Of a DNA stretch of 64,000 nt, positions 1 through 64,000 are shown piece by piece. The position numbers and the translations under genes are program-made. This DNA comes from Rugalucina vietnamica. Taxonomy: Eukaryota; Mollusca; Bivalvia; Lucinida; Lucinidae. The stretch spans positions 62,925,043-62,989,042 of the forward strand of contig OZ024875.1 of NCBI GenBank assembly GCA_964017185.1, in the 5' to 3' direction. A model generated the notes under the pieces. That model made no database searches. It was not told the origin of the DNA and saw nothing but the letters and a program-made list of their open reading frames with translations. Within the stretch, counting starts at the first letter, position 1. Each line of letters opens with the position of its first letter.

Positions 1-400
1 ATGGAAAACTGTTGAAAAAATAGCTCAAAAATCACAGAATCGTCCATTAATTGCAGCGTTATCCAATATAATTTGGAATGTGGATCAGATTTGTTTAGTA
101 TGCAGTAAAGTTAAAAAAATTAGCCAGTCGGAACGAATGCAGGTTGTTTCATCTTGAAGAATTTATTGAACAATCACCACTTTTAAGCAGTACAACTAAG
201 ACCCCCTCTTCGTAAAATGTTAGAAAAATTCAAGATAGAAAAGCTTTCCAAATAAATTTAGATTAGTGTTTGTAAGGTGATATAATGCGCTTGAAGTTGA
301 GACTAGCATAAGATTTAATACAGGTATCCTTTGAGAATTAATAGCCGATAACCACTAGTTGATCGATCACTGGTCCTTGATCGATCACTGGTCGCCTTAC
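1..400. other. Intronic or 3' flank, nothing recognised
   Basis: AT-rich sequence without coding signal. GATCGATCACTGGTC occurs twice in tandem at about 361-395. Confidence 0.4.
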
Positions 401-662
401 GCTACCCCCTTGAACCCCACTTTTATATTCATATAGAAAAACTGGGGTTTGCAATGGTAACACTATTTTTCTTATCTTTGCTCCAAAACATAGATTGTGG
501 GTACTCGTTAGAACCGCCTCAGCGGCACAGTTCTAACGTGTACTCACAATCAATGTTTTGAGCAAAGACATTAAAAAAAAAATCAAAATTTTTTGCATGA
601 AATTTTCAATTTTTACAGCAGAAAAATATTTCTGTATATTGCATGGGCAAGTTTTCATAATG
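401..662. mobile_element. MITE-B copy 1
   Basis: MITE-B is a roughly 260-280 bp non-autonomous element. Its ends are imperfect inverted repeats (CATCAGGAAAACATGTCC on one side, the complement of CATTACGAAAACATGCCC on the other). The core is a strong hairpin around GAACCGCCTCAGCGAGGCGG, flanked by ACATAGATTGTGGGTAC and its complement. It is recognised by recurrence at more than ten places in this window. This copy has a damaged left end and an imperfect hairpin loop. Confidence 0.8.
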
Positions 663-2026
663 AATGTCTCCAAAGTCTGTTTGAGTACTTATTGACTGAT
701 CTCCATTAATGAGTTCAGTAAAATTGCAATCAAAGTCTTGTCCTTGTAAGTACAAACATGGGAAACATAGAGCGATTTTATTACACTTCCTGTAGTTGCA
801 ATCAACATTTCTTCATATAAGACATATATATTTTTCTATAGGGACCCACAGAAATGTCCATTGAACATTGTCATGGGAAAAGTTCCCATCATGTTCATGT
901 AAAGAATAAAGTCATAGAATTAGGACTGGTGGTCTCATCGGTATGAAATGAGCAGCATTTTAAGAAAACCAGTGTCATCAGGATTCTGACCAAGTCTGAC
1001 ACAAATCCCCATAAACATTCACAGAAGGAGGTTAAAATCTTGAAATTTGAAGAGGGACTGCACTAGCTTGTTAAAATAGTTTATTGCGAAAAAACTTTTC
1101 AGTTGTAACCGTACAGTTGGTCAGTGCTTCTATTTTTACTATAGTTGTACCACTGCATGTAATCCAAACTTTCAAGTCTCTAGCCATCTTTCATAGAGGC
1201 TGCACAGAATCCATTTCTGATGTCAGAAACCCTACGATATGCATTTCTCATGAGGTAGCTCATATGCTTCTCTTACAAGCAAGAGACAATAATGAGGCCT
1301 TGAGGCTCTTCAGAAGCCTTCGAAGTTCTGATAACCTTTGCCCAGAACCTTAAGCAGACTGTGTGGGAGAAATGTCAATCCAAGAAGTACGCCATTATGG
1401 ACTAAGGAAATCTGATAATTGAATTTGCTGGACATTATTATATACAATATGTAAATATGAGCACATCAGAATGTATCAAACAAGCACAGACTTTAAATTG
1501 ACACCTAATGGCCTTTGTATGTTTGTAATCATTGCAATATCATACTGAGTGTATGGCATGTCCATGAGGTTCATTTTTCTGGCTATGTACCACAAAGGGC
1601 TGTATGCAAAGTTCATGTAAGCTTTGCTAGCAATCCGCTGGGGTTTATAGCTTCATGAACATCAGAAAAATTCAACTCACTGCTTAAATTTACATTTATT
1701 TCTCCCTATCACTATATCAAGGCGATCACATTTACAAGCAAACAGAGAATTTAAACATAGTGTGTGTTCAAACAGCGGAACGGCATCAACGACATCATAA
1801 CGTTTACAATGCCCAATCACACTGGTGAAAGCCATGATTTTTTATGTCAAGTTTGGATCATGTGACATCCCGTGACACGGTGTTGTTCATGGAACTATGA
1901 ACCACATCACACTTCTATACATTCATTAAGACTTTGCATCAGAAATAACCAGTTTGCACACATAGAATCTTGCACCTTGTGAGTGTCAGAATATCTGGAG
2001 CTAAAACCTCTACATGTGCATTAATG
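663..2026. other. Intron or flank, nothing recognised
   Basis: No conserved coding signal on either strand. The 89-codon frame near 1084 shows no recognisable family or exon borders. The expected C-terminal transporter exon was looked for here and not seen. Confidence 0.4.
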
Positions 2027-2263
2027 TGAGCCGCATCGTGAGAAAACGGGATTATTGCCTATGTGAAAACAAAGGCGCAGATCAGCTTCGCAGTTACTGC
2101 GAAGCTGATCTGCGCCTTTGTTTTCGCTACTCGGATAGTACAATTCCTCTTCTACTTAAATCCGAAATTTCAAGCTTCTAGCTCTTTTCTGAGCTTGTAC
2201 AGGCCGGTTTGTGTCGGACCTGGTCGGAAACCCCGAAGACCGGTTTTCTCGCGTCGCGGCTCA
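2027..2263. mobile_element. MITE-A copy 1, next to exon E donor
   Basis: MITE-A is the most frequent element of the window. It is about 235 bp, with ends TGAGCCGC...GCGGCTCA continuing into GGGAAAACCAACA-type inverted repeats. One side carries a long perfect palindrome (GGCGCAGATCAGCTTCGC and complement), the other a conserved single-copy part with TACTTAAATCCGAAATTTC. Empty sites inside the window suggest a very short, AA-like target duplication. This copy ends 32 nt downstream of the exon E donor. Confidence 0.88.
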
Positions 2264-2294
2264 ATGTGATAATCTACGAACAACAATAAATTAC

Positions 2295-2539
2295 CTGGAG
2301 CAAAAGACACTAAATATAAAATAAGGCCGACCATAGGCATCCAAGAGAAGGGAGAGGGGCAGTAGTCATACGCCCAGGAGATCTGTTGCTGGGTGTTGTG
2401 GGTATGACACCGCCCCGCTGACGACACCCAGGGATTGTTGATGTCTGTGGGGAGACACGAGGAGTTACCTACACCTACACTGTCTTTCTCGGTAAAACAG
2501 AACCCGCACGAAGGATCCATCATACACTGATTACATGTG
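2295..2539 (-). CDS. SLC2A13: SLC2A13-like transporter, exon E (Cys-rich extracellular loop and TM10)
   Basis: The 245-nt exon encodes CNQCMMDPSCGFCF, more cysteines and an NSSCLP glycosylation-type site, then WAYDYCPSPFSWMPMVG and a helix ending LYLVSFAPG. The large Cys-rich loop between TM9 and TM10 is diagnostic of HMIT within the SLC2 family, so this exon is the strongest evidence for the name. The acceptor is TTATTTCAG|CACATG and the donor GCTCCAG|GTAATT. The exon ends in phase 1. The following exon, expected to continue with a GPMPW-like start and the C-terminal tail, was not seen at 1-2294. Confidence 0.95.
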
Positions 2540-2889
2540 CTGAAATAAGAATAAATGGGAATTAACAAAAAAAAAATGAATCTCAAAAGACTTGGGTCAA
2601 TGATACACTCTCAGTATTTCGAAACAATTGGCAACAAAGACAAAGTGTGAACTAATTTTTTGCCTATATAAACTATATGTTTCAATGTTTCTTTGAAACA
2701 AATGGATGCCCTGGGATTTCTGCAGGGTTCTTATGCAATATATACACAAACACTCAGGACAAGGTTGGGTGTGCTTGTAACTGACTATTTGTCTTGCGGA
2801 GACTAAAGTAAAATATTCTAATCTGTCAATTGCGTTTCACTTTTCAACATTTTGGCTTCATCTTATCACAGACAGATTCGCAAACACCT

Positions 2890-3100
2890 GAGGTTATAAA
2901 ACTTTTTCATGCTCAATTCAGCTGAGCATGGATTTTAAACTGCCCAGAGTTACTGAAATAGCCCTAAAAGACTGAATTAATTAAATTTCAGGTTTAGATC
3001 ACCATAGCCTGCAATTCATCTTGCAAATAAGTGTTAAAATGCCAAGCACGATAAATTTTTTGTCAGTTGAGTTGAACATGACAAAAGTTTTATAACCTCC
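2890..3100. mobile_element. MITE-D copy 1
   Basis: Inverted ends AGGTTATAAAACTTTT and AAAGTTTTATAACCT enclose about 210 bp with an internal GCTCAATTCAGCTGAGC palindrome. The same family occurs at 11785 and 31440. Confidence 0.8.
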
Positions 3101-3149
3101 ACACGAAGACATTATCAAACAAGAGGAACAATAATTATTGTCCTATAAA

Positions 3150-4638
3150 CGCTCACCTGAGACCTGAGATATATACTAATAAACTTATTTGACTACAATG
3201 GTAATATGCATGTATATAACCCCAAAGCAGGGTCAGAATATCCCCTGGAGTCAATGTCTTTTCAAATCATGAAAATTCAGATTTACTGCAAGTTTTGCCC
3301 TTCATATGACATTTTAACAATTTTCCCCATTCAAATGCATGGGCGACCTAAGTTGACCTTGCTGTAAAATAGGTCAAGGTCATCCCAGGGACATGATTTG
3401 TACAAATTTTGTAGACCTCCTCACCATTCCTTGATGCGTCATGCCAAGTTTTAAAATCACAGGCCTCCTGGTTCTGGAGAAGAAGATTTTTTAAGATTTT
3501 TGTTATTTACAGCCATGGTGGCCATCTGTGTCATGTGAATATGACTATTTATGCAAACTTTCATTCACTCTTTCTGAGGATGCTCCACAAAAAGTTTGGC
3601 TTTGATTGGCCAAGTGGTTTCAGAGAAGATGTTTGAATATTTTGGTCATATACATGTATATAGCCCTGAGGCAGAGGCAGTGAACCCCCTGGGCCCAAAA
3701 TATTTCAAAAACATAAATCTTCTGTCCATTTGCTCATTCCTAGCAATTTTTCTGCTATTGAATGACATTTTCCTATTTTTTCCTATTCAAAAGCATGGGC
3801 AACCTGAGTTGACCTTGCCGTAAAAAAGGTCAAGGTCATCCCAGGGTCATGATTTATACAAACTTTGTAGAGCTCCATTGTCTGATGCTTCAGGCCAAGT
3901 TTCAAAGTCATGGCGCTTCTGGTTCTGGAGAAGAAGATTTTTAAAGGTTTTTGCTATTTATAGCCATGGCGGCCATCTTGGTCATGTGACCTGGACCATT
4001 TATACAAACTTTCATTCCCTCTTCCTTAGGATGCTCCACATAAAGTTTGGCTTTGATTGGTCAAGCGGTTTAAGAGAAGAAGATGTTTGAATATTTTGGT
4101 CATATACATGTATGTGTATATAGCCCCGGGGCAGGGGCAGACAACCCCCTGGGCCCAAAATATTTTCATAAACATAAATCTTCTGTCCATTTGCTCATTC
4201 CTACCAAGTTTTCTACCATTAAATGACATTTTCCTATTTTTTCCCATTCAAATGCATGTGCGACCTAAGTTGACCTTGCCGTAAAAAAAGGTTAAGGTCA
4301 TCCCAGGGTCATGATTTATATAAACTTTGTAGAGCTCCATTGCCTGATGCTTCATGCCAAGTTTCAAAGTCATAGGCCTTCTGGTTCTGGAGAAGAAGAT
4401 TTTTAAAGGTTTTTGCTATTTATAGCCCTGGCGGCCATCTTGGTCATGTGACCTGGACCATTTATACAAACTTTGGTTCCCCCTTCCTAAGGATGCTCCA
4501 CATGAAGTTTGGCTTTGATTGGCCAAGCGGTTTCAGAGAAGAAGATGATTGAAAAGTGTGGACAACAACAACGACGGACGACGGAGCATGGGTATACTAT
4601 AAGCTCTAACTTGTGAGCCTAATGGCTAAGGTGAGCTA
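3150..4638. mobile_element. Repeat C copy 1, three internal units
   Basis: Begins GCTCACCTGAG and ends with the related GGTGAGC, followed by TAAG. The inside is about three units of 455 bp, seen from TGGCTTTGATTGG at 3598, 4050 and 4510. Each unit carries GGTCAAGGTCATC and a CCATCTTGGTCATGTGACC phrase. No transposase is present. The ends could be short terminal inverted repeats, or a Helitron-like 3' hairpin with CTAA; the first seems simpler. Confidence 0.7.
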
Positions 4639-4644
4639 AGAATT

Positions 4645-4784
4645 TGAGCCACGTCATGACAAAACAGGATTTTTGCCTATGTGAAAACAAAGGCGCAGAT
4701 CAGCTGTTTTTGTGACTGTACAGGCTGGTTTGTGTTTGACCTGGTTGGAAATCCCGAGGCGCAGTATTCTTGCATCGCGGCACA
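4645..4784. mobile_element. MITE-A copy 2, internally deleted
   Basis: Starts TGAGCCACGTCATG and ends CATCGCGGCACA. The second palindrome arm and the middle are missing. It directly follows Repeat C copy 1. Confidence 0.75.
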
Positions 4785-5384
4785 TTTGACCTACCTATGA
4801 GTATGACATGAAACATTTGACATGACTTTTTCCACCAGTGTTGTAGGAGGGGTGTTGAGGGAGGCCATATGAAAACCAACGGCCAACAATACTAAACTTA
4901 TCACAGCACCTGGAAATAACATAACATAACATCACTTTATTCAGCGTTAAACATTTTACAATTGACAGCACCTAGCAGACAGCACCTAGAAATAGAAAAT
5001 AGAGTATTACGACATAGTGGAACCCAATCTCGTCAAATTAGACCACAAAAATAATTAACATGGCTCAAAAATTGTTAGAAACTAGGTTTTGCATTGCACA
5101 ATGTCACCATCCACCAACAACGCTATTTCTGAAAGTCTTGACATCAAAGTGTCTTTTTTTTTGGAGGCAAACAAGCAGACAATCTTTTTTAAAGGGCCTC
5201 ACAAAACCTAAAGGAAACATCATTCAATGAATAGTTTTGCTAAATCATAGTACCTGTGTGGTACATGAGAAAGGGCAGGTGCTTCATTAGGTTACAAGTA
5301 AACAATTTCCTTGGTGTTCACTGCTAGACAATCCTTTGATGAAATCAGGAAATTAGTTTCAGAACAGTTGCACTAATAGTAGTT
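4785..5384. other. Intron, nothing recognised
   Basis: AT-rich. A short duplicated phrase (GACAGCACCTAG) lies near 4965-4990. No gene seen. Confidence 0.4.
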
Positions 5385-5595
5385 ATGGGTGATTTCACAA
5401 TCAGGAACCACAACAGAAAGTATCTAGCCATTTGTAACCCCCTCCCAAAAGTCCAGGTAAAACCAGGACTCTTGGACTTTTCACCCAGCAAAGCTAAAGG
5501 CTCCAATCCGCAGGAAAAAAACAGCAGTCTGTTTTGTTTTCATCCCCGAACTGCAGGAGACAATGCGAAGGTAGACCCCGCTCATTTCCATAGCT
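5385..5595. repeat. Degenerate fragment related to the TIR element at 9949
   Basis: Shares GCCATTTGTAACC, CCAGG- and GACCCCGCTCATTTCCA phrases, in order, with the element at 9949-10249, but only one side is present. A SINE is inserted at its end. Confidence 0.5.
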
Positions 5596-5812
5596 GGCGG
5601 TCCCTGTAGCCGAGCGATTAAGAGCTCTCTTTTTAATCACTCGATCATCTCACCGCTGTGTCTGGTGTGGGTTCGAGCCCCGCACTGGCCACATGTGAGA
5701 CTTAGCCAAGTTCTGCTTGCAGTGCCAGGTGTTTTTTCTCAGGGTTCTCCCGTTTTCGACCTACCTACTGATTGGCCCATCTCATATGAGCCGAAATAAT
5801 CTTGAAAGGGCA
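5596..5812 (+). mobile_element. tRNA-derived SINE, copy 1 (3' truncated)
   Basis: The head is tRNA-like, with an A box (GTAGCCGAGCGATTAAGAGC) and a B box (GGTTCGAGCCCC), then a body shared with three other copies (GTTCTGCTTG, TTCTCCCGTTTTCG, CTACTGATTGGCCC, TAATCTTGAAAGGG). Such elements are copied by a LINE and transcribed by RNA polymerase III. This copy lacks the AAACTGAATC-A(n) tail and has one base lost in the body. Confidence 0.85.
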
Positions 5813-6243
5813 TACATGTGATCTTTCCACAGTCTCCAATCGGGAGGATTTTAGTTTGAATTCGTATTTTTGGTCTTTATATCGGGAGATTATTTCAGAA
5901 TAAAAATAAAACTGAACTAAAAAAAATCCATAGCTACAGCCACAAATGACTGATAAGCCATAAGTAAAGGTATTTGTAGGAATCAAAACAATTTCAATGT
6001 TCATGGGTGTCAAGCAATTGCTAAGCTAAAGTCAATTATAATGAAACTAGCTCCGAAAAAAAGCGCACAAGCAAAAATTCTACACTACCAGCATTCACTT
6101 TTTGCACCGGCACTCAATTTAGTGGCAGAACATTGGTAAACAAATCGTAGCCCAGAGTCGTAAACTGTCTATATGCTCAGCAAATTAATTTAACTTGAAA
6201 TTAGTTTCATTATTTAATGATGAATTGATCAGTAGATGTTTCA

Positions 6244-6475
6244 TTAACCCAATTATGACAAATGGATTTTCCCATCCCTATCATTTGGGCGAGTCAACTT
6301 TCATTTTTAGGGGCGTCAGGAGTGATTTAGAACTTTTATTCCATTTTTCGATGAAAATTCTCCAAGCAAACAGAATAGCCCCAGATGGGACGCCGCATTC
6401 TGCGGCGTCACATCTGGGGCTATTCGATTTGCCTATGTCCCACAAAAGGATGCCAGGCTTATATGAGCTAATCAA
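6244..6475. mobile_element. MITE-E copy 1
   Basis: Dispersed element with a strong hairpin (ATAGCCCCAGATG...CATCTGGGGCTAT) and conserved flanks TTAACCCAATTATGAC and GGATGCCAGGCTTATATGAG. It recurs at 57290 (inverted) and 61770. The two overlapping reading frames here come from the hairpin and are not genes. Confidence 0.7.
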
Positions 6476-6509
6476 TGAGATGCACCATTCTCGGCTTGCG
6501 TCTTAAGAA

Positions 6510-7220
6510 GATTTAAAGTTTAAGCCTGAAAATAAAAAAGAAGAAAAAAAAGATAGAACTTGGAAATTACATGTCTCATCTAATAGGTTGCATGACCACT
6601 GGCTGAGGTTCAAGATCTGATCCATTCAAGATCACATGCACTATTTAAAGAAGAAACATTCATTATTTTTTCCATCAAAAGTACCAGTTCAATTACAAGT
6701 ACATGTAATTATTTAATAGCTATCCATTACTGAGGGATAAAATGCAGGAAAATCAAAGCTTTTAAGCTTTTTCCATGTTTCAAAGAGTTCAAGCTTCTTT
6801 AATCGCAATGTTAGAGTGCACTTTCTGTACGATTCAAAGGCCTCTTAAATGATTCTTTTAGTCCTAGAAACATGTAATTATATGCACACGGTTACAGAAA
6901 TCAATGCAGTACCTCGATCAGTGGCTATCAGAACATAGACTGTATGTAAATTCTGATTAAATTTATCCTAGATTTCCACTAAGATGACTTTCAGGGAGTC
7001 TCAGAGGGAATAAATGCTGTACAGTTGGACAGTGAATCCTCCATAACAGGCACAATTGGGGTCATGAAAATGTTTCAATTATGGCCTTTTCCCCGCTCAC
7101 ATTGATTCGAGTGAGCAGTTTTCAGTTAATATACATGTACTTAGAAATATACACTAAGTACAGGTAATCTGCCCCCTGGAGGCCTGCACAGGGACAGTAT
7201 GCACATGGTCAGCTATAACA
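6510..7220. other. Intron, nothing recognised
   Basis: AT-rich, without gene or repeat family shared elsewhere in the window. Confidence 0.4.
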
Positions 7221-8354
7221 TGAGCCGCGCCATGAGACAACCAGAATATCGCCTATGCGAAAACAAAGGCGCAGATCAGCCAGGGCCGTCGCCGCGTTTT
7301 AAAAAGTGGTCCGGCGGAAGACATGGACGAGTGCCGAAGGCACGAGTTGGGGAGAGCACGAGAGGGGGAATACCCCCTCTCGTAAGGGGGGTTCGTAAGG
7401 GGGGAAAATTTTGATACATTGGTGCCTCTAAACGCGTTCTGAGTGCCTTTTGGGGACCGAGTTTCGATAGTTTTTGTCAACAAAAACACCGATATTTAGG
7501 CATTATAAATTGGAAGATTTATCAGAAAAGCAACTTTTTTTTATTTATTTTATTATTATTATTTTTATTATTATTATTTTTCACACCGAATGTACATTGT
7601 GGGAACTGAAAAGTCTTAGGCCGTGTTTCGCGGCAACGGGCGGCACTTGCATATCCATAAGGAAATAACATTGACATATTAATATCAACACAGTCTCAGA
7701 ACTTAAAATATACATGCATGCAAATTCAATTTTTTTTGTATACTATTTGCCAGTCGATATTTTCTTTGATAAGCTACATTTGGAGATTAATAGCCCTGGG
7801 ATTAACAGTGTTCCCCTATGCTCTTTTTTTTTTTTTTTTTTTTTTTTTGTTTCATGTCATTGCGGCACACAAAATCAAAGCGAAGATTGGATTAAAAAGC
7901 AACAATTTAATTACAACTCTATCTCCTCAAATCCAATCAAATAGGTGTCATTTTAATGACTGCAATGACACGAGTTTCGGGTGTTGATAATAATTTCGTC
8001 AATAAGCCGTTGATGATAACTTCATCAATGAGCCGCGACTCGTTTGATGAGACGATTAAAAGATCAAAGACAGGTAAGCACTGCTGCGGCGATCGAAAAA
8101 CGTGGTAAGGCGGATACCATGGTCGGCCAAAAAAGTGGTCCGGCGCTCGCCGGACCTGCCGCACCGGCGACGACGGCCTTGTCAGCAGTGCAGTAAGTGC
8201 ATGAAAACTTAGCTTTGTTTTCGCTATTTGGATAGTACAATCCCTCTTCTACTTAAATCCAAAATTTCAAACGTTTTTTTCTGTGACTGTACAGGCCAGT
8301 TTGTGTCAGACCTGGTCAGAAAGCCCAAAGACCTGTTTTCTTGCGTTGCCCTCA
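7221..8354. mobile_element. MITE-A copy 3, split by a roughly 900-bp insertion
   Basis: TGAGCCGCGCCATGAG up to GCGCAGATCAG (7221-7280) and the matching other half (about 8205-8354, ACTTAAATCC onward, ending TTGCCCTCA) flank a foreign block. The block starts GGGCCGTCGCCG and ends CGGCGACGACGGCC. AAAAGTGGTCCGGCG appears near both ends as a direct repeat (about 7300 and 8129). A T/ATT-rich tract lies at 7537-7580 and a poly-T run at 7826-7848. Confidence 0.7.
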
Positions 8355-9948
8355 TATTTACCAAAGCATAAAGTATGAAAATCATCTATGCTGTTCATAC
8401 AGTGATGGCATCATTTCCGCAAACGGTTCTCGTCACAGGCTGTTCCTCGCAATACTGTTTCATATATCAAAAAGGGCTTGGCATGCACTTGTCAATAATT
8501 TATTATTCTTTCATATGCAAGTAAGATTTTTATACTAACACTTTCCGTCTGCACCCTGGAAGCCCAAATAAAATAAGGGTCCCATTCGTCTCCATTTCCG
8601 CACACCTGTCCCCAATTCCACAAACACAATCAGATCAGTAAAATTCACATACAAAGAAGTGAAGAAAACTCTTCTTTGTGTATAAAATGGTTGTAGAGAA
8701 CTATGACAAGGCGCATCGTAGTATAATACACTTCCGCTCTGCCTAAGACCTAACCAAATCAATGGATCATGTTCGACGAACAACGTTATTACAACGTATA
8801 TTCCAGATTTTCACTGGACCTGATAACCAGGTAAAAAGTTGTTTTTTTTTCTTGATGGATTCCTGTTCTATAGGCATTGTCTTAAAGAATCTGACCAACG
8901 ACACTTTTTCATCATTGAGGGTTTTGAGAAATTGAAGATGGCGTCCAATATGTCTGCCAATACAGGATTTTCAACTATAATTATTATTAGTTATAATGAT
9001 TTTAAATATGCAGTTTGTGCTTATTTTGTCATCAAATCATGGAGGACGATTAAAGGTGAAACTTCACTCGTTTTGAGAAGACTGTGAACATCAAACTTTT
9101 CAAGATGGTATCCAAAATGGCCACCAGAAATAGATTGTTCAACCAAATCATTAGTAACAATGATCAAATTTATCTTGAAAGTATGCAGTAATGATTTTCG
9201 TCAACGTTAGAACATAGAATGTTCGCCGCAACTTGACGTAAATTTTCACAAAGTCGATAAACCATGACACATAGGCCAAGGACATCACGTCAAGGTTGTA
9301 GAGGACAACATCTAAGCACGGTTTCATGCGTACCGCTTTCATTGCTACAGAGAAATATACAACGAATTGTGGACGGACGAGCGCTCTTGTTATGAATGGT
9401 TCTTATTTGTAAATACGACTCCTCGAAAACAAATGCCCTACGAAGACCCTACCGGGTTTGGGGATGGGGGCTTAGTTCCCTGCTCTCTGAAAGAAAATTG
9501 CCTTTCTCCCCAGCTCCTAAGAATGTGTTCGTCAAATCCCTACTCCCTAACCCCCCCCCCCCCCCTGAATCTAGTTCTCCATAGATCCCTGAAAATAAAT
9601 TACCATTCCCCCCAGATCCCAAAAGCCCTGAGAGGCCCCCACAAAGCCTGGAGTAAGGATATGCACTGCTGTACATGCACCTATTGTCTGTAGTAACAAA
9701 ACCATGTTGATCCATGCATTTTCAATTGTATTAAGACCGAGTAATCTGTGAATTATTATCGAGGAACATAATTCCTAGGTCGGCCCAACCATTTGTACAG
9801 AATTCCTCTTTTATTAACATGACTTTCCTGGTCATTCTGGACACGAACTGCCGGGGTTACATAATTCCATGTTTACATGAATTGTTGGTAATAAGGTGTG
9901 CCACAGTCAACATTTTTACAGTCAGTTTCGGCCAGAGCTACCAGCCTA
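8355..9948. other. Intron, nothing recognised
   Basis: No exon was identified, although a short transporter exon is expected somewhere in 2540-11314. An 18-base C run at about 9549-9566 drives the proline- and glycine-rich short frames, which are not genes. Confidence 0.4.
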
Positions 9949-10249
9949 ATGCACTAGACATTTGTAACCACGGCCCCACCCTCGGGGAATAGCGGGGACA
10001 ATCCCCGCTAAAGCCCCCGGGTGACCCTGTGGGGACTGTTTGTTGGTAAAACCACTGCTGTTTTCCCTCGTAGCCTGGCATATTTTGCATTTTACATTTT
10101 CATGGCCCTTTTTGCATTTATAAAGAAAACCCCGGGTATTTCCCCAGCACTGCCTTGACATAATTTTGATCAAGACCCCGCTCATTTCCACTGCTACCCC
10201 CGCCCTGCCCCGGGGGTGGGGACCGTGATTACAAATGACTAGTGCATAA
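9949..10249. mobile_element. TIR element of about 300 bp
   Basis: The left end AATGCACTAGACATTTGTAA and the complement of the right end (ATGCACTAGTCATTTGTAA) match almost perfectly, continuing into CACGG-CCCCACCC. The ends contain GC-rich palindromes (CGGGGATTGTCCCCG type). Confidence 0.8.
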
Positions 10250-10254
10250 CCCAA

Positions 10255-11038
10255 AAGCTGTGGGAAGTTTATGCATCTTGCTCGAGCCTTTGATACGATG
10301 CTCTACCACCGAGCCACTGCGCTCCTCCCATTTATATATATATATAACTATTGGTGAAAAATGAAAGAAGAGTCGAGAGTATAAGATCTACATTATTTAT
10401 CTTCTCTTTCTGAAACAACAATTATAATGTGGACACTGGAATAGCATAATCTATGGATATTCGCTTAAAGGTCATTCAAATTGCCATCCTAGCATCATGA
10501 AAATCAAGTTTGCGAAACTGAGGACGCACCATGCCCTTCTTTGATATGGAATAAAATTTTACAGCATTTATAAATTATCAATTAATTTTCATGAATACAT
10601 ACCTGACAAATTTGTTTTCCTTCCTGGAATACAAATGTGTTGTACAATCCCAACGTGTAGCGGCAATTACGCCAATTAATTGGATGTCAAAAAATCGAAA
10701 CGTGAAAAGCGACTAAAAATAGATTTACGAATTTGACATCACGCTATTGTGTTGAAGATAACGATTAGATGGCGTAATATTTTTGAAATTCGATTTCGCT
10801 AATCGAAAGAGGAATAAAAATGGATTATAAAAAACTTAAACGTATTTTCTTTCTGGAAGGTAAGGCATGTTGAATTGCGATTGAAAGTGGGGGTGTGCAG
10901 ATCTGAGGACAGAGCGGAAATGATGCCATCACTGTATAAGCATGACAAGTTTTCTCTTTATTTACTCCAGATTTTTTTTTTTTCTGTTTTCAGATTTTTT
11001 TTTTTTTTCAAAAGTGTTGATATCTGTAAACCAGAAAG
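10255..11038. other. Intron, tRNA-like fragment and poly-T tracts
   Basis: 10270-10325 reads on the minus strand like a tRNA-derived head (GTGGCTCGGTGGTAGAGCAT). Poly-T runs occur near 10973 and 10995. No gene seen. Confidence 0.35.
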
Positions 11039-11279
11039 TGAGCCACATCATGAGAAAACCAACATTATGCATATGCGGAAAAAAAGGGGCTGATCAGCTT
11101 CACATTTAAGCGAAAACAAAGGCACAGATCAGCACCATTTTTGTTTTCCCTACACAGATAGTATAATTCCTCTTCTTTCTAAAATTTCCAGCCTCTAGCC
11201 ATCTCCTGTACTTGTACAGCTCGATTTGTGTCGGACCTGTTCAAAAACTACATTGTTGGTTTCCTCATGACATGGCTCA
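11039..11279. mobile_element. MITE-A copy 4, next to exon D donor
   Basis: TGAGCCACATCATGAG...CATGACATGGCTCA. The palindrome is degenerate. It ends 36 nt downstream of the exon D donor, with the palindromic side pointing away from the exon. Confidence 0.82.
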
Positions 11280-11314
11280 AGCCTAAAGTTCATTTCTTTT
11301 AGTGACATTTTTAC

Positions 11315-11478
11315 CTAAAAGACTTCCGAGTGTAAGAGGCCGCCTTCCAATCTTTTCCACAAGGTATAAACCGAGAAGTGTAAACATGAAGTTGACGGAA
11401 GCAGTTACCGCTGCCAACCAGATAGCTGCCTCGTCACTCTTCACACCCGACATCCTGATTATAGTGGCACTGTAATAC
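11315..11478 (-). CDS. SLC2A13: SLC2A13-like transporter, exon D (TM7 end to TM8)
   Basis: The 164-nt exon encodes [20 protein letters not shown], then [20 protein letters not shown], a membrane helix, then [15 protein letters not shown] with the GRR motif that follows TM8. Start and phase fit exon C (AT|G gives Met, then YYS). The acceptor is CTTCAG|GTATTACAG and the donor CTTTTAG|GTAAAAA. It ends in phase 1, whereas exon E needs phase 2, so a short exon for the next helix and extracellular-loop start must lie between them. A TIR element begins 49 nt before the acceptor and another ends 36 nt after the donor. Confidence 0.95.
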
Positions 11479-11527
11479 CTGAAGATATCATAAAATGTGA
11501 TAGTTTGCTTGAGAAAACTAACAATCT

Positions 11528-11768
11528 GGGCCCAGTTGTTCAAAACTAACAACGTCGTTAGTTAACGTTTCGTAAAAATTTAAAACATTAATAATACAAA
11601 TACACTGTTATTTTTTGTTGAAAAAATGTGAGAATCCTTTGCACTGCAAAGGATTCTCACATTTTTTTCAACAAAAAATAACAGTGTATTTGTTACTTTA
11701 GCTGATATTTGCTTAACAAATTTATGTCTTAACGATAAGCTAACGATGCTTTGAACAACTGGGTCCTG
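11528..11768. mobile_element. TIR element just upstream of exon D, with perfect internal hairpin
   Basis: The ends GGGCCCAGTTGTTCAAA and the complement of TTTGAACAACTGGGTCC match with one mismatch. Inside, 11596-11693 is a near-perfect inverted repeat with arms of about 47 nt (ACAAATACACTGTTATTTTT and complement). It begins 49 nt from the exon D acceptor, close to the branch-point zone. Confidence 0.85.
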
Positions 11769-11784
11769 GGTTTCAGACCAGGCA

Positions 11785-12235
11785 CCAAGGTTATAAAACT
11801 TTTTCATGCTCAACTCATCTCAGACTAAAATCTATCCTGCTCATAAATGTTAAAATGCCAATAAATGTTGGAATTTTACCGGGGAATTTTAACATTTACT
11901 ATAGTCCGGTTTTGACCCCTGAGCCATGACCTCTAGGATGAATCTACTGTAATCGGTAAAGTGCGTAAAAAGTTAGGTTTTTACAAAAGTAGTCAGCTAC
12001 CTTTGTAACAGAGCATCGCAAAAACATATATTTATCTGTCTTCAAATGTATGCAGGCTTGGCGCAGTGGATGTGATACTAGAGGTCATGGCTCAGGGGTC
12101 AAAACTGGACTATAGCAGGATAAATTGCAAGTTTTGGTGATTTAGACCCGAATTTTCAGTTTATCTGGGCTATTTCAATGTTTATGGACGATTCAAATCT
12201 CAGTCTTAGCTGAGTTGAGTTGTTTTATAACCTTG
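11785..12235. mobile_element. MITE-D copy 2 with a nested element
   Basis: Ends CCAAGGTTATAAAACTTTTT and TTTTATAACCTTG. The middle is interrupted by a second element at 11899-12115. Confidence 0.8.
11899..12115. mobile_element. TIR element nested in MITE-D copy 2
   Basis: Inverted ends CTATAGTCCGGTTTTGACCC and complement of GGGTCAAAACTGGACTATAG, continuing through CTGAGCCATGACCTCTAG (about 38 nt, one or two mismatches). MITE-D copy 3 reads ACATTTATGAGCAGGATAAA across the corresponding place without it. Confidence 0.82.
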
Positions 12236-12372
12236 AGACAAGGTCCGACACAAACTAGGCTTAACAAGCTCAGAAGATGCCTAGTGGCTGGAAATTTTGG
12301 ATTAAGAAGGTAGAGAAAATGTGCTATTTGTGAAGCAAAAACCAAAGGCTTGTCTCTTGTTATGAATGGGCC

Positions 12373-12450
12373 GTTTTGCCGCCAACCATGGCAGATAGCG
12401 TCTCGTCACTCTTGACACCCAACATCCTACTACAAGATAAACAGTAGACC
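12373..12450 (-). pseudogene. Decayed partial duplicate of exon D
   Basis: On the minus strand this stretch is clearly alignable to the first half of exon D. The core (12373-12428) reads AGGATGTTGGGTGTCAAGAG against AGGATGTCGGGTGTGAAGAG in exon D, followed by GTGACGAG, CTATCTG and GTTGGC blocks in the same order. A 4-nt insertion (CCAT) shifts the frame, and the place of the acceptor CAG now reads CATG, so it could not splice normally. It lies about 0.9 kb upstream of the working exon, in the same orientation. It looks like a dead exon duplication rather than a retrocopy, because no neighbouring exon sequence accompanies it. Confidence 0.8.
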
Positions 12451-12722
12451 ATGTTTCATTCTCTTGCAGATTGGGGTCCCATTCAGGAAAATTGTTTGTT
12501 TTATGGTTTAACATCCCATTCAACATTTTTCAGTCATGTTGGAAAAGAGCCTGGGCTTTCTTGTTTCTAACCAGTACTAAGTGGAGTTACTGTGTCTTGC
12601 TCAAGGAAATTACGATTTGGGGTCTTACGCGCTACCTTGCTCCCTGTATTGCAGATTGAGATCCCAAATGGGATATATATCCTAAATATATGACTAGGAT
12701 GGAACAGCAAGACATTAGTATT

Positions 12723-12958
12723 TGAGCCTTCGCATGAGAAAACCAACAATCTGCAAATGCGAAAACAAAGACGCAGATCAGCTTCGCAGTAACCACGAAG
12801 CTGATCAACTTCTTTCTTTTTGCTACATGGATACTACAGTTCCCCTTCTTCTTAAATCCGAAATTTCAAGCTTCTAGCCTGCTTCTGTGACTGTACAGCC
12901 TGATTTCTGTCGGACCAGTTCGGAAACCACAATATTGGTTTTCCCACGAGGCGGCTCA
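12723..12958. mobile_element. MITE-A copy 5
   Basis: TGAGCCTTCGCATGAG...CACGAGGCGGCTCA. One palindrome arm is mutated (AACCACGAAG). Confidence 0.85.
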
Positions 12959-13165
12959 TTTTTGTCTGAAAGAAACTAAAAGTATAACCATGACAACAAA
13001 AATGATCTCGAGCATTTTTATTGTATCTCTGTCATTTCTTTTGTGGTAAACATGTTTGTATGATGATACCCTTTTTTGTCTTGTTTTTCTCATTGTCTTG
13101 GTAGCATGTGATAAGAACATGTGACAGTTTCTTCTGCCAATATACAACTCAGTGAAACTGACATC

Positions 13166-13265
13166 AAATACGCCATTGCATCCAAAAACCAACAATCTGC
13201 ATACTGCAAAACCAACGATGCAGATACTGCACAGCGGATCAGTGCCTTTGTTTTCGATACATAGA
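13166..13265. mobile_element. MITE-A fragment
   Basis: AACCAACAATCTGCATACTG and GATCAGTGCCTTTGTTTTCG phrases remain; ends lost. Confidence 0.5.
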
Positions 13266-14020
13266 CATGCTGATGCTGACTTTGAATGAAACATGGTCAA
13301 ACTTTCTTGTTGTTTAAAAAAAAAGCAAAAAGCATAATCTTTGAGCATTCAAGCTTTTAGAATTTTTACAGTTGTAGACTCGAAAGATAATTTGCAGGAT
13401 AAGCAAAAAATAGTAAGATATCTTAGAAAACAAAATGTGAATGACCACATGGTCGTACATGTGCTTTCAACATTGAAAAAGCATTGCAACTTGAATCTAC
13501 CAAGTCATGAGCCAACAGTACATTGTCAGCTCATTGCAGTTCAGACAGTTCAGAAAAATGGTCAACAGCCATAAAAGAGGTGGAAAGGAGAAAGAAGATT
13601 GATTGACAGGGAAAAGGAAAGATGTAATTGGATCAAAATCCAACTGTCTTATATTTGCAAAAACATTTTCAGAACCATTTTGGTGCAACAAGTTGAAAAT
13701 CTCAAAACTTTCTGAGCCAACAAGTGCAGCCAGACATAAAGACAATAAATTCCTCTAATTTTTCAGAAACTGCAAATGAGCCGATTCCCATTTGCAAACA
13801 ATAATTATTGTCTTCAATGTTTCAGAGCAGTATCTTACAAACATACCTGATCGGTTATGAACATTTTGTAGGGGCTTGAAACTGTGAAAAGCGCTTAAAA
13901 GAATAAAAATACTCTTTGTCAGAGCTGGGCCAAGACGGGCCTTTGTTGAACGCAAGTTTTGTAGTATCATGTTAGGGCTCAAATCTGCTTTTATAGCTGT
14001 GACAAGCAATTTGTGACAGC
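13266..14020. other. Intron, nothing recognised
   Basis: Short frames on both strands lack any family signal or conserved splice borders matching the transporter. Confidence 0.4.
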
Positions 14021-14740
14021 TAATTGAGCGTCGTCACGCATAAAGGGTCCTTAGGGTAAAATTTTTCGAAATTCTAATTTTTACATTTTTCAAAAGAGAG
14101 ACATATTCGTAACAATTTGTGAAAATTTGAAGACGGTATCTCTGTTATTGACGTTTCTATGGCATTTCAAACTTGTGTACCCTCACCCATGTTACAACAA
14201 ATGTGACGTCGTTCAAACGACGTGACGACGTCGTCAATGAAAAAAACTCTCTTGACGCTTCCAATTGTACGTCCTAAGTTATACAAAATCTGAAGAGGTA
14301 AGTCCGACATATTGTGAAGAATTATTCATAATGTTCATGCTGTTCTGTAATATATGTTGCAAAATTTTTCTTGTTCAGCGGCTGAAACTTCTCGGACTTT
14401 TTTTTTTCGCGACAATTTCATGGAAGCACGTATCGGAATACAATCAAAGCGATGACAAAGAAAATAATAACCACAATAAGTCCCGGGTAATGAGGACGAC
14501 TAGTATTAGGGACGCTTGCACGTAAAACACTTTGATCTCGCATTACTACACTTTATTAAATGTAAGCCTACCAATTTCTTACAGGCCTTCCAAATTCCGA
14601 CCGTGACCGAAAGACAAGAATATAATATCTTAACCAGTTTACGCTTTAAATGTGAATTTGACAAATTTTGGCGTATTTGTGTTAACAAACATGAGGATGC
14701 ATCACTCTCGTGTCTGTTACACTGAGTCTTGACGTATTTT

Positions 14741-14983
14741 GGCGGCCCCCGTGGTCGAGCGCTTAAGAGCGTTATTTCTTAATCACTCGATCATCTCACC
14801 GCCAGTGTGTCTGGTGTGGGTTCGAGGCCCGCTCTGGCCACATGTGATAGAAGCCAAGTTCTGCTTGCGGGTGTGCCGCCAGGTGCTCTTTCTCGGGGTT
14901 ATCACGTTTTCGCCCCACCTACTGATTGTCCCGTCTCATATGAGCTGGAATAATCTTGAAAGGGACGTAAAACTGAATAAAAA
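14741..14983 (+). mobile_element. tRNA-derived SINE, copy 2
   Basis: Head GGCGGCCCCCGTGGTCGAGC, B-box region GTTCGAGGCCC (one change), tail AAACTGAATAAAAA. Confidence 0.88.
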
Positions 14984-15289
14984 GGTACACTTAGAACTGT
15001 CCCGAGAAATGTGTTAAATTTTTACACGTTTTCTTTCAAAAGTTAATTCTTGCTATCTCATGACAAGGGAAATAACATAAATCTTAAAAGCGACACTGTT
15101 GTTAATTAATATCTTGAACATTACTCGTTATTTTGAATTGACATAATTCTGAAATAAAAGGGAAACAAAAGAACCGAAAGAAATATTTATGTTATAAATG
15201 AATACTGACTGACAATGTGTATATACTTAAAATAGGCCGCTTGTAAGTTATTATTTACACGATACAAGATCTACAAAGTGACCATGCCA

Positions 15290-15480
15290 AATAAGCCACG
15301 ACGAAAGAAAATTTGTCTCGCCTTGTTAACCAGGGGTCGCAGGTTCGATCCCGGGCTTCTCCAAAAACCTCCTCCAGGTTGAGCCTTCGGGTGCTCCCGA
15401 ACCACAACCCACAAAAACGACCTCAAAAATAACTTCCTATAGTACTGGTCTCGCACAGGGAAAAAAATCTTAAGATTTCC
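15290..15480. repeat. tRNA-like promoter remnant
   Basis: GTTAACCAGGGGTCGCAGG followed by TTCGATCCCGGGC resembles a tRNA T-arm/B box, but the A box is not clear. It is probably the remains of a second SINE type rather than a tRNA gene, since no full cloverleaf can be drawn. Confidence 0.4.
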
Positions 15481-15662
15481 GACAAGGTCTGACACAACCA
15501 ACCTAAATAGATAGCTTGAAATTTCGGATTTAGGAAAAAGATGAATTCAGCTATCCGTGTAGCGCAAACAAAGCAGTGCGCTGATCAGCTTCGCAGTTAC
15601 TGCGAAGCTGATCTGCGCCTTTGTTTTCGCATAAGCAAAAATCCGGTGTTCCCAAATGCGGC
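15481..15662. mobile_element. MITE-A copy 6, one end truncated
   Basis: The conserved single-copy part and the palindrome (GATCAGCTTCGCAGTTACTG) are present; the first end is lost and the second reads AAATGCGGCTA. Confidence 0.75.
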
Positions 15663-15934
15663 TAATTGCTTGTCCAAAATATCATGTTTGATCGGTCTTT
15701 ATGACCTCTGAAACTACAAGGACAATGAATGAATATTAATGCGCATTGTTCAACTGGTGATGTCAACGAAAACAAACAATGCTTGCACTTTATAGTGACT
15801 TGGTTGCTATATTCCGGTTAGATCAGCTGGCTAACCTGCACTCCGATACACTTCGTGACCTCGCTCCTCATCGTGGTATGGAGAGGTCTAACGGAATACC
15901 GATGGAAATATTCCGTCTATATTCCGGTATATAA

Positions 15935-16500
15935 GGCTTAAAAAAAAAAATGTTATGTTTCCGATTTCCCGACCGACTGGTCAAAATCTGCGCCGACTGC
16001 AACTTTTTTTAGCGCTCAGAAAAAAAAAAAAAAAAGTCGGCGACCGACCCTGTTCAACGATTCCGGTTTTTATCAAAAGTCAAAACCATTTCGTTACGAG
16101 AATTTGTCCGCGCCGATTTTCGGATATTTTCGGTCTTTAACATTACGATCAAGAACAACAACATGGCTACTGTGTAGTGTGTTGACACGACCAAGCACAT
16201 TAGTCGCCATTTATTTCGACAAATGTAGCCACATACCTGCTTCAAATGTAATAAAAGCCTTGCGGCACAATGTCCCGTTATCCCTGTTATACGAAGACGG
16301 CCATCCTCGGTGTAAAGGTTTCCGATTTGGAGTCAAATGTGCGGTAAGAAGAAAGTCCGGTCAAAAAAAAAAAAAAAATACCTACCGATCCCGATTTTCC
16401 AAGGAAAAAAAAAAAAAAAAAAAAAAAAAAAAAGCCTACCTACCGACCCTATGCTAAGTTTATGATGAAATCGGAAACATAACATTTTTTTTTTTAGGCC
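15935..16500. mobile_element. 566-bp TIR element
   Basis: The left end GGCTTAAAAA...TGTTATGTTTCCGATTT and right end AAATCGGAAACATAAC...AGGCC are inverted repeats of about 33 nt. The interior has A-rich runs of 15-30 nt and ACCGACC-type phrases near both ends. The outer flanks also show TATATTCCGGTATATAAGG. Confidence 0.8.
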
Positions 16501-17138
16501 TAACATATATAACGCCCTAAGGCTAAAATGTTATCATTTCCTTTTATACGCGCACTATTCTGTTTGAAGACGGGATTATCCCGTCGGTTTGCCATGGTTA
16601 CTCTCACAGAAGTGGAGCAAGGTGATCTACAGATCTATGCTATTTTCTGATCTTCCGTTCAACAAAATGTGAGATCTCCGTACAACTGCAATGCGATGTC
16701 ACGATAACCGTGGGTTGCCATGCATTTCCAAATATCATAGTAAAAAAACCTTTTATTATATAAGCTACTGAAAATCTCGCTTTTCATTGGCCCAAAGCGC
16801 CCACGTGGCAAGTCTTCAAATTGTCATATTAACTGGCTAGCGCGTGCTGGCAGGTCTATATTTAAGTTACTAAATTTAGAGCTGACGTTCTGGTTCCGCT
16901 TTCGCATAGCGCTGCGCATAATCGCGTGTCCATCGAAAGAGGTACAAAATTTGGGAATAAGAAAAATTCAACATTTTGTGACCTTTGCAAAATAACTGCA
17001 CATGCTGGTCTTATCTACATCAGAATTACACCACTCTAGTTTAAAAAGAAGCCTTAGGAACATTTTTTATTCTATATCTGTCTCAGTTGATTTCTTTTCA
17101 CTGCTTGACATTTTGTCAAAAATTATATAATAAAACAG

Positions 17139-17273
17139 TTAATGACTTTTGAGGCATCGGATATGATGTGATATCGACCCGAGAATACCAATATTGACCT
17201 CGGCTTCGCCTCGGTCAATATTGATATTCTCGGGTCGATATCACATCATATCCAATGCCTCAAAAGTCATTAA
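17139..17273. repeat. Large near-perfect palindrome
   Basis: The arms are about 65 nt (TTAATGACTTTTGAGGCAT and complement), with centre GACCTCGGCTTCGCCTCGGTC. There are only a few mismatches (for example CGGATATG against CCAATGCC on the other arm). It is probably a fold-back element. An AATA microsatellite (17291-17317) follows. Confidence 0.85.
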
Positions 17274-17319
17274 TTGTATAATATTGTGTTATAAATAAAT
17301 AAATAAATAAATAAATATG

Positions 17320-18810
17320 GCAACAACCAATGAAAGCAAATGACGGGAATGGTTCTATTGGCCAATAAAATGCAGCCTGTGCCTCGGTCACGTCGTTTCA
17401 CTTTTATTATTACATCCGGCTATAGTGTAGACGTCGTGGGATTTTCTTAGGACTGCTGCACGATATCCGTGCCATTTCACAGGCATTGCACGGACACCTC
17501 GCATAACCCAGGCGATCAGCTCAGAATGACCTACATGTATGATAAACCTTTTTTTCCCCTGAGACCTCCAAAAGACCTCAAGATCTCTCCTTCTGTGTCC
17601 GTACGACGAGTGTGTGTGTGGGGATATGATTTTTTCTTTCTAAAAATGTATCATACTACGGACTACTGGGTCCATTAGAATCCGGCGGTAAGAAAATCCG
17701 GTACATCTGTCGGCTGCTGACATAAGGAATTCGCGCGGAAATCATTGTGTGGACACAGTTAAGTTACTTAAGTCGTTTGATGTAACTGCTATCTCTAGTT
17801 AGAAGGTCGAGCTTCTCTTCTGAATGTGACATTTTACATCTCCATATATACATGTTTATATAACAATGATTTGTTTCGAGTGGTTTTACATCACAAAAAC
17901 TGTCACAGGGACAATATTCTGTCTTTCGACAGCAGTAGTTCATGTAAGAGTGTTACGCATATGCCAGATACAAGTTGTTTTAGAATAAACCGCATGATGA
18001 ACGTAATCAAGTCGGTGATGAATCTTGATATTATTTTACCTTCTGCAAGTAGACTAAAATTCATTTAAAGTTAATTATGCTTATATAATAATGTTAATTT
18101 TAATAGTTCTTTACTTAATGGATTCATTAACGTAAAAAAGATGCAATATAACGTTAGTACAATTTGTGTATAACCTTTTAATTTGATTTTTATTGTTTGA
18201 TTTTGCTTTAAAACAAAATAAAAATGCAAAGCATTTTCAGTATCAAACCATTTTCAAAGATTGCTCTCCCTTGAATAAAAATATAACAGACGACACTTTT
18301 GAAAAGATCAGAACATGTAGAGAGAAAGACGTGAAAATATTTTTGACCAGATTTTGGTCCAACAAGACTAAATTCAATTCAGATCTTGTGATAACTCCGA
18401 CCAGAAAAGCAAACTATGCATACATGCACGCGTCTAAGTCTGAATGGTTTACTGGTGACACGCCAAATTGATAATACTTCGCCGTTGGCACCGTTTGACA
18501 TCCTAACAGAGCCGTCGAGATAATAGACTAAAACGGTAGCGGCTATGTTTGTACATTTTGATCCATGTTTTAGCGATATAATGTATGTAGTTTTCATGAT
18601 TTGTCTGTCTTATTATTGAAGGTCATATTCTTTTTACCATATACATATCATGCACATAGCAGTGACTTTTAACAAAGATAACAAACGCCACTACACTTTC
18701 CCTGTTTTATGCAAACACAAGCCGCTAAAATAATACATGCACACACGGACGTTAATTGGCAATGAATTTGTTGCGTAATTTACGCGTCGCTTTTGACGTC
18801 ATGAATTACG
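17320..18810. other. Interior of the 4.8-kb block, no gene assigned
   Basis: The plus-strand 92-codon frame at 18193-18471 (charged, Lys-rich) has no family I recognise. It could be the remnant of an element-encoded protein or chance. Confidence 0.35.
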
Positions 18811-18844
18811 CTAAGGACCTTTTATGCGTGACGACGCTCAATTA

Positions 18845-19130
18845 ATACATGTAGAAACAAAGTAGAAACAATTCAGAATTAATTGAGCTTTGAGAAAACC
18901 AGTCTTTGGTGCTTCAAACCACCAGAAGAAGATAGTCAGAGACTTAAATAGGGGAACTACCTATTAAATGATCTGCTGCAAATCTCCCCCCCCCCCCTCC
19001 ACCTCCCCCCCACCTACCCACCACACCCCTGATGTAACTCACTCCTTTCCTATATAATTAAATAACTTATTTGAAATTTGAAGTGTAAGGATTATATATG
19101 AATCTATACAACAAACTTTTTTTGGCCTTC
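18845..19130. other. Intron; C-rich low-complexity tract
   Basis: 18986-19030 is a CCCCCCACC-type run. TTGAGCTTTGAGAAAACC at about 18883 may be a very old MITE-A end. Confidence 0.4.
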
Positions 19131-19369
19131 AGTAAAACATGTCCATGTAATGAATACCCCCTTATACCCCACTTTCATACAGTAAAACTGGGGTATGCAG
19201 GGGTATACTTATTTTTCTTATTTTTGCTCCAAAACCTAGATTTTGGGTACTCGTAAGAACCCCACAATCTATGTTTTATGTTTTACGGAAAAAAAAAAAT
19301 CTACTGAAAATTTAAAATGTTTACAACTAAAAAAATCTCTGTATGTTGGATGGGCATGTTTTCGTAATG
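19131..19369. mobile_element. MITE-B copy 2, hairpin deleted
   Basis: Both ends are present (AAAACATGTCCATG and GGGCATGTTTTCGTAATG), but the GAACCGCC hairpin is reduced to AGAACCCC. Confidence 0.78.
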
Positions 19370-19410
19370 GAATCCATATTTTCTTGTTTTTCAGCTGTGT
19401 GTCCATTAAA

Positions 19411-19645
19411 TGAGCCACCTTGTGGAAAAACCAACAATGTGGTTTCCGAACAGGTCTGACACAAACCGGCCTGTACAGCTACAAAAGCAGGCTAGAAGCT
19501 TGAAATTTTGGAGTTAAGTAGAGGAGGAATTGTACTATCCGAGTAGCGAAAACAAAGGCGTGATCAGCTTCGCAGTTACTGCGAAGCTGACCTGCGCCTT
19601 TGTTTTCGCCTAGGCAGATTGTTGGTTTTCCCATGTGGCGGCTCA
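19411..19645. mobile_element. MITE-A copy 7, absent from the duplicate
   Basis: Full length, TGAGCCACCTTGTGG...GTGGCGGCTCA. The duplicate at about 23190 reads straight through (CACATTAAAATCTCATCC). Confidence 0.9.
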
Positions 19646-20018
19646 AATCTCATCCAGAAATAATAATGTCAAGTCTACAGAGCTTTATTAAAAACCGATA
19701 CAGTTCCATCCTCATCAATCTTCTTACAAGCTGACAGTATACTCCTCTCTAATTGCACAAAATCTCTAGATGGATTATCTATCTGTACATCATGAATTTA
19801 ATGTCCCACCAATAGCTATAAGGTGACAGGCACTTGGTTTAAATTGAGCCTCATCAATCAGAGACTTGAGCCAACAAGCCCTGGTTTACAAGGCAGTCTC
19901 CAAAGGACCTTGGCTGTTGTGTGGGATGTAAAACATAAAATCAACAAACCAACCAAACATTAAATTTCATTGTATTTCTTAATGTTGAAACTTCAATAAC
20001 TTTTGGCAACCTAACATT

Positions 20019-20253
20019 TGAGCCACCCCGTGGAAAAACCAACAATGTGGTTTCCGACCAGGTCCGACACAAACCGGTCTGTACAGTCATAGAAAAGGGC
20101 TAGAAGCTTGAAATTTTGTATTTGGAAAGTAGAGGAATTGTACTATCCATGTAGCGAAAACAAAGGCGTGATCAGCTTCGCGGTTACCGCGAAGCTTATC
20201 TGCGTCTTTGTTTTCGCCTATGCAGATTGTTGGTTTTCCCATGAGGCGGCTCA
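20019..20253. mobile_element. MITE-A copy 8
   Basis: Full length, with the palindrome GATCAGCTTCGCGGTTACCG intact apart from one change (CTTATCTGCG). Confidence 0.88.
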
Positions 20254-20351
20254 TTTATCATGGAAAAGCAGAAAATACCGATGCATAAGTAAAGACCTTG
20301 GATTATAACAACAAACATGACTTATTTCATACTGATCTCCCAGACTTCAAA

Positions 20352-20570
20352 ATGAGCCATGATACAAGAAATCCCGTCTTCAGGGTTTTAAACCAGGTCT
20401 AAAACAAACAGGGCTGTACAGGCAAAGAAGAAGGCTAGAAGACTGAAATTTTCAGATTTAACTAGAATAGTGATTGTACTACTATTCATGAGGTGGAAGT
20501 CAACGCTTAGCCATGCAATTACTTCAAAGATGATCTGTCCCTTTGTTTTCGTATAGGCAAACGTTCAGTC
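20352..20570. mobile_element. Old, diverged MITE-A copy (pair with 25344 and 26018)
   Basis: TGAGCCATGATACAAG, GGGCTGTACAGGCAAAG, GTCCCTTTGTTTTCG remain. In duplication unit 2 the same old copy is split by about 635 bp. Confidence 0.65.
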
Positions 20571-21056
20571 ATCTCCCAGACTCCCAAATCAGACGGAATG
20601 TCCTTGTCCTTGTCAGATAGATAGAAATTTTGGTCTGACATGCTAGAAAATAAATATGCAAGAGACATGTTGATTTGCGACAATAAAATTATATGAGGTT
20701 CATATATGCATCGCTTGGAAATCAGTCTTGAGGGGTTAAAATCAGGCAAGACACAGTCTGATGGATAAAAACCAAGTTCAACCAACAATTACTACCCTAT
20801 ATGTAAATTAATTAGCCAGAACATAAAACAATGCATACAGACCGCAGTTTCTGCTACTGTTATGCTGAAAATTATATTGAGATGGCATGTTTGTTTTTAG
20901 AATAGATATAACACCATTTTTTCTCAAGAACCTTCTCATGTCTTAATAGATGCATCTTGACTATCTGACCGATGGAATCAATACATGTTGACAAAACTTG
21001 GAGAAATCAGCAGGTTTACGACTAATTGCCAGACACATGAGCTACAGCCTCTGACA

Positions 21057-21294
21057 AAGTGCTGCGACGCAATAAAACCGGTCTTTGGAATTTCCTACCA
21101 GGTCTGACACAAACCGGCCTGTGAAGCAACAAAAAATACCTAGAAGCTTTATATTCCGGATTTAGGAAGACAAGGAATTGTACTATCCCTGTAGCGAAAA
21201 CAAAGACGCTGATCAGCTTCGCGGTTACCGCGAAGCTGATCTGCGTCTTTGTTTTCGCATATGCAAATTGTTGGTTTTCCCACGAGGCGGCTGA
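21057..21294. mobile_element. MITE-A copy 9
   Basis: Palindrome intact; one end mutated (GTGCTGCGACGC), the other CACGAGGCGGCTGA. Shared with copy 12 in the duplicate, so it predates the duplication. Confidence 0.83.
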
Positions 21295-21757
21295 AATATT
21301 ACAAACAAAAAATGTAAGTGGTATCCTAAAAGGTTGGTGTTTGAAATTCAGAACAAAACAGCTTCAAATTTGACCATAATAATTGATTGACAACTCATAA
21401 AAACTGCCAAGCAAGGCCATTCTATTGCAAGTTCACAGCTTGTGTTTCTAATAAGTTCTAAATCAGTGGAAAGTCATATAGATCTAATACATGTATCTAA
21501 CTTTACAAAAATAAACCTTATCCACTTTTCCCACAGTAATTCATGTTGACACTCAGGCTCATCTCTTGATTAATATTGACACCCATGGAAAAATCTTTAC
21601 AGAATCGGTTTACAAAAATTACTTAACACTTTTTTTTCCAGACTGCCTTAAGGGTTCTTAAGACCTTATCAAACTGAAATGGCATAAAAATGGCTGACCA
21701 TTCAAAATAGATGGCTATGGGCTGAAAATTTTGGATTTTAGAAGTAGAAGACAGTGC

Positions 21758-22039
21758 CATCAGGGTAACATGTCTGTGCAATGTATACCCCCTTACACCC
21801 CACTTCCACATTGTAAAACTGGAGTTTTCAGGGGTATACCTATTTTTCTTATTTTTGATCCAAAACATAAATTGTGGGTACTCGTTAGAACCGCCTCACC
21901 AAGGCGGTTCTAATGTGTACCCACAATCAATGTTTTAAGCAAACATATTAAAATAATTAACCAAATTTTTCCAATGAAATTTTCAATTTTTAATGCTGAA
22001 AAAATTCTCTGCATATTGCATGGGCAAGTTTTCGTAATG
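21758..22039. mobile_element. MITE-B copy 3
   Basis: Full length with hairpin GAACCGCCTCACCAAGGCGG. Shared with copy 5 in duplication unit 2. Confidence 0.85.
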
Positions 22040-22113
22040 TGTCTTATAAAACAAATCAAAGGCACTGATAAGCTGTGCAGTTACCTTGCAGCCATCAGAG
22101 CATTTGTTTTTGC

Positions 22114-22372
22114 GGCGGCCCCCGTGGCCGAGTGGTTAAGAGCGCTGATATTTCATTACTGCACTTAACCATTCGATCATCTCACCGCTGTGTCTGGTGT
22201 GGGTTTGAGCCCCGATCTGGCCACATGTGAGACAAGCCAAGTTCTGCTTGCGGGTGTGTCAGGTGGTTTTTCTCGGGGTTCTCCCATTTTCGCCCCACCT
22301 ACTGATTGGCCCGTCTCATATGAGCTGAAATAATCTTGAAAGGGACGTTAAACTGAATCAAAAAAAAAAAAA
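22114..22372 (+). mobile_element. tRNA-derived SINE, copy 3, with target duplication and empty site
   Basis: Head GGCGGCCCCCGTGGCCGAGT, B box GGTTTGAGCCCC, tail AAACTGAATCA plus poly-A. TGTTTTTGC stands on both sides. The paralogous site at about 27893 reads GCATTTGTTTTGCATAATTA without the element. Confidence 0.93.
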
Positions 22373-22964
22373 TGTTTTTGCATAATTATGCAAGAGAAGA
22401 TTTCTCATGATGAATGCGAGTCTCCTGGGTCTCCTATGATCTATAAGAATAATTCTAAAGAGATATTTGAGGACAGGTCACGAACAGCAAAGGAAAGATG
22501 TCAGGATATATATACAATTAGATTTCATTGTAATTCTCACACAATTCTGTGATCAGATAATTAGAACCAATTGTTGCCTTCCAGAAAAATGAGAAATTTT
22601 CTTTCAAAATAAGACCAAATCAACATGGGATATAAGGAAGATAGTAGATTTCTATTCAGGTTATATCTGTAATTTAGAGCTTTTTGTGGCCTTAATTTGC
22701 TCTTCTGAAATCTGGAAATAGGCTATAGCGTGGAGTAAGCCCATGGAGACATGTAGCATAAACCCATGTAGAAATATAGAGTATGAAGCCATGTTGTTTA
22801 AAAAAGTTGCCACATGTCTACTTTATATGGTATAGCCTTCCACTCGGGTTAGCTAAAACGACATTTCTTTTAAATGGCCACAACGTTTACAGTAAAATGA
22901 CTGAAAAGTTGTTTATAGGTATGTAAAACCACAAAACAAACAAACAAAACATTGATTGTGGGTC

Positions 22965-23151
22965 TTATTTTTGCTCAAAACATAGATTGTGGATACAATT
23001 TAGAACCAACTCACTGAGGCGATTCCAACGAGTACCCACAATCTATGTTTTTGAGCAAAAATAAGAAAAATAGGTATTCCCTCTACTGAACATTTTTAAT
23101 TTTTACAACTAAAAAAATCTCTGTATATTGCATGGGCATGTTTTCATAATG
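22965..23151. mobile_element. MITE-B copy 4, left end missing
   Basis: Hairpin and right end (GGGCATGTTTTCATAATG) present. Paralogue of copy 2. Confidence 0.75.
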
Positions 23152-23431
23152 GAATCCATACTTTCTTGTTTTTCAGCTGTGTCACATTAAAATCTCATCC
23201 AGGAATAATAAAGTCAAGTCCACAGAGCTTTATTAAAAATGATACAGTTCCACCCTCATCAATCTTCTTACATGCTGACAGTATACTACTCTCTAATTGC
23301 ACAAAATCTCTAGATGTTTTTTTTTTTAATAAACGTCATGAATTTAATGTCCCACCAACAATTATGGTCAAAATGAGATGGAAACTTCACATTACGAAAA
23401 CTTGCCCATGCAATAAACAGATATTATTTTA

Positions 23432-25260
23432 GCTTTTAAGTGACCTATGTTGACCTTGTCGTAAAATAGGTCAAGGTCATCACAGGGTCATAATTTATAT
23501 ATACATTGTAGTACTTTAGCCATTGATGTTTCATGCCAAGTTTCGTTGAAATCCGTCTGCCGGTTCCAGAGAAGAAGTTTTTTGAAGGGTTTTTACCATT
23601 ATATGGGCATGGCGGCCATCTTGGTCATGTGACCTGGATTATTTATATATACATTCGTTACCCATCCCTATAGATGCTTCACATAAAATTTGGCTTTGAT
23701 TGGCCAAGTGGTTTCAGAGGAGAAGATGTTTGAATATTATGGTAATATACATGTATATTGCCCCGGGGTGGGGGCATATGAGCCCTTGGGTCCAATTTGT
23801 TTTTCAGAATCATTAATATTCAGTCCTTCTACCCATTTCCTGCACGATTTTTACCTCAAAAGACTTTTTAAAAGTTTTCCCCATTCAAATGCATTGGCGA
23901 CCTATGTTGACCTTGCCATAAAAAAGGTCAAGGTCATCACAGGGTCATGATTTATATATACATTGTAGTACTTGAGCCATTGATGCTTCATGCCAAGTTT
24001 CGTTGAAATCGGTCCACCGGTTTCACCGGAAGAAGATTTCTGAAGGGTTTTTACCATATATGGGCATGGCGGCCATCTTGGTCATGTGACCTTGATTATT
24101 TATATACATATTGGTAACCCCTTCCTATTAATTCTTCACATAAAATTTGGCTTTGATTGGCCAAGCAGTTTCAGAGGAGATGATGTTTGAATATTATGGT
24201 AATATACATGTATATTGCCCCGGGGTGGGGGCATATGAGCCCCTGGGGTGCATCATTAATATTCAGTCCTACTGCCCATTTCCTGCAAGACTTTCACTTA
24301 AAATCAAAATGACACTTTAAAAGTTTTCCCCATTCAAATGCATTGGCGACCTGTGTTGACCTTGCCATAAAATAGGTCAAGGTCATCACAAGGTCATGAT
24401 TTATATATACATTGAAGTGCTTGAGCCATCGACGCTTCATGCCAAGTTTCCTTGAAATCTGTCCACCGGTTCTGGAGAAGAAGATTTTTGAAGGGTTTTT
24501 ACCATATATGGGCAGGGCGGCCATCTTGGTCATGTGACCTGGATTTCTTATATACACATAGTCTGACTGGTCAGCCGTCAAAATGAAGTATCATACCCAG
24601 TGGTTCATTTTGCCGTCTGACTCCAGCACATTGTCAAAAAGCCAAGCTGTCAGCCACTTTTGGGTGAAAGTCATTATTTACAGAATAACAAGTTTTTATA
24701 TAAACAAATGGTGTAAAACATTGTAAAACAAAAAAAATAAACAAACCTCCATTTGAAAATTCATAAAACATATCCAAATTTTGTTTATTTTGATGATTTT
24801 TTTTAAAAGAATTCATTCAACATGGCTGACAAAAAAGTCATCTGAGAGGGGAGACAATTCTAACTGCGAGCTTCTGATTGGCTCTTAGAGAGTGCATGAC
24901 CTCAGCACCCAGCCATCAACCAATCAGATAAGGAATTCCCATAAAAATCAATGTCTAAAAACAGCTTGCAGAGATATTAATAGAACTTGGGAAATTTTGA
25001 TAGTGTTGGAGTCAGACGTCAAAATGATAAATCAGTTATCAAAAATTCATTTTGACGGCTGACCCGCCAGACTAATATACACATTGGTTCCCACTTCCTA
25101 TAGATGCTTCACATAAAATTTGGCTTTGATTGGCCAAGTGGTTTCAGAGGAGAAGATCTTTGAAAATGGTGGACGCCGCCGACACCGACGACGACGGACG
25201 GACGCCGGGTGCCTACCTATCCTATAAGCTCCCCTTTGAGCCTTCGGCTCAGGTGAGCTA
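23432..25260. mobile_element. Repeat C copy 2, with nested TIR element
   Basis: The internal unit (TGGCTTTGATTGGCCAAG at 23691, 24148 and 25120) has a period of about 457 bp once the nested element is removed. It ends TTCGGCTCAGGTGAGCTA, the same end as copy 3. The left terminus is lost. Confidence 0.75.
24560..25073. mobile_element. 514-bp TIR element nested in Repeat C
   Basis: The ends AGTCTGACTGGTCAGCCGTC and complement of GACGGCTGACCCGCCAGACT enclose AT-rich sequence. ATATACACAT flanks both sides as a 10-bp target duplication. The undisturbed Repeat C units carry the single site. Confidence 0.88.
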
Positions 25261-25382
25261 AAAATACCGATGCATAAGTAAAGACCTTGGATGATAACAA
25301 CAAACATAAGACTTATTTCATACTCATCTCCCAGACTCAAAAATGAGCCACGATACAAGAAATTCGGTCTTCAGGGTTTTAT

Positions 25383-26017
25383 GGCTGTTTGCGATATTCC
25401 AGCCCCTTTTGTGGTTTTCTGACATAACACCTGCATGATGTCTAATCATAAGATCAAAGAATTTGAGTGTTCCCAAAATAGCACCACTATAACAGTTCAT
25501 TTTCAGTACAAACAATTTACCCAACTAGCCATTTACTAAGGACAAGTTTAGCTCCACCCACCTGCCACCACTGGAGGAAGGACTAACTGACCTCTAATTA
25601 TTATTTATTGTCACTTGTCAGTGGCTGAATTTATTTCAATAAAGTACATGAAATGTGTCTTGTGGACACATACAAAAGCACATTTAAACAGACAAGAACA
25701 ACATTTAATCTTGCAATTTGATCTAATCATAGGAAGACTAGATATTTTGAAGCATGTAAATATTTAATTGATTTTACTTCAATTCAACTGAGTCAGTGAA
25801 CTGACCAGCTGTCACATAAACTATATGGGCGGGACTTAGGTTTATCTACCAGCATGAGTAAACTATTATTGGCTAATTCTATGCCACTGTCTCGAGGTTA
25901 ACTTGGTTCACTTTTTACTACAAAGGGTTTTCATAGTCTTTGAAGTCTGATGTTGAAACATCTTGGGGTTGTCTTTGATTTTGACAAATGGAGACACTAA
26001 TTCGCAATTGGCAATAA
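25383..26017. other. 635-bp insertion relative to the duplicate
   Basis: Splits an old MITE-A copy that is continuous at about 20395. No inverted ends or coding signal are seen, so the type of insertion is unknown. Confidence 0.5.
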
Positions 26018-26280
26018 ACCAGGTCCAAGACAAACAGGGCTGTACAGGCAAAGAAGAAGGCTAGAGGATTGAAATTTTCAGATTTAACTAGAAGAGTGAT
26101 TGTACTACTATACATGAGGTGGAAGTCAACGATTAGCAGTGCAATTACTTCAAAGATGATCTGTCCCTTTGTTTTTGTATAGGCAAACATTCAGTCATCT
26201 CCCAGACTCCCATATCAGACAGAATGTCCTTGTCCTTGTCAGATAGATAGAAATTCTGGTCTGACATGCTATAAAATAAA

Positions 26281-26509
26281 TGAGCCCTGTCACAGAAAAC
26301 TGGTCTTCGGGATTTCCCACCAGGTATGACACAAACAGGCATATACAGTCTCAGAAAAAGGCTAGAAGCTTGAGATATATGATGGAGAGGAATTGTACTA
26401 CCTGTGTGGCGAAAACAAAGGCACTGATCAGCCGCGCAGTTACTGCACAGCTGATCTGTGCCTTTGTTTTCGCATAAGCAAAAATCTAGTTTTCTCATGA
26501 CATGGCACA
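26281..26509. mobile_element. MITE-A copy 11, absent from the duplicate
   Basis: TGAGCCCTGTCACAG...CATGACATGGCACA. The duplicate (about 20655) reads AAAATAAATATGCAAGAG across the site. Confidence 0.88.
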
Positions 26510-26869
26510 AATATGCAAGAGACATGTTGATTTGTGCAAATAAAATTATATGAGGCTCATAATTATGCATCGCTTGGAAATCAGTCTTGTGGGGTTAAAA
26601 TCAGGCAAGACAACGGTTACTTCCCTATATGTAAATTAATTAGCCAGAAAATAAAAATGTGCATGCAGTTCACGTTCTGCTACTCTAATGTTGAAAATTA
26701 TATTGAGATGGCAAGTTTTAAGACTCCATTTTTCTCAAGAACCTTCTCATGTCTTAATAGATGCATCTTGACTATCTGACCAATGGAATCAATACATGTT
26801 GACAAAACTCCGGGAAATCAGCAGGTTTACGACTAATTGCCAGACACATGAGCTACAGCCTCTGATAAA

Positions 26870-27104
26870 TGACCCGCCGTATGGGAAAACCAACAATTTG
26901 CATATGCGAAAACAAAGGCGCAGATCAGCTTCGCGGTAACCGCGAAGCTGATCAGCACCTTTGTTTTCGTTCCTTAGATAGTACAATTTCTCTTCTTCCT
27001 AAATCCGGAATTTCAAGCTCCTAGCCTGCTTCTGTGACTGTACAGGTTGGTTTGTGTCAGACCTGGTCGGAAATCCTGATGACCGTTTTTCTCGCATCGC
27101 GGCT
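26870..27104. mobile_element. MITE-A copy 12
   Basis: Occupies the same site as copy 9 but is in the opposite orientation: here the palindrome lies at the left, there at the right. Confidence 0.82.
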
Positions 27105-27559
27105 GAAATTATTACAAACAAAAAATGTAAGTGGTATCCTAAAAGGTTGGTGTTTAAAATTCAGAACAAAACAAATTTGACCATAATAATTGATTGACAA
27201 CTCATAAAATCTGCCAAGCAAGGCCATTCTAATACAATTTCACAGCTTACATTTCTAATAAGTTCTAAATCAGCTGAAAGTCATATAGATCTAATATTTA
27301 ACTTAACACAAATAAACCTTATCCACTTTTCCAACAGTAATTCATGTTGACACTCAGGCTCATCTCTTGATTAATATTGACACCCATGGAAAAATCTTTA
27401 CAGAATCAGTTTACAAAAATTACTTAACACTTTTTTTTCCAGACTGCCTTAAGGGTTCTAAAGACCTTATCAAACTAAAATAGCATAAAAATGGCTGAAC
27501 ATTCACAGTAGATGGCTGCGGGCTGAAAATTTTGGATTTTAGAAGACAGTACTGTCTAA

Positions 27560-27820
27560 CATCAGGAAACCATGTCTGTGCAGTGAATACCCCCTTAAAC
27601 CCCACTTTTACTTTTTTGTAAACTATAGCAAAACTGGGGTTTGCAAGGGTATACCTATTTTTTTTATTTTTGATCCAAAACATAGAGGCGGTTCTAACGT
27701 GTACTCACAATCAATGTTTTAAGCAAACATATTAAAATTAATCAAATTTTTCCAATGAAATTTTCATTTTTTAATGCTGGAAAAATTCTCTGCATATTGC
27801 ATGGGCAAGTTTTCGTAATG
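27560..27820. mobile_element. MITE-B copy 5
   Basis: Paralogue of copy 3. The left arm of the hairpin is deleted (CATAGAGGCGGTTCTAACG). Confidence 0.8.
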
Positions 27821-28439
27821 TGTCTTATAAAACAAATCAAAGGCACTGATAAGCTGTGCAGTTACCTTGCAGCCATCGGAGCATTTGTTTTGCATAATTA
27901 TGCAAGAGAAGATTTCTCATGACGAATGCGAATCTCCTGGGGCTCCTATGATCTATAAGAATAATTCCAAAGTGATATTCGAGGACAGGTCACGAACGGC
28001 CAAGGAAAGAAGTCAAGATATACAATTAGATTTCATTGTAATCGTCACACGATTCTGTGATCAGATAATCACAACCAATTGTTGCCTTCCAGAAAAATGA
28101 GAATTTTCTTTCAAAATAAGACCAAATCAACATGGGATATAACGAAGATATTAGATTTCGTTTCAGTTAATATCTGTAATTTAGAGCATTTTGTTGCCTT
28201 AATTTGCTCTTTTGTGAACTGGAAAAACACTATAACGTGGAGTAAGCCCATGGAGACATGTAGCATACACCCATGTTGAACTGTCGATGCTACATGTGGA
28301 AGTATGAAGAGAAGTTGTTTAAAAAGTTGCCACATACCTGCTTTATAATGGTATAGCCTTCTGCTTGGGTTAGCTAAAAATGGACCTTTCTTTTAAATGG
28401 CCACAAAGTTTACAGTAATTGCTGATGACACTGGCTAAC

Positions 28440-28950
28440 ATCTCTTGATTAATATTGACACTTCCAGAAAATCTTTGAGGAATTAGTCTATAAAAATTAC
28501 TTAACACCACCAGGCTGGCTTAACCCAGATCTTTTAAATCCTTAGGAAACCGACAGACACTAAGAGACTAGTGACCAACACAGGAGCATTACGCCTAATG
28601 GAGATGGTCACAGATTTTAACATTTAAATTCAGCAAATAAAGGAATCTGTTGTATTCATATGTACCAAAATAAGCAGTACAATAAGTGCTTAGTACTATT
28701 AAAGCACATTTGTGGTATGGTTGGCATAATTATGCAAACTAAATTTCCACATACCAAGGCTTAGTATTCTCCTGGGGCTCCTATGATCTATAAGAATAAT
28801 TACAAAGTGATATTCTAGGACAGGTCACGAACAGCCGAGGAAAGAAGTCAAGATATATCATTAGATTTCATTGTAATCGTCACACAATTCTGTGATCAGA
28901 TAATCAAATATTCTTTCAAAATAAGATCAAATCAACATGGAATATTAAGA
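28440..28950. repeat. Partial third unit of the segmental duplication
   Basis: Contains CATCTCTTGATTAATATTGA, CCTGGGGCTCCTATGATCTA, GACAGGTCACGAACAGC and TTCTGTGATCAGATAATC in the same order as units 1 and 2, with large internal deletions. Confidence 0.75.
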
Positions 28951-29393
28951 TTTACATCTCTTTTTACCATATTCAGCAATGAGCACTTCTGAAATCTTGT
29001 AGTACGATATTAAGACCTGTGTGCCTTAGTTACAGCAGAGGAAGGCTAAGTATGGCCAAATAGACAGAATGGTTCTGTGTACTTCTTAGTCAGTTCTTCC
29101 TACATGTACAATTCAATTCTTTTGCAAATTGCTCTGGTCAGTTTACAATGATCCTAAATTACAGTGTCCCAACCTACTGATTCTCCTTGTGGACCTATAT
29201 CTAAGAATATATTTATGTTGGCAAGTTGATTTCCAATAAGTTAATAGTCCATCAAGGAATTAGTATGGATTGTGTGATATTTTAACAACATTGGAAAGAA
29301 GTGTGTTATATTGGCCATACTTATTCTTCCTCCACTGTACCACACAAAGTCATAAATATCATGTACGGTTATGCATAAGTTATTTGAACTTAC
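28951..29393. other. Intron after exon C, nothing recognised
   Basis: Sequence immediately downstream of the exon C donor, with no repeat shared elsewhere in the window. Confidence 0.4.
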
Positions 29394-29505
29394 ATGACTG
29401 TATTTATTCCAGCTAATTGTTGTACCATCTGAAGAGAACAGCCAACAAATAATGCCTTCCTTACTGAGGAAATACGCAGCACCTGACAACATACTGGTAC
29501 TTTGG
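29394..29505 (-). CDS. SLC2A13: SLC2A13-like transporter, exon C (end of loop, TM7)
   Basis: The 112-nt exon encodes VRKALFVGCSLQMVQQLAG followed by INTVM, matching the TM7 region of HMIT and other SLC2 proteins (QQxxGIN substrate-site motif). The acceptor is TTTGTTTCAG|CCAAAG and the donor CAGTCAT|GTAAGT. The leading CC completes the Ser codon opened by exon B, and the trailing AT is completed by the first G of exon D (Met). The first 73 nt of this exon and about 22 nt of intron before it are the source of the 95-bp tandem array just upstream, so many copies of its acceptor exist. The acceptor nearest the complete exon is annotated; one further upstream could be used instead. Confidence 0.9.
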
Positions 29506-31038
29506 CTGAAACAAAACATAGGAACATAGAGAACAGCCAACAAACAATGCCTTCCTGACAGAGGAAATATGCAGCATCTGACAACATACTGGTACTTTGG
29601 CTGAAACAAAACATTGGAACATAGAGAACAGCCAACAAATAATGCCTTTCTGACTGAGGAAATATGCAGCACCTGACAACATACTGGTACTTTGGCTGAA
29701 ACAAAACATTGGGACAGCCAACAAACAATGCACTTCCTGACAGAGGAAATATGCAACACCTGACAACATACTGGTACTTTGGCTGAAACAAAACATAGGA
29801 ACATAGAGAACAGCCAACAAACAATGCCTTCCTGACAGAGGAAATATGCAGCACCTGACAACATACTGGTACTTTGGCTGAAACAAAACATAGGAACATA
29901 GAGAACAGCCAACAAATAATGCCTTCCTGACAGAGGAAATATGCAGCACCTGACAACATACTGGTACTTTGGCTGAAACAAAACATTGGAACATAGAGAA
30001 CAGCCATCAAACAATGCCTTCCTGACAGAGGAAATACGCAGCACTTGACAACATACTGGTACTTTGGCTGAAACAAACCATTGGAACATTGAGAACAGCC
30101 AACAAATAATGCCTTCCTGACTGAGGAAATACGCAGCACCTGACAACATACTGGTACTTTGGCTGAAACAAAACATTGGAACATAGAGAACAGCCAACAA
30201 ATAATGCCTTCCTGACAGACGAAATACGCAGCACCTGACAACATACTGGTACTTTGGCTGAAACAAACATTGGAACATAGAGAACAGCCATCAAACAATG
30301 CCTTCCTGACAGAGGAAATACGCAGCACCTGACAACATACAGGTACTTTGGCTGAAACAAAACATTGAAACATAGAGAACAGCCAACAAATAATGCCTTC
30401 CTGACAGAGGAAATACGCAGCACCTGACAACATACTGGTACTTTGGCTGAAACAAAACATTGGAACATAGAGACCAGCCAACAAATAATGCCTTCCGTAC
30501 TGAGGAAATATGCAGCACCTGACAACATGCTGGTACTCTGGCTGAAACAAAACATTGGAACATAGAGAACAGCCAACAAATAATGCCTTCCGTACTGAGG
30601 AAATATGCAGCACCGGACAACATACTGGTACTTTGGCTGAAACAAAATATTGGAACATAGAGAAGCAGCCAACAAATAATGCCTTCCGTACTGAGGAAAT
30701 ATGCAGCACCTGACAACATACTGGTACTTTGGCTGAAACAAAACATTGGAACATAGAGAACAGCCAACAAATAATGCCTTCCTTACTGAGGAAATATGCA
30801 GCACCTGACAACATACTGGTACTTTGGCTGAAACAAAATATTGGAACATAGAGAAGCAGCCAACAAATAATGCCTTCCGTACTGAGGAAATATGCAGCAC
30901 CTGACAACACTGGTACTTTGGCTGAAACAAAATGTAGGAACATAGAGAACAGCCAACAAATAATGCCTTCCTGACAGAGGAAATATGCAGCACCTGACAA
31001 CATACTGGTACTTTGGCTGAAACAAAACATTTGAACAA
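29433..31038 (-). repeat. 17-unit, 95-bp tandem array derived from exon C and its acceptor
   Basis: Units are marked by GGTACTTTGGCTGAA on the plus strand, at 29496, 29591, 29686, 29773, 29868, 29963, 30058, 30153, 30248, 30342, 30437, 30532, 30627, 30723, 30818, 30912 and 31007. The period is 95 bp, with one 87-bp unit. Each unit is about 22 nt of intron ending in TGTTTTGTTTCAG plus the first 73 nt of exon C. The unit nearest exon C is exon C itself. The array lies inside the intron between exons B and C and is free of stop codons in the exon frame. The very long minus-strand reading frames here (up to 578 codons) are a consequence of this and not a separate gene. Confidence 0.95.
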
Positions 31039-31039
31039 T

Positions 31040-31439
31040 CGTCTTTGCCTTCCTAGATACGGATAAACACAGCATTGGATATGACTGAAGTAGAAGATAA
31101 GAAGTTTTCTTTGCTGCCAACAACATGGTGACAATTTTCCTTGTAAAATTCTGATCTTTATTTTTGCCCTTGCATTATTTTCTGACACAATACAAAGGGC
31201 AGGCTCATTAAACTTCACTTTTTCTTAAATGGTGCAGACAATTTTGTCATCTGCTCTCATGGCTCTAATTAAGAGTTTACATGTCTTCTATTAATACTCA
31301 CAAGAGAGTCTTCATTCCTTCATGCATTCACAATGATTGAATTTGAATAAGGCAAACTGGTTAAATTTAACTATTTTTTGTTCAATTTTGCAGACATAAT
31401 TTTTGCTGGCTGCTTTCTAGATATAAATAGACCAGGTCC
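31040..31439. other. Intron between exons B and C, nothing recognised
   Basis: AT-rich; no coding signal. Confidence 0.4.
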
Positions 31440-31652
31440 CAAGGTTATAAAACTTTTTTCATAAATAAAACTTCTCATAAATACAGAAATAGCCCAAATA
31501 TACTGAATTTGAAGGTTTAGAACTCCAAATCCTGTAATTTATCCTGCTGATAAATGTTAAAATGCCAACAACTGTTGGCATTTTAACATTTATGAGCAGG
31601 ATAAATTTTAGATTCAGCTGAGCTGAGCATGAAAAAAGTTTTATAACCTCGG
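31440..31652. mobile_element. MITE-D copy 3, abutting exon B donor
   Basis: Ends AAGGTTATAAAACTTTTT and AAAAGTTTTATAACCTCGG, with an internal palindrome AATGCCAACAACTGTTGGCA. The element ends about 14 nt from the first intron base of exon B. Confidence 0.85.
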
Positions 31653-31665
31653 GGCCAGTACTCAC

Positions 31666-31877
31666 AAGAGAGGTCTTCATTCTGCTGTGCTTCCAGACAA
31701 TTTGCCTTGATACTTTCATATTCTTCCTCAATGTCAAGCTGTCCCCTCATTGTCTGCAGGACCCGGCGGGCCCGCTCTTCTTGGTGGGTGCTGATCAGCC
31801 AGCGCGGACTCTCGGGCATGAATATGAACCCAACAAACAATATGAAGCTAGGAATACCAGCTAGACCTAACATGTAC
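31666..31877 (-). CDS. SLC2A13: SLC2A13-like transporter, exon B (TM6 and start of central loop)
   Basis: The 212-nt exon encodes YMLGLAGIPSFILFVGF, a membrane helix, then MPESPRWLI, the PESPR signature after TM6 of SLC2 transporters, and a charged stretch with MRGQLDIEEEYESIK that matches the central cytoplasmic loop of HMIT. The acceptor is TTTTCCAG|GTACATG and the donor CTCTCTT|GTGAGT. One nucleotide completes the Arg codon begun in exon A, and one nucleotide (T) is left for exon C. A TIR element ends about 15 nt into the following intron. Confidence 0.95.
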
Positions 31878-32626
31878 CTGGAAAACAGTGACACATAATA
31901 CATATTTATTTTGGTACACAATCTTTAAAATACTATACACCACGAGGACCGAAGAACTAACTAAATGTTATGAACCACTGCAGAAGCTGAGGGTGAGGTT
32001 ACGGCCGTGTAAAATTGATTTAAGCCCGCCAGTAACTTTTTGTTACTGATCGTTCCAAGTCGATACTTCTGTGGTGGTTCTTTATGATTTATGTCTTGGT
32101 GTTTAATATTTTTGTGATGTTGGCGCCTTATGTATGTTTTCATATTTTTAGTTAAGTTAAGGTAACTGAGTGGCCACCTATTGGGAAAATAGCTGCTCAT
32201 TCGACTTACGAAATGTTTTCAAGGTATAGGTACCTGATTGTTAGTTTGGTTTTTTTCCCACCTCGGGCTTTTAGAGTGGGAATCTTTTGCTGGTTGCGCC
32301 TTTTCCTGATCTTTGCCTACTTGTACCTTTATACTCAGGCAATTGAGTATACTCAGGCAATTTAGAAATGCAACAGTTTAATTCTGTCTCTCTTCTCAAC
32401 TGTGTATATTGTTTAAGTAATATTTTAAGGCACATTATAATGACATGTCATAATTAATAGTCAAGTGGCTTAACTTGATATGGAACAAATTAAAATTCTT
32501 ATTCAATAAACTTTTTTACTTGCAACAATCTCTGTTACAGAAAATGTTCTGTGATTTGACCTGTTGACATACAGGTGGAGTCCATCAATTGGGCACTATC
32601 TAGATTATATTATGTTATACATAATA
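31878..32626. other. Intron between exons A and B, nothing recognised
   Basis: No exon or shared repeat seen. Confidence 0.4.
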
Positions 32627-32862
32627 TGAGCCGCCTCGTGGGAAAACCAACAATGTGGTTTCCAAACAGGTCCAACACAAACCGGCCTGTACAAGCACAG
32701 AAAAGAGCTAGAAGCTTGAAATTTTGGAGTTAAGTAGAGGAGGAATTGTACTATCCGAATAGCGAAAACAAAGGCGCTGATCAGCTTCGCGGTTACCGCG
32801 AAGCTGATCTGCGTCTTTGTTTTCGCATATGCAGATTGTTGGTTTTCCCATGAGGTGGCTCA
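32627..32862. mobile_element. MITE-A copy 13, next to exon A donor
   Basis: Full length, TGAGCCGCCTCGTGGG...CATGAGGTGGCTCA, with the palindrome perfect. It begins 42 nt after the exon A donor in transcript direction, with the palindromic side nearest the exon. Confidence 0.9.
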
Positions 32863-32903
32863 TATTATAATATAATAATTATAATATTATAAGCTGACAA
32901 TAC

Positions 32904-33063
32904 CTCCACCCATTGACAGCATCAGGACTGAAAGCACCATCAACTATGCTGGCCACAAACTGACCACCCGCTACCATGGCGATGTTAGCCGACACCAGAC
33001 GACCCCGGATATGTGGAGGAGCACATTCAGCAACATAGATAGGTACTGTGGTGGAGGACATAC
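32904..33063 (-). CDS. SLC2A13: SLC2A13-like transporter, exon A (about TM4-TM5)
   Basis: First recognisable exon of a major-facilitator sugar/inositol transporter related to SLC2A13 (HMIT), which in animals moves myo-inositol with protons across membranes. The translation includes STTVPIYVAECAPPHIRGR, with the PxYxAE segment and the RGR motif that follows TM4 in SLC2 proteins, then a GGQF..S.VDGAF segment typical of HMIT and a final GWR. The acceptor is TTTCAG|GTATG and the donor GGAG|GTATTG. The 160 nt fit phase 1 in and phase 2 out, and join exon B in frame to give GWRYMLGLAG. The exon(s) coding the N-terminus and the GYDTG-type first helix must lie upstream (higher coordinates) and were not found up to 64000. 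Confidence 0.93.
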
Positions 33064-33658
33064 CTGAAATAGTGAAAGGGATGAAAAATTCAGCCATAAA
33101 TAATAGCATAATCTGGACTACTGCACATCTTTTGCATGGTGGGTAATTTGAATCCATTTTTGTTGTTGTTGTCAGGTCTAAACTATCTGCAGTGCTATTC
33201 CCATGGTTATATGTATCATCCTTGACAAAATCCTTGAATTAAAATGTTTCCACATGTGATGCAAATGACAAATCAAAAAGCAACAGTTACACACTGTACC
33301 CTACGTTATCTTGCCAACTGTTGGAGAAAATGTTGTAGACCATCAAAGCAATCCGACATCTACTGAATGATTTTCAATGTCAGACATAAAGTTTAGCTGT
33401 CCGTGACAATGACAAAATAATAATTATAATAATTAATAATAATAATCTCCATATTTTAGGAGGATAACATATTTAGCACAATTGCCAATCTTCTGTACAG
33501 TCCTCCAGTGAATACAGACACAGATTATCATCTGACCTTTTTTGTTATTATTGAATTTACTATTTCATATTTTTTTCGTTAAACATGCGATGTTAGTGAT
33601 GCTATATTTTTGGGAGAAGTGAAGCCAGTGCTTGCCCTATAATGCTGAGCCAAGCAAG
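33064..33658. other. Upstream intron, TAA-rich tail of a dispersed repeat
   Basis: AATAATAAT followed by CATATTTAGCACAATTGCCA (33425-33495) also occurs in part at 47635, 48200 and 48910, suggesting a retroelement 3' end with a TAA-type tail. Confidence 0.4.
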
Positions 33659-33770
33659 GTAGCCTCTGGTACCATTTTTTAACGTCTTCAGTATGACATG
33701 GCCCTGGATAGAACCCACAACCTCTCGCTCCCAAGGCCGATGCTCTAACTATTACGCTATAGGGACTGGT
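33659..33770 (-). mobile_element. Second tRNA-derived SINE type, head region
   Basis: The minus strand reads TAGTTAGAGCATCGGCCTTG (A-box-like) followed by GTGGGTTCTATCCAGGGCC (B-box-like) at tRNA spacing. No full tRNA fold with acceptor stem is apparent. Confidence 0.55.
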
Positions 33771-33774
33771 GGTC

Positions 33775-34321
33775 TTTATGAAAAGAAGTACATGTGTTTG
33801 CTGTTGTTAGCCCTGCTTTCCTATTATACAGTAATATATGGCCACCAGTCAACAGAGAATTTCACAGTTCTTTAACCATTACTGGAGGATTATACGCTTC
33901 AGCAAATAAGCCGCCAGCTCTATGCTAAAACAAATTTCCTGCACTAACTTTAAAGTCTTATTTACATTTCATTAGGCACATGACAAATTTAAAGGCTGAT
34001 CAATTTTCTGACAAAAGACTTCACAATGCAAGCTGAATAATCCATTAGCATTTTGCTGCACTCGTGCAACATCAATTGTTGCAGCCACTGCTTACTTAAA
34101 TGATTGAAAGCATATTAAAGTCAATGTCTTTAGAGACTTTGCTGTATGCAACAAAAGAAAATGGATCCTCACATATCAATAGTGTGCTCAGCAATGATTC
34201 AGTTCATCTAACGCATCCTGATTCAAACGTATCAATGGGGCTTCAGACTTCTGCAACTCTTTGCTTTCACCTACTGTAAATTCAGAAAGGTTCGCCTGAA
34301 CTTAATGAATGTTCACAAAAT
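33775..34321. other. Upstream intron, nothing recognised
   Basis: No gene or shared repeat seen. Confidence 0.4.
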
Positions 34322-34777
34322 TGAGCCACTCCATGGGAAAACCAGCAATCTGCATATGCGAAAACAAAGGCGCAGATCAGCTTCGCAGTAACTGCGAAGC
34401 TGATCAGCGCCTTTGTTTTCGCTACACGGATAGTACAGAGTACAGTTCCCCTTCTTCTTAAATCCGAAATTTCAAGCTTCTAGCCTGCTTCTGTGACTGT
34501 ACAGCCCGGTTTGTGTCGCCTCCGCGACATTTCGTCGAAAATTACATTTGTCGAAAATGTCCCCATGCCCAGACCCTTACCCTAACCCTAGTGGTTGGTG
34601 GCTCAAAATGTGGAACTATATACTGGTCTTCTACGGAATAAACCTCAAACTTTAGCGGTGAATATTTTTGAAGTTACAACATTTTCGACAAAACACATTT
34701 TCGACGAAATGTCGTGCATCGGTTTGTGTCAGACCTGTTCGGAAACCACATTGTCGGTTTTCCCACGAGACGGCTCA
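34322..34777. mobile_element. MITE-A copy 14, split by a nested TIR element
   Basis: Palindrome perfect. Interrupted inside the GGTTTGTGTCGGACC motif by the element at 34518-34730. Confidence 0.88.
34518..34730. mobile_element. TIR element nested in MITE-A, with 11-bp target duplication
   Basis: Inverted repeats of 36 nt (CGACATTTCGTCGAAAAT..., 34525-34560 and 34679-34714). CGGTTTGTGTC occurs at 34507-34517 and 34720-34730. It contains a short CCCTTACCCTAACCCTA stretch, too brief to call telomeric. Confidence 0.87.
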
Positions 34778-35470
34778 AATGTTAGTGAACTTGATGCCTC
34801 GCAATTTCAAGGATCTAGCTACTAATCTCTACATGCCATAATACTACATGAACATTCGTTCACAAATTTATGACCTCGCAAATAATTCAGAAATGGAAAA
34901 TTCGCAAAACAAAATTCACATGAAAATTTCTGAATCTACAATACTCAGGAAGTAGGCTTTGGCTCCATGTTGCCAAATTTATAGGGTCACTGAAGAGGCT
35001 TAAGTAGCCGGAACTGCGGTATGGCCCATGCCATTTCTCATCAATATGTTCGCTGCTCTTAAAGGATCTCAGTTTTATTTTTATTTCTTGTGTCTTCTTG
35101 CTGTTTTTGTCATAGAGTTAAAATCAGACACAGAAGAGCTTTTACGCAGCCTTTATGAATGGCAATCATATATCAATAAATATGAACTCGGATGTCAAAC
35201 ATCAATTGCAATAATTGTTTCTAAAATAGGCAAAACTATCAATAAGTCTTTTTATAGACTGCTGCCATCAGATATTGTTGTTTATAAATGATTCCTGGCA
35301 ATAATTATTGTTATGAATCATTTAAATCAGACGGTATGCAACTAATATAAAGTTGCACTGAATTGTGTGACTGCTAAAGTGCATAGAGAAAATTGGTCAA
35401 CTTTGTGTTTTATGTCTAACTAAACAGTTACAATCACTTGCAAACAGGACCTCAATTCAAAGTCTCATCT
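34778..35470. other. Upstream intron, nothing recognised
   Basis: The 87-codon plus frame at 35028-35291 has a hydrophobic start but no family I recognise. Confidence 0.35.
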
Positions 35471-35742
35471 CATTACGAAAACATTCCCATGCAATATACA
35501 GAGATTTTTTTCAGCTGAAAAAAGGAAAAAAATCAGTAAAAAATTTATGATATTTTCCTTATTTTTGCTCAAAACATAGATTGTGGGTACACATTAGAAC
35601 CGCCACAGCGAGGCTGTTCTAACGAGTACCCACAATCTTATGTTTTGGAGCAAAAATAGGCATACCCCTGCAAACCCTGTTTTTACTATATAAAAGTAGG
35701 GCTCAAGTGGGTATGCATTTCACGGACATGTTTTTGTGATGT
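35471..35742. mobile_element. MITE-B copy 6
   Basis: Inverted relative to copy 1, full length, hairpin AACCGCCACAGCGAGGCTGTT. Confidence 0.82.
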
Positions 35743-36226
35743 GAAAGACTGGAGAAGCCTTCCATGGAACCCACGACTCCTGGTTTCAAAGGTGCGTGAG
35801 TGGCTTAACCAGTGACCACCAGTATGCTACACAGGAAAGTATATCCATATCTGTTTGGACATAAAAACTTTAATTCTTTCGATATTGCAATGTTCGACAG
35901 TACAATGTCATGTACTTCTCCCACCAACAAAGTGAAGAATATGTTTTTCGCTCAGGTTACACAATGGTTCGCAAACAAAATTGCAGACTGCACCTCACTG
36001 TACATTGTGCTTATAAAACAGCAACAACATAAATATAGGGCATATCAAATAATTGGGTTCAATTTCATAATAAATTTATCATTAGCCCTAAAAACTTCTC
36101 TTTTATGTAATGGCGTCATATAGATCACATTAATGCATCAAATGTACTCTAAAAAGCAATTTAAATGCATATTATATGCATCTGGCTTTAGACAAGCCAC
36201 ATCAAGAGAAAAACAGCTATTTGCAT

Positions 36227-36375
36227 TTCATGTAAAAAGCTGACTTGCAATGAAAAAAGCTGACATGCCATGAAGACAGTGACTAATTAAAATGAAGAAA
36301 GCTTGAAGAATAATGACTTGCCATGAAGAAAGCTGATTGCCATAAGAAAGCTGACTTGCCATGAAGAAGCTTTCC
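36227..36375. repeat. Short minisatellite AAGCTGACTTGCCATGAAGA
   Basis: About seven imperfect 18-24 nt units. The same unit forms a second array at 42265-42455, 6 kb away. Confidence 0.8.
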
Positions 36376-37560
36376 ATGAGGTGTACATGTCTTAGCCAAC
36401 AAATATCTTACTTTATTATCTTATCAGCAATTATGCACATCTGGTTCTGATATCAGATGTTGCTGGATCTCTGGAGAAAGTAATTAATTAATCTCTAATA
36501 TTACCTGTCCTGGACTACTTTATCACCAATAGACTAGCCATATTTAAGGGATTATATAAAATATTTTCAGTACACAACTAACTCTTCATCATGTTATGAA
36601 AATCGATATTTTTATGCTTGGACTTATTCATGTACCAAACAGGTATAGCATTTTCCCAAGACCCTGTCTTCTATAGATCTGTGTAAATTTTGTCCCACAA
36701 GGGGAACTCCTTGTTAATCCATGAAGCTATAATGACAAGGAGGAACACCAGAATAATTGGACCAATTCACACCAATTAGCTCATATAGTTTCTCTACGGG
36801 GACTGCATAGTAAGGCGTTAATCAGTTTGATAAGGTTGTGCCGCCAATACCTGGGTAGACAGATATATCTTATCTAAACGTCGCTTATTAAGCGAGTGAG
36901 CCACCTGTTAATTTTATTAATTTTGTGGATAGTGAAAATAAAATAAATATGCGCATATATCTAGCGAACGTCCGCGTATTTCGGGTTTTTAATCATCAAA
37001 ATCGGTCAAGAGACATCCGAATTACGGCTTATAAAATGGATAAATAACAAATAATACTGACCAGTGAAGTTTTCAATTTTAAGCATTTTCCGGCGATTTC
37101 CTACACACGAGAAAAACACTCGGCGACAGATCAGTATTTCCCGTAGGTCATACTGTTGTCAGAATGTTGGCGCACATTGGCGCACATACTTAGATTTTAC
37201 AATGAAAAATGCGTATTCAAAGCGAATACGAATTGTTGGCGGATAGTTACGCCGAAATATTTATTGAGGGAAAACACAACAAAACATATGTACTTTCTTT
37301 GCTTTCTCCAAACCTGCATTTGCCTCACTCGAAGAAAAAAGAATATATCTAGTTGATATATTATTTTTTAACCAAACGGCCTGCGTCGTGAACATCAATG
37401 CACGTGCAGATCTGACTATAGTCAGCGTCTAAAACAGCAGTCACACAGTAGCGTACAACCCAAAAGCGCACCGGGCGTATGAAAAATCTCAACACGTTGA
37501 AGATTTTGGATGTATAAAAATAATTCGTTCCTTTAACTCGCTTTTAAAGCGCGTAACTGA
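36376..37560. other. Nothing recognised
   Basis: AT-rich; CpG rises towards 37400-37550. No exon assigned. Confidence 0.4.
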
Positions 37561-37832
37561 CATTACGAAAACTTGCCCATGCAACACACAGAAATTTTTA
37601 AAGTTGTAAAAACTAAATATTTTCAGTCGGAAAATAGATATTTTTTTTTATTTTAGCTCAAACATTGATCGTGGGTACACGTTAGAATCGCCTTGGCGAG
37701 GCGGTTCTAAAGAGTACCCACGATCTATGTTTTGGAGAAAAAATAAGAAAAATAGGTATACCCCTGGAAACCTCAGTTTTAATATATAAAAGCGGGGTTC
37801 AAAGGTGTATACATTACGGTTGTTTTCCTGAT
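37561..37832. mobile_element. MITE-B copy 7
   Basis: Starts CATTACGAAAACTTGCCC, ends GTTTTCCTGATGG. Hairpin ATCGCCTTGGCGAGGCGGTT. Confidence 0.83.
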
Positions 37833-37834
37833 GG

Positions 37835-38245
37835 AGGCGTGTGTCTGACACGCTGAGCATGCGCTACAGGAGCGCATCAAACATTAAACGCGCGTCTCAC
37901 ACGCGCTAGGGGCACGTTACTGCAGCATTATTTCTTAAAATTGGAACGCGCATACACTGGCTTGATTAAAACGCGTTCAAGGCGTATTAGAAACGTATAA
38001 GATACACGCCCGAGCTTCTAGAAAATGTTTAAGCATGTTTAATTTTTTAGCACAAACGCGTACGAAACGCGCACCGAATTTTAGCGACGTACAGGCGACG
38101 CACACCCGACGTACACAAAGCGTATCCAACGCGCACGTAGCGCGTTTTGAACGTGTTTCCGACGTGCTTCTGACGTATGTGGAATTTTGCAATTTTTTCA
38201 ACACGCCCGACGCGCGCGTTTCACTTATACGCTAATGTGTGGCCG
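37835..38245. repeat. CpG-dense word-repeat element
   Basis: Built almost entirely from variations on ACGCG, GACGTA and CGTATA, for example AACGCGCACGTAGCGCG. The end regions AAACGCGCGTCTCACACGC and the complement of CGACGCGCGCGTTTCACTT are related. CpG is far more frequent than in surrounding DNA. Confidence 0.65.
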
Positions 38246-39145
38246 CTATTTAAAATTGCTTTAATTTGTATGCGCATCCGTAGAGACTAATCAAGAGATC
38301 AGATTCATCCTTGCATGCCATATCCATTTTCCGATCGAAATCTTCTCGGGTGTAAGCCCTGCACATTCATAATGAAACCATAACTTTCTCTGATACTTCC
38401 ATGGTTAATCAGTGTCATTAGTTTTGTCCTGATTTCAATGAAACTTTCAACTAACTGACTCCATTTGACCTTAGGTGTTAAGTGGTACATCAAAAACCAA
38501 CATCATCACAGTCCGGTAACCCTTGAGATATTTAATAATGAAATTTATGGTGGATAATCATCTGACATATATTGTTTTGCCAATTAAGTATGTATAGCTG
38601 ATATGAAAACAGTATATATCATGGCTGTATGTTATGCCAGACTTCATGATCAAATCTGAATGAAAGAATGCTGACAAACTGGGAACTTGGAATCTGATTT
38701 GTGATGAAATAAAGTCGTCTTGCCTGAAGAAGATTTGTGATGAAATAAAGTCGTCTTGCCTGAAGAATGGCTAAATAATGTTTATCAGGTTTCCCTATTC
38801 TATCTAAATTCTTAAAAACATGCATAACTATGAAATCAGTTCTCATCAAATTTGAGCTAAATTTGGTAAAAAGGTACAAGTAGGCAAAGATCAGGCAAAG
38901 GCGCAATCAGAAAAAGATTCCCACTCCAAAAACCCATTAGCTGGACTTGCATGTAAGTTCTATACATGTACTGTGTAATATTTTGTTTACATTAAAAATG
39001 TTATGTACAATAAAATAATTAATAGCAGAAACCTGAAAGTCACATTTGTTTGGGGAGTGCATGTGATAAAGTGTCTGACTCAGGACTGCGTGGGAGTTCC
39101 AGGGTTCGAACCCCCCACCAGTCTGAAATTCTAAATTTAAGAGTA
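38246..39145. other. Nothing recognised; one local duplication
   Basis: GATTTGTGATGAAATAAAGT with following GTCTTGCCTGAAGAA occurs twice in tandem (38694-38766). GTTCCAGGGTTCGAACCCCC at 39094 resembles a tRNA T-arm, but no full tRNA fits. Confidence 0.4.
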
Positions 39146-39545
39146 AAGTCCAATTCGCATGCGCCAAAAATACACACATGTAAATATACTCTGGTGTGCA
39201 AATTTTACTCAGGGTAAGCAAATAGCGCATGCGAACGCAAATACACACTGGAGTATACTTATATACGGGTAAATTTACTCCTGGGTCTGACCAGATGCAA
39301 ATTTTATTTTTACAAATACACACGTGTAAATTTACTATTAAGTCCCATGCGAACGCAAAGTAAAATTTACCCATGAGTATTTTTATTTCAAGTCAGATTT
39401 TAATCCAGAAATCATTTATTTACATACAAAAATACTCTTGGTGATAAAACCCATGCGAACGCAATTTAAATTTGCTCACAGGTAGATTTGCATACCGGAG
39501 TATATTTACACGCATGTATTTTTTGCGCATGCGAATTGGACTTAT
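39146..39545. mobile_element. 400-bp TIR element built of GCATGCGAACGCAAA words
   Basis: The left end AAGTCCAATTCGCATGCGCC and the complement of the right end (AAGTCCAATTCGCATGCGCA) run on through ACATGTAAATATACTC for about 45 nt. The interior repeats CATGCGAACGCAA and AAATTTACTC. The SINE at 39547 follows directly. Confidence 0.85.
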
Positions 39546-39546
39546 A

Positions 39547-39791
39547 GGCGGCCCCCGTGGCCGAGCGGTTAAGAGCGCTGTCTCTTAATCACTCGATCAT
39601 CTCACCGCTGTGTCTGGTGTGGGTTCGAGCCCCGCTCTGGCCACATGTGAGACAAACCAAGTTCTGCTTGCGGGTGTGCCAGGTGGTTTTTCTCGGGGTT
39701 CTCCCGTTTTCGCCCCACCTACTGATTGGCCCGTCTCATTTGAGCTGAAATAATCTTGAAAGGGACGTAAAACTGAATCAAAAAAAAAAAA
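39547..39791 (+). mobile_element. tRNA-derived SINE, copy 4 (best preserved)
   Basis: A box TGGCCGAGCGGTTAAGAGCG, B box GGTTCGAGCCCC, tail AAACTGAATCA plus poly-A. It is the clearest model for the family. Confidence 0.93.
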
Positions 39792-39995
39792 TCCAAGAAT
39801 TTGGATCTGGCCTAAGTGAAAGAAACGCACAACAAAATATATATTCTTTCCAATTCTCTTTATCAGAATGTATCTTTAGCAGTTCCTAGTGAACAAAATG
39901 CATTTATACGATTCATCAGGACAAAATGTAACGGTTTCACAAAAGAATGGACTGTGTGTCACAACATCAGCCATTCACATATCAGAGGCAACATT

Positions 39996-40205
39996 TGAGC
40001 CGCCTCATGAGAAAACCAACAATCTGCATATGCGAAAACAAAGATGCAGATCAGCTTCGCGGTAACGGCATATGCAGATTGTACACTTACTCCTCTTCTT
40101 GAATCCAAAATTTCAAGCTTCTAGCATGCTTCTGTGACTGAACAGCCTTATTTGTGTCGGACCTGTTCGGAAACGACATCGTTGGTTTTCTCACGAGGCG
40201 GCTCA
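39996..40205. mobile_element. MITE-A copy 15, palindrome half deleted
   Basis: Ends intact (TGAGCCGCCTCATGAG, CACGAGGCGGCTCA). The second arm of the inner palindrome is gone. Confidence 0.85.
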
Positions 40206-40337
40206 TTTATTTGGAAAGTAAAGATCTTAACAATATGACATACAAGAATATTTTTGTACTTTCTTTATGAGCCCATATTAAGCTGTGTTAAAAAAGTTTG
40301 TTCCGCAGTTTAACAAAATATTTGAAAGTCAACACTT

Positions 40338-41548
40338 TATGCAGCTTTCACACTTATCACGATTCGACCACGATTGGTATCGTGGTGCTCATCGTGGTCC
40401 AATCGGGACTATCGTATCCAATCATATCAGATCGTATCACATCTTGATGTCAATCGTGACATTCGGGCTAATCGTTGAAAATTTTTTGGCTACCAAAAAT
40501 TTTGCCACGATTACCACGATTGGAGGGACCATCGTGGCCATCGCATCAGATCGTATGATATCGTAACAAATCGCAACGAATCGTATCTGATCTTGTTCCT
40601 GAATCGCGGTTATCGGAATCGACCAAAACACTACGATCTGTTGAGATGAGTTGCGATCTCCTACGAATTGTTACGGTCTGTTACGATTCGAGAAAATTGC
40701 CTGGCCCGATTTACTACGAGACGATGCGAATTACTCGCGATATAATGCGATCTAATACGAGTAAATGCGATGAGACACGACACGCCACGCTTTTGCTACG
40801 GATGCTTACGATCTGTTACGAATTATCAATACATTGAATACATCGGGCACGATAACTGACTTTTATTCTTTGATCAATAATAGAAAACTTTATATTAATA
40901 CGGTCATTTTCATTTTAATTAGAAATCTGAAGGTTGACAAGGAAATTGCAGCAGAGGCAGGGGTAGAAAGGGGAAGGATAAGGCTTTATCATAAACATAC
41001 ATAAATAATGTAAATATCGCATTCTCTTCATTCTCAGCTCCTTCCATCATCAGTGTTATTTCGTCTTCAGAGATTAAAAACATAATGAGGTACATATTTG
41101 TTTTCGAAGTTTATATACCAATCGTGGTCTAATCGTGACACAATCGTGAATACAATCACCAAAAATCAAGCCAACGGTCGTTATCTATCGCAACACATCG
41201 TATCAGTTCTTGAGACTCGTACCAGAACGCATCTACGCGTATCAGTCCGTATCAAATCGCGGTCAAGTATCGTGATAATCGTATCAGATCGCATTGGAAT
41301 CGGGGGCTTAATCGTAATAATCTTATCGGAACGCAACTAATCGTATCTATCCGGGACCAAAATCGTGTCCCCAAATTTTGACCGATCACTACCCTATCGT
41401 ATCAGATCGGAACAGATCGTATCAAAACGTAACAACTCGCAGCAGCACGTATCAGAACGTGAAATTTTGGCAAAATGTCCCGATTAGCTACGATTTGTCA
41501 ATCGTGGAGATCGTAACAGATCGTGCTCTAGTGTGAAAGCCGCATAAC
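40338..41548. mobile_element. 1.2-kb element made of ATCGTATCAGATCG words
   Basis: The left end ATGCAGCTTTCACACT and the complement of the right end (ATGCGGCTTTCACACT) are inverted repeats. Much of the inside is variations on ATCGTA, ATCGTG and ATCAGATCG. An ordinary AT-rich stretch (about 40860-41110) lies in the centre. No coding capacity. Confidence 0.78.
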
Positions 41549-42264
41549 ACAAAAATGAACGAATATGGCGCACTTTGTCAGTGTGCGTAATTGATAGATT
41601 CATCCGCAATATGACTGAACCAAAAAACAAAAAACAAAAACATTTTAAACATCTCTATCCAAAATGTAAGAAAGAATGACGAATAATTCTGACAGACTTC
41701 ATATATATTAAAAGCAATTTTGATCGTACTTTTGTTATTTTATTATCGTAAATTCCTTGCTTCATTTTAAGAACTATTTTTTATCGCTGTGTGCAACGGC
41801 CGGCTAGACTAGCTCTGGAATTTCCCCAAATTGCCAATCGTTCTATTTTTAAATTGACACGTAAAATCAATAGTACTTGACATAGAAACTCCGTTCGAGC
41901 GCTCAACTTTATTAACTTTTTGTCCTTTATTCATTTCTTGTATCAATGTACAGATTTTGTTAAAAAGTATTTTGAAAATTATAAAAAGCCGCAGTATGCC
42001 TGCTGGTAATTAGTGGAGACAATTAGCGCATTACGTAAAACGAAGCAATCTTTATCATCTTTTATGACATACTGTGGCGATCTTCCTCTGCTCACAGCGG
42101 TTCGCAGTGTGAGGCCACTGACCCGAGTTACGGTATATGATGCCCCAGAACGTACTCCTAGTCGGGTATCGTTTTCTAAGACTTTGTACACAGCATGTTT
42201 GCCATTTTGCAAGCTTCTTTGACCATGTTAAGAGATTCCTTGCCATAAAATAGCTTCCTTAAAT
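41549..42264. other. Nothing recognised
   Basis: AT-rich, no shared repeats or gene. Confidence 0.4.
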
Positions 42265-42452
42265 GTCATGAAAAAAGCTTACTTGCCATGAAAAAAGCTG
42301 ATTTGCCATGAAGAAAGCTGACTTGCCATGAAAAAAAGCTGACTTGCCATGAAAAAAAAGCTGACTCGCCTTGAAATAAGTTGACTTGCCATGAAAAAAA
42401 GCTGACTCGCCTTGAAATAAGTTGACTTGCCATGAAAAAAAGCTGACTTGCC

Positions 42453-42455
<3 letters not shown>
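42265..42455. repeat. Minisatellite AAAAAAGCTGACTTGCCATG
   Basis: About nine units of 20-25 nt, including a GACTCGCCTTGAAATAAGTT variant. A TAA microsatellite (42455-42490) follows. The His-Gly-Lys-Ser repeat frames on the minus strand are artefacts. Confidence 0.88.
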
Positions 42456-42492
<37 letters not shown>

Positions 42493-43904
42493 GTAGCCCA
42501 GGGGCAACGATCGCTCACCTGAGTGTCAACAAGTACAGTCACTGGACAAAGTAATTGGGGTTTTTACCATATATGGGTATGGTGGCCATCTTGGTCATGT
42601 GACCTTGAAACCCTACTTAATCAGCAGAAGAGCTCTTGTCTGGATTGTGTATCCTCTTCTCTGCCATTTTGGTTCACTTGAAAAAATCATCTAACAAGGT
42701 CAGGGTCCTATAATGACCCCCGTGGTGGGGCCATATTTGACCCCAGGGGCAAGATTGGCAGGATTTATGTAGAGCCCCACATGACAATGTTGTATATCAA
42801 ATATACAAGCTTTGTGTCATGCTGTTGCAGAGAAGATTTTTTCATATATTTCCATTATAAGTCTATGGTAGATAATGACATGCCTGGGGTGTGGCCTGTA
42901 TGGACCCCAGGGGCACCGTTGGCAGCATTTATAAAGGAGAGTATCATACATTGGTCCACACAACATATGAAAGCTCTGGGCCATATGGTTTCGGAGAAGA
43001 AGATTTTTTTTCGTTTTTCCCATGACGCCCCCGGGGCGGGGCCCGTATGGACCCCAGGAGCACAGTTGGCAGGATTTATAAAGAGGACCACTATACATTG
43101 CTAAAAACAAAATACCGTACATCGCGGCGTATTATGCGCACTCGTGCATAACACGCACTCGATTTTTGTTGTCAAATCTGGAGGAAAAAAACGTGTTCCT
43201 ATACATAGCACGCAGTGGAATTTGTGCCTTGGCTGTCGAAAATCAAACAGCTCACCATTCCTCATAAGTTTGAATCGCCTATCGTACGTTGACGTACGAA
43301 ATTGATAATTCATTTCTGATGAGAAATGCACAAGAAAAGACCACTGCAAAGTGCTATGCAATGAATCTTTTGCTTGCGAAGAACCGTCAGTAATACGGTA
43401 TCTTCAATGGAATATTTGTTAAGTGTTGGTGTTCATACGATTTACTTGTATTACAAGAATTTCACTTATTGAAGGTGTAGAAGAATGAAGCATTGTTCGG
43501 CATTAAGTTACATGTGCAGTACATTCAAAATGAAACAATTCGCCTTCACATATTTTAATAAATTTAATGACAACTGATCAGACCACATAGTTTTGAAAAA
43601 AAGAATTAAAACATGGTCAGATTGTTCAAGAATGGGATTTGTTTGCAATGGCAACGTTGATTATACGTTTCAAAGGGAAACAATCCATGTTAGTAAAGAT
43701 CGACTGGCACTACATGAGCATTTTTTTTTTCAGTCGAGATTTGTGAGGGAAGTAATGACAGTCGTAGGAAGGTATATTTTTGGACAGAATTTGTTTGGTA
43801 CAGGGCATAGGGACCAACTTGAGACATTATAAGGTTATCTTTCGTGAAAAGCTGGTGGCCCTAAAAAGGGCCGTTAAAACTCATAATGAGTTAACCACAA
43901 TGAG

Positions 43905-45296
43905 TTAACCACACCTGGCATCAACAACGTCCATCTCTTCGAAGCCCGCAAACTCGTCGTCACTGTTATCATCTGACGCCCAGAGTCTCTGGTACTCTTC
44001 TTCAGTGTATGGGTCGGGAATCTGTCGGTACATGTCATTTTCGGCGCTGAAGTCAACTTCTTCATCGTCATCTGCAGCGTTGTCGGAATCGTCGGTGGAG
44101 GTCTGTCTAGACTGGACGAGATGTTCCCAGAGGGCGTCGTCTTCAGTGCCGTCCATGTTGTTGGAGATGCAACACTTCTTGAATGCCTTGACGATGATGT
44201 GGGGATCCAGCTCTGACCAGGCATCGACGATCCACTGGCAGATGTCTTGAAGCTCTACTTTCTTCATTCGACCTGTCTTTGTGTATTCGTGGTCATCCGC
44301 ACCATACCAGTCGTTCCACTTTTCTTGAAGCATGACCTTCATGGGTTTGTTGACGGAGACGTCTAGTGGCTGTAGCATTGATGTCATTCCCCCAGGTATG
44401 ATGGCCAGACGAGTTCTGTGGCTGTCCCGCAGTAGTTGTTTGACGGCTGCAGACTTGTGACAACGGAAGCTATCAAGCACGAGAAGACTCTTCTTCGACA
44501 GGCCGCCAGGTCGCTTGCCCCAAACTGTCTTAATCCAGTCCTTGGTGAGGGTGTCATCCATCCAGCCCTTATCTTGGCAACGCACGATGATCCCCGCCGG
44601 CCACGTGACTTTGGGTAGCGTCTTTCTCTTGAAGATGACGTACGGTGGTAGTTTCCCGCCATCAGCTGTACATGCCAACATGACTGTGAAGCGGTTCTTC
44701 TCGTTCCCGGTTGTGTTGAGCTGTACCGACTTAGCTCCCTTGGTGTCGACTGTGGTGTTGTACGGCATGTCGAATGTAAGCGGCGTCTGGTCAGCGTTGC
44801 CTATCTGGGACAGGTCGTAGTCATGTTGTTTTCTCTGACGGATGATGAACTGCTGGAATTCCGTCAGCTTATCTTCGTAGTCCCCGGGTAGTTTCTGGGC
44901 GATATGCGTGCGGCGACGAATGGACAGATTGTGACGGCGAAGAAATGCGTATACCCAGTTAACAGAACCGCCGAATGTTGTTATCTTCTGTCTTTTGGCG
45001 ATCTTCTTTGCTTCTTTTCGTAACTCTCTAGTTGAAACACCAACACCGCGACGCCGCCTGTCAGTGACGTAGGCCATCAGTTCTTCCTCTAGCTCTGGGT
45101 GATGCGCCTTGGAACCTCTGTCGGCCATCTTTGACTTGGGTAGCTTCGCAAGTCGGTCTTTCTTCTTGCGCCATTCTCGGATGTTCGACTCGTTGATACC
45201 AAACTCTCGTTGCGCTGCTCTGTTACCATGGGCTTCGGCGAACTTGATGGCTGCAAGCTTCTCTTTGGTTGTGTAAGCAGTTCTCTGCTTCCCCAT
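43905..45296 (-). CDS. Pogo-family DDE transposase, intact, 463 aa
   Basis: A single uninterrupted frame from ATG to stop. Residues about 10-48 form a helix-turn-helix (AAQREFGINESNIREWRKKK) as in pogo/CENP-B-type DNA-binding heads. A second DNA-binding (CENP-B-like) domain follows at about 65-135 (TRELRKEAKKIA, FLRRHNLSIRRRT). The DDE catalytic core has D169 (IGNADQTPLTFD), D275 (LLVLDSFRCH) and D312 (PGGMTSMLQPLDVSVNKP), with 36 residues between the last two, as expected for pogo. The tail is acidic (TDDSDNAADDDEEVDFSAEN). It cuts and pastes the element through its ends. No frameshift or lost catalytic residue is seen, so it looks intact. Confidence 0.95.
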   Translation of the reverse strand: MGKQRTAYTTKEKLAAIKFAEAHGNRAAQREFGINESNIREWRKKKDRLAKLPKSKMADRGSKAHHPELEEELMAYVTDRRRRGVGVSTRELRKEAKKIAKRQKITTFGGSVNWVYAFLRRHNLSIRRRTHIAQKLPGDYEDKLTEFQQFIIRQRKQHDYDLSQIGNADQTPLTFDMPYNTTVDTKGAKSVQLNTTGNEKNRFTVMLACTADGGKLPPYVIFKRKTLPKVTWPAGIIVRCQDKGWMDDTLTKDWIKTVWGKRPGGLSKKSLLVLDSFRCHKSAAVKQLLRDSHRTRLAIIPGGMTSMLQPLDVSVNKPMKVMLQEKWNDWYGADDHEYTKTGRMKKVELQDICQWIVDAWSELDPHIIVKAFKKCCISNNMDGTEDDALWEHLVQSRQTSTDDSDNAADDDEEVDFSAENDMYRQIPDPYTEEEYQRLWASDDNSDDEFAGFEEMDVVDARCG

Positions 45297-45318
45297 TTTG
45301 GACGTGGATGGGTTGACA

Positions 45319-45450
45319 ATATAAAGGTGTGGTTTATTCTTTCATAATGAAAGGTTATAACATTAAGTTTTCTTTCTAATGAAAGGGAGTGACAAAAGGT
45401 TTCTTTCGTAATGAAAGGGGTTGAAAAGGTTTCTTTCGCAATGAAAGGAT
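45319..45450 (-). promoter_or_regulatory. Four palindromic boxes and TATA-like motif upstream of transposase
   Basis: CTTTCATAATGAAAG-type palindromes occur at 45339-45353, 45372-45385, 45403-45417 and 45433-45447, spaced 30-33 bp. A TTTATATTG stretch lies about 25-35 nt before the ATG. They may be sub-terminal binding sites or promoter elements. Function is inferred only. Confidence 0.45.
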
Positions 45451-45759
45451 CTACGACAGCAAGCTATCATAGACTGTGCATAAAGCATGTAGAACCTGAA
45501 AATTTACCACAAATATATATGCTAGACATGAGTACCTGATCTGTTCTCATAATTAACACCTTCTCACGTGTCAGTCCGTTAATTGATACAAAGTTCGCAC
45601 CTCAATACAAACATCGATTAAGATCGGTGTTAAGTTGTTTTGATAGCCAATTATCATATCATTGATTGCACACTTCAAATAATTGCCTCCCTTTGATCGT
45701 GAACACAGGTAAGGACTCCCAATTATCAGAGCTTGGTTTACTTTGAAAAATTAAAAAGC

Positions 45760-45830
45760 AGAAAGAAAAAAAAAAAAAATAAAGAAGACGTAGGCTAAAA
45801 AAAAAAAAAAAAAAAGAAAGAAGAAAAGTT
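45760..45830. repeat. A-rich low-complexity tracts
   Basis: Two poly-A/AAAG runs inside the transposon's 5' flank. Confidence 0.8.
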
Positions 45831-47263
45831 TATTTTTTTATTATTTTATTTCATAAGCTATAAAGCATTTGATTCCCGCTATACACACACATGTATCGCA
45901 TAACTTCTTTTTTTATTATCCCCATAGAAATATAACAAGCTAAAATGTTGCATTATCTTTTTCACGACATTCTCTTTTTTCAAATCTATTTCTTATATCT
46001 ACACCGGTTTGCTAGAGTTACGTCTCTTCATGGAAATAAACAATGTCAAGGTCGGATGTACGATGGGACTGACAAAAACTTACAAAATATACTTAAACTA
46101 ATGATCTGGCCTTCAAAAGATCGGGAAGAGTTTATTAAACAATATCCTTGTGCTTTTTCTCACCCCGTTTAACTTGTGTATATATTTTGAAGCACAATTA
46201 CACATTTTAGGCTATTGTCATGGGTTTTCGCGACTTCTGAAAAAAGTCTAAAATTTAGTGTTCCCCTCTATAATACGCTCCAAATTTTTTAATGCTCAAT
46301 CTGAGCAGAAAAAATGCGTATAATACGCGGAGAAGTACGGTATGAAAGCTTTGGGCCTTGTGGTTTCGGAGAAGATCTTTTAAAGTTTTTCCCATGACGC
46401 CCCCGGGGCGGGGCCCGTATGGACCCAAGGGGCACGGTTGGCAGGATTTATAAAGAGGGCCACTATACATTGCTACTGACAAAATATGAAAGCTCTGGGC
46501 CTTGTGGTTTTGGAGAAGAAGATTTTTTTATGTTTTTCCCATTGAAAGTCTATGGGAGCTGTTGACCCCCCGGGGCGCGGCCATTTTTGACCCCAGGGGC
46601 ATGATTGGCAGGATTTATATAGAGGACCACGAAACATTGCTACATACAAAATATGAAAGCTTTGGGCCTTGTGGTTTTGGAGAAGAAGATTTAATTATGT
46701 TTTTCCCATGACACCCCCCGGGGCGGGGCCCGTATAGACCCCAGGGGCATGGTAGGCAGGATTTATAAAGAAGAACACTATATATTGCTACAAACAAAAT
46801 ATGAAAGCTCTGGTTTCAGAGAAGAAGATTTTTTTATGTTTTACCCATGGCAGGATTTATAAAGAGGGCCACTATACATTGCTACTGACAAAATATGAAA
46901 GCTCTGGGCCTTGTGGTTTTGGAGAAGAAGATTTTTTTATGTTTTTCCCATTGAAAGTCTATAGGAGCTGTTGACCCCCGGGGCGCGGCCATTTTTGACC
47001 CCAGGGGCATGATTGGCAGGATTTATATAGAGGACCATTATACATTGCTAAACACAAAATATGAAAGCTCTAGGCCTTGTGGTTTCGGAGAAGAAGATTT
47101 TTTAAAGTTTTTCCCATGACCCCCCGGGGCGGGGCCCGTATGGTACCAGCGGCACGGTTGGCAGGATTTATAAAGAAGAACACTATATATTGCTACAAAC
47201 AAAATATGAAAGCTCTGGGCCTTGTGGTTTCAGAGAAGAAGATTTTTTTATGTTTTACCCATG

Positions 47264-47264
<1 letters not shown>

Positions 47265-47321
<57 letters not shown>
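47265..47321. repeat. 57-nt uninterrupted C run
   Basis: Replaces the CCCCCGGGGCGGGGC segment of a Repeat C unit. The proline and glycine runs in translated frames come from it. Confidence 0.9.
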
Positions 47322-47322
<1 letters not shown>

Positions 47323-47635
47323 TATGGACCCCAGGGGCACGGCTGGCAGGATTTATAAAGAGGACCACTATATTCTGCTACAAACAAAATATGAAAGCTC
47401 TGGGCCTAGTGGTTTCAGAGAAGAAGAGTTCTGATCCGACCTGGCCCAAAACTTAACACAACCTTTCCCCCTCCTCAATGATGCTTTAGATAAAATTTGA
47501 TTACGATCGGCCATGTTGTCTTAGAGATATTTGAGTTTGAAAATGTGAACGGACGGACGGACGCACGGACGGACGCCGGCTCGACTACTGTACTATAAGC
47601 TCACCTTGTGAGCCTTCAGCTCAGGTGAGCTAATA

Positions 47636-47911
47636 ATAATAATAAAATAATCAACTTCATCTAATGAGAGTAAACACATTTAGTACAAACTAATCTTCCA
47701 TGTGGCCCTCACTAATCTACAAACATGAAATGCAATAACAAATTTACACAAAACTTAACAAATATACATGTATCACTTCCTTGCAAACTAATGAATCAAG
47801 CTTTAATCTAGCTTTGAGAGGCTCCGCCTATGTATGTTGTCTATGGGAAATGGTATCAAAATGGCTTTGAAGAGCAATAAAGTAAAATACAAACTATTGA
47901 ACAAGCAACAT
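47636..47911. other. TAA-tail dispersed repeat, otherwise nothing
   Basis: AATAATCAACTTCATCTAAT then GAGTAAACACATTTAGTAC resembles the sequence after the microsatellite at 48200. Confidence 0.4.
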
Positions 47912-48199
47912 ATCAGGATATCATGTCATGAAATTTATACCCCCTCATACCCCACTTTTGTACAGTAAAACTGGGGTTTACAGGGGTATACCTATTTTTC
48001 TTATTTTTGCTCCAAAACATAGATTGTGGGTACTCATTAGAACTGCCTTACCGAGTACTAACGTGTACCCACCTAACATGTACCCGCAATCTGTGTTATA
48101 TGCAAAAATAAGAAAAATATAAAAAAAATATCTACGGAAAATTTTCAATTTTTGCATCTCTAAAAATCTCTGTATATTTTATGGGCAAGTTTTCGTAAT
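47912..48199. mobile_element. MITE-B copy 8, hairpin damaged
   Basis: Ends present (ATCAGGATATCATGTC, GGGCAAGTTTTCGTAAT). Hairpin partly duplicated as CTAACGTGTACCCACCTAAC. Confidence 0.78.
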
Positions 48200-49116
48200 A
48201 ATAATAATAATAATAATGATAATAATAATAATAAATAATCGACTTTATTTAACTAGGGTAAACACAAATGATAAGTTGAAGCTGAGATAAAGATGTTTAT
48301 TATGAAAACTCCTCCAACAGCTATAAAATGCCTGGGCCCCAAACAAGGGGTTTATGAAATGGGGAGTTAATATGTGTCTTACCCAAAGACACAACTAGGC
48401 ACCAGTGAGATTCAAACACCAAACTTCTCAAATCTGGAGTGACAGTCCTAACACATAATGAAAGGCCACATGCACAATCTCCTCTTAAAAAGGAAAGAAA
48501 TTGAAATTCATTGAAAACCTGTATGCATTTACTATTTAATTATTCAAAGATGCAGAAGTTTTGCTTTAAATCTAATTAATCAGCAAGTTCTGCAGTTTAC
48601 TGACAATAATGATGATAAAACCTACGACTCTAGAAAGACATCTAATCAATGCATTGTCCTTGATTTGGCATCAAACTAGAAAATTTGTCAATTAGAGTGA
48701 AAATTTGTCAATTAATATGCAAATTACTGGTTTCTGTGACGAGATAAGAGAGCAATATGCCAAAAGAAATGTTTGTCTAACAACCTTAAGACTTGCTGAG
48801 AAATGTTTTGACCCTTGGTAAAGGCAAAGGACACAAGTAATTTAATTCAAAAGTTTGGAGTGACTTTTATTTCACAAATTTTATATTTTCAAACTATTAG
48901 TGAGTTATAATAATAATAATAGACTTAGCTTCTAGAGGGTTACATATTTAGCAACAAAATACAAGCTAAGTGAGTTCTTGAATTTGCAGACAAACTCAAA
49001 CACTTGCATGCAACAGTAATTCATAATTAGTGAGAACTTTGGTTTTGTAAATATTAGCAAAAATTTAGTTCCTGCAAAAATTTCCATGTACAGTAGCTTA
49101 TGAGTTATGTCATTTC
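48200..49116. other. TAA microsatellite with dispersed repeat; old SINE-like remnant
   Basis: 48198-48235 is TAA-rich. 48340-48460 on the minus strand has GTTTGAATCTCACTGGTGCC and CTTTGGGTAAGACACATATT, a phrase typical of old SINE bodies. No gene. Confidence 0.4.
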
Positions 49117-49395
49117 ATCAGGAAAACATGTCCGTGCAATGAATACCCCCTTAAACCCCACTTTTACTATAGTAAAACTGGGGTATGCAGGGGTTTACCT
49201 ATTTTTCTTATATTTGCTCTAAAACATAGATTGTGGGTACTCGTTAGAACCGCCTCAGCGAGGCGGTTCTAACGTGTACCCACAATCTATGTTTTGAGCA
49301 AAAATAAGAAAAATATCGAAAATTTTCTACTGGAAATTTTCATTTTTTACAACTTTAAAAATTTCTGTGTATTGCATGGGCATGTTTTCGTAATG
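49117..49395. mobile_element. MITE-B copy 9 (best preserved)
   Basis: Ends CATCAGGAAAACATGTCCG and GGGCATGTTTTCGTAATG; the hairpin GAACCGCCTCAGCGAGGCGG is perfect. Confidence 0.9.
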
Positions 49396-49654
49396 TGAAG
49401 GCTCCTTCTACCATGCAGTTTTCTCAGGTATGCCAAGTGCAGGGTAAGATAGTGATTTCAGCAATACATTACGAAAATTTGCCCAATGGATACAATATAC
49501 AAAGATATTTTTCATCTGTAAAAAAAGAAAATTTCATTAAAAAAAAAATAAGAGCTGTCGCAGGACAGCGTGCTCGACTGCTTCTGACCTTTGTCAAACA
49601 TAAGGCCAAACCCGACCAGTAACCCAAAGCATTATGCTCATACATCTTTTTGCC

Positions 49655-51065
49655 TTGATGCAATAAGGCAAAATCACTGAACCATGAAAGTTAACTATAA
49701 CTACCTAAGATTTAAAGGTCTCACTCATATTGTGAAAGAAATGTGTTCATATAAAGCAAAATCACTGAACCATGAAATTAGGTCATAGTGACCTATAAGT
49801 ATGTTTGGGTTAAAGGTCTGGTCATACTCATTCATAATCAGAAAGAAGTATGAAAAAATACCAACTGAGTGTCGAGATATAAGGCAAAATCACTGAACCA
49901 TGAAATTAGGTCACAGTGACCCAGGAATACTTTACGGTCAAAGGTCTTGTCATACTCATACATATCGTGAAAGAGGTAGGTTCATATACCAATTGAGTGC
50001 CGAGATATAGAGGAAAATCACTGAACCGTGAAATTAGGTCATATTGACCTAGAACTTCTTTAGGGTCAAAGGTCTTGTCATACGCAAACATAGTGTGAAA
50101 GAAGTTTGTTCATAAACTACTTGAGTGCCGAGATATAAGGCAAAGTCACTGAACCGTGAAATTAGGTCACAGTGACCTATAAGTATATTGGGGTCAAAGG
50201 TCTGGTCATACTCATAATCTGAAAAAAGTATGAAAATATACTAATTGAGTGTCAAGATATAAGGCAAAATCACTGAACCGTGAAATTAGGTCACAGTGAC
50301 CTAGGACTACTTCAGGGTCAAAGGTCTTGTCATACGCAAACATACTTTAAAAGAAGTTTGTTCATTAACCATTTGAGTACCGAGATATAAGGCAAAATCA
50401 CTGAACTGTGAAATTAGGTCACAGTGACCTATAAGTATATTGGGGTCAAAGGTCTGGTCATTCTCACTCATAATCTGAAAAAAGTATGAAAATATACTAA
50501 TTGAGTGTCAAGATATAAGGCAAAATCACTGAACCGTGAAATTAGGTCACAGTGACGTAGGACTACTTCAGGGTCAAAGGTCTTGTCATACGCAAACATA
50601 CTTTGAAAGAAGTTTGTTCATAAACCATTTGAGTACCGAGATATAAGGCAAAATCACTGAACCATGAAATTAGGTCACAGTGACCTATAAGTATATTGGG
50701 GTCAAAGGTCTGGTCATACTCACTCATAATCTGAAAAAAGTATGAAAATATACTAATTGAGCATCAAGATATAAGGCAAAATCACTGAACCGTGAAATTA
50801 GGTCACAGTGACCTATAAGTATATTGGGGTCAAAGGCCTGGTCGTACTCTTTCATAATCTGAAAGAAGTAAGAAAATATACTAATTGAGTGTCAAGATAT
50901 AAGGCAAAATCACTGAACCATGGAAAGTAGGGCACAGTGACCTATAAGTATATTGGGGTCAAAGGCCTGGTCGTACTCACTCATAATCTGAAAGAAGTAA
51001 GAAAATATACTAATTGAGTGTCAAGATATAAGGCAAAATCACTGAACCATGGAAAGTAGGTCAAC
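49655..51065. repeat. 128-bp tandem array with palindromic GGTCAnnnTGACC site
   Basis: About eleven units. GGTCAnnnTGACC occurs in perfect form at 49780, 49908, 50036, 50164, 50288, 50416, 50672 and 50800, with one mismatch at 50544. Spacing is 128 bp (once 124). Each unit also has a GGGTCAAAGGTCT-type direct repeat. Two subtypes alternate through much of the array (TCTTGTCATACGCAAACATA and TCTGGTCATACTCACTCATA), giving a 256-bp higher-order period. Confidence 0.92.
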
Positions 51066-51164
51066 CGACCCTTACCGTCATGACACACAAGTCTGTGTCA
51101 CAAAGTCAAAAGATGAATGACCAACCATCTTCCTAAGTTGTTTCTATTAAGAAATAAAAAGAAA

Positions 51165-51865
51165 AAAAAATTCGGGGAGTTCTAGATTTTGACCTCTAGC
51201 CCCGCCCCCCTGACTCCGACCCAGAGGTCCGATGTCATGGAACCTAAAGTGTATGAAGTATGAATGCTTTATGATAAGTTGTTGTCAAGATATGGACTCC
51301 TTGTAAAAGTTACACAGCAGTACAACTATTTTTTACAGTGTTCTAGTTTTTAACCTCCAGCCCCACCCCCCAGGCATGGACCCAGAGATCCGATGCCATG
51401 AAATGAAACTCAACCCTACAGGGTACCTATGGTCCGAGTATGAAAGCCCTCTGATAAAAAGTTTTCAAGACATAGACTTCTAGAATACTATATCACAGAA
51501 AAGCCATTATTATTAATGGTGTTCTAGATTTTAACCTCTAGTCCCACCCCCTGGCATGGACCCAGGGATCTGATGCCATGGAATGAAAGCCGACCCTACA
51601 GGGTGTCAATGGCCCAAGTATCAATGCTTTCTGATGAGTGGTTGTCAAGATATGGACTTCTAGAAAACTTTAACACAAGAATTGCCATTTTTGAAGGTGT
51701 TCTGGATTTTAACCTCCAGCCCCACCCCCTGGCCTGGACCCAGGGGCCCGATGCCATGGAATGAAAGCTAACCCTACAGGGTATCTATGGTCCAAGTATG
51801 AATGCTTTCTGATGAGTGGTTGTGAAGATATGGACTTCTAGAAAACTTTAACGCAAGTGTGACGA
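51165..51865. repeat. Four-unit tandem array, about 178 bp
   Basis: Units start near 51168, 51333, 51519 and 51697 with GTTCTAGATTTTAACCTC then CCCCACCCCC, and end in GATGAGTGGTTGTCAAGATA. A lone fragment recurs at 60255-60355. The tail has CGGGAACGGGAACGGGAACG (51878-51896). Confidence 0.85.
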
Positions 51866-51964
51866 GCACGCGCACGGGAACGGGAACGGGAACGTGGACG
51901 ACCGGGGTGACTGCAATAGCTCTATGCACTTCGTGCAGTCGAGCGAAAAAATGATAATTTTAAT

Positions 51965-52137
51965 ATTTTTTTTTCTCAAAACAAGTTAGAACCGCCTCAG
52001 CAAGGCGGTTCTATTGAGTACCCACAATCTACATTTTGGATAAAAAATAAGAAAAAATATATACCCCTGGAGACCCCAGTTTTACTACAAAAGGGTATAA
52101 GGGAATATATATTTCACGAACATGCTGTTCTGATGGT
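51965..52137. mobile_element. MITE-B copy 10, one side lost
   Basis: Keeps GAACCGCCTCAGCAAGGCGG and the end CACGAACATGCTGTTCTGATGG. Confidence 0.7.
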
Positions 52138-52724
52138 TTGCCATCTTAAAGTGCTGAAAGTGCTGTTATATCGTTAGTAACTTTAGAGAGAATAATGGCT
52201 TTGAATTGATAAATCTGTAGGCCCCTTAATATGAAACTTCTCTATAGCTCCAAATCCCACAACACTTTAGAATTTTAAATGATGAAGTAGTACATACAGT
52301 AACTTTCAAGATCACTTTTTTACAGTTATAAGAAAAAGTTTGAACTGAAGACCATGCAACTTTTGAAAACAGACATCATAAATCATCATTTCAAGCATAG
52401 CACTAGACAAAAATTTTCATACAGACAGACTAGACCAATTTGTAAGAAATCTGTCAATTACAAATGAGTGGAATGACAAGATATCTTTTAAGTATTAGAG
52501 ATTTATGAACTAACATGGTGACGGTGACAGAGCTCGGACTTCGGGTCATCTCAAAAGTATCTTTGTAAAATTGATGTAGATAGGCCAAACAATAAACTTA
52601 TTAATTTGGAAAAATAATTAATAATGAGTAAATGTCGTACAGTTGAGTAAATCACCCATCTACTGAAAATGACAATCCCATATTTTTTAATCTTTGATTT
52701 TTCAATTTTTGATAGACTAGTAAT
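52138..52724. other. Nothing recognised
   Basis: AT-rich, no gene or shared repeat. Confidence 0.4.
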
Positions 52725-53820
52725 AAGTCAGCTCGGTCAAGTTACCAGCAAATTTGCTGTGGCAAAAAAGGTCAAGTGAACAGCAAATTTGCTGCAGCGA
52801 AAAATGTAAAGTTAGCAGCAATTAATTTGTGCTGCTAACTACAAGCGGTCAAGTTACAGTAGCAGCAATATTGCTGCAGTGAAAAACGGCCATGTTGGTA
52901 GCAATTATGCTGCAGCAAGAAAAAAAAGAACGTCAGCAGTAATTTTGCTGCATCATCATTTTCTAATGAGCTAACAACAGTCTACAACGAAAACAATAGG
53001 AGAAAAAATTTGCTGCAGCAAAATTGCTGGTAACTTCATCATTTTTCAGTGCTCCAAAATTGCTGCTAACTAAACTACTAACTAAAACTACTAACTAAAC
53101 TGCTAACTAAACTGCTAACTATTAAAGGGTTTTTCACTGCAGCAAAATACTGTTAAGATTATCATGTTTTTATGAGTGAAATTGCTGCTTACTTGACCAT
53201 TTGTCGCTGCAGCAAAATTACCGCTAACATGACCGTTTTTAAATGCAGCGAAATTCCTGTTAACTAGGCCGTTTTACGCTGCAGCAAAATTGCTGCTAAC
53301 TTGACCGCTTTTCACTGCAGAAAAACTGCTGCTCACTTGACTGCTTGTCTCTGCAGCTAAATTGCTGCTTTTGGCCAGTTTTCGCTGCAGCAAAATTGCT
53401 GTTAATTTGGCGTTTGTCATTGCAGCTAAATTGCTGCTAATTTGGCCATTTTCAGTGCTGCAGCAAAATTGCTGCTAACTTGACCACTTGTCGCTACAGC
53501 AAAATTAATGCTAGCTTGACTGTTTTTCAATGCAGCAAAATTGCTGCTAACATGGCCGTTTTTTCGATGCAGCAAAATTGCTTCTATTTTGACCTTTTTT
53601 TTTTCTTTCTTTTTTTTTTTTTTCTTTCTTTTTTTTTTCTTTCTTTTTTGTGCTTTTAAAATTGCACTTAGCCATTACTGTTTCTGTTTTTCAATGCCAA
53701 CTTGACCGTTTTTCGCTGCAGAGAAATTGCTGCTAACTTGGCTGTTTTTCGTTGCAGCAAACTTGCTGCTAACATGACCTTTTCTTCGGTGCAGCAAAAT
53801 TACTAATAATGTTAACGTTT
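52725..53820. repeat. Minisatellite GCAGCAAAATTGCTGCTAAC, switching orientation
   Basis: Up to about 52960 the motif runs as GTCAAGTTAGCAGCAAATTTGCTGC; from about 53000 it runs as its complement, TCGCTGCAGCAAAATTGC then TGCTAACTTGACCG. About 20 units of 40-60 bp. A CTTT/poly-T tract interrupts at 53595-53655. Confidence 0.88.
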
Positions 53821-54603
53821 TTAGCTGCAAGTTTTCTCATGACATGGCTCATTTAGTCTTGACAGTTCAAGTTCCCTACTGTCAAAATCCAAAACTAAAG
53901 AGTGTCTTGCTATTTTTGCTGTGGTTTGGGTAAGACCTTGTCGATAACCTTGAAGAGGATCATTCTCAATGATTATACAACTCATTACGAAAACACGCCC
54001 ATGTAATATACAGAGATTTTTTAAGTTGTAAAAAATGAAAATTTTCAGCTGAAAAATTTTGATATTTTCAGGAGGGAAGTGTTTAACCGCAGTATTGACC
54101 TCTCCATATGTTTTCAGTATTCTGTCAATCATTTGACGTAATAAGGCTCCTTATGGGTTTATGAAGGTGCATTTTGATAACTGTTTCAATGCACGATATT
54201 GAATTCCCTTTCTTGGGCCCAAGCACTTCCAGGCTAGACTAGGCTAGAGTTTGTTTTGTCGGCCATTTTTTGTCACTTTTCATCACTTCGATAAATAAAT
54301 CTTTTTCATCAGTAAATACGATGCTTATGATAAAATTAAACTGGAGATGTATTGTTTAATGATATTAAGTAGTGTTGATTAGTTTCAAATGTTTTTAAAT
54401 TATAAGATTTGGACGAACTCTCTCGTTGACCTATTTATCGGTTTTTATCGGAAAACGATCCATATGAAATTATGTTGTTTCCAATACAGTGTTCTCGTTC
54501 ACGTCCGCTGTCACAGATGTTTGACATGCGGTATCACGAACTACCGGATTGGACCGAAACTGTCCGAAACGAACCGATATTGTCCGAAACGGACAAAGAT
54601 TGT
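53821..54603. other. MITE fragments, otherwise nothing
   Basis: 53830-53853 is a MITE-A end (TTTTCTCATGACATGGCTCA) and 53991-54063 a MITE-B end. The rest shows no gene. Confidence 0.5.
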
Positions 54604-55235
54604 GATAACAAGAACATTATAGCATGTTACTAAAAATATAGCATGTTCTTAGTAACATGCTGTACAGAGGGGTTCATAGAAATTTGGAAGTTTAAAATAA
54701 TATGAGATTGTGATATTAATCTACACCAACAAAAAGAATTATTCCTTTTAATTAGTAACGTTTAGTGCATTTTGATACTAAATAAAACAGATACTGTGTT
54801 AAACCGTAATGGTTTCATCACCACGTAGAAAAATTGTTGACTTGACCTTTAAAACAAAAGAAACAAACAAACATTATGTAAAATTCCACCAGAAAAATAA
54901 GATTTTATTCAAAATTCCAAGCATATATTCTTGCTATCTGAGTGACCCAAAGTTGTATAGCCTGCTCGTGCCTAACTTGATAGATTCTCTGAGTCTCCAA
55001 ACAAAGATTTCAAAAACATGATGAAAGTTTGATTTTGCTAGAGCAATCAGAATAATGCTACCACAGAATCAAGCAATCAAAATGCACTAAACGTTACTAA
55101 TTAAAAGGAATTCTTCTTCTTGTCGGTGTAGGTTAATATCACAATCTCATATTATTTTAAACTTCCAAATTTCTATGAACCCCTCCGTATAGCATGTTAC
55201 TAAGAACATGCTATAATATTCTTGTTCTTATTTTT
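54604..55235. mobile_element. Fold-back element with arms of about 170 nt
   Basis: The left arm (54604-54778, AGAGGGGTTCATAGAAATTT and onward) is repeated as complement at 55069-55235. Small differences lie near GATATTAATCTACACC. The inner 290 bp has a 70-codon frame (54809-55021) with no recognised family. Confidence 0.85.
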
Positions 55236-55418
55236 GCTCAAAACATAGATTGTGGGTACACGTTAGAACCGCCTCGTCGAGGCGGTTCTAACGAGTACCC
55301 ACAATCTATGTTTTGGAGCAAAAATAAGAAAAATAGGTATACCCCTGCATACCCCAGTTTTACTATATAAAAGTGGGGTTCAAGGGGGTATACATTTCAC
55401 GGACATGTTTTCCTGATG
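55228..55418. mobile_element. MITE-B copy 11, left end missing
   Basis: Joins the fold-back element at TTCTTGTTCTTATTTTTGCT. The hairpin GAACCGCCTCGTCGAGGCGG is perfect. Confidence 0.82.
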
Positions 55419-55818
55419 TTAAATGACACTGCACAATTTGATGCTCTGAAAAAATCTTGCAATCTTCTCTTTTAAGCAATTGAACATTTTGAAAATCTAG
55501 CTAGAAGAATATTAAACTGTCATTTAAAAATTCAGAAATTTTTGCTAACTTTTATTTCGCAAATACTTTATTTCTGAATTATTAGCAAGTTTTTGATTTC
55601 ATGAGAGAACTCAATGTATTCATAAAAGCCTATGTACTTTGTTTGTTATTCGAAGTGAGCACTTTGAATTTGAGAGGAATCAAATTCACGAAAACTTGTG
55701 AAAAATTAAGTTCTCACAGCCATTACAAAAGAGCTACTGTATCATCACAGCAGAAAGATGCATCTTCCTGGTGCATGACTTCTGATTGGATAACAAGAAT
55801 GGAGAGATGATCCATATT
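55419..55818. other. Nothing recognised
   Basis: No gene or shared repeat. Confidence 0.4.
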
Positions 55819-56055
55819 TGAGCCGCGACGCGAGAAAACCGGTCTTCGGGGTTTCCGACCAGGTCCGACACAAATCGGCTTGTACAAGCTCAGAAAAGAG
55901 CTAGAAGCTTGAAATTTCGGATTTAAGTAGAAGAGGAATTGTACTATCCGAGTAGCGAAAACAAAGGCGCTGATCAGCTTCGCGGTTACCGCGAAGCTGA
56001 TCTGCGCCTTTGTTTTCGCATAGGCAAAAATCCGGTTTTCTCACGATGCGGCTCA
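55819..56055. mobile_element. MITE-A copy 16 (well preserved)
   Basis: TGAGCCGCGACGCGAG...TCACGATGCGGCTCA, with the palindrome perfect. Useful as a family model. Confidence 0.92.
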
Positions 56056-56309
56056 TTTTTAAAGGTTCATGCTGCTTTTGGTTTACTTGATCTAGCTAAT
56101 AAAACCTGCACCTATGGTAACCACAGAATACTATGCAATAAACAATCAAAAATTAACTATACAATAGGAAGAAAAAATCTTCTTTCCATTTATAGTTTGT
56201 GTGGCAAGGAAGTGAAATTTGATTGGCTGGTTTATGACATTGCAAATCAGTGTCCCTGAACTTTCTCACATTAGAGCGGTGTTACACCCATGCCCGATAA
56301 AAACTTATC

Positions 56310-56469
56310 TGGTATATATAGTCACATATTGAGGTTTGAAATTTCAGATTAAAGAAGAATAAGGATTGTAATAACCCTGAAGTGAAAACAAAGGCACTGT
56401 GCAGTTACTGCGCAGTTGATCTATGTCTTTGTTTCGTTTCACAATCTGATTTTCATGTGACACAGCTCA
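56310..56469. mobile_element. MITE-A copy, strongly decayed
   Basis: AAAACAAAGGCACTGTGCAG and TCATGTGACACAGCTCA remain. Confidence 0.6.
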
Positions 56470-57289
56470 TGACGTCTTCGGCCAACTTAATTTTCAGAAG
56501 GAGTGAAGGAGATTTCAGGCAAGCTTTTAACAGAAGAACTTGAGTATTTTCAAGAAACATACAAGTACTCTTTGTCACACAGTTTGGTATGGAGCAGGAA
56601 ATCTTACTGACAGTTTGTATATGAAGCTTATTCAGCAAAAATGGCCACATTATTTCCTTGTTTTTTTCCTAACAACACATCCTTTGGATACTCAGTCTCC
56701 ATGGCCGAGTTCGCTTGTATCGATAGCCTGGGCTATAGCTGCTGTTCCATTATTTGATATTCTCCCTGAATAAAATTGACCAATCAAAAGGGTTGTATCA
56801 AATGCAGTTGTGGAAATCCTGAGATGTCGTTTTGGCCTTTGATTGGTCAGTATTCTTCATCCGGGTATTTCTGGGCTATAGCCGCGACCACGCTTCTCAG
56901 GATAGTCAGCGTGGCAGCGGCTATAGCTCGGGCTATCGCCGTTTGGCTGAGGCTAATAGCCGGGGCAAATAGCTGGTAAAGCCACAAGCGAACTGCAAAC
57001 TCCGCACAGTTTTAATGTTTGTGGGCTCTAAACTTTTTAAGTATGCAAGCAAGAAAATATACATTTGAAATCTACAGTAGTTCTGGAGATGCCAATGTAT
57101 ACATAAGGATTTTTCGTTACGAAAATTGCACATACTTATAATAATGTTCACAAAATATTTTTAGCTGTAAAAATTTTAAAATTTTGCCATGTAGCTGTAA
57201 TGCAAGGAAATGACAATAATTTTTATTTTTCTTCCTAGTTAAGATCTGTTTGTTGGCTATTGCTATAAAAGACATCAAGACATCTAACT
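56470..57289. other. Nothing coding; GGCTATAGC palindromic phrases
   Basis: GGGCTATAGCTGC and GCGGCTATAGCTCGGGCTAT (56725-56945), together with two TTGACCAATCAAAAGG/CCTTTGATTGGTCA stretches, hint at an imperfect inverted-repeat element. A MITE-B end lies at 57114-57150. Confidence 0.4.
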
Positions 57290-57513
57290 CATATAAGCCT
57301 GGCATCCTTTTTATGAGATTAAGGCTGACAGTATAGCCGAAGATGTGACGCCGAAGAATGCGGTGTCCCACCTGGTGCTATTCTGTTTGCTTAGAGGAAA
57401 TTCATCGAAAAATGGACCAAAAGATAAAAATCACTCCTGATGCCCCTGAAACTGAAAATGGACTAACCCATATAATAATGATGGGCAAGTCAATTCGCCA
57501 TACATGGGTTAAT
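57290..57513. mobile_element. MITE-E copy 2, inverted
   Basis: Complement of the arrangement at 6244: ATAAGCCTGGCATCC first, then GAATGCGGTGTCCCACC, ending in ATGGGTTAATAA. Hairpin decayed. Confidence 0.7.
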
Positions 57514-57518
57514 AAAAT

Positions 57519-57754
57519 TGAGCCGCCCCATGGGAAAACCAACAATCTGCATAGGCGGAAACAAAGGCGCAGATCAGCTTCGCGGTAACCGCGAAGCTGA
57601 TCAGCGCCTTTGTTTTCGCTACTCAGATAGTACAATTCCTCTTCTACTTAAATCCGAAATTTCAAGCTTCTAGCCATCTTCTGTGACTGTACAGGCCGGT
57701 TTGTGTCGGGCCTGTTCGGAAACCACATTGTTGGTTTTCCCACGAGGCGGCTCA
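57519..57754. mobile_element. MITE-A copy 17
   Basis: TGAGCCGCCCCATGGG...CACGAGGCGGCTCA; palindrome perfect. It lies 6 bp from MITE-E copy 2. Confidence 0.92.
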
Positions 57755-57929
57755 AATAGCTGATGACATGCAAGAAATACACAAATCAAATTTACTGTTG
57801 ACAGTCCTGAAAATTTATCCTAATGAATGCAATTAGTCTCTCAAAGAAAATAGGTTTCTAGCAAATACCTCCCAGACAGCCGCACACAAAGGAAACATTA
57901 GAGATAATAGGCGGCGTCTTAATGCAAAC

Positions 57930-59435
57930 AGCTTTTTATGTCTCCACCCCCCCCCCCCCCCCCCCCCCCCGACAGGGTCGGGAGACATATCGTTTTTCCC
58001 CGTGCGTCTGTCCGTCCGTCTGTCTGTCTGTCTGTCCGTCACAAATCGTGTCCGCTCTATAACTTGAAAACCGTTGAAGATTTTTCAATGAAACTTGGTA
58101 CACTTGTAAACCACGACGAGACGATGTGTCATGCACAAGAACCATAACTCTAGCTTGAGCATTTTTGGAGTTATTTCCCTTTGATTATTTTCGATACAAT
58201 TTCGTGTCCGCTGTATAACTTGAAAACCGTTAAAGATTTTTCAATGAAACTTGGTACACTTGTAAACCACGACGAGACGATGTGTCATGCACAAGAACCA
58301 TAACTCTAGTTTGAGTATTTTTGGAGTTATTTCCCTTTGATTATTTTCGATACAATTTCGTGTCCGCTGTATAACTTGAAAACCATTAAAGATTTTTCAA
58401 TGAAACTTGGTACAATTGTAAACCACGACGAGACGATGTGTCATGCACAAGAACCATAACTCTGACTTGAGTATTTTTGGAGTTATTTCCCTTTGATTAT
58501 TTTCGATACAATTTCGTGTCCACTGTATAACTTGAAAACCGTTTAAGATTTTTCAATAAAACTTGGTACACTTATTGAGCATGATCAGACGATGTGTCAT
58601 GCACAAGAACCATAACTATGGCTTGAGTATTCTATGAGTTATTTGCCTTTGATTATTTTCCATACAATTTCGTGTCCGCTTTATAAATCGAAAATCGTAA
58701 GAGTTATTTCAATGAAACTTGGTACACTTATAAAGCACAATGAGATTACGTGTCGTGCTAAAGAAACATAACTCTTGCTTGCATATCTTTGGAGTAATTT
58801 CCCTTTGATTATTTTCCATACAATGTTGTGTCCACCCTATAACTTGAAAACCAAAAGATAAATTTCAGTGAAACTTGGTTCACTTATAAAGCATGATGAG
58901 ACGATGTGTCATGCACAAGAATTATAACTCTTGCTTTCATATCTTTGGAGTTATTTCCCTTTGATTATTTTTCCATACAATTTCATGTCCACTCTATAAC
59001 TTGAAAACCATAAGAAATATTTCAATGAAACTTGGTACACTTATAAAGCACGATGAGATGATGTGTCATGCTAAAGAACCATAACTCTTGCTTGCATATC
59101 TTTGGAGTTATTTCCCTTTCATTATTTTTTATTCAATTTCGTGTCTGCTCTATAACTCAAAAACCATTAGAGATTTTTCAATGAAACATAGTACACTTAT
59201 AAAGCATGATGCACAAGAATCATTACTCTTGCTTTCATATCTTTGGAGTTATTTCCCTTTGATTATTTTGCAAACACTTTCGTGCCCCCTCTATAACTTG
59301 AAAACCGTAAGAGATATTTCAATGAAACTTGGTACACTTATAAAACAGAATGACAGGATATATGATGCACAAGAACTATAACTCTTGCTTGCATATTTTG
59401 GACATGCACGTAGAAAGGGGGGAGACATCAGTTTT
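57930..59435. mobile_element. Element with C run, CTGT run and 157-bp satellite
   Basis: Starts TATGTCTCCACCCCC and ends GGGGGGAGACATCAG, short inverted ends. After a 24-nt C run (57947-57970) and a GTCTGTCCGTCCGTCTGTCT run come about nine units of roughly 157 bp (GTGTCCGCTCTATAACTTGA, ATGAAACTTGGTACACTT, TTTGGAGTTATTTCCCTTTG) from 58047 to 59400, increasingly diverged rightwards. No protein. Confidence 0.85.
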
Positions 59436-59507
59436 CACATAGAAAACAAATTCTAGTTATATACGTATTTGAAAGTGCAAAGCTGAGTGGCTTCACTTGA
59501 GGGATAA

Positions 59508-59937
59508 CATCAGGAAAACATGTCCGTGAAATGTATACCCCCGTAAACCCCATTTTTATATAGAAAAACTGGGGTTTGCAGGTGCATAGGCGTAATCAGA
59601 GAATTTCAAGTTATACGCACCAAGGGCCAAAAAAGCTAAATTTGTATCTAAAAAGGACAAATATGCCATAATTTTAGCTAATTTTAAATTTTTACATTAC
59701 GCACATGCGTACTGTGCGTATAGGGCGGTACGCCTATGAGGTGTATACCTATTTTTCTTATTTTTGAATCAAAACATACATTGTGGGTACTTGTTAGAAC
59801 TGGCGAGGCGAGGCGGTTCAAACGAGTACCCACACTCTATGTTTTGGATCAAAAATAAGAAAAATTGTATAGCCCAGTTTTACTATAAAAAGTGGTGTTT
59901 ATGGCTGTATACATTTCATCGGCATGTTTTCCTGATG
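59508..59937. mobile_element. MITE-B copy 12 with a nested element
   Basis: Ends CATCAGGAAAACATGTCCG and GGCATGTTTTCCTGATG. Interrupted at 59585-59738. Confidence 0.85.
59585..59738. mobile_element. Small TIR element nested in MITE-B, 5-bp target duplication
   Basis: Ends CATAGGCGTA and TACGCCTATG; flanked by AGGTG on both sides. Confidence 0.8.
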
Positions 59938-61080
59938 TTTGGAACAGGAAACTTGTAGCATGACAAATTTGGCAGTATCAAAAATTGTTTTAAACTTTTC
60001 CATAAATGACAATCTGTCTGGATAATAATATGATATCAAACTTCAAACTTAAAATTCCTGCATTTTAATGGTCTAGATCACATTATTCATGTCAGTTCAA
60101 TGTTCAGACTAACTGAATTTTTCCAGGATAAAGTTTGTAAATTCAAATCAAGATCTTAGAATTTAAAGTATACTTTAAAATCCCATCATGAATACAAAAG
60201 TGAACCACCAGTTATAATAGTATGACCTGCAGGTCACTTTTTCGTTATAATATTTTGACACCTCCCCTACAGGGTATCTATGGCCTAAGTATCAATGCTT
60301 TCTGATGAGTGGTTGTCAAGATACGGACTTGTAGAAAACTATACCGCAAGTGTGATGCGTCAAGCAAAAAAAGATATCTACAATATATTTGTGACCTTGT
60401 TACATAAGCATGTGCATACTGTTTGTAAAAGGTTGTGTCCCAATGGATGTCTATACAACAAGCTCACCTTGTGAGTGAGCTTAAAACTGTTCCAAGATAA
60501 ATTTTTAATCAGAAACTGAACTTAAGCTGGCTAGAAAAAGCAATTTCCTGAATTCAGTTGTGATCAACCAAAGTTTTCTCATACATCAAAAGAGCTTAAA
60601 AAACAGTGCAAACACAGATCAGATCAGCAAGATATCCTGGTAAGGATCTTAATTGTTTGCTGTACCACTGCAATTTTTGTGGTAGGCCGGACTGTCAAGT
60701 TTAATTTTAGAGTAGGTATTGGATGTACAAAATTTAGGTATTTTACAGTAAGCCGTCTTCCTGGGAAGTCAACAGACTTTGTTTACATGAATCAATATGT
60801 CATGAATTGATTCCAATCGGAGGCAAACATGTCTTGGACATTCTGACATGAATGGACAGCCATTCTATTTATACGAGGCAATATTGCTGAAAACCAAAAT
60901 ATGCAAGAGTGCAGTTTTTGTGATAGTTGTAGTAGAGAGAGGAAAGGAGTTGAAGGAATTCAACACATTTAAAAAGAACTTTCAAAAAAGGTTTATTTGA
61001 ACCTGATTTTATGTATAACCCAATCATCAGGTTGGGTTCAAAATTGCTATAAAGCTATACAATCCCTAATTCTCCATGGT
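59938..61080. other. Nothing coding; fragment of the 178-bp array
   Basis: 60255-60355 matches the array at 51165-51865 (GATGAGTGGTTGTCAAGATA). The rest is unassigned. Confidence 0.45.
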
Positions 61081-61397
61081 CAGTTTTGGGATCATAGGAC
61101 TTTAAGTTCTGGAAAATATTTTTTTCAAGGTTTTACCATATATGGGTGTAGTGGCAATCTTTGTCATGTGACCTGGACCATTTATACAAAACTTTTGTTC
61201 CCCCTTTCCACTGAGGTGCTACATGAAAACTGATTTCAACTGCAGGCAAAGTAGTTTTAGTGGGGAAGATCTTTGTAAGTGGTGGATGGAAGATGGATGG
61301 ATGCCGGACCATTGGTATACTGGATGGAAGATAGATGGATGCCGGACCATTGGTATACTATAAGCTTGCCCTGTGAGCCCTCTGCTCAGATAAGCAT
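61081..61397. mobile_element. Repeat C fragment
   Basis: TTTTACCATATATGGGTG, TCATGTGACCTGGACCATTT and a GAGCCCTCTGCTCA end. A 34-bp direct duplication (TGGATGGAAGAT.GATGGATG) lies at 61283-61350. Confidence 0.65.
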
Positions 61398-61768
61398 AAA
61401 AAGTGAGATAGCTTAACTGATTAGCCACAAAGTCAGAGTAATAATTATACATGTAGCACAGTGTATAGCATCATACACATGGTCAAATTAGGCCTTTAAG
61501 ATTGATTCACCATGCACAGGACTAGATATCAGATTTCTTTGTAAAAAACATAATGAGGCAATAGTGTAACAGAAATTGTTTGCATTATATAAGACACTAT
61601 ACAAGAATATTGCTCAAGCTATTTACGAACGATTTCCATTTCAAGGTATCATAGACAGCTGTCAACTTCTCTGTGACTACAAGAGGTAACTGAAATGGAA
61701 CTGTAATGTTCAATTCCTGCAAATGTCAGCCGGTACTACATTTTCGTCTTGTTCTAAAAGACAGACAA
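61398..61768. other. Nothing recognised
   Basis: No gene or shared repeat. Confidence 0.4.
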
Positions 61769-62010
61769 TTTAACCCTTTTATGACGATTGGAATCACCCA
61801 CCATTATCATCTGGGCGAGTCCACTTTCATTTATAACTTAGGAATCAGGATTGATTTTAAATTGTCATATAAATTTTTTATGATAATCCTCTTAGCAAAC
61901 AGAATAACTCCAGATGGGACACCACAGAGATGCCGCATTTTGTGGCGTCATATCTGGAGTTATACTGTTTGCCTATGTCCCATAAAAAGGATGCCAGGCT
62001 TAAATGAGTT
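61769..62010. mobile_element. MITE-E copy 3
   Basis: TTTAACCCTTTTATGACG, hairpin ATAACTCCAGATG...CATATCTGGAGTTAT, then GGATGCCAGGCTTAAATGAG. Confidence 0.75.
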
Positions 62011-62284
62011 TAAGAGAACTGTCTGAAGTTCATATTAAGCCTTGCAATTGAACTTGGAGTGGTATCAGCTACGAGTACTCCAGAGGCCGCTTATTTATTT
62101 AATGAAACTGTAGTAATAGTGAGCATCACGCAGTTAAAATGACTGCAGTCCCATTGGTTAAAAACATAAAACACGCAATCTCCAGTCTGTAATAAAATAT
62201 AGTGGAGCTGCTTAATGAGAAAATACTTCAGTTGATGATACAAGCATGAAATTTTCACCATGTGTTCTTTACATGACACACATT

Positions 62285-63022
62285 AAATTCTGATCCCTGG
62301 CCACTTGAAATTTGGCCATTTTCAAGATGGCCGCCATAAAACAAAATCACCGACAGTTGTGAAAGGAGCACATGTAGTAAATTGCTCATATCATAGGTTC
62401 TTTTTATCATAGAACAACAATATTGATACCAAAATGAAGCTAAATGATTGTTCTTTGAAATAAAGTTCCAGTATGCAAATTACCCCATTTGCATATTTAT
62501 GAATATTAATGAGATCTTACTTTTTTGGCTAAAAATTGGGAGAAAAAACATCTTATTTTCTGAACAATGTAAAATGTTAAATGAAATGGATAACTATGGC
62601 TTTGATATTGCTAGACCATAAATTATCATAAATTAACAAAAGCTAATTAGCATGTTCATGAATATTCATTTTAGAATATTTCAAGGCTGTGTATGCCCTT
62701 ATCTATCAGTTTAGTGTAAAAAGATCATACAGTTAATTGCTTATAACTTAGGTCCTGTTTATTATAGAACATCAGTATTGATACCAAAATGAAGCATAAT
62801 GATTGTTCTTTCCAATGGAGTTCAAATATGCAAATTACTTCATTTGCATATTTATGAACATTAAAGGTCTTATTTTGTTGCCAAAAACACTTGAAAAAAC
62901 TCACATCTCATTCTCTGAATGGTGTAAAATGTTAAGTGAGATTGATAACTGTGGCTTTGATATTTCCACACCATAACGAATCATAAATTAACAACAGCCA
63001 ATTAGCATATTCATGAATAATT
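62285..63022. repeat. Two-unit tandem repeat, about 360 bp, with paired octamer-like motifs
   Basis: Each unit has TATTGATACCAAAATGAAGC, then ATGCAAATTAC..CATTTGCATATTT, then TGGCTTTGATAT and CATGAATATT.ATT. The inverted ATGCAAAT/ATTTGCAT pair recurs in both (62473 and 62828). Confidence 0.75.
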
Positions 63023-63029
63023 TTAAATA

Positions 63030-63115
63030 CACTCCAACCTCGTTAGTACGCGACGGTCGGGGTCCACAGATTTGGACCGCGTTATAAGTGAGTCGCGTAC
63101 TAACGACTGACACAT
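63030..63115. mobile_element. Possible solo end of another pogo-like element
   Basis: CTCCAACCTCGTTAGTACGC followed by an internal inverted GTTAGTACGCGAC/GTCGCGTACTAAC hairpin. Such CAACCTCGTTA termini occur in pogo/Tigger-type elements; no second end is seen. Confidence 0.45.
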
Positions 63116-63955
63116 CAACAGGTCCTTGCTTGCTGTTGAATTGAAGAACCACCTATACTATGGTATCTTCTAATGTATTGAATACCCATCCATCAATAAT
63201 ATATTTACAGGTCAAAAATTTAACAGTATTAAGGTGTGTACCTTTGATATTTATCAGTAAATTTCTTTCAACATTTTAAAGATTTGCTGTTACAAATCTA
63301 TTTTTTTTTTGTTGAATTGAATATTATTATGTAAATGAAGTTATACACCATGGTCAGTAATGTAAGTCTATGCTGATTGTGTTGGATAAATATAGATTTT
63401 ACCAAAACACATATACAACGTTTTACAAAGGGGAGCAACTGTAATCAAATTATGCGCTTGAACAACTCAGATCAAGGTCATTGTATTGGTGTTTTTCACT
63501 GAGGTACTACATGACAAAAAAAAACAAAAAAAAAAAAAAAAAAAAAAGAGAGAGAGAGAGGGACAGTAAACATGGTAAAGACTCATATATTCTACCACTG
63601 ATCTGTGTTCACTGTGCGCTTAAAAAGTTGACAATTATCAGATACCCATTCATACAGGGTGGTTTGATCATTCCCTGATTATATTGCCCAAATTAATCTT
63701 TTGTTCCGCACTGGCCAATTTGTTGTGTTTACGACCGGATGTTTGCATAAATTACGTAAGTTGATCCCAAAGACACTGCTCAATCATGCGTGGGGATAAA
63801 ACTGATGTAGACTAATTGTCTTTTGATTGGATTTAAAAGCTTGTTTATTCAATTGATTAATGTTTGACACCTTGTATATTGGAACTGAATTGTGGATTGT
63901 CACAATACAGGTTTGAGAATGAATGAGATCGTTTTTGTTTTGGGATTTTCAGATC

Positions 63956-63956
<1 letters not shown>
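63116..63956. other. Nothing coding; A and GA runs
   Basis: 63515-63561 is poly-A followed by GAGAGAGA. Confidence 0.4.

Positions 63957-64000
<44 letters not shown>
63957..64000. repeat. Poly-T run at the window end
   Basis: 44 uninterrupted T up to the last base. It could be a retroelement tail read in reverse, or low-quality sequence. Confidence 0.9.

Follow-up and report, generated by a model that had tools for sequence, protein, structure and literature searches.

The intron between exons B and C of an intact SLC2A13/HMIT gene of Rugalucina vietnamica ends in a tandem array of 17 units, each of which carries the 3' end of the intron and the 5' part of exon C. We consider it probable that this array is a mirage-type exon-boundary minisatellite that is spliced out by exon definition. 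The term comes from amphioxus, in which tandem repeats across intron-exon boundaries have been named 'mirages' (PMC3087553, accessible part). The full gene was read from the window, i.e., the whole stretch of 64,000 nucleotides analysed here, and from eight stretches flanking it in this genome, and exons A to F were located in the window by homology. The features are given below, a slash marking a splice junction; the L005, L007 and L008 coordinates were converted by hand from window-relative ones.

29433..31037, minus strand: tandem array of 17 units (TRF, unit list, unit alignment); the 17th unit is the real start of exon C
L005:202-649, flanking stretch: exon 1 (gene assembly)
32904..33063, minus strand: exon A, second coding exon (homology and gene assembly)
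31666..31877, minus strand: exon B, 212 nt; ends in phase 1, donor CTT/GTGAGT
29394..29505, minus strand: exon C, 112 nt; acceptor TTTCAG/CC at 29505, donor CAT/GTAAGT after 29394
11315..11478, minus strand: exon D (homology and gene assembly)
4795..4909, minus strand: exon E (homology and gene assembly)
2295..2539, minus strand: exon F (gene assembly)
L007:8264-8416, flanking stretch outside the window: exon G (gene assembly)
L008:8666-8892, flanking stretch outside the window: exon H, stop included (gene assembly)

At the level of anatomy, the array (17.0 copies of period 95 according to TRF) is made of head-to-tail units of 87–96 nt, nominally 95 bp, each consisting of 22 nt of intron ending in TTTGTTTCAG followed by the initial 73 nt of exon C. 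TRF, the unit list and the unit alignment thus bear out the preliminary description, which had reported this unit 17 times with exon C included. The acceptor GTTTCAG/CC is found in 17/17 units, with first exon bases running from 31016 down to 29505. Alignment of the 17 units gave a mean pairwise identity of 93.3% (range 82–99%; the lowest value is affected by a misplaced gap in unit 9, which was regapped by hand for the diversity and Mantel figures), and similarity between units increases slightly at most with proximity (Mantel r 0.15, P 0.08). Nucleotide diversity across units falls from 0.126 in the first 12 intron bases to 0 in the 10-base acceptor, and amounts to 0.053 over the exon part. 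A 13-nt window containing TTTGTTTCAG is invariant in all units, with a P value of 0.006–0.014 for exactly that place and of 0.17–0.33 for an equally long invariant run anywhere in the unit; this invariance is therefore suggestive, more a hint than a striking signal. As a repeat, the array is not a product of chance. A genome search found it once, at its own locus, in the 1.09-Gb, 47-contig assembly. A strong acceptor-like site, TGTCAG/G, also lies within the exon part of units 1, 7, 8, 9, 11, 12, 13, 14 and 16; its context is CTCTGTCAG/G in 9/9 of the units having it, and the real exon C reads CTCAGTAAGG at the corresponding place.

The gene that hosts the array spans 106 kb, with nine exons separated by eight GT-AG introns. 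Given a start of exon C at 29505, it encodes 611 aa uninterrupted by a stop; Mya arenaria P0122 is equally long (611). The sugar-transporter domain is full-length (PF00083, E 1.8e-107). Among the matches listed, the nearest proteins are molluscan proton myo-inositol cotransporters: the best 18 listed after the window's own ORF (P0122-P0139) are 62–68% identical, and other bivalve HMIT-like proteins (P0146-P0148, P0159) are 51–53% identical. In a tree of 23 rows the gene groups with Mya arenaria with a support of 100/98. On the strength of these sequence comparisons, the locus is identified as an intact bivalve SLC2A13/HMIT gene, predicted to encode a proton myo-inositol cotransporter and closest to that of Mya. 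The terminal unit of the array is thus the authentic boundary of a predicted intact gene (9 exons, 611 aa, acceptor 17). The exon part that is arrayed (24 aa) has a mean identity of 0.51 to 17 molluscs (the 18 above minus P0136, which was dropped), the second lowest of 18; faster evolution of this part was rejected as non-specific, exons A and E+F being the lowest of 18. Elsewhere in the window, positions 43905-45341 hold an open frame of 478 aa which appears to resemble a pogo/Tigger-type transposase.

Translation of the array confirmed that the exon C frame is open from the first ATG at 31126 through all units to the end of exon C, as reported earlier; the open frame itself begins at 31174. 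The six in-frame acceptor offsets reported earlier (372, 657, 846, 1131, 1227 and 1416 nt) are all correct and correspond to units 13, 10, 8, 5, 4 and 2 from the 5' end, the earlier unit numbers (5, 8, 10, 13, 14, 16) having been counted from exon C. These six among the 16 upstream acceptors compare with 5.3 expected by chance, and the remaining 10/16 lead to premature stops, including the three nearest exon C. As the consensus unit has no stop in any of the three frames, the frame stays open in 30% of 5,000 random rearrangements of the 16 upstream units, and 6/16 is about one third, neither the open frame nor the number of in-frame acceptors needs selection: openness across the array is near chance and weak evidence, and selection on the open frame was rejected on these grounds. 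In the 73-nt exon part, 9/17 variable sites are synonymous in the native exon C frame, more than expected (P 0.011–0.020), and the other two frames tested show no excess (4/17 and 5/17; indels were left out of the counts). The simplest reading is that the working last unit is the source of the others or exchanges sequence with them.

We asked what could distinguish acceptor 17 from the 16 others. Splice-site and branch-point scores were obtained with scoring matrices, the ten best sites being considered in each case. The 16 upstream units score 5.7–8.2 and unit 17 scores 8.2, which is equalled by units 13 and 14; the acceptors of exons A-F (5.8–10.9) overlap the range of the upstream units. 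Acceptor-like sites inside at least nine units (9.3–10.8) and one inside exon C itself (9.5) score above acceptor 17. As rival sites score as high or higher, the choice of acceptor cannot rest on sequence score. Two further candidate causes were rejected: (i) the branch point, as unit 17 lacks a good match, no difference favouring it was seen with the matrix used, and the best match lies at acceptors 9 and 12; and (ii) RNA structure around acceptor 17, as the fold of the last three units with exon C is ordinary (z -1.02; 18/100 shuffles fold as well). On the donor side, the exon C donor (8.67) is the top among donor-like sites of the intron and array, and the best donor inside a unit reaches 5.17; the latter would give a 23-nt exon, and two authentic donors of the gene score lower with this matrix (3.34 and 4.59). 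A chain of microexons, mostly of 23 nt and made of a unit acceptor and a CAG/GTGCTG donor, was rejected because such a chain could not be joined to exon C in a matching phase. The distance to the exon C donor is 112 nt for unit 17 and 207, 302 and 389 nt for units 16, 15 and 14. Acceptors 16, 15 and 14 all shift the frame, and the first in-frame rival is unit 13, with an exon of 484 nt.

For a short exon beside a long intron, exon definition is expected, and the intron downstream of exon C measures 17.9 kb; exon definition would hence be the expected mode here. We propose that a 95-bp segment which by chance included the 3' splice site of intron B-C underwent many rounds of tandem duplication, and that the units spread and were homogenised by unequal exchange or conversion. 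Splicing would use almost only acceptor 17, because this is the only acceptor that would pair across a short, 112-nt exon with the strong exon C donor. Since acceptors 16, 15 and 14 shift the frame, transcripts leaking to them would be destroyed by nonsense-mediated decay. The 16 upstream acceptors would then be by-products of the repeat, with no function of their own. The array is thus most likely a repeat of changeable length that is skipped by splicing, and not a machine for protein variants. That the array might be passed over and 29505 used had been one branch of the preliminary description; this branch fits the intact 611-aa gene and the behaviour reported for mirages, and we infer it here on that basis. 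Several points count against the proposal: all 17 acceptors are intact, neither acceptor scores nor a good branch-point match single out unit 17, the copies of exons D and G described below may not be specific to boundaries, and the amphioxus authors allow that repeats of this type might serve as cryptic splice sites (PMC3087553, accessible part).

We searched for copies of the nine exons in 144 kb. At E<=1e-5, further copies were found only for exons C (16), D (1) and G (1), all on the sense strand, in the intron directly upstream of their own exon, with 0 antisense; codon-shuffled exon queries gave 0 matches in 900. The additional copies of exons D and G, one partial copy each, are the following:

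12392..12428, minus strand: decayed exon D copy, 38 nt, 89% identical (E 6.6e-8), 0.9 kb upstream of exon D
L007:8432-8493: decayed exon G copy, 63 nt, 87% identical, ending 15 nt before exon G

Local duplication is frequent in this region. When 400 intron pieces free of exons and of large tandem arrays were searched for a same-strand partner within 1.5 kb, 118, 103 and 94 had one at E<=1e-3, 1e-6 and 4.6e-8, respectively; in a cruder control, which did not exclude the array or other tandem repeats from its pieces, 113/300 had a partner. As 94/400 pieces have a partner at E<=4.6e-8, the copies of exons D and G do not stand out from the local duplication seen throughout the region, and only the direction of copying (upstream in 3/3 exons, counting C) points to acceptors. 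The 24 nt around the exon B donor (GAATGAAGACCTCTCTTGTGAGTA, 31659-31682) recur with one base missing at 31295-31317, 364 nt downstream (E 3.5e-4), so that the 5' splice site of intron B-C is present a second time within the intron; given the high background of local repeats, this copy is just a lead. A palindromic element lies at 31435-31656, 9 nt past the end of exon B, with 28-nt arms that are 93% complementary and a 35-nt inner hairpin; similar arms occur at 2887 and 11781, and by eye a similar sequence directly follows the exon 1 donor. Outside this genome, two proteins from ENA, P0115 and P0118, carry the exon D junction twice; the copies are separated by intron-like sequence and recur in frame with a period of 52 residues (counted by hand). 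Their exon D is identical to that of Lymnaea, Bradybaena and Littorina at 54/55 residues, which suggests that their source is likely a gastropod. These copies might be taken to mean that tandem duplication in molluscs arises preferentially at 3' splice sites, with splicing or transcription itself copying segments of intron end and exon start repeatedly, for instance through R-loops or breaks at acceptors. We regard this as improbable. If true, it would concern several exons of one gene and different molluscan classes, and would feed intron growth and occasionally new exons. The copies at three exons of one gene and the gastropod-like junction repeat make the idea of duplication-prone acceptors testable by a genome survey.

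Three other explanations of the array were considered besides a minisatellite that is skipped by splicing. The array might serve as a splicing decoy, or dosage brake: some of the transcripts would be joined out of frame and degraded, array length would tune the level of the transporter, and copy-number alleles would differ in expression. This is in keeping with the 10/16 upstream acceptors that lead to premature stops, the three nearest exon C among them, and with human ABCA7, in which the length of an intronic repeat alters splicing (PMC5954066, accessible part); however, amphioxus mirages are said not to generate aberrant mRNAs (PMC3902484, accessible part), and we hold such a brake to be unlikely.

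A generator of isoforms is less likely still. The preliminary description had proposed that varied use of acceptors yields a size-variable family of transporters with 124–472 extra residues before TM7, a proposal that the analysis does not support. What speaks for it is arithmetic, namely six upstream acceptors that join in frame across an open frame, and in addition the acceptor is intact in every unit and the native-frame synonymous excess could also reflect translation. However, both the share of in-frame acceptors and the openness of the frame are near chance, as seen above, and most upstream acceptors would end translation prematurely. The inserts would be 10–11% Cys, with a mean hydropathy of +0.82 to +0.88, and hold 1–6 non-overlapping 19-residue windows above 1.6 hydropathy. 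Among 30 aligned homologues chosen from 193 matches, 29 have no long insert at the junction, and the lone bearer of one, P0136 (an Elysia gene model), has a different sequence there. With a hypothetical isoform as query, the 120 proteins listed of 193 matches include a single one with a long match over the array, P0121, which is the window's own ORF; for the other 119, no best local alignment extends over more than 32% of the query. Least probable of all is that the assembly misstates the number of units, in either direction: copy number of an amphioxus mirage did differ between haplotypes (PMC3087553) and between assemblies (PMC3902484), according to the accessible parts of these papers, but the units carry private changes and indels, and the array lies on a 66-Mb contig of the 47-contig assembly.

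How does the array compare with known systems? A tandem unit spanning an intron-exon boundary, the hallmark of mirages, is present in all 17 units. Tandem arrays whose units bear splice sites also occur in the Epstein-Barr virus IR1/EBNA-LP region, in which each unit has an acceptor and a donor and is spliced in; more generally, every unit of a Dscam- or EBNA-LP-like array of isoform cassettes carries a competent donor together with an acceptor of its own. In the present array, no unit donor is as strong as that of exon C, but the best of them scores above two authentic donors of the gene. Like the array, the human ABCA7 intron 18 VNTR is a tandem repeat within an intron of a transporter gene, and its unit contains a splice signal; the effects of its length on splicing were measured. 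Its units, however, are of 25 bp and contain a donor, not an exon boundary (PMC5954066, accessible part). A literature search covering mostly papers outside subscription found no boundary minisatellite outside lancelets and no molluscan case, nor do the matching passages of a clam paper (PMC4732748) contain one. Among the boundary minisatellites compared by unit number, a set without Adh3 and TnC, none had as many units. The earlier statement that no case is described for this gene may stand; structures of this kind, however, have already been described as mirages in amphioxus.

The closest of these is the BflGb6 mirage, which likewise joins the 3' end of an intron to the 5' part of the next exon (exon 2), with splice signals in many units and a unit identity of 81–100%; RT-PCR suggested regular splicing. 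BflGb6 is a cephalochordate globin gene with 6 or 3 units of 150–160 bp depending on the haplotype, whereas the array described here has 17 units of 95 bp in a mollusc transporter gene (PMC3087553, accessible part). The PGBD5 boundary repeat was added later, without transcript support over the repeats, in a paper that also cites Adh and TnC (PMC3902484, accessible part). Like the array, the amphioxus Adh3, TnC and PGBD5 repeats are tandem repeats that include splice sites and are said not to disturb splicing, and for Adh3 length instability, and even somatic instability, is reported; these are other genes, with units of 10–72, 60 and 108 bp, and some of the repeats lie at 5' splice sites (accessible parts of PMC3902484 and PMC3087553). 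What is new here is the number of 17 copies, the occurrence in a mollusc and, for exons D and G, a single decayed copy in the intron upstream of each, although local duplication is common in these introns in any case. With 17 near-identical acceptors facing one donor, the locus offers a natural test of how the spliceosome chooses among nearly equal 3' splice sites. The array is a genuine, large and orderly member of a class already described, in a phylum that is new for it within the literature searched.
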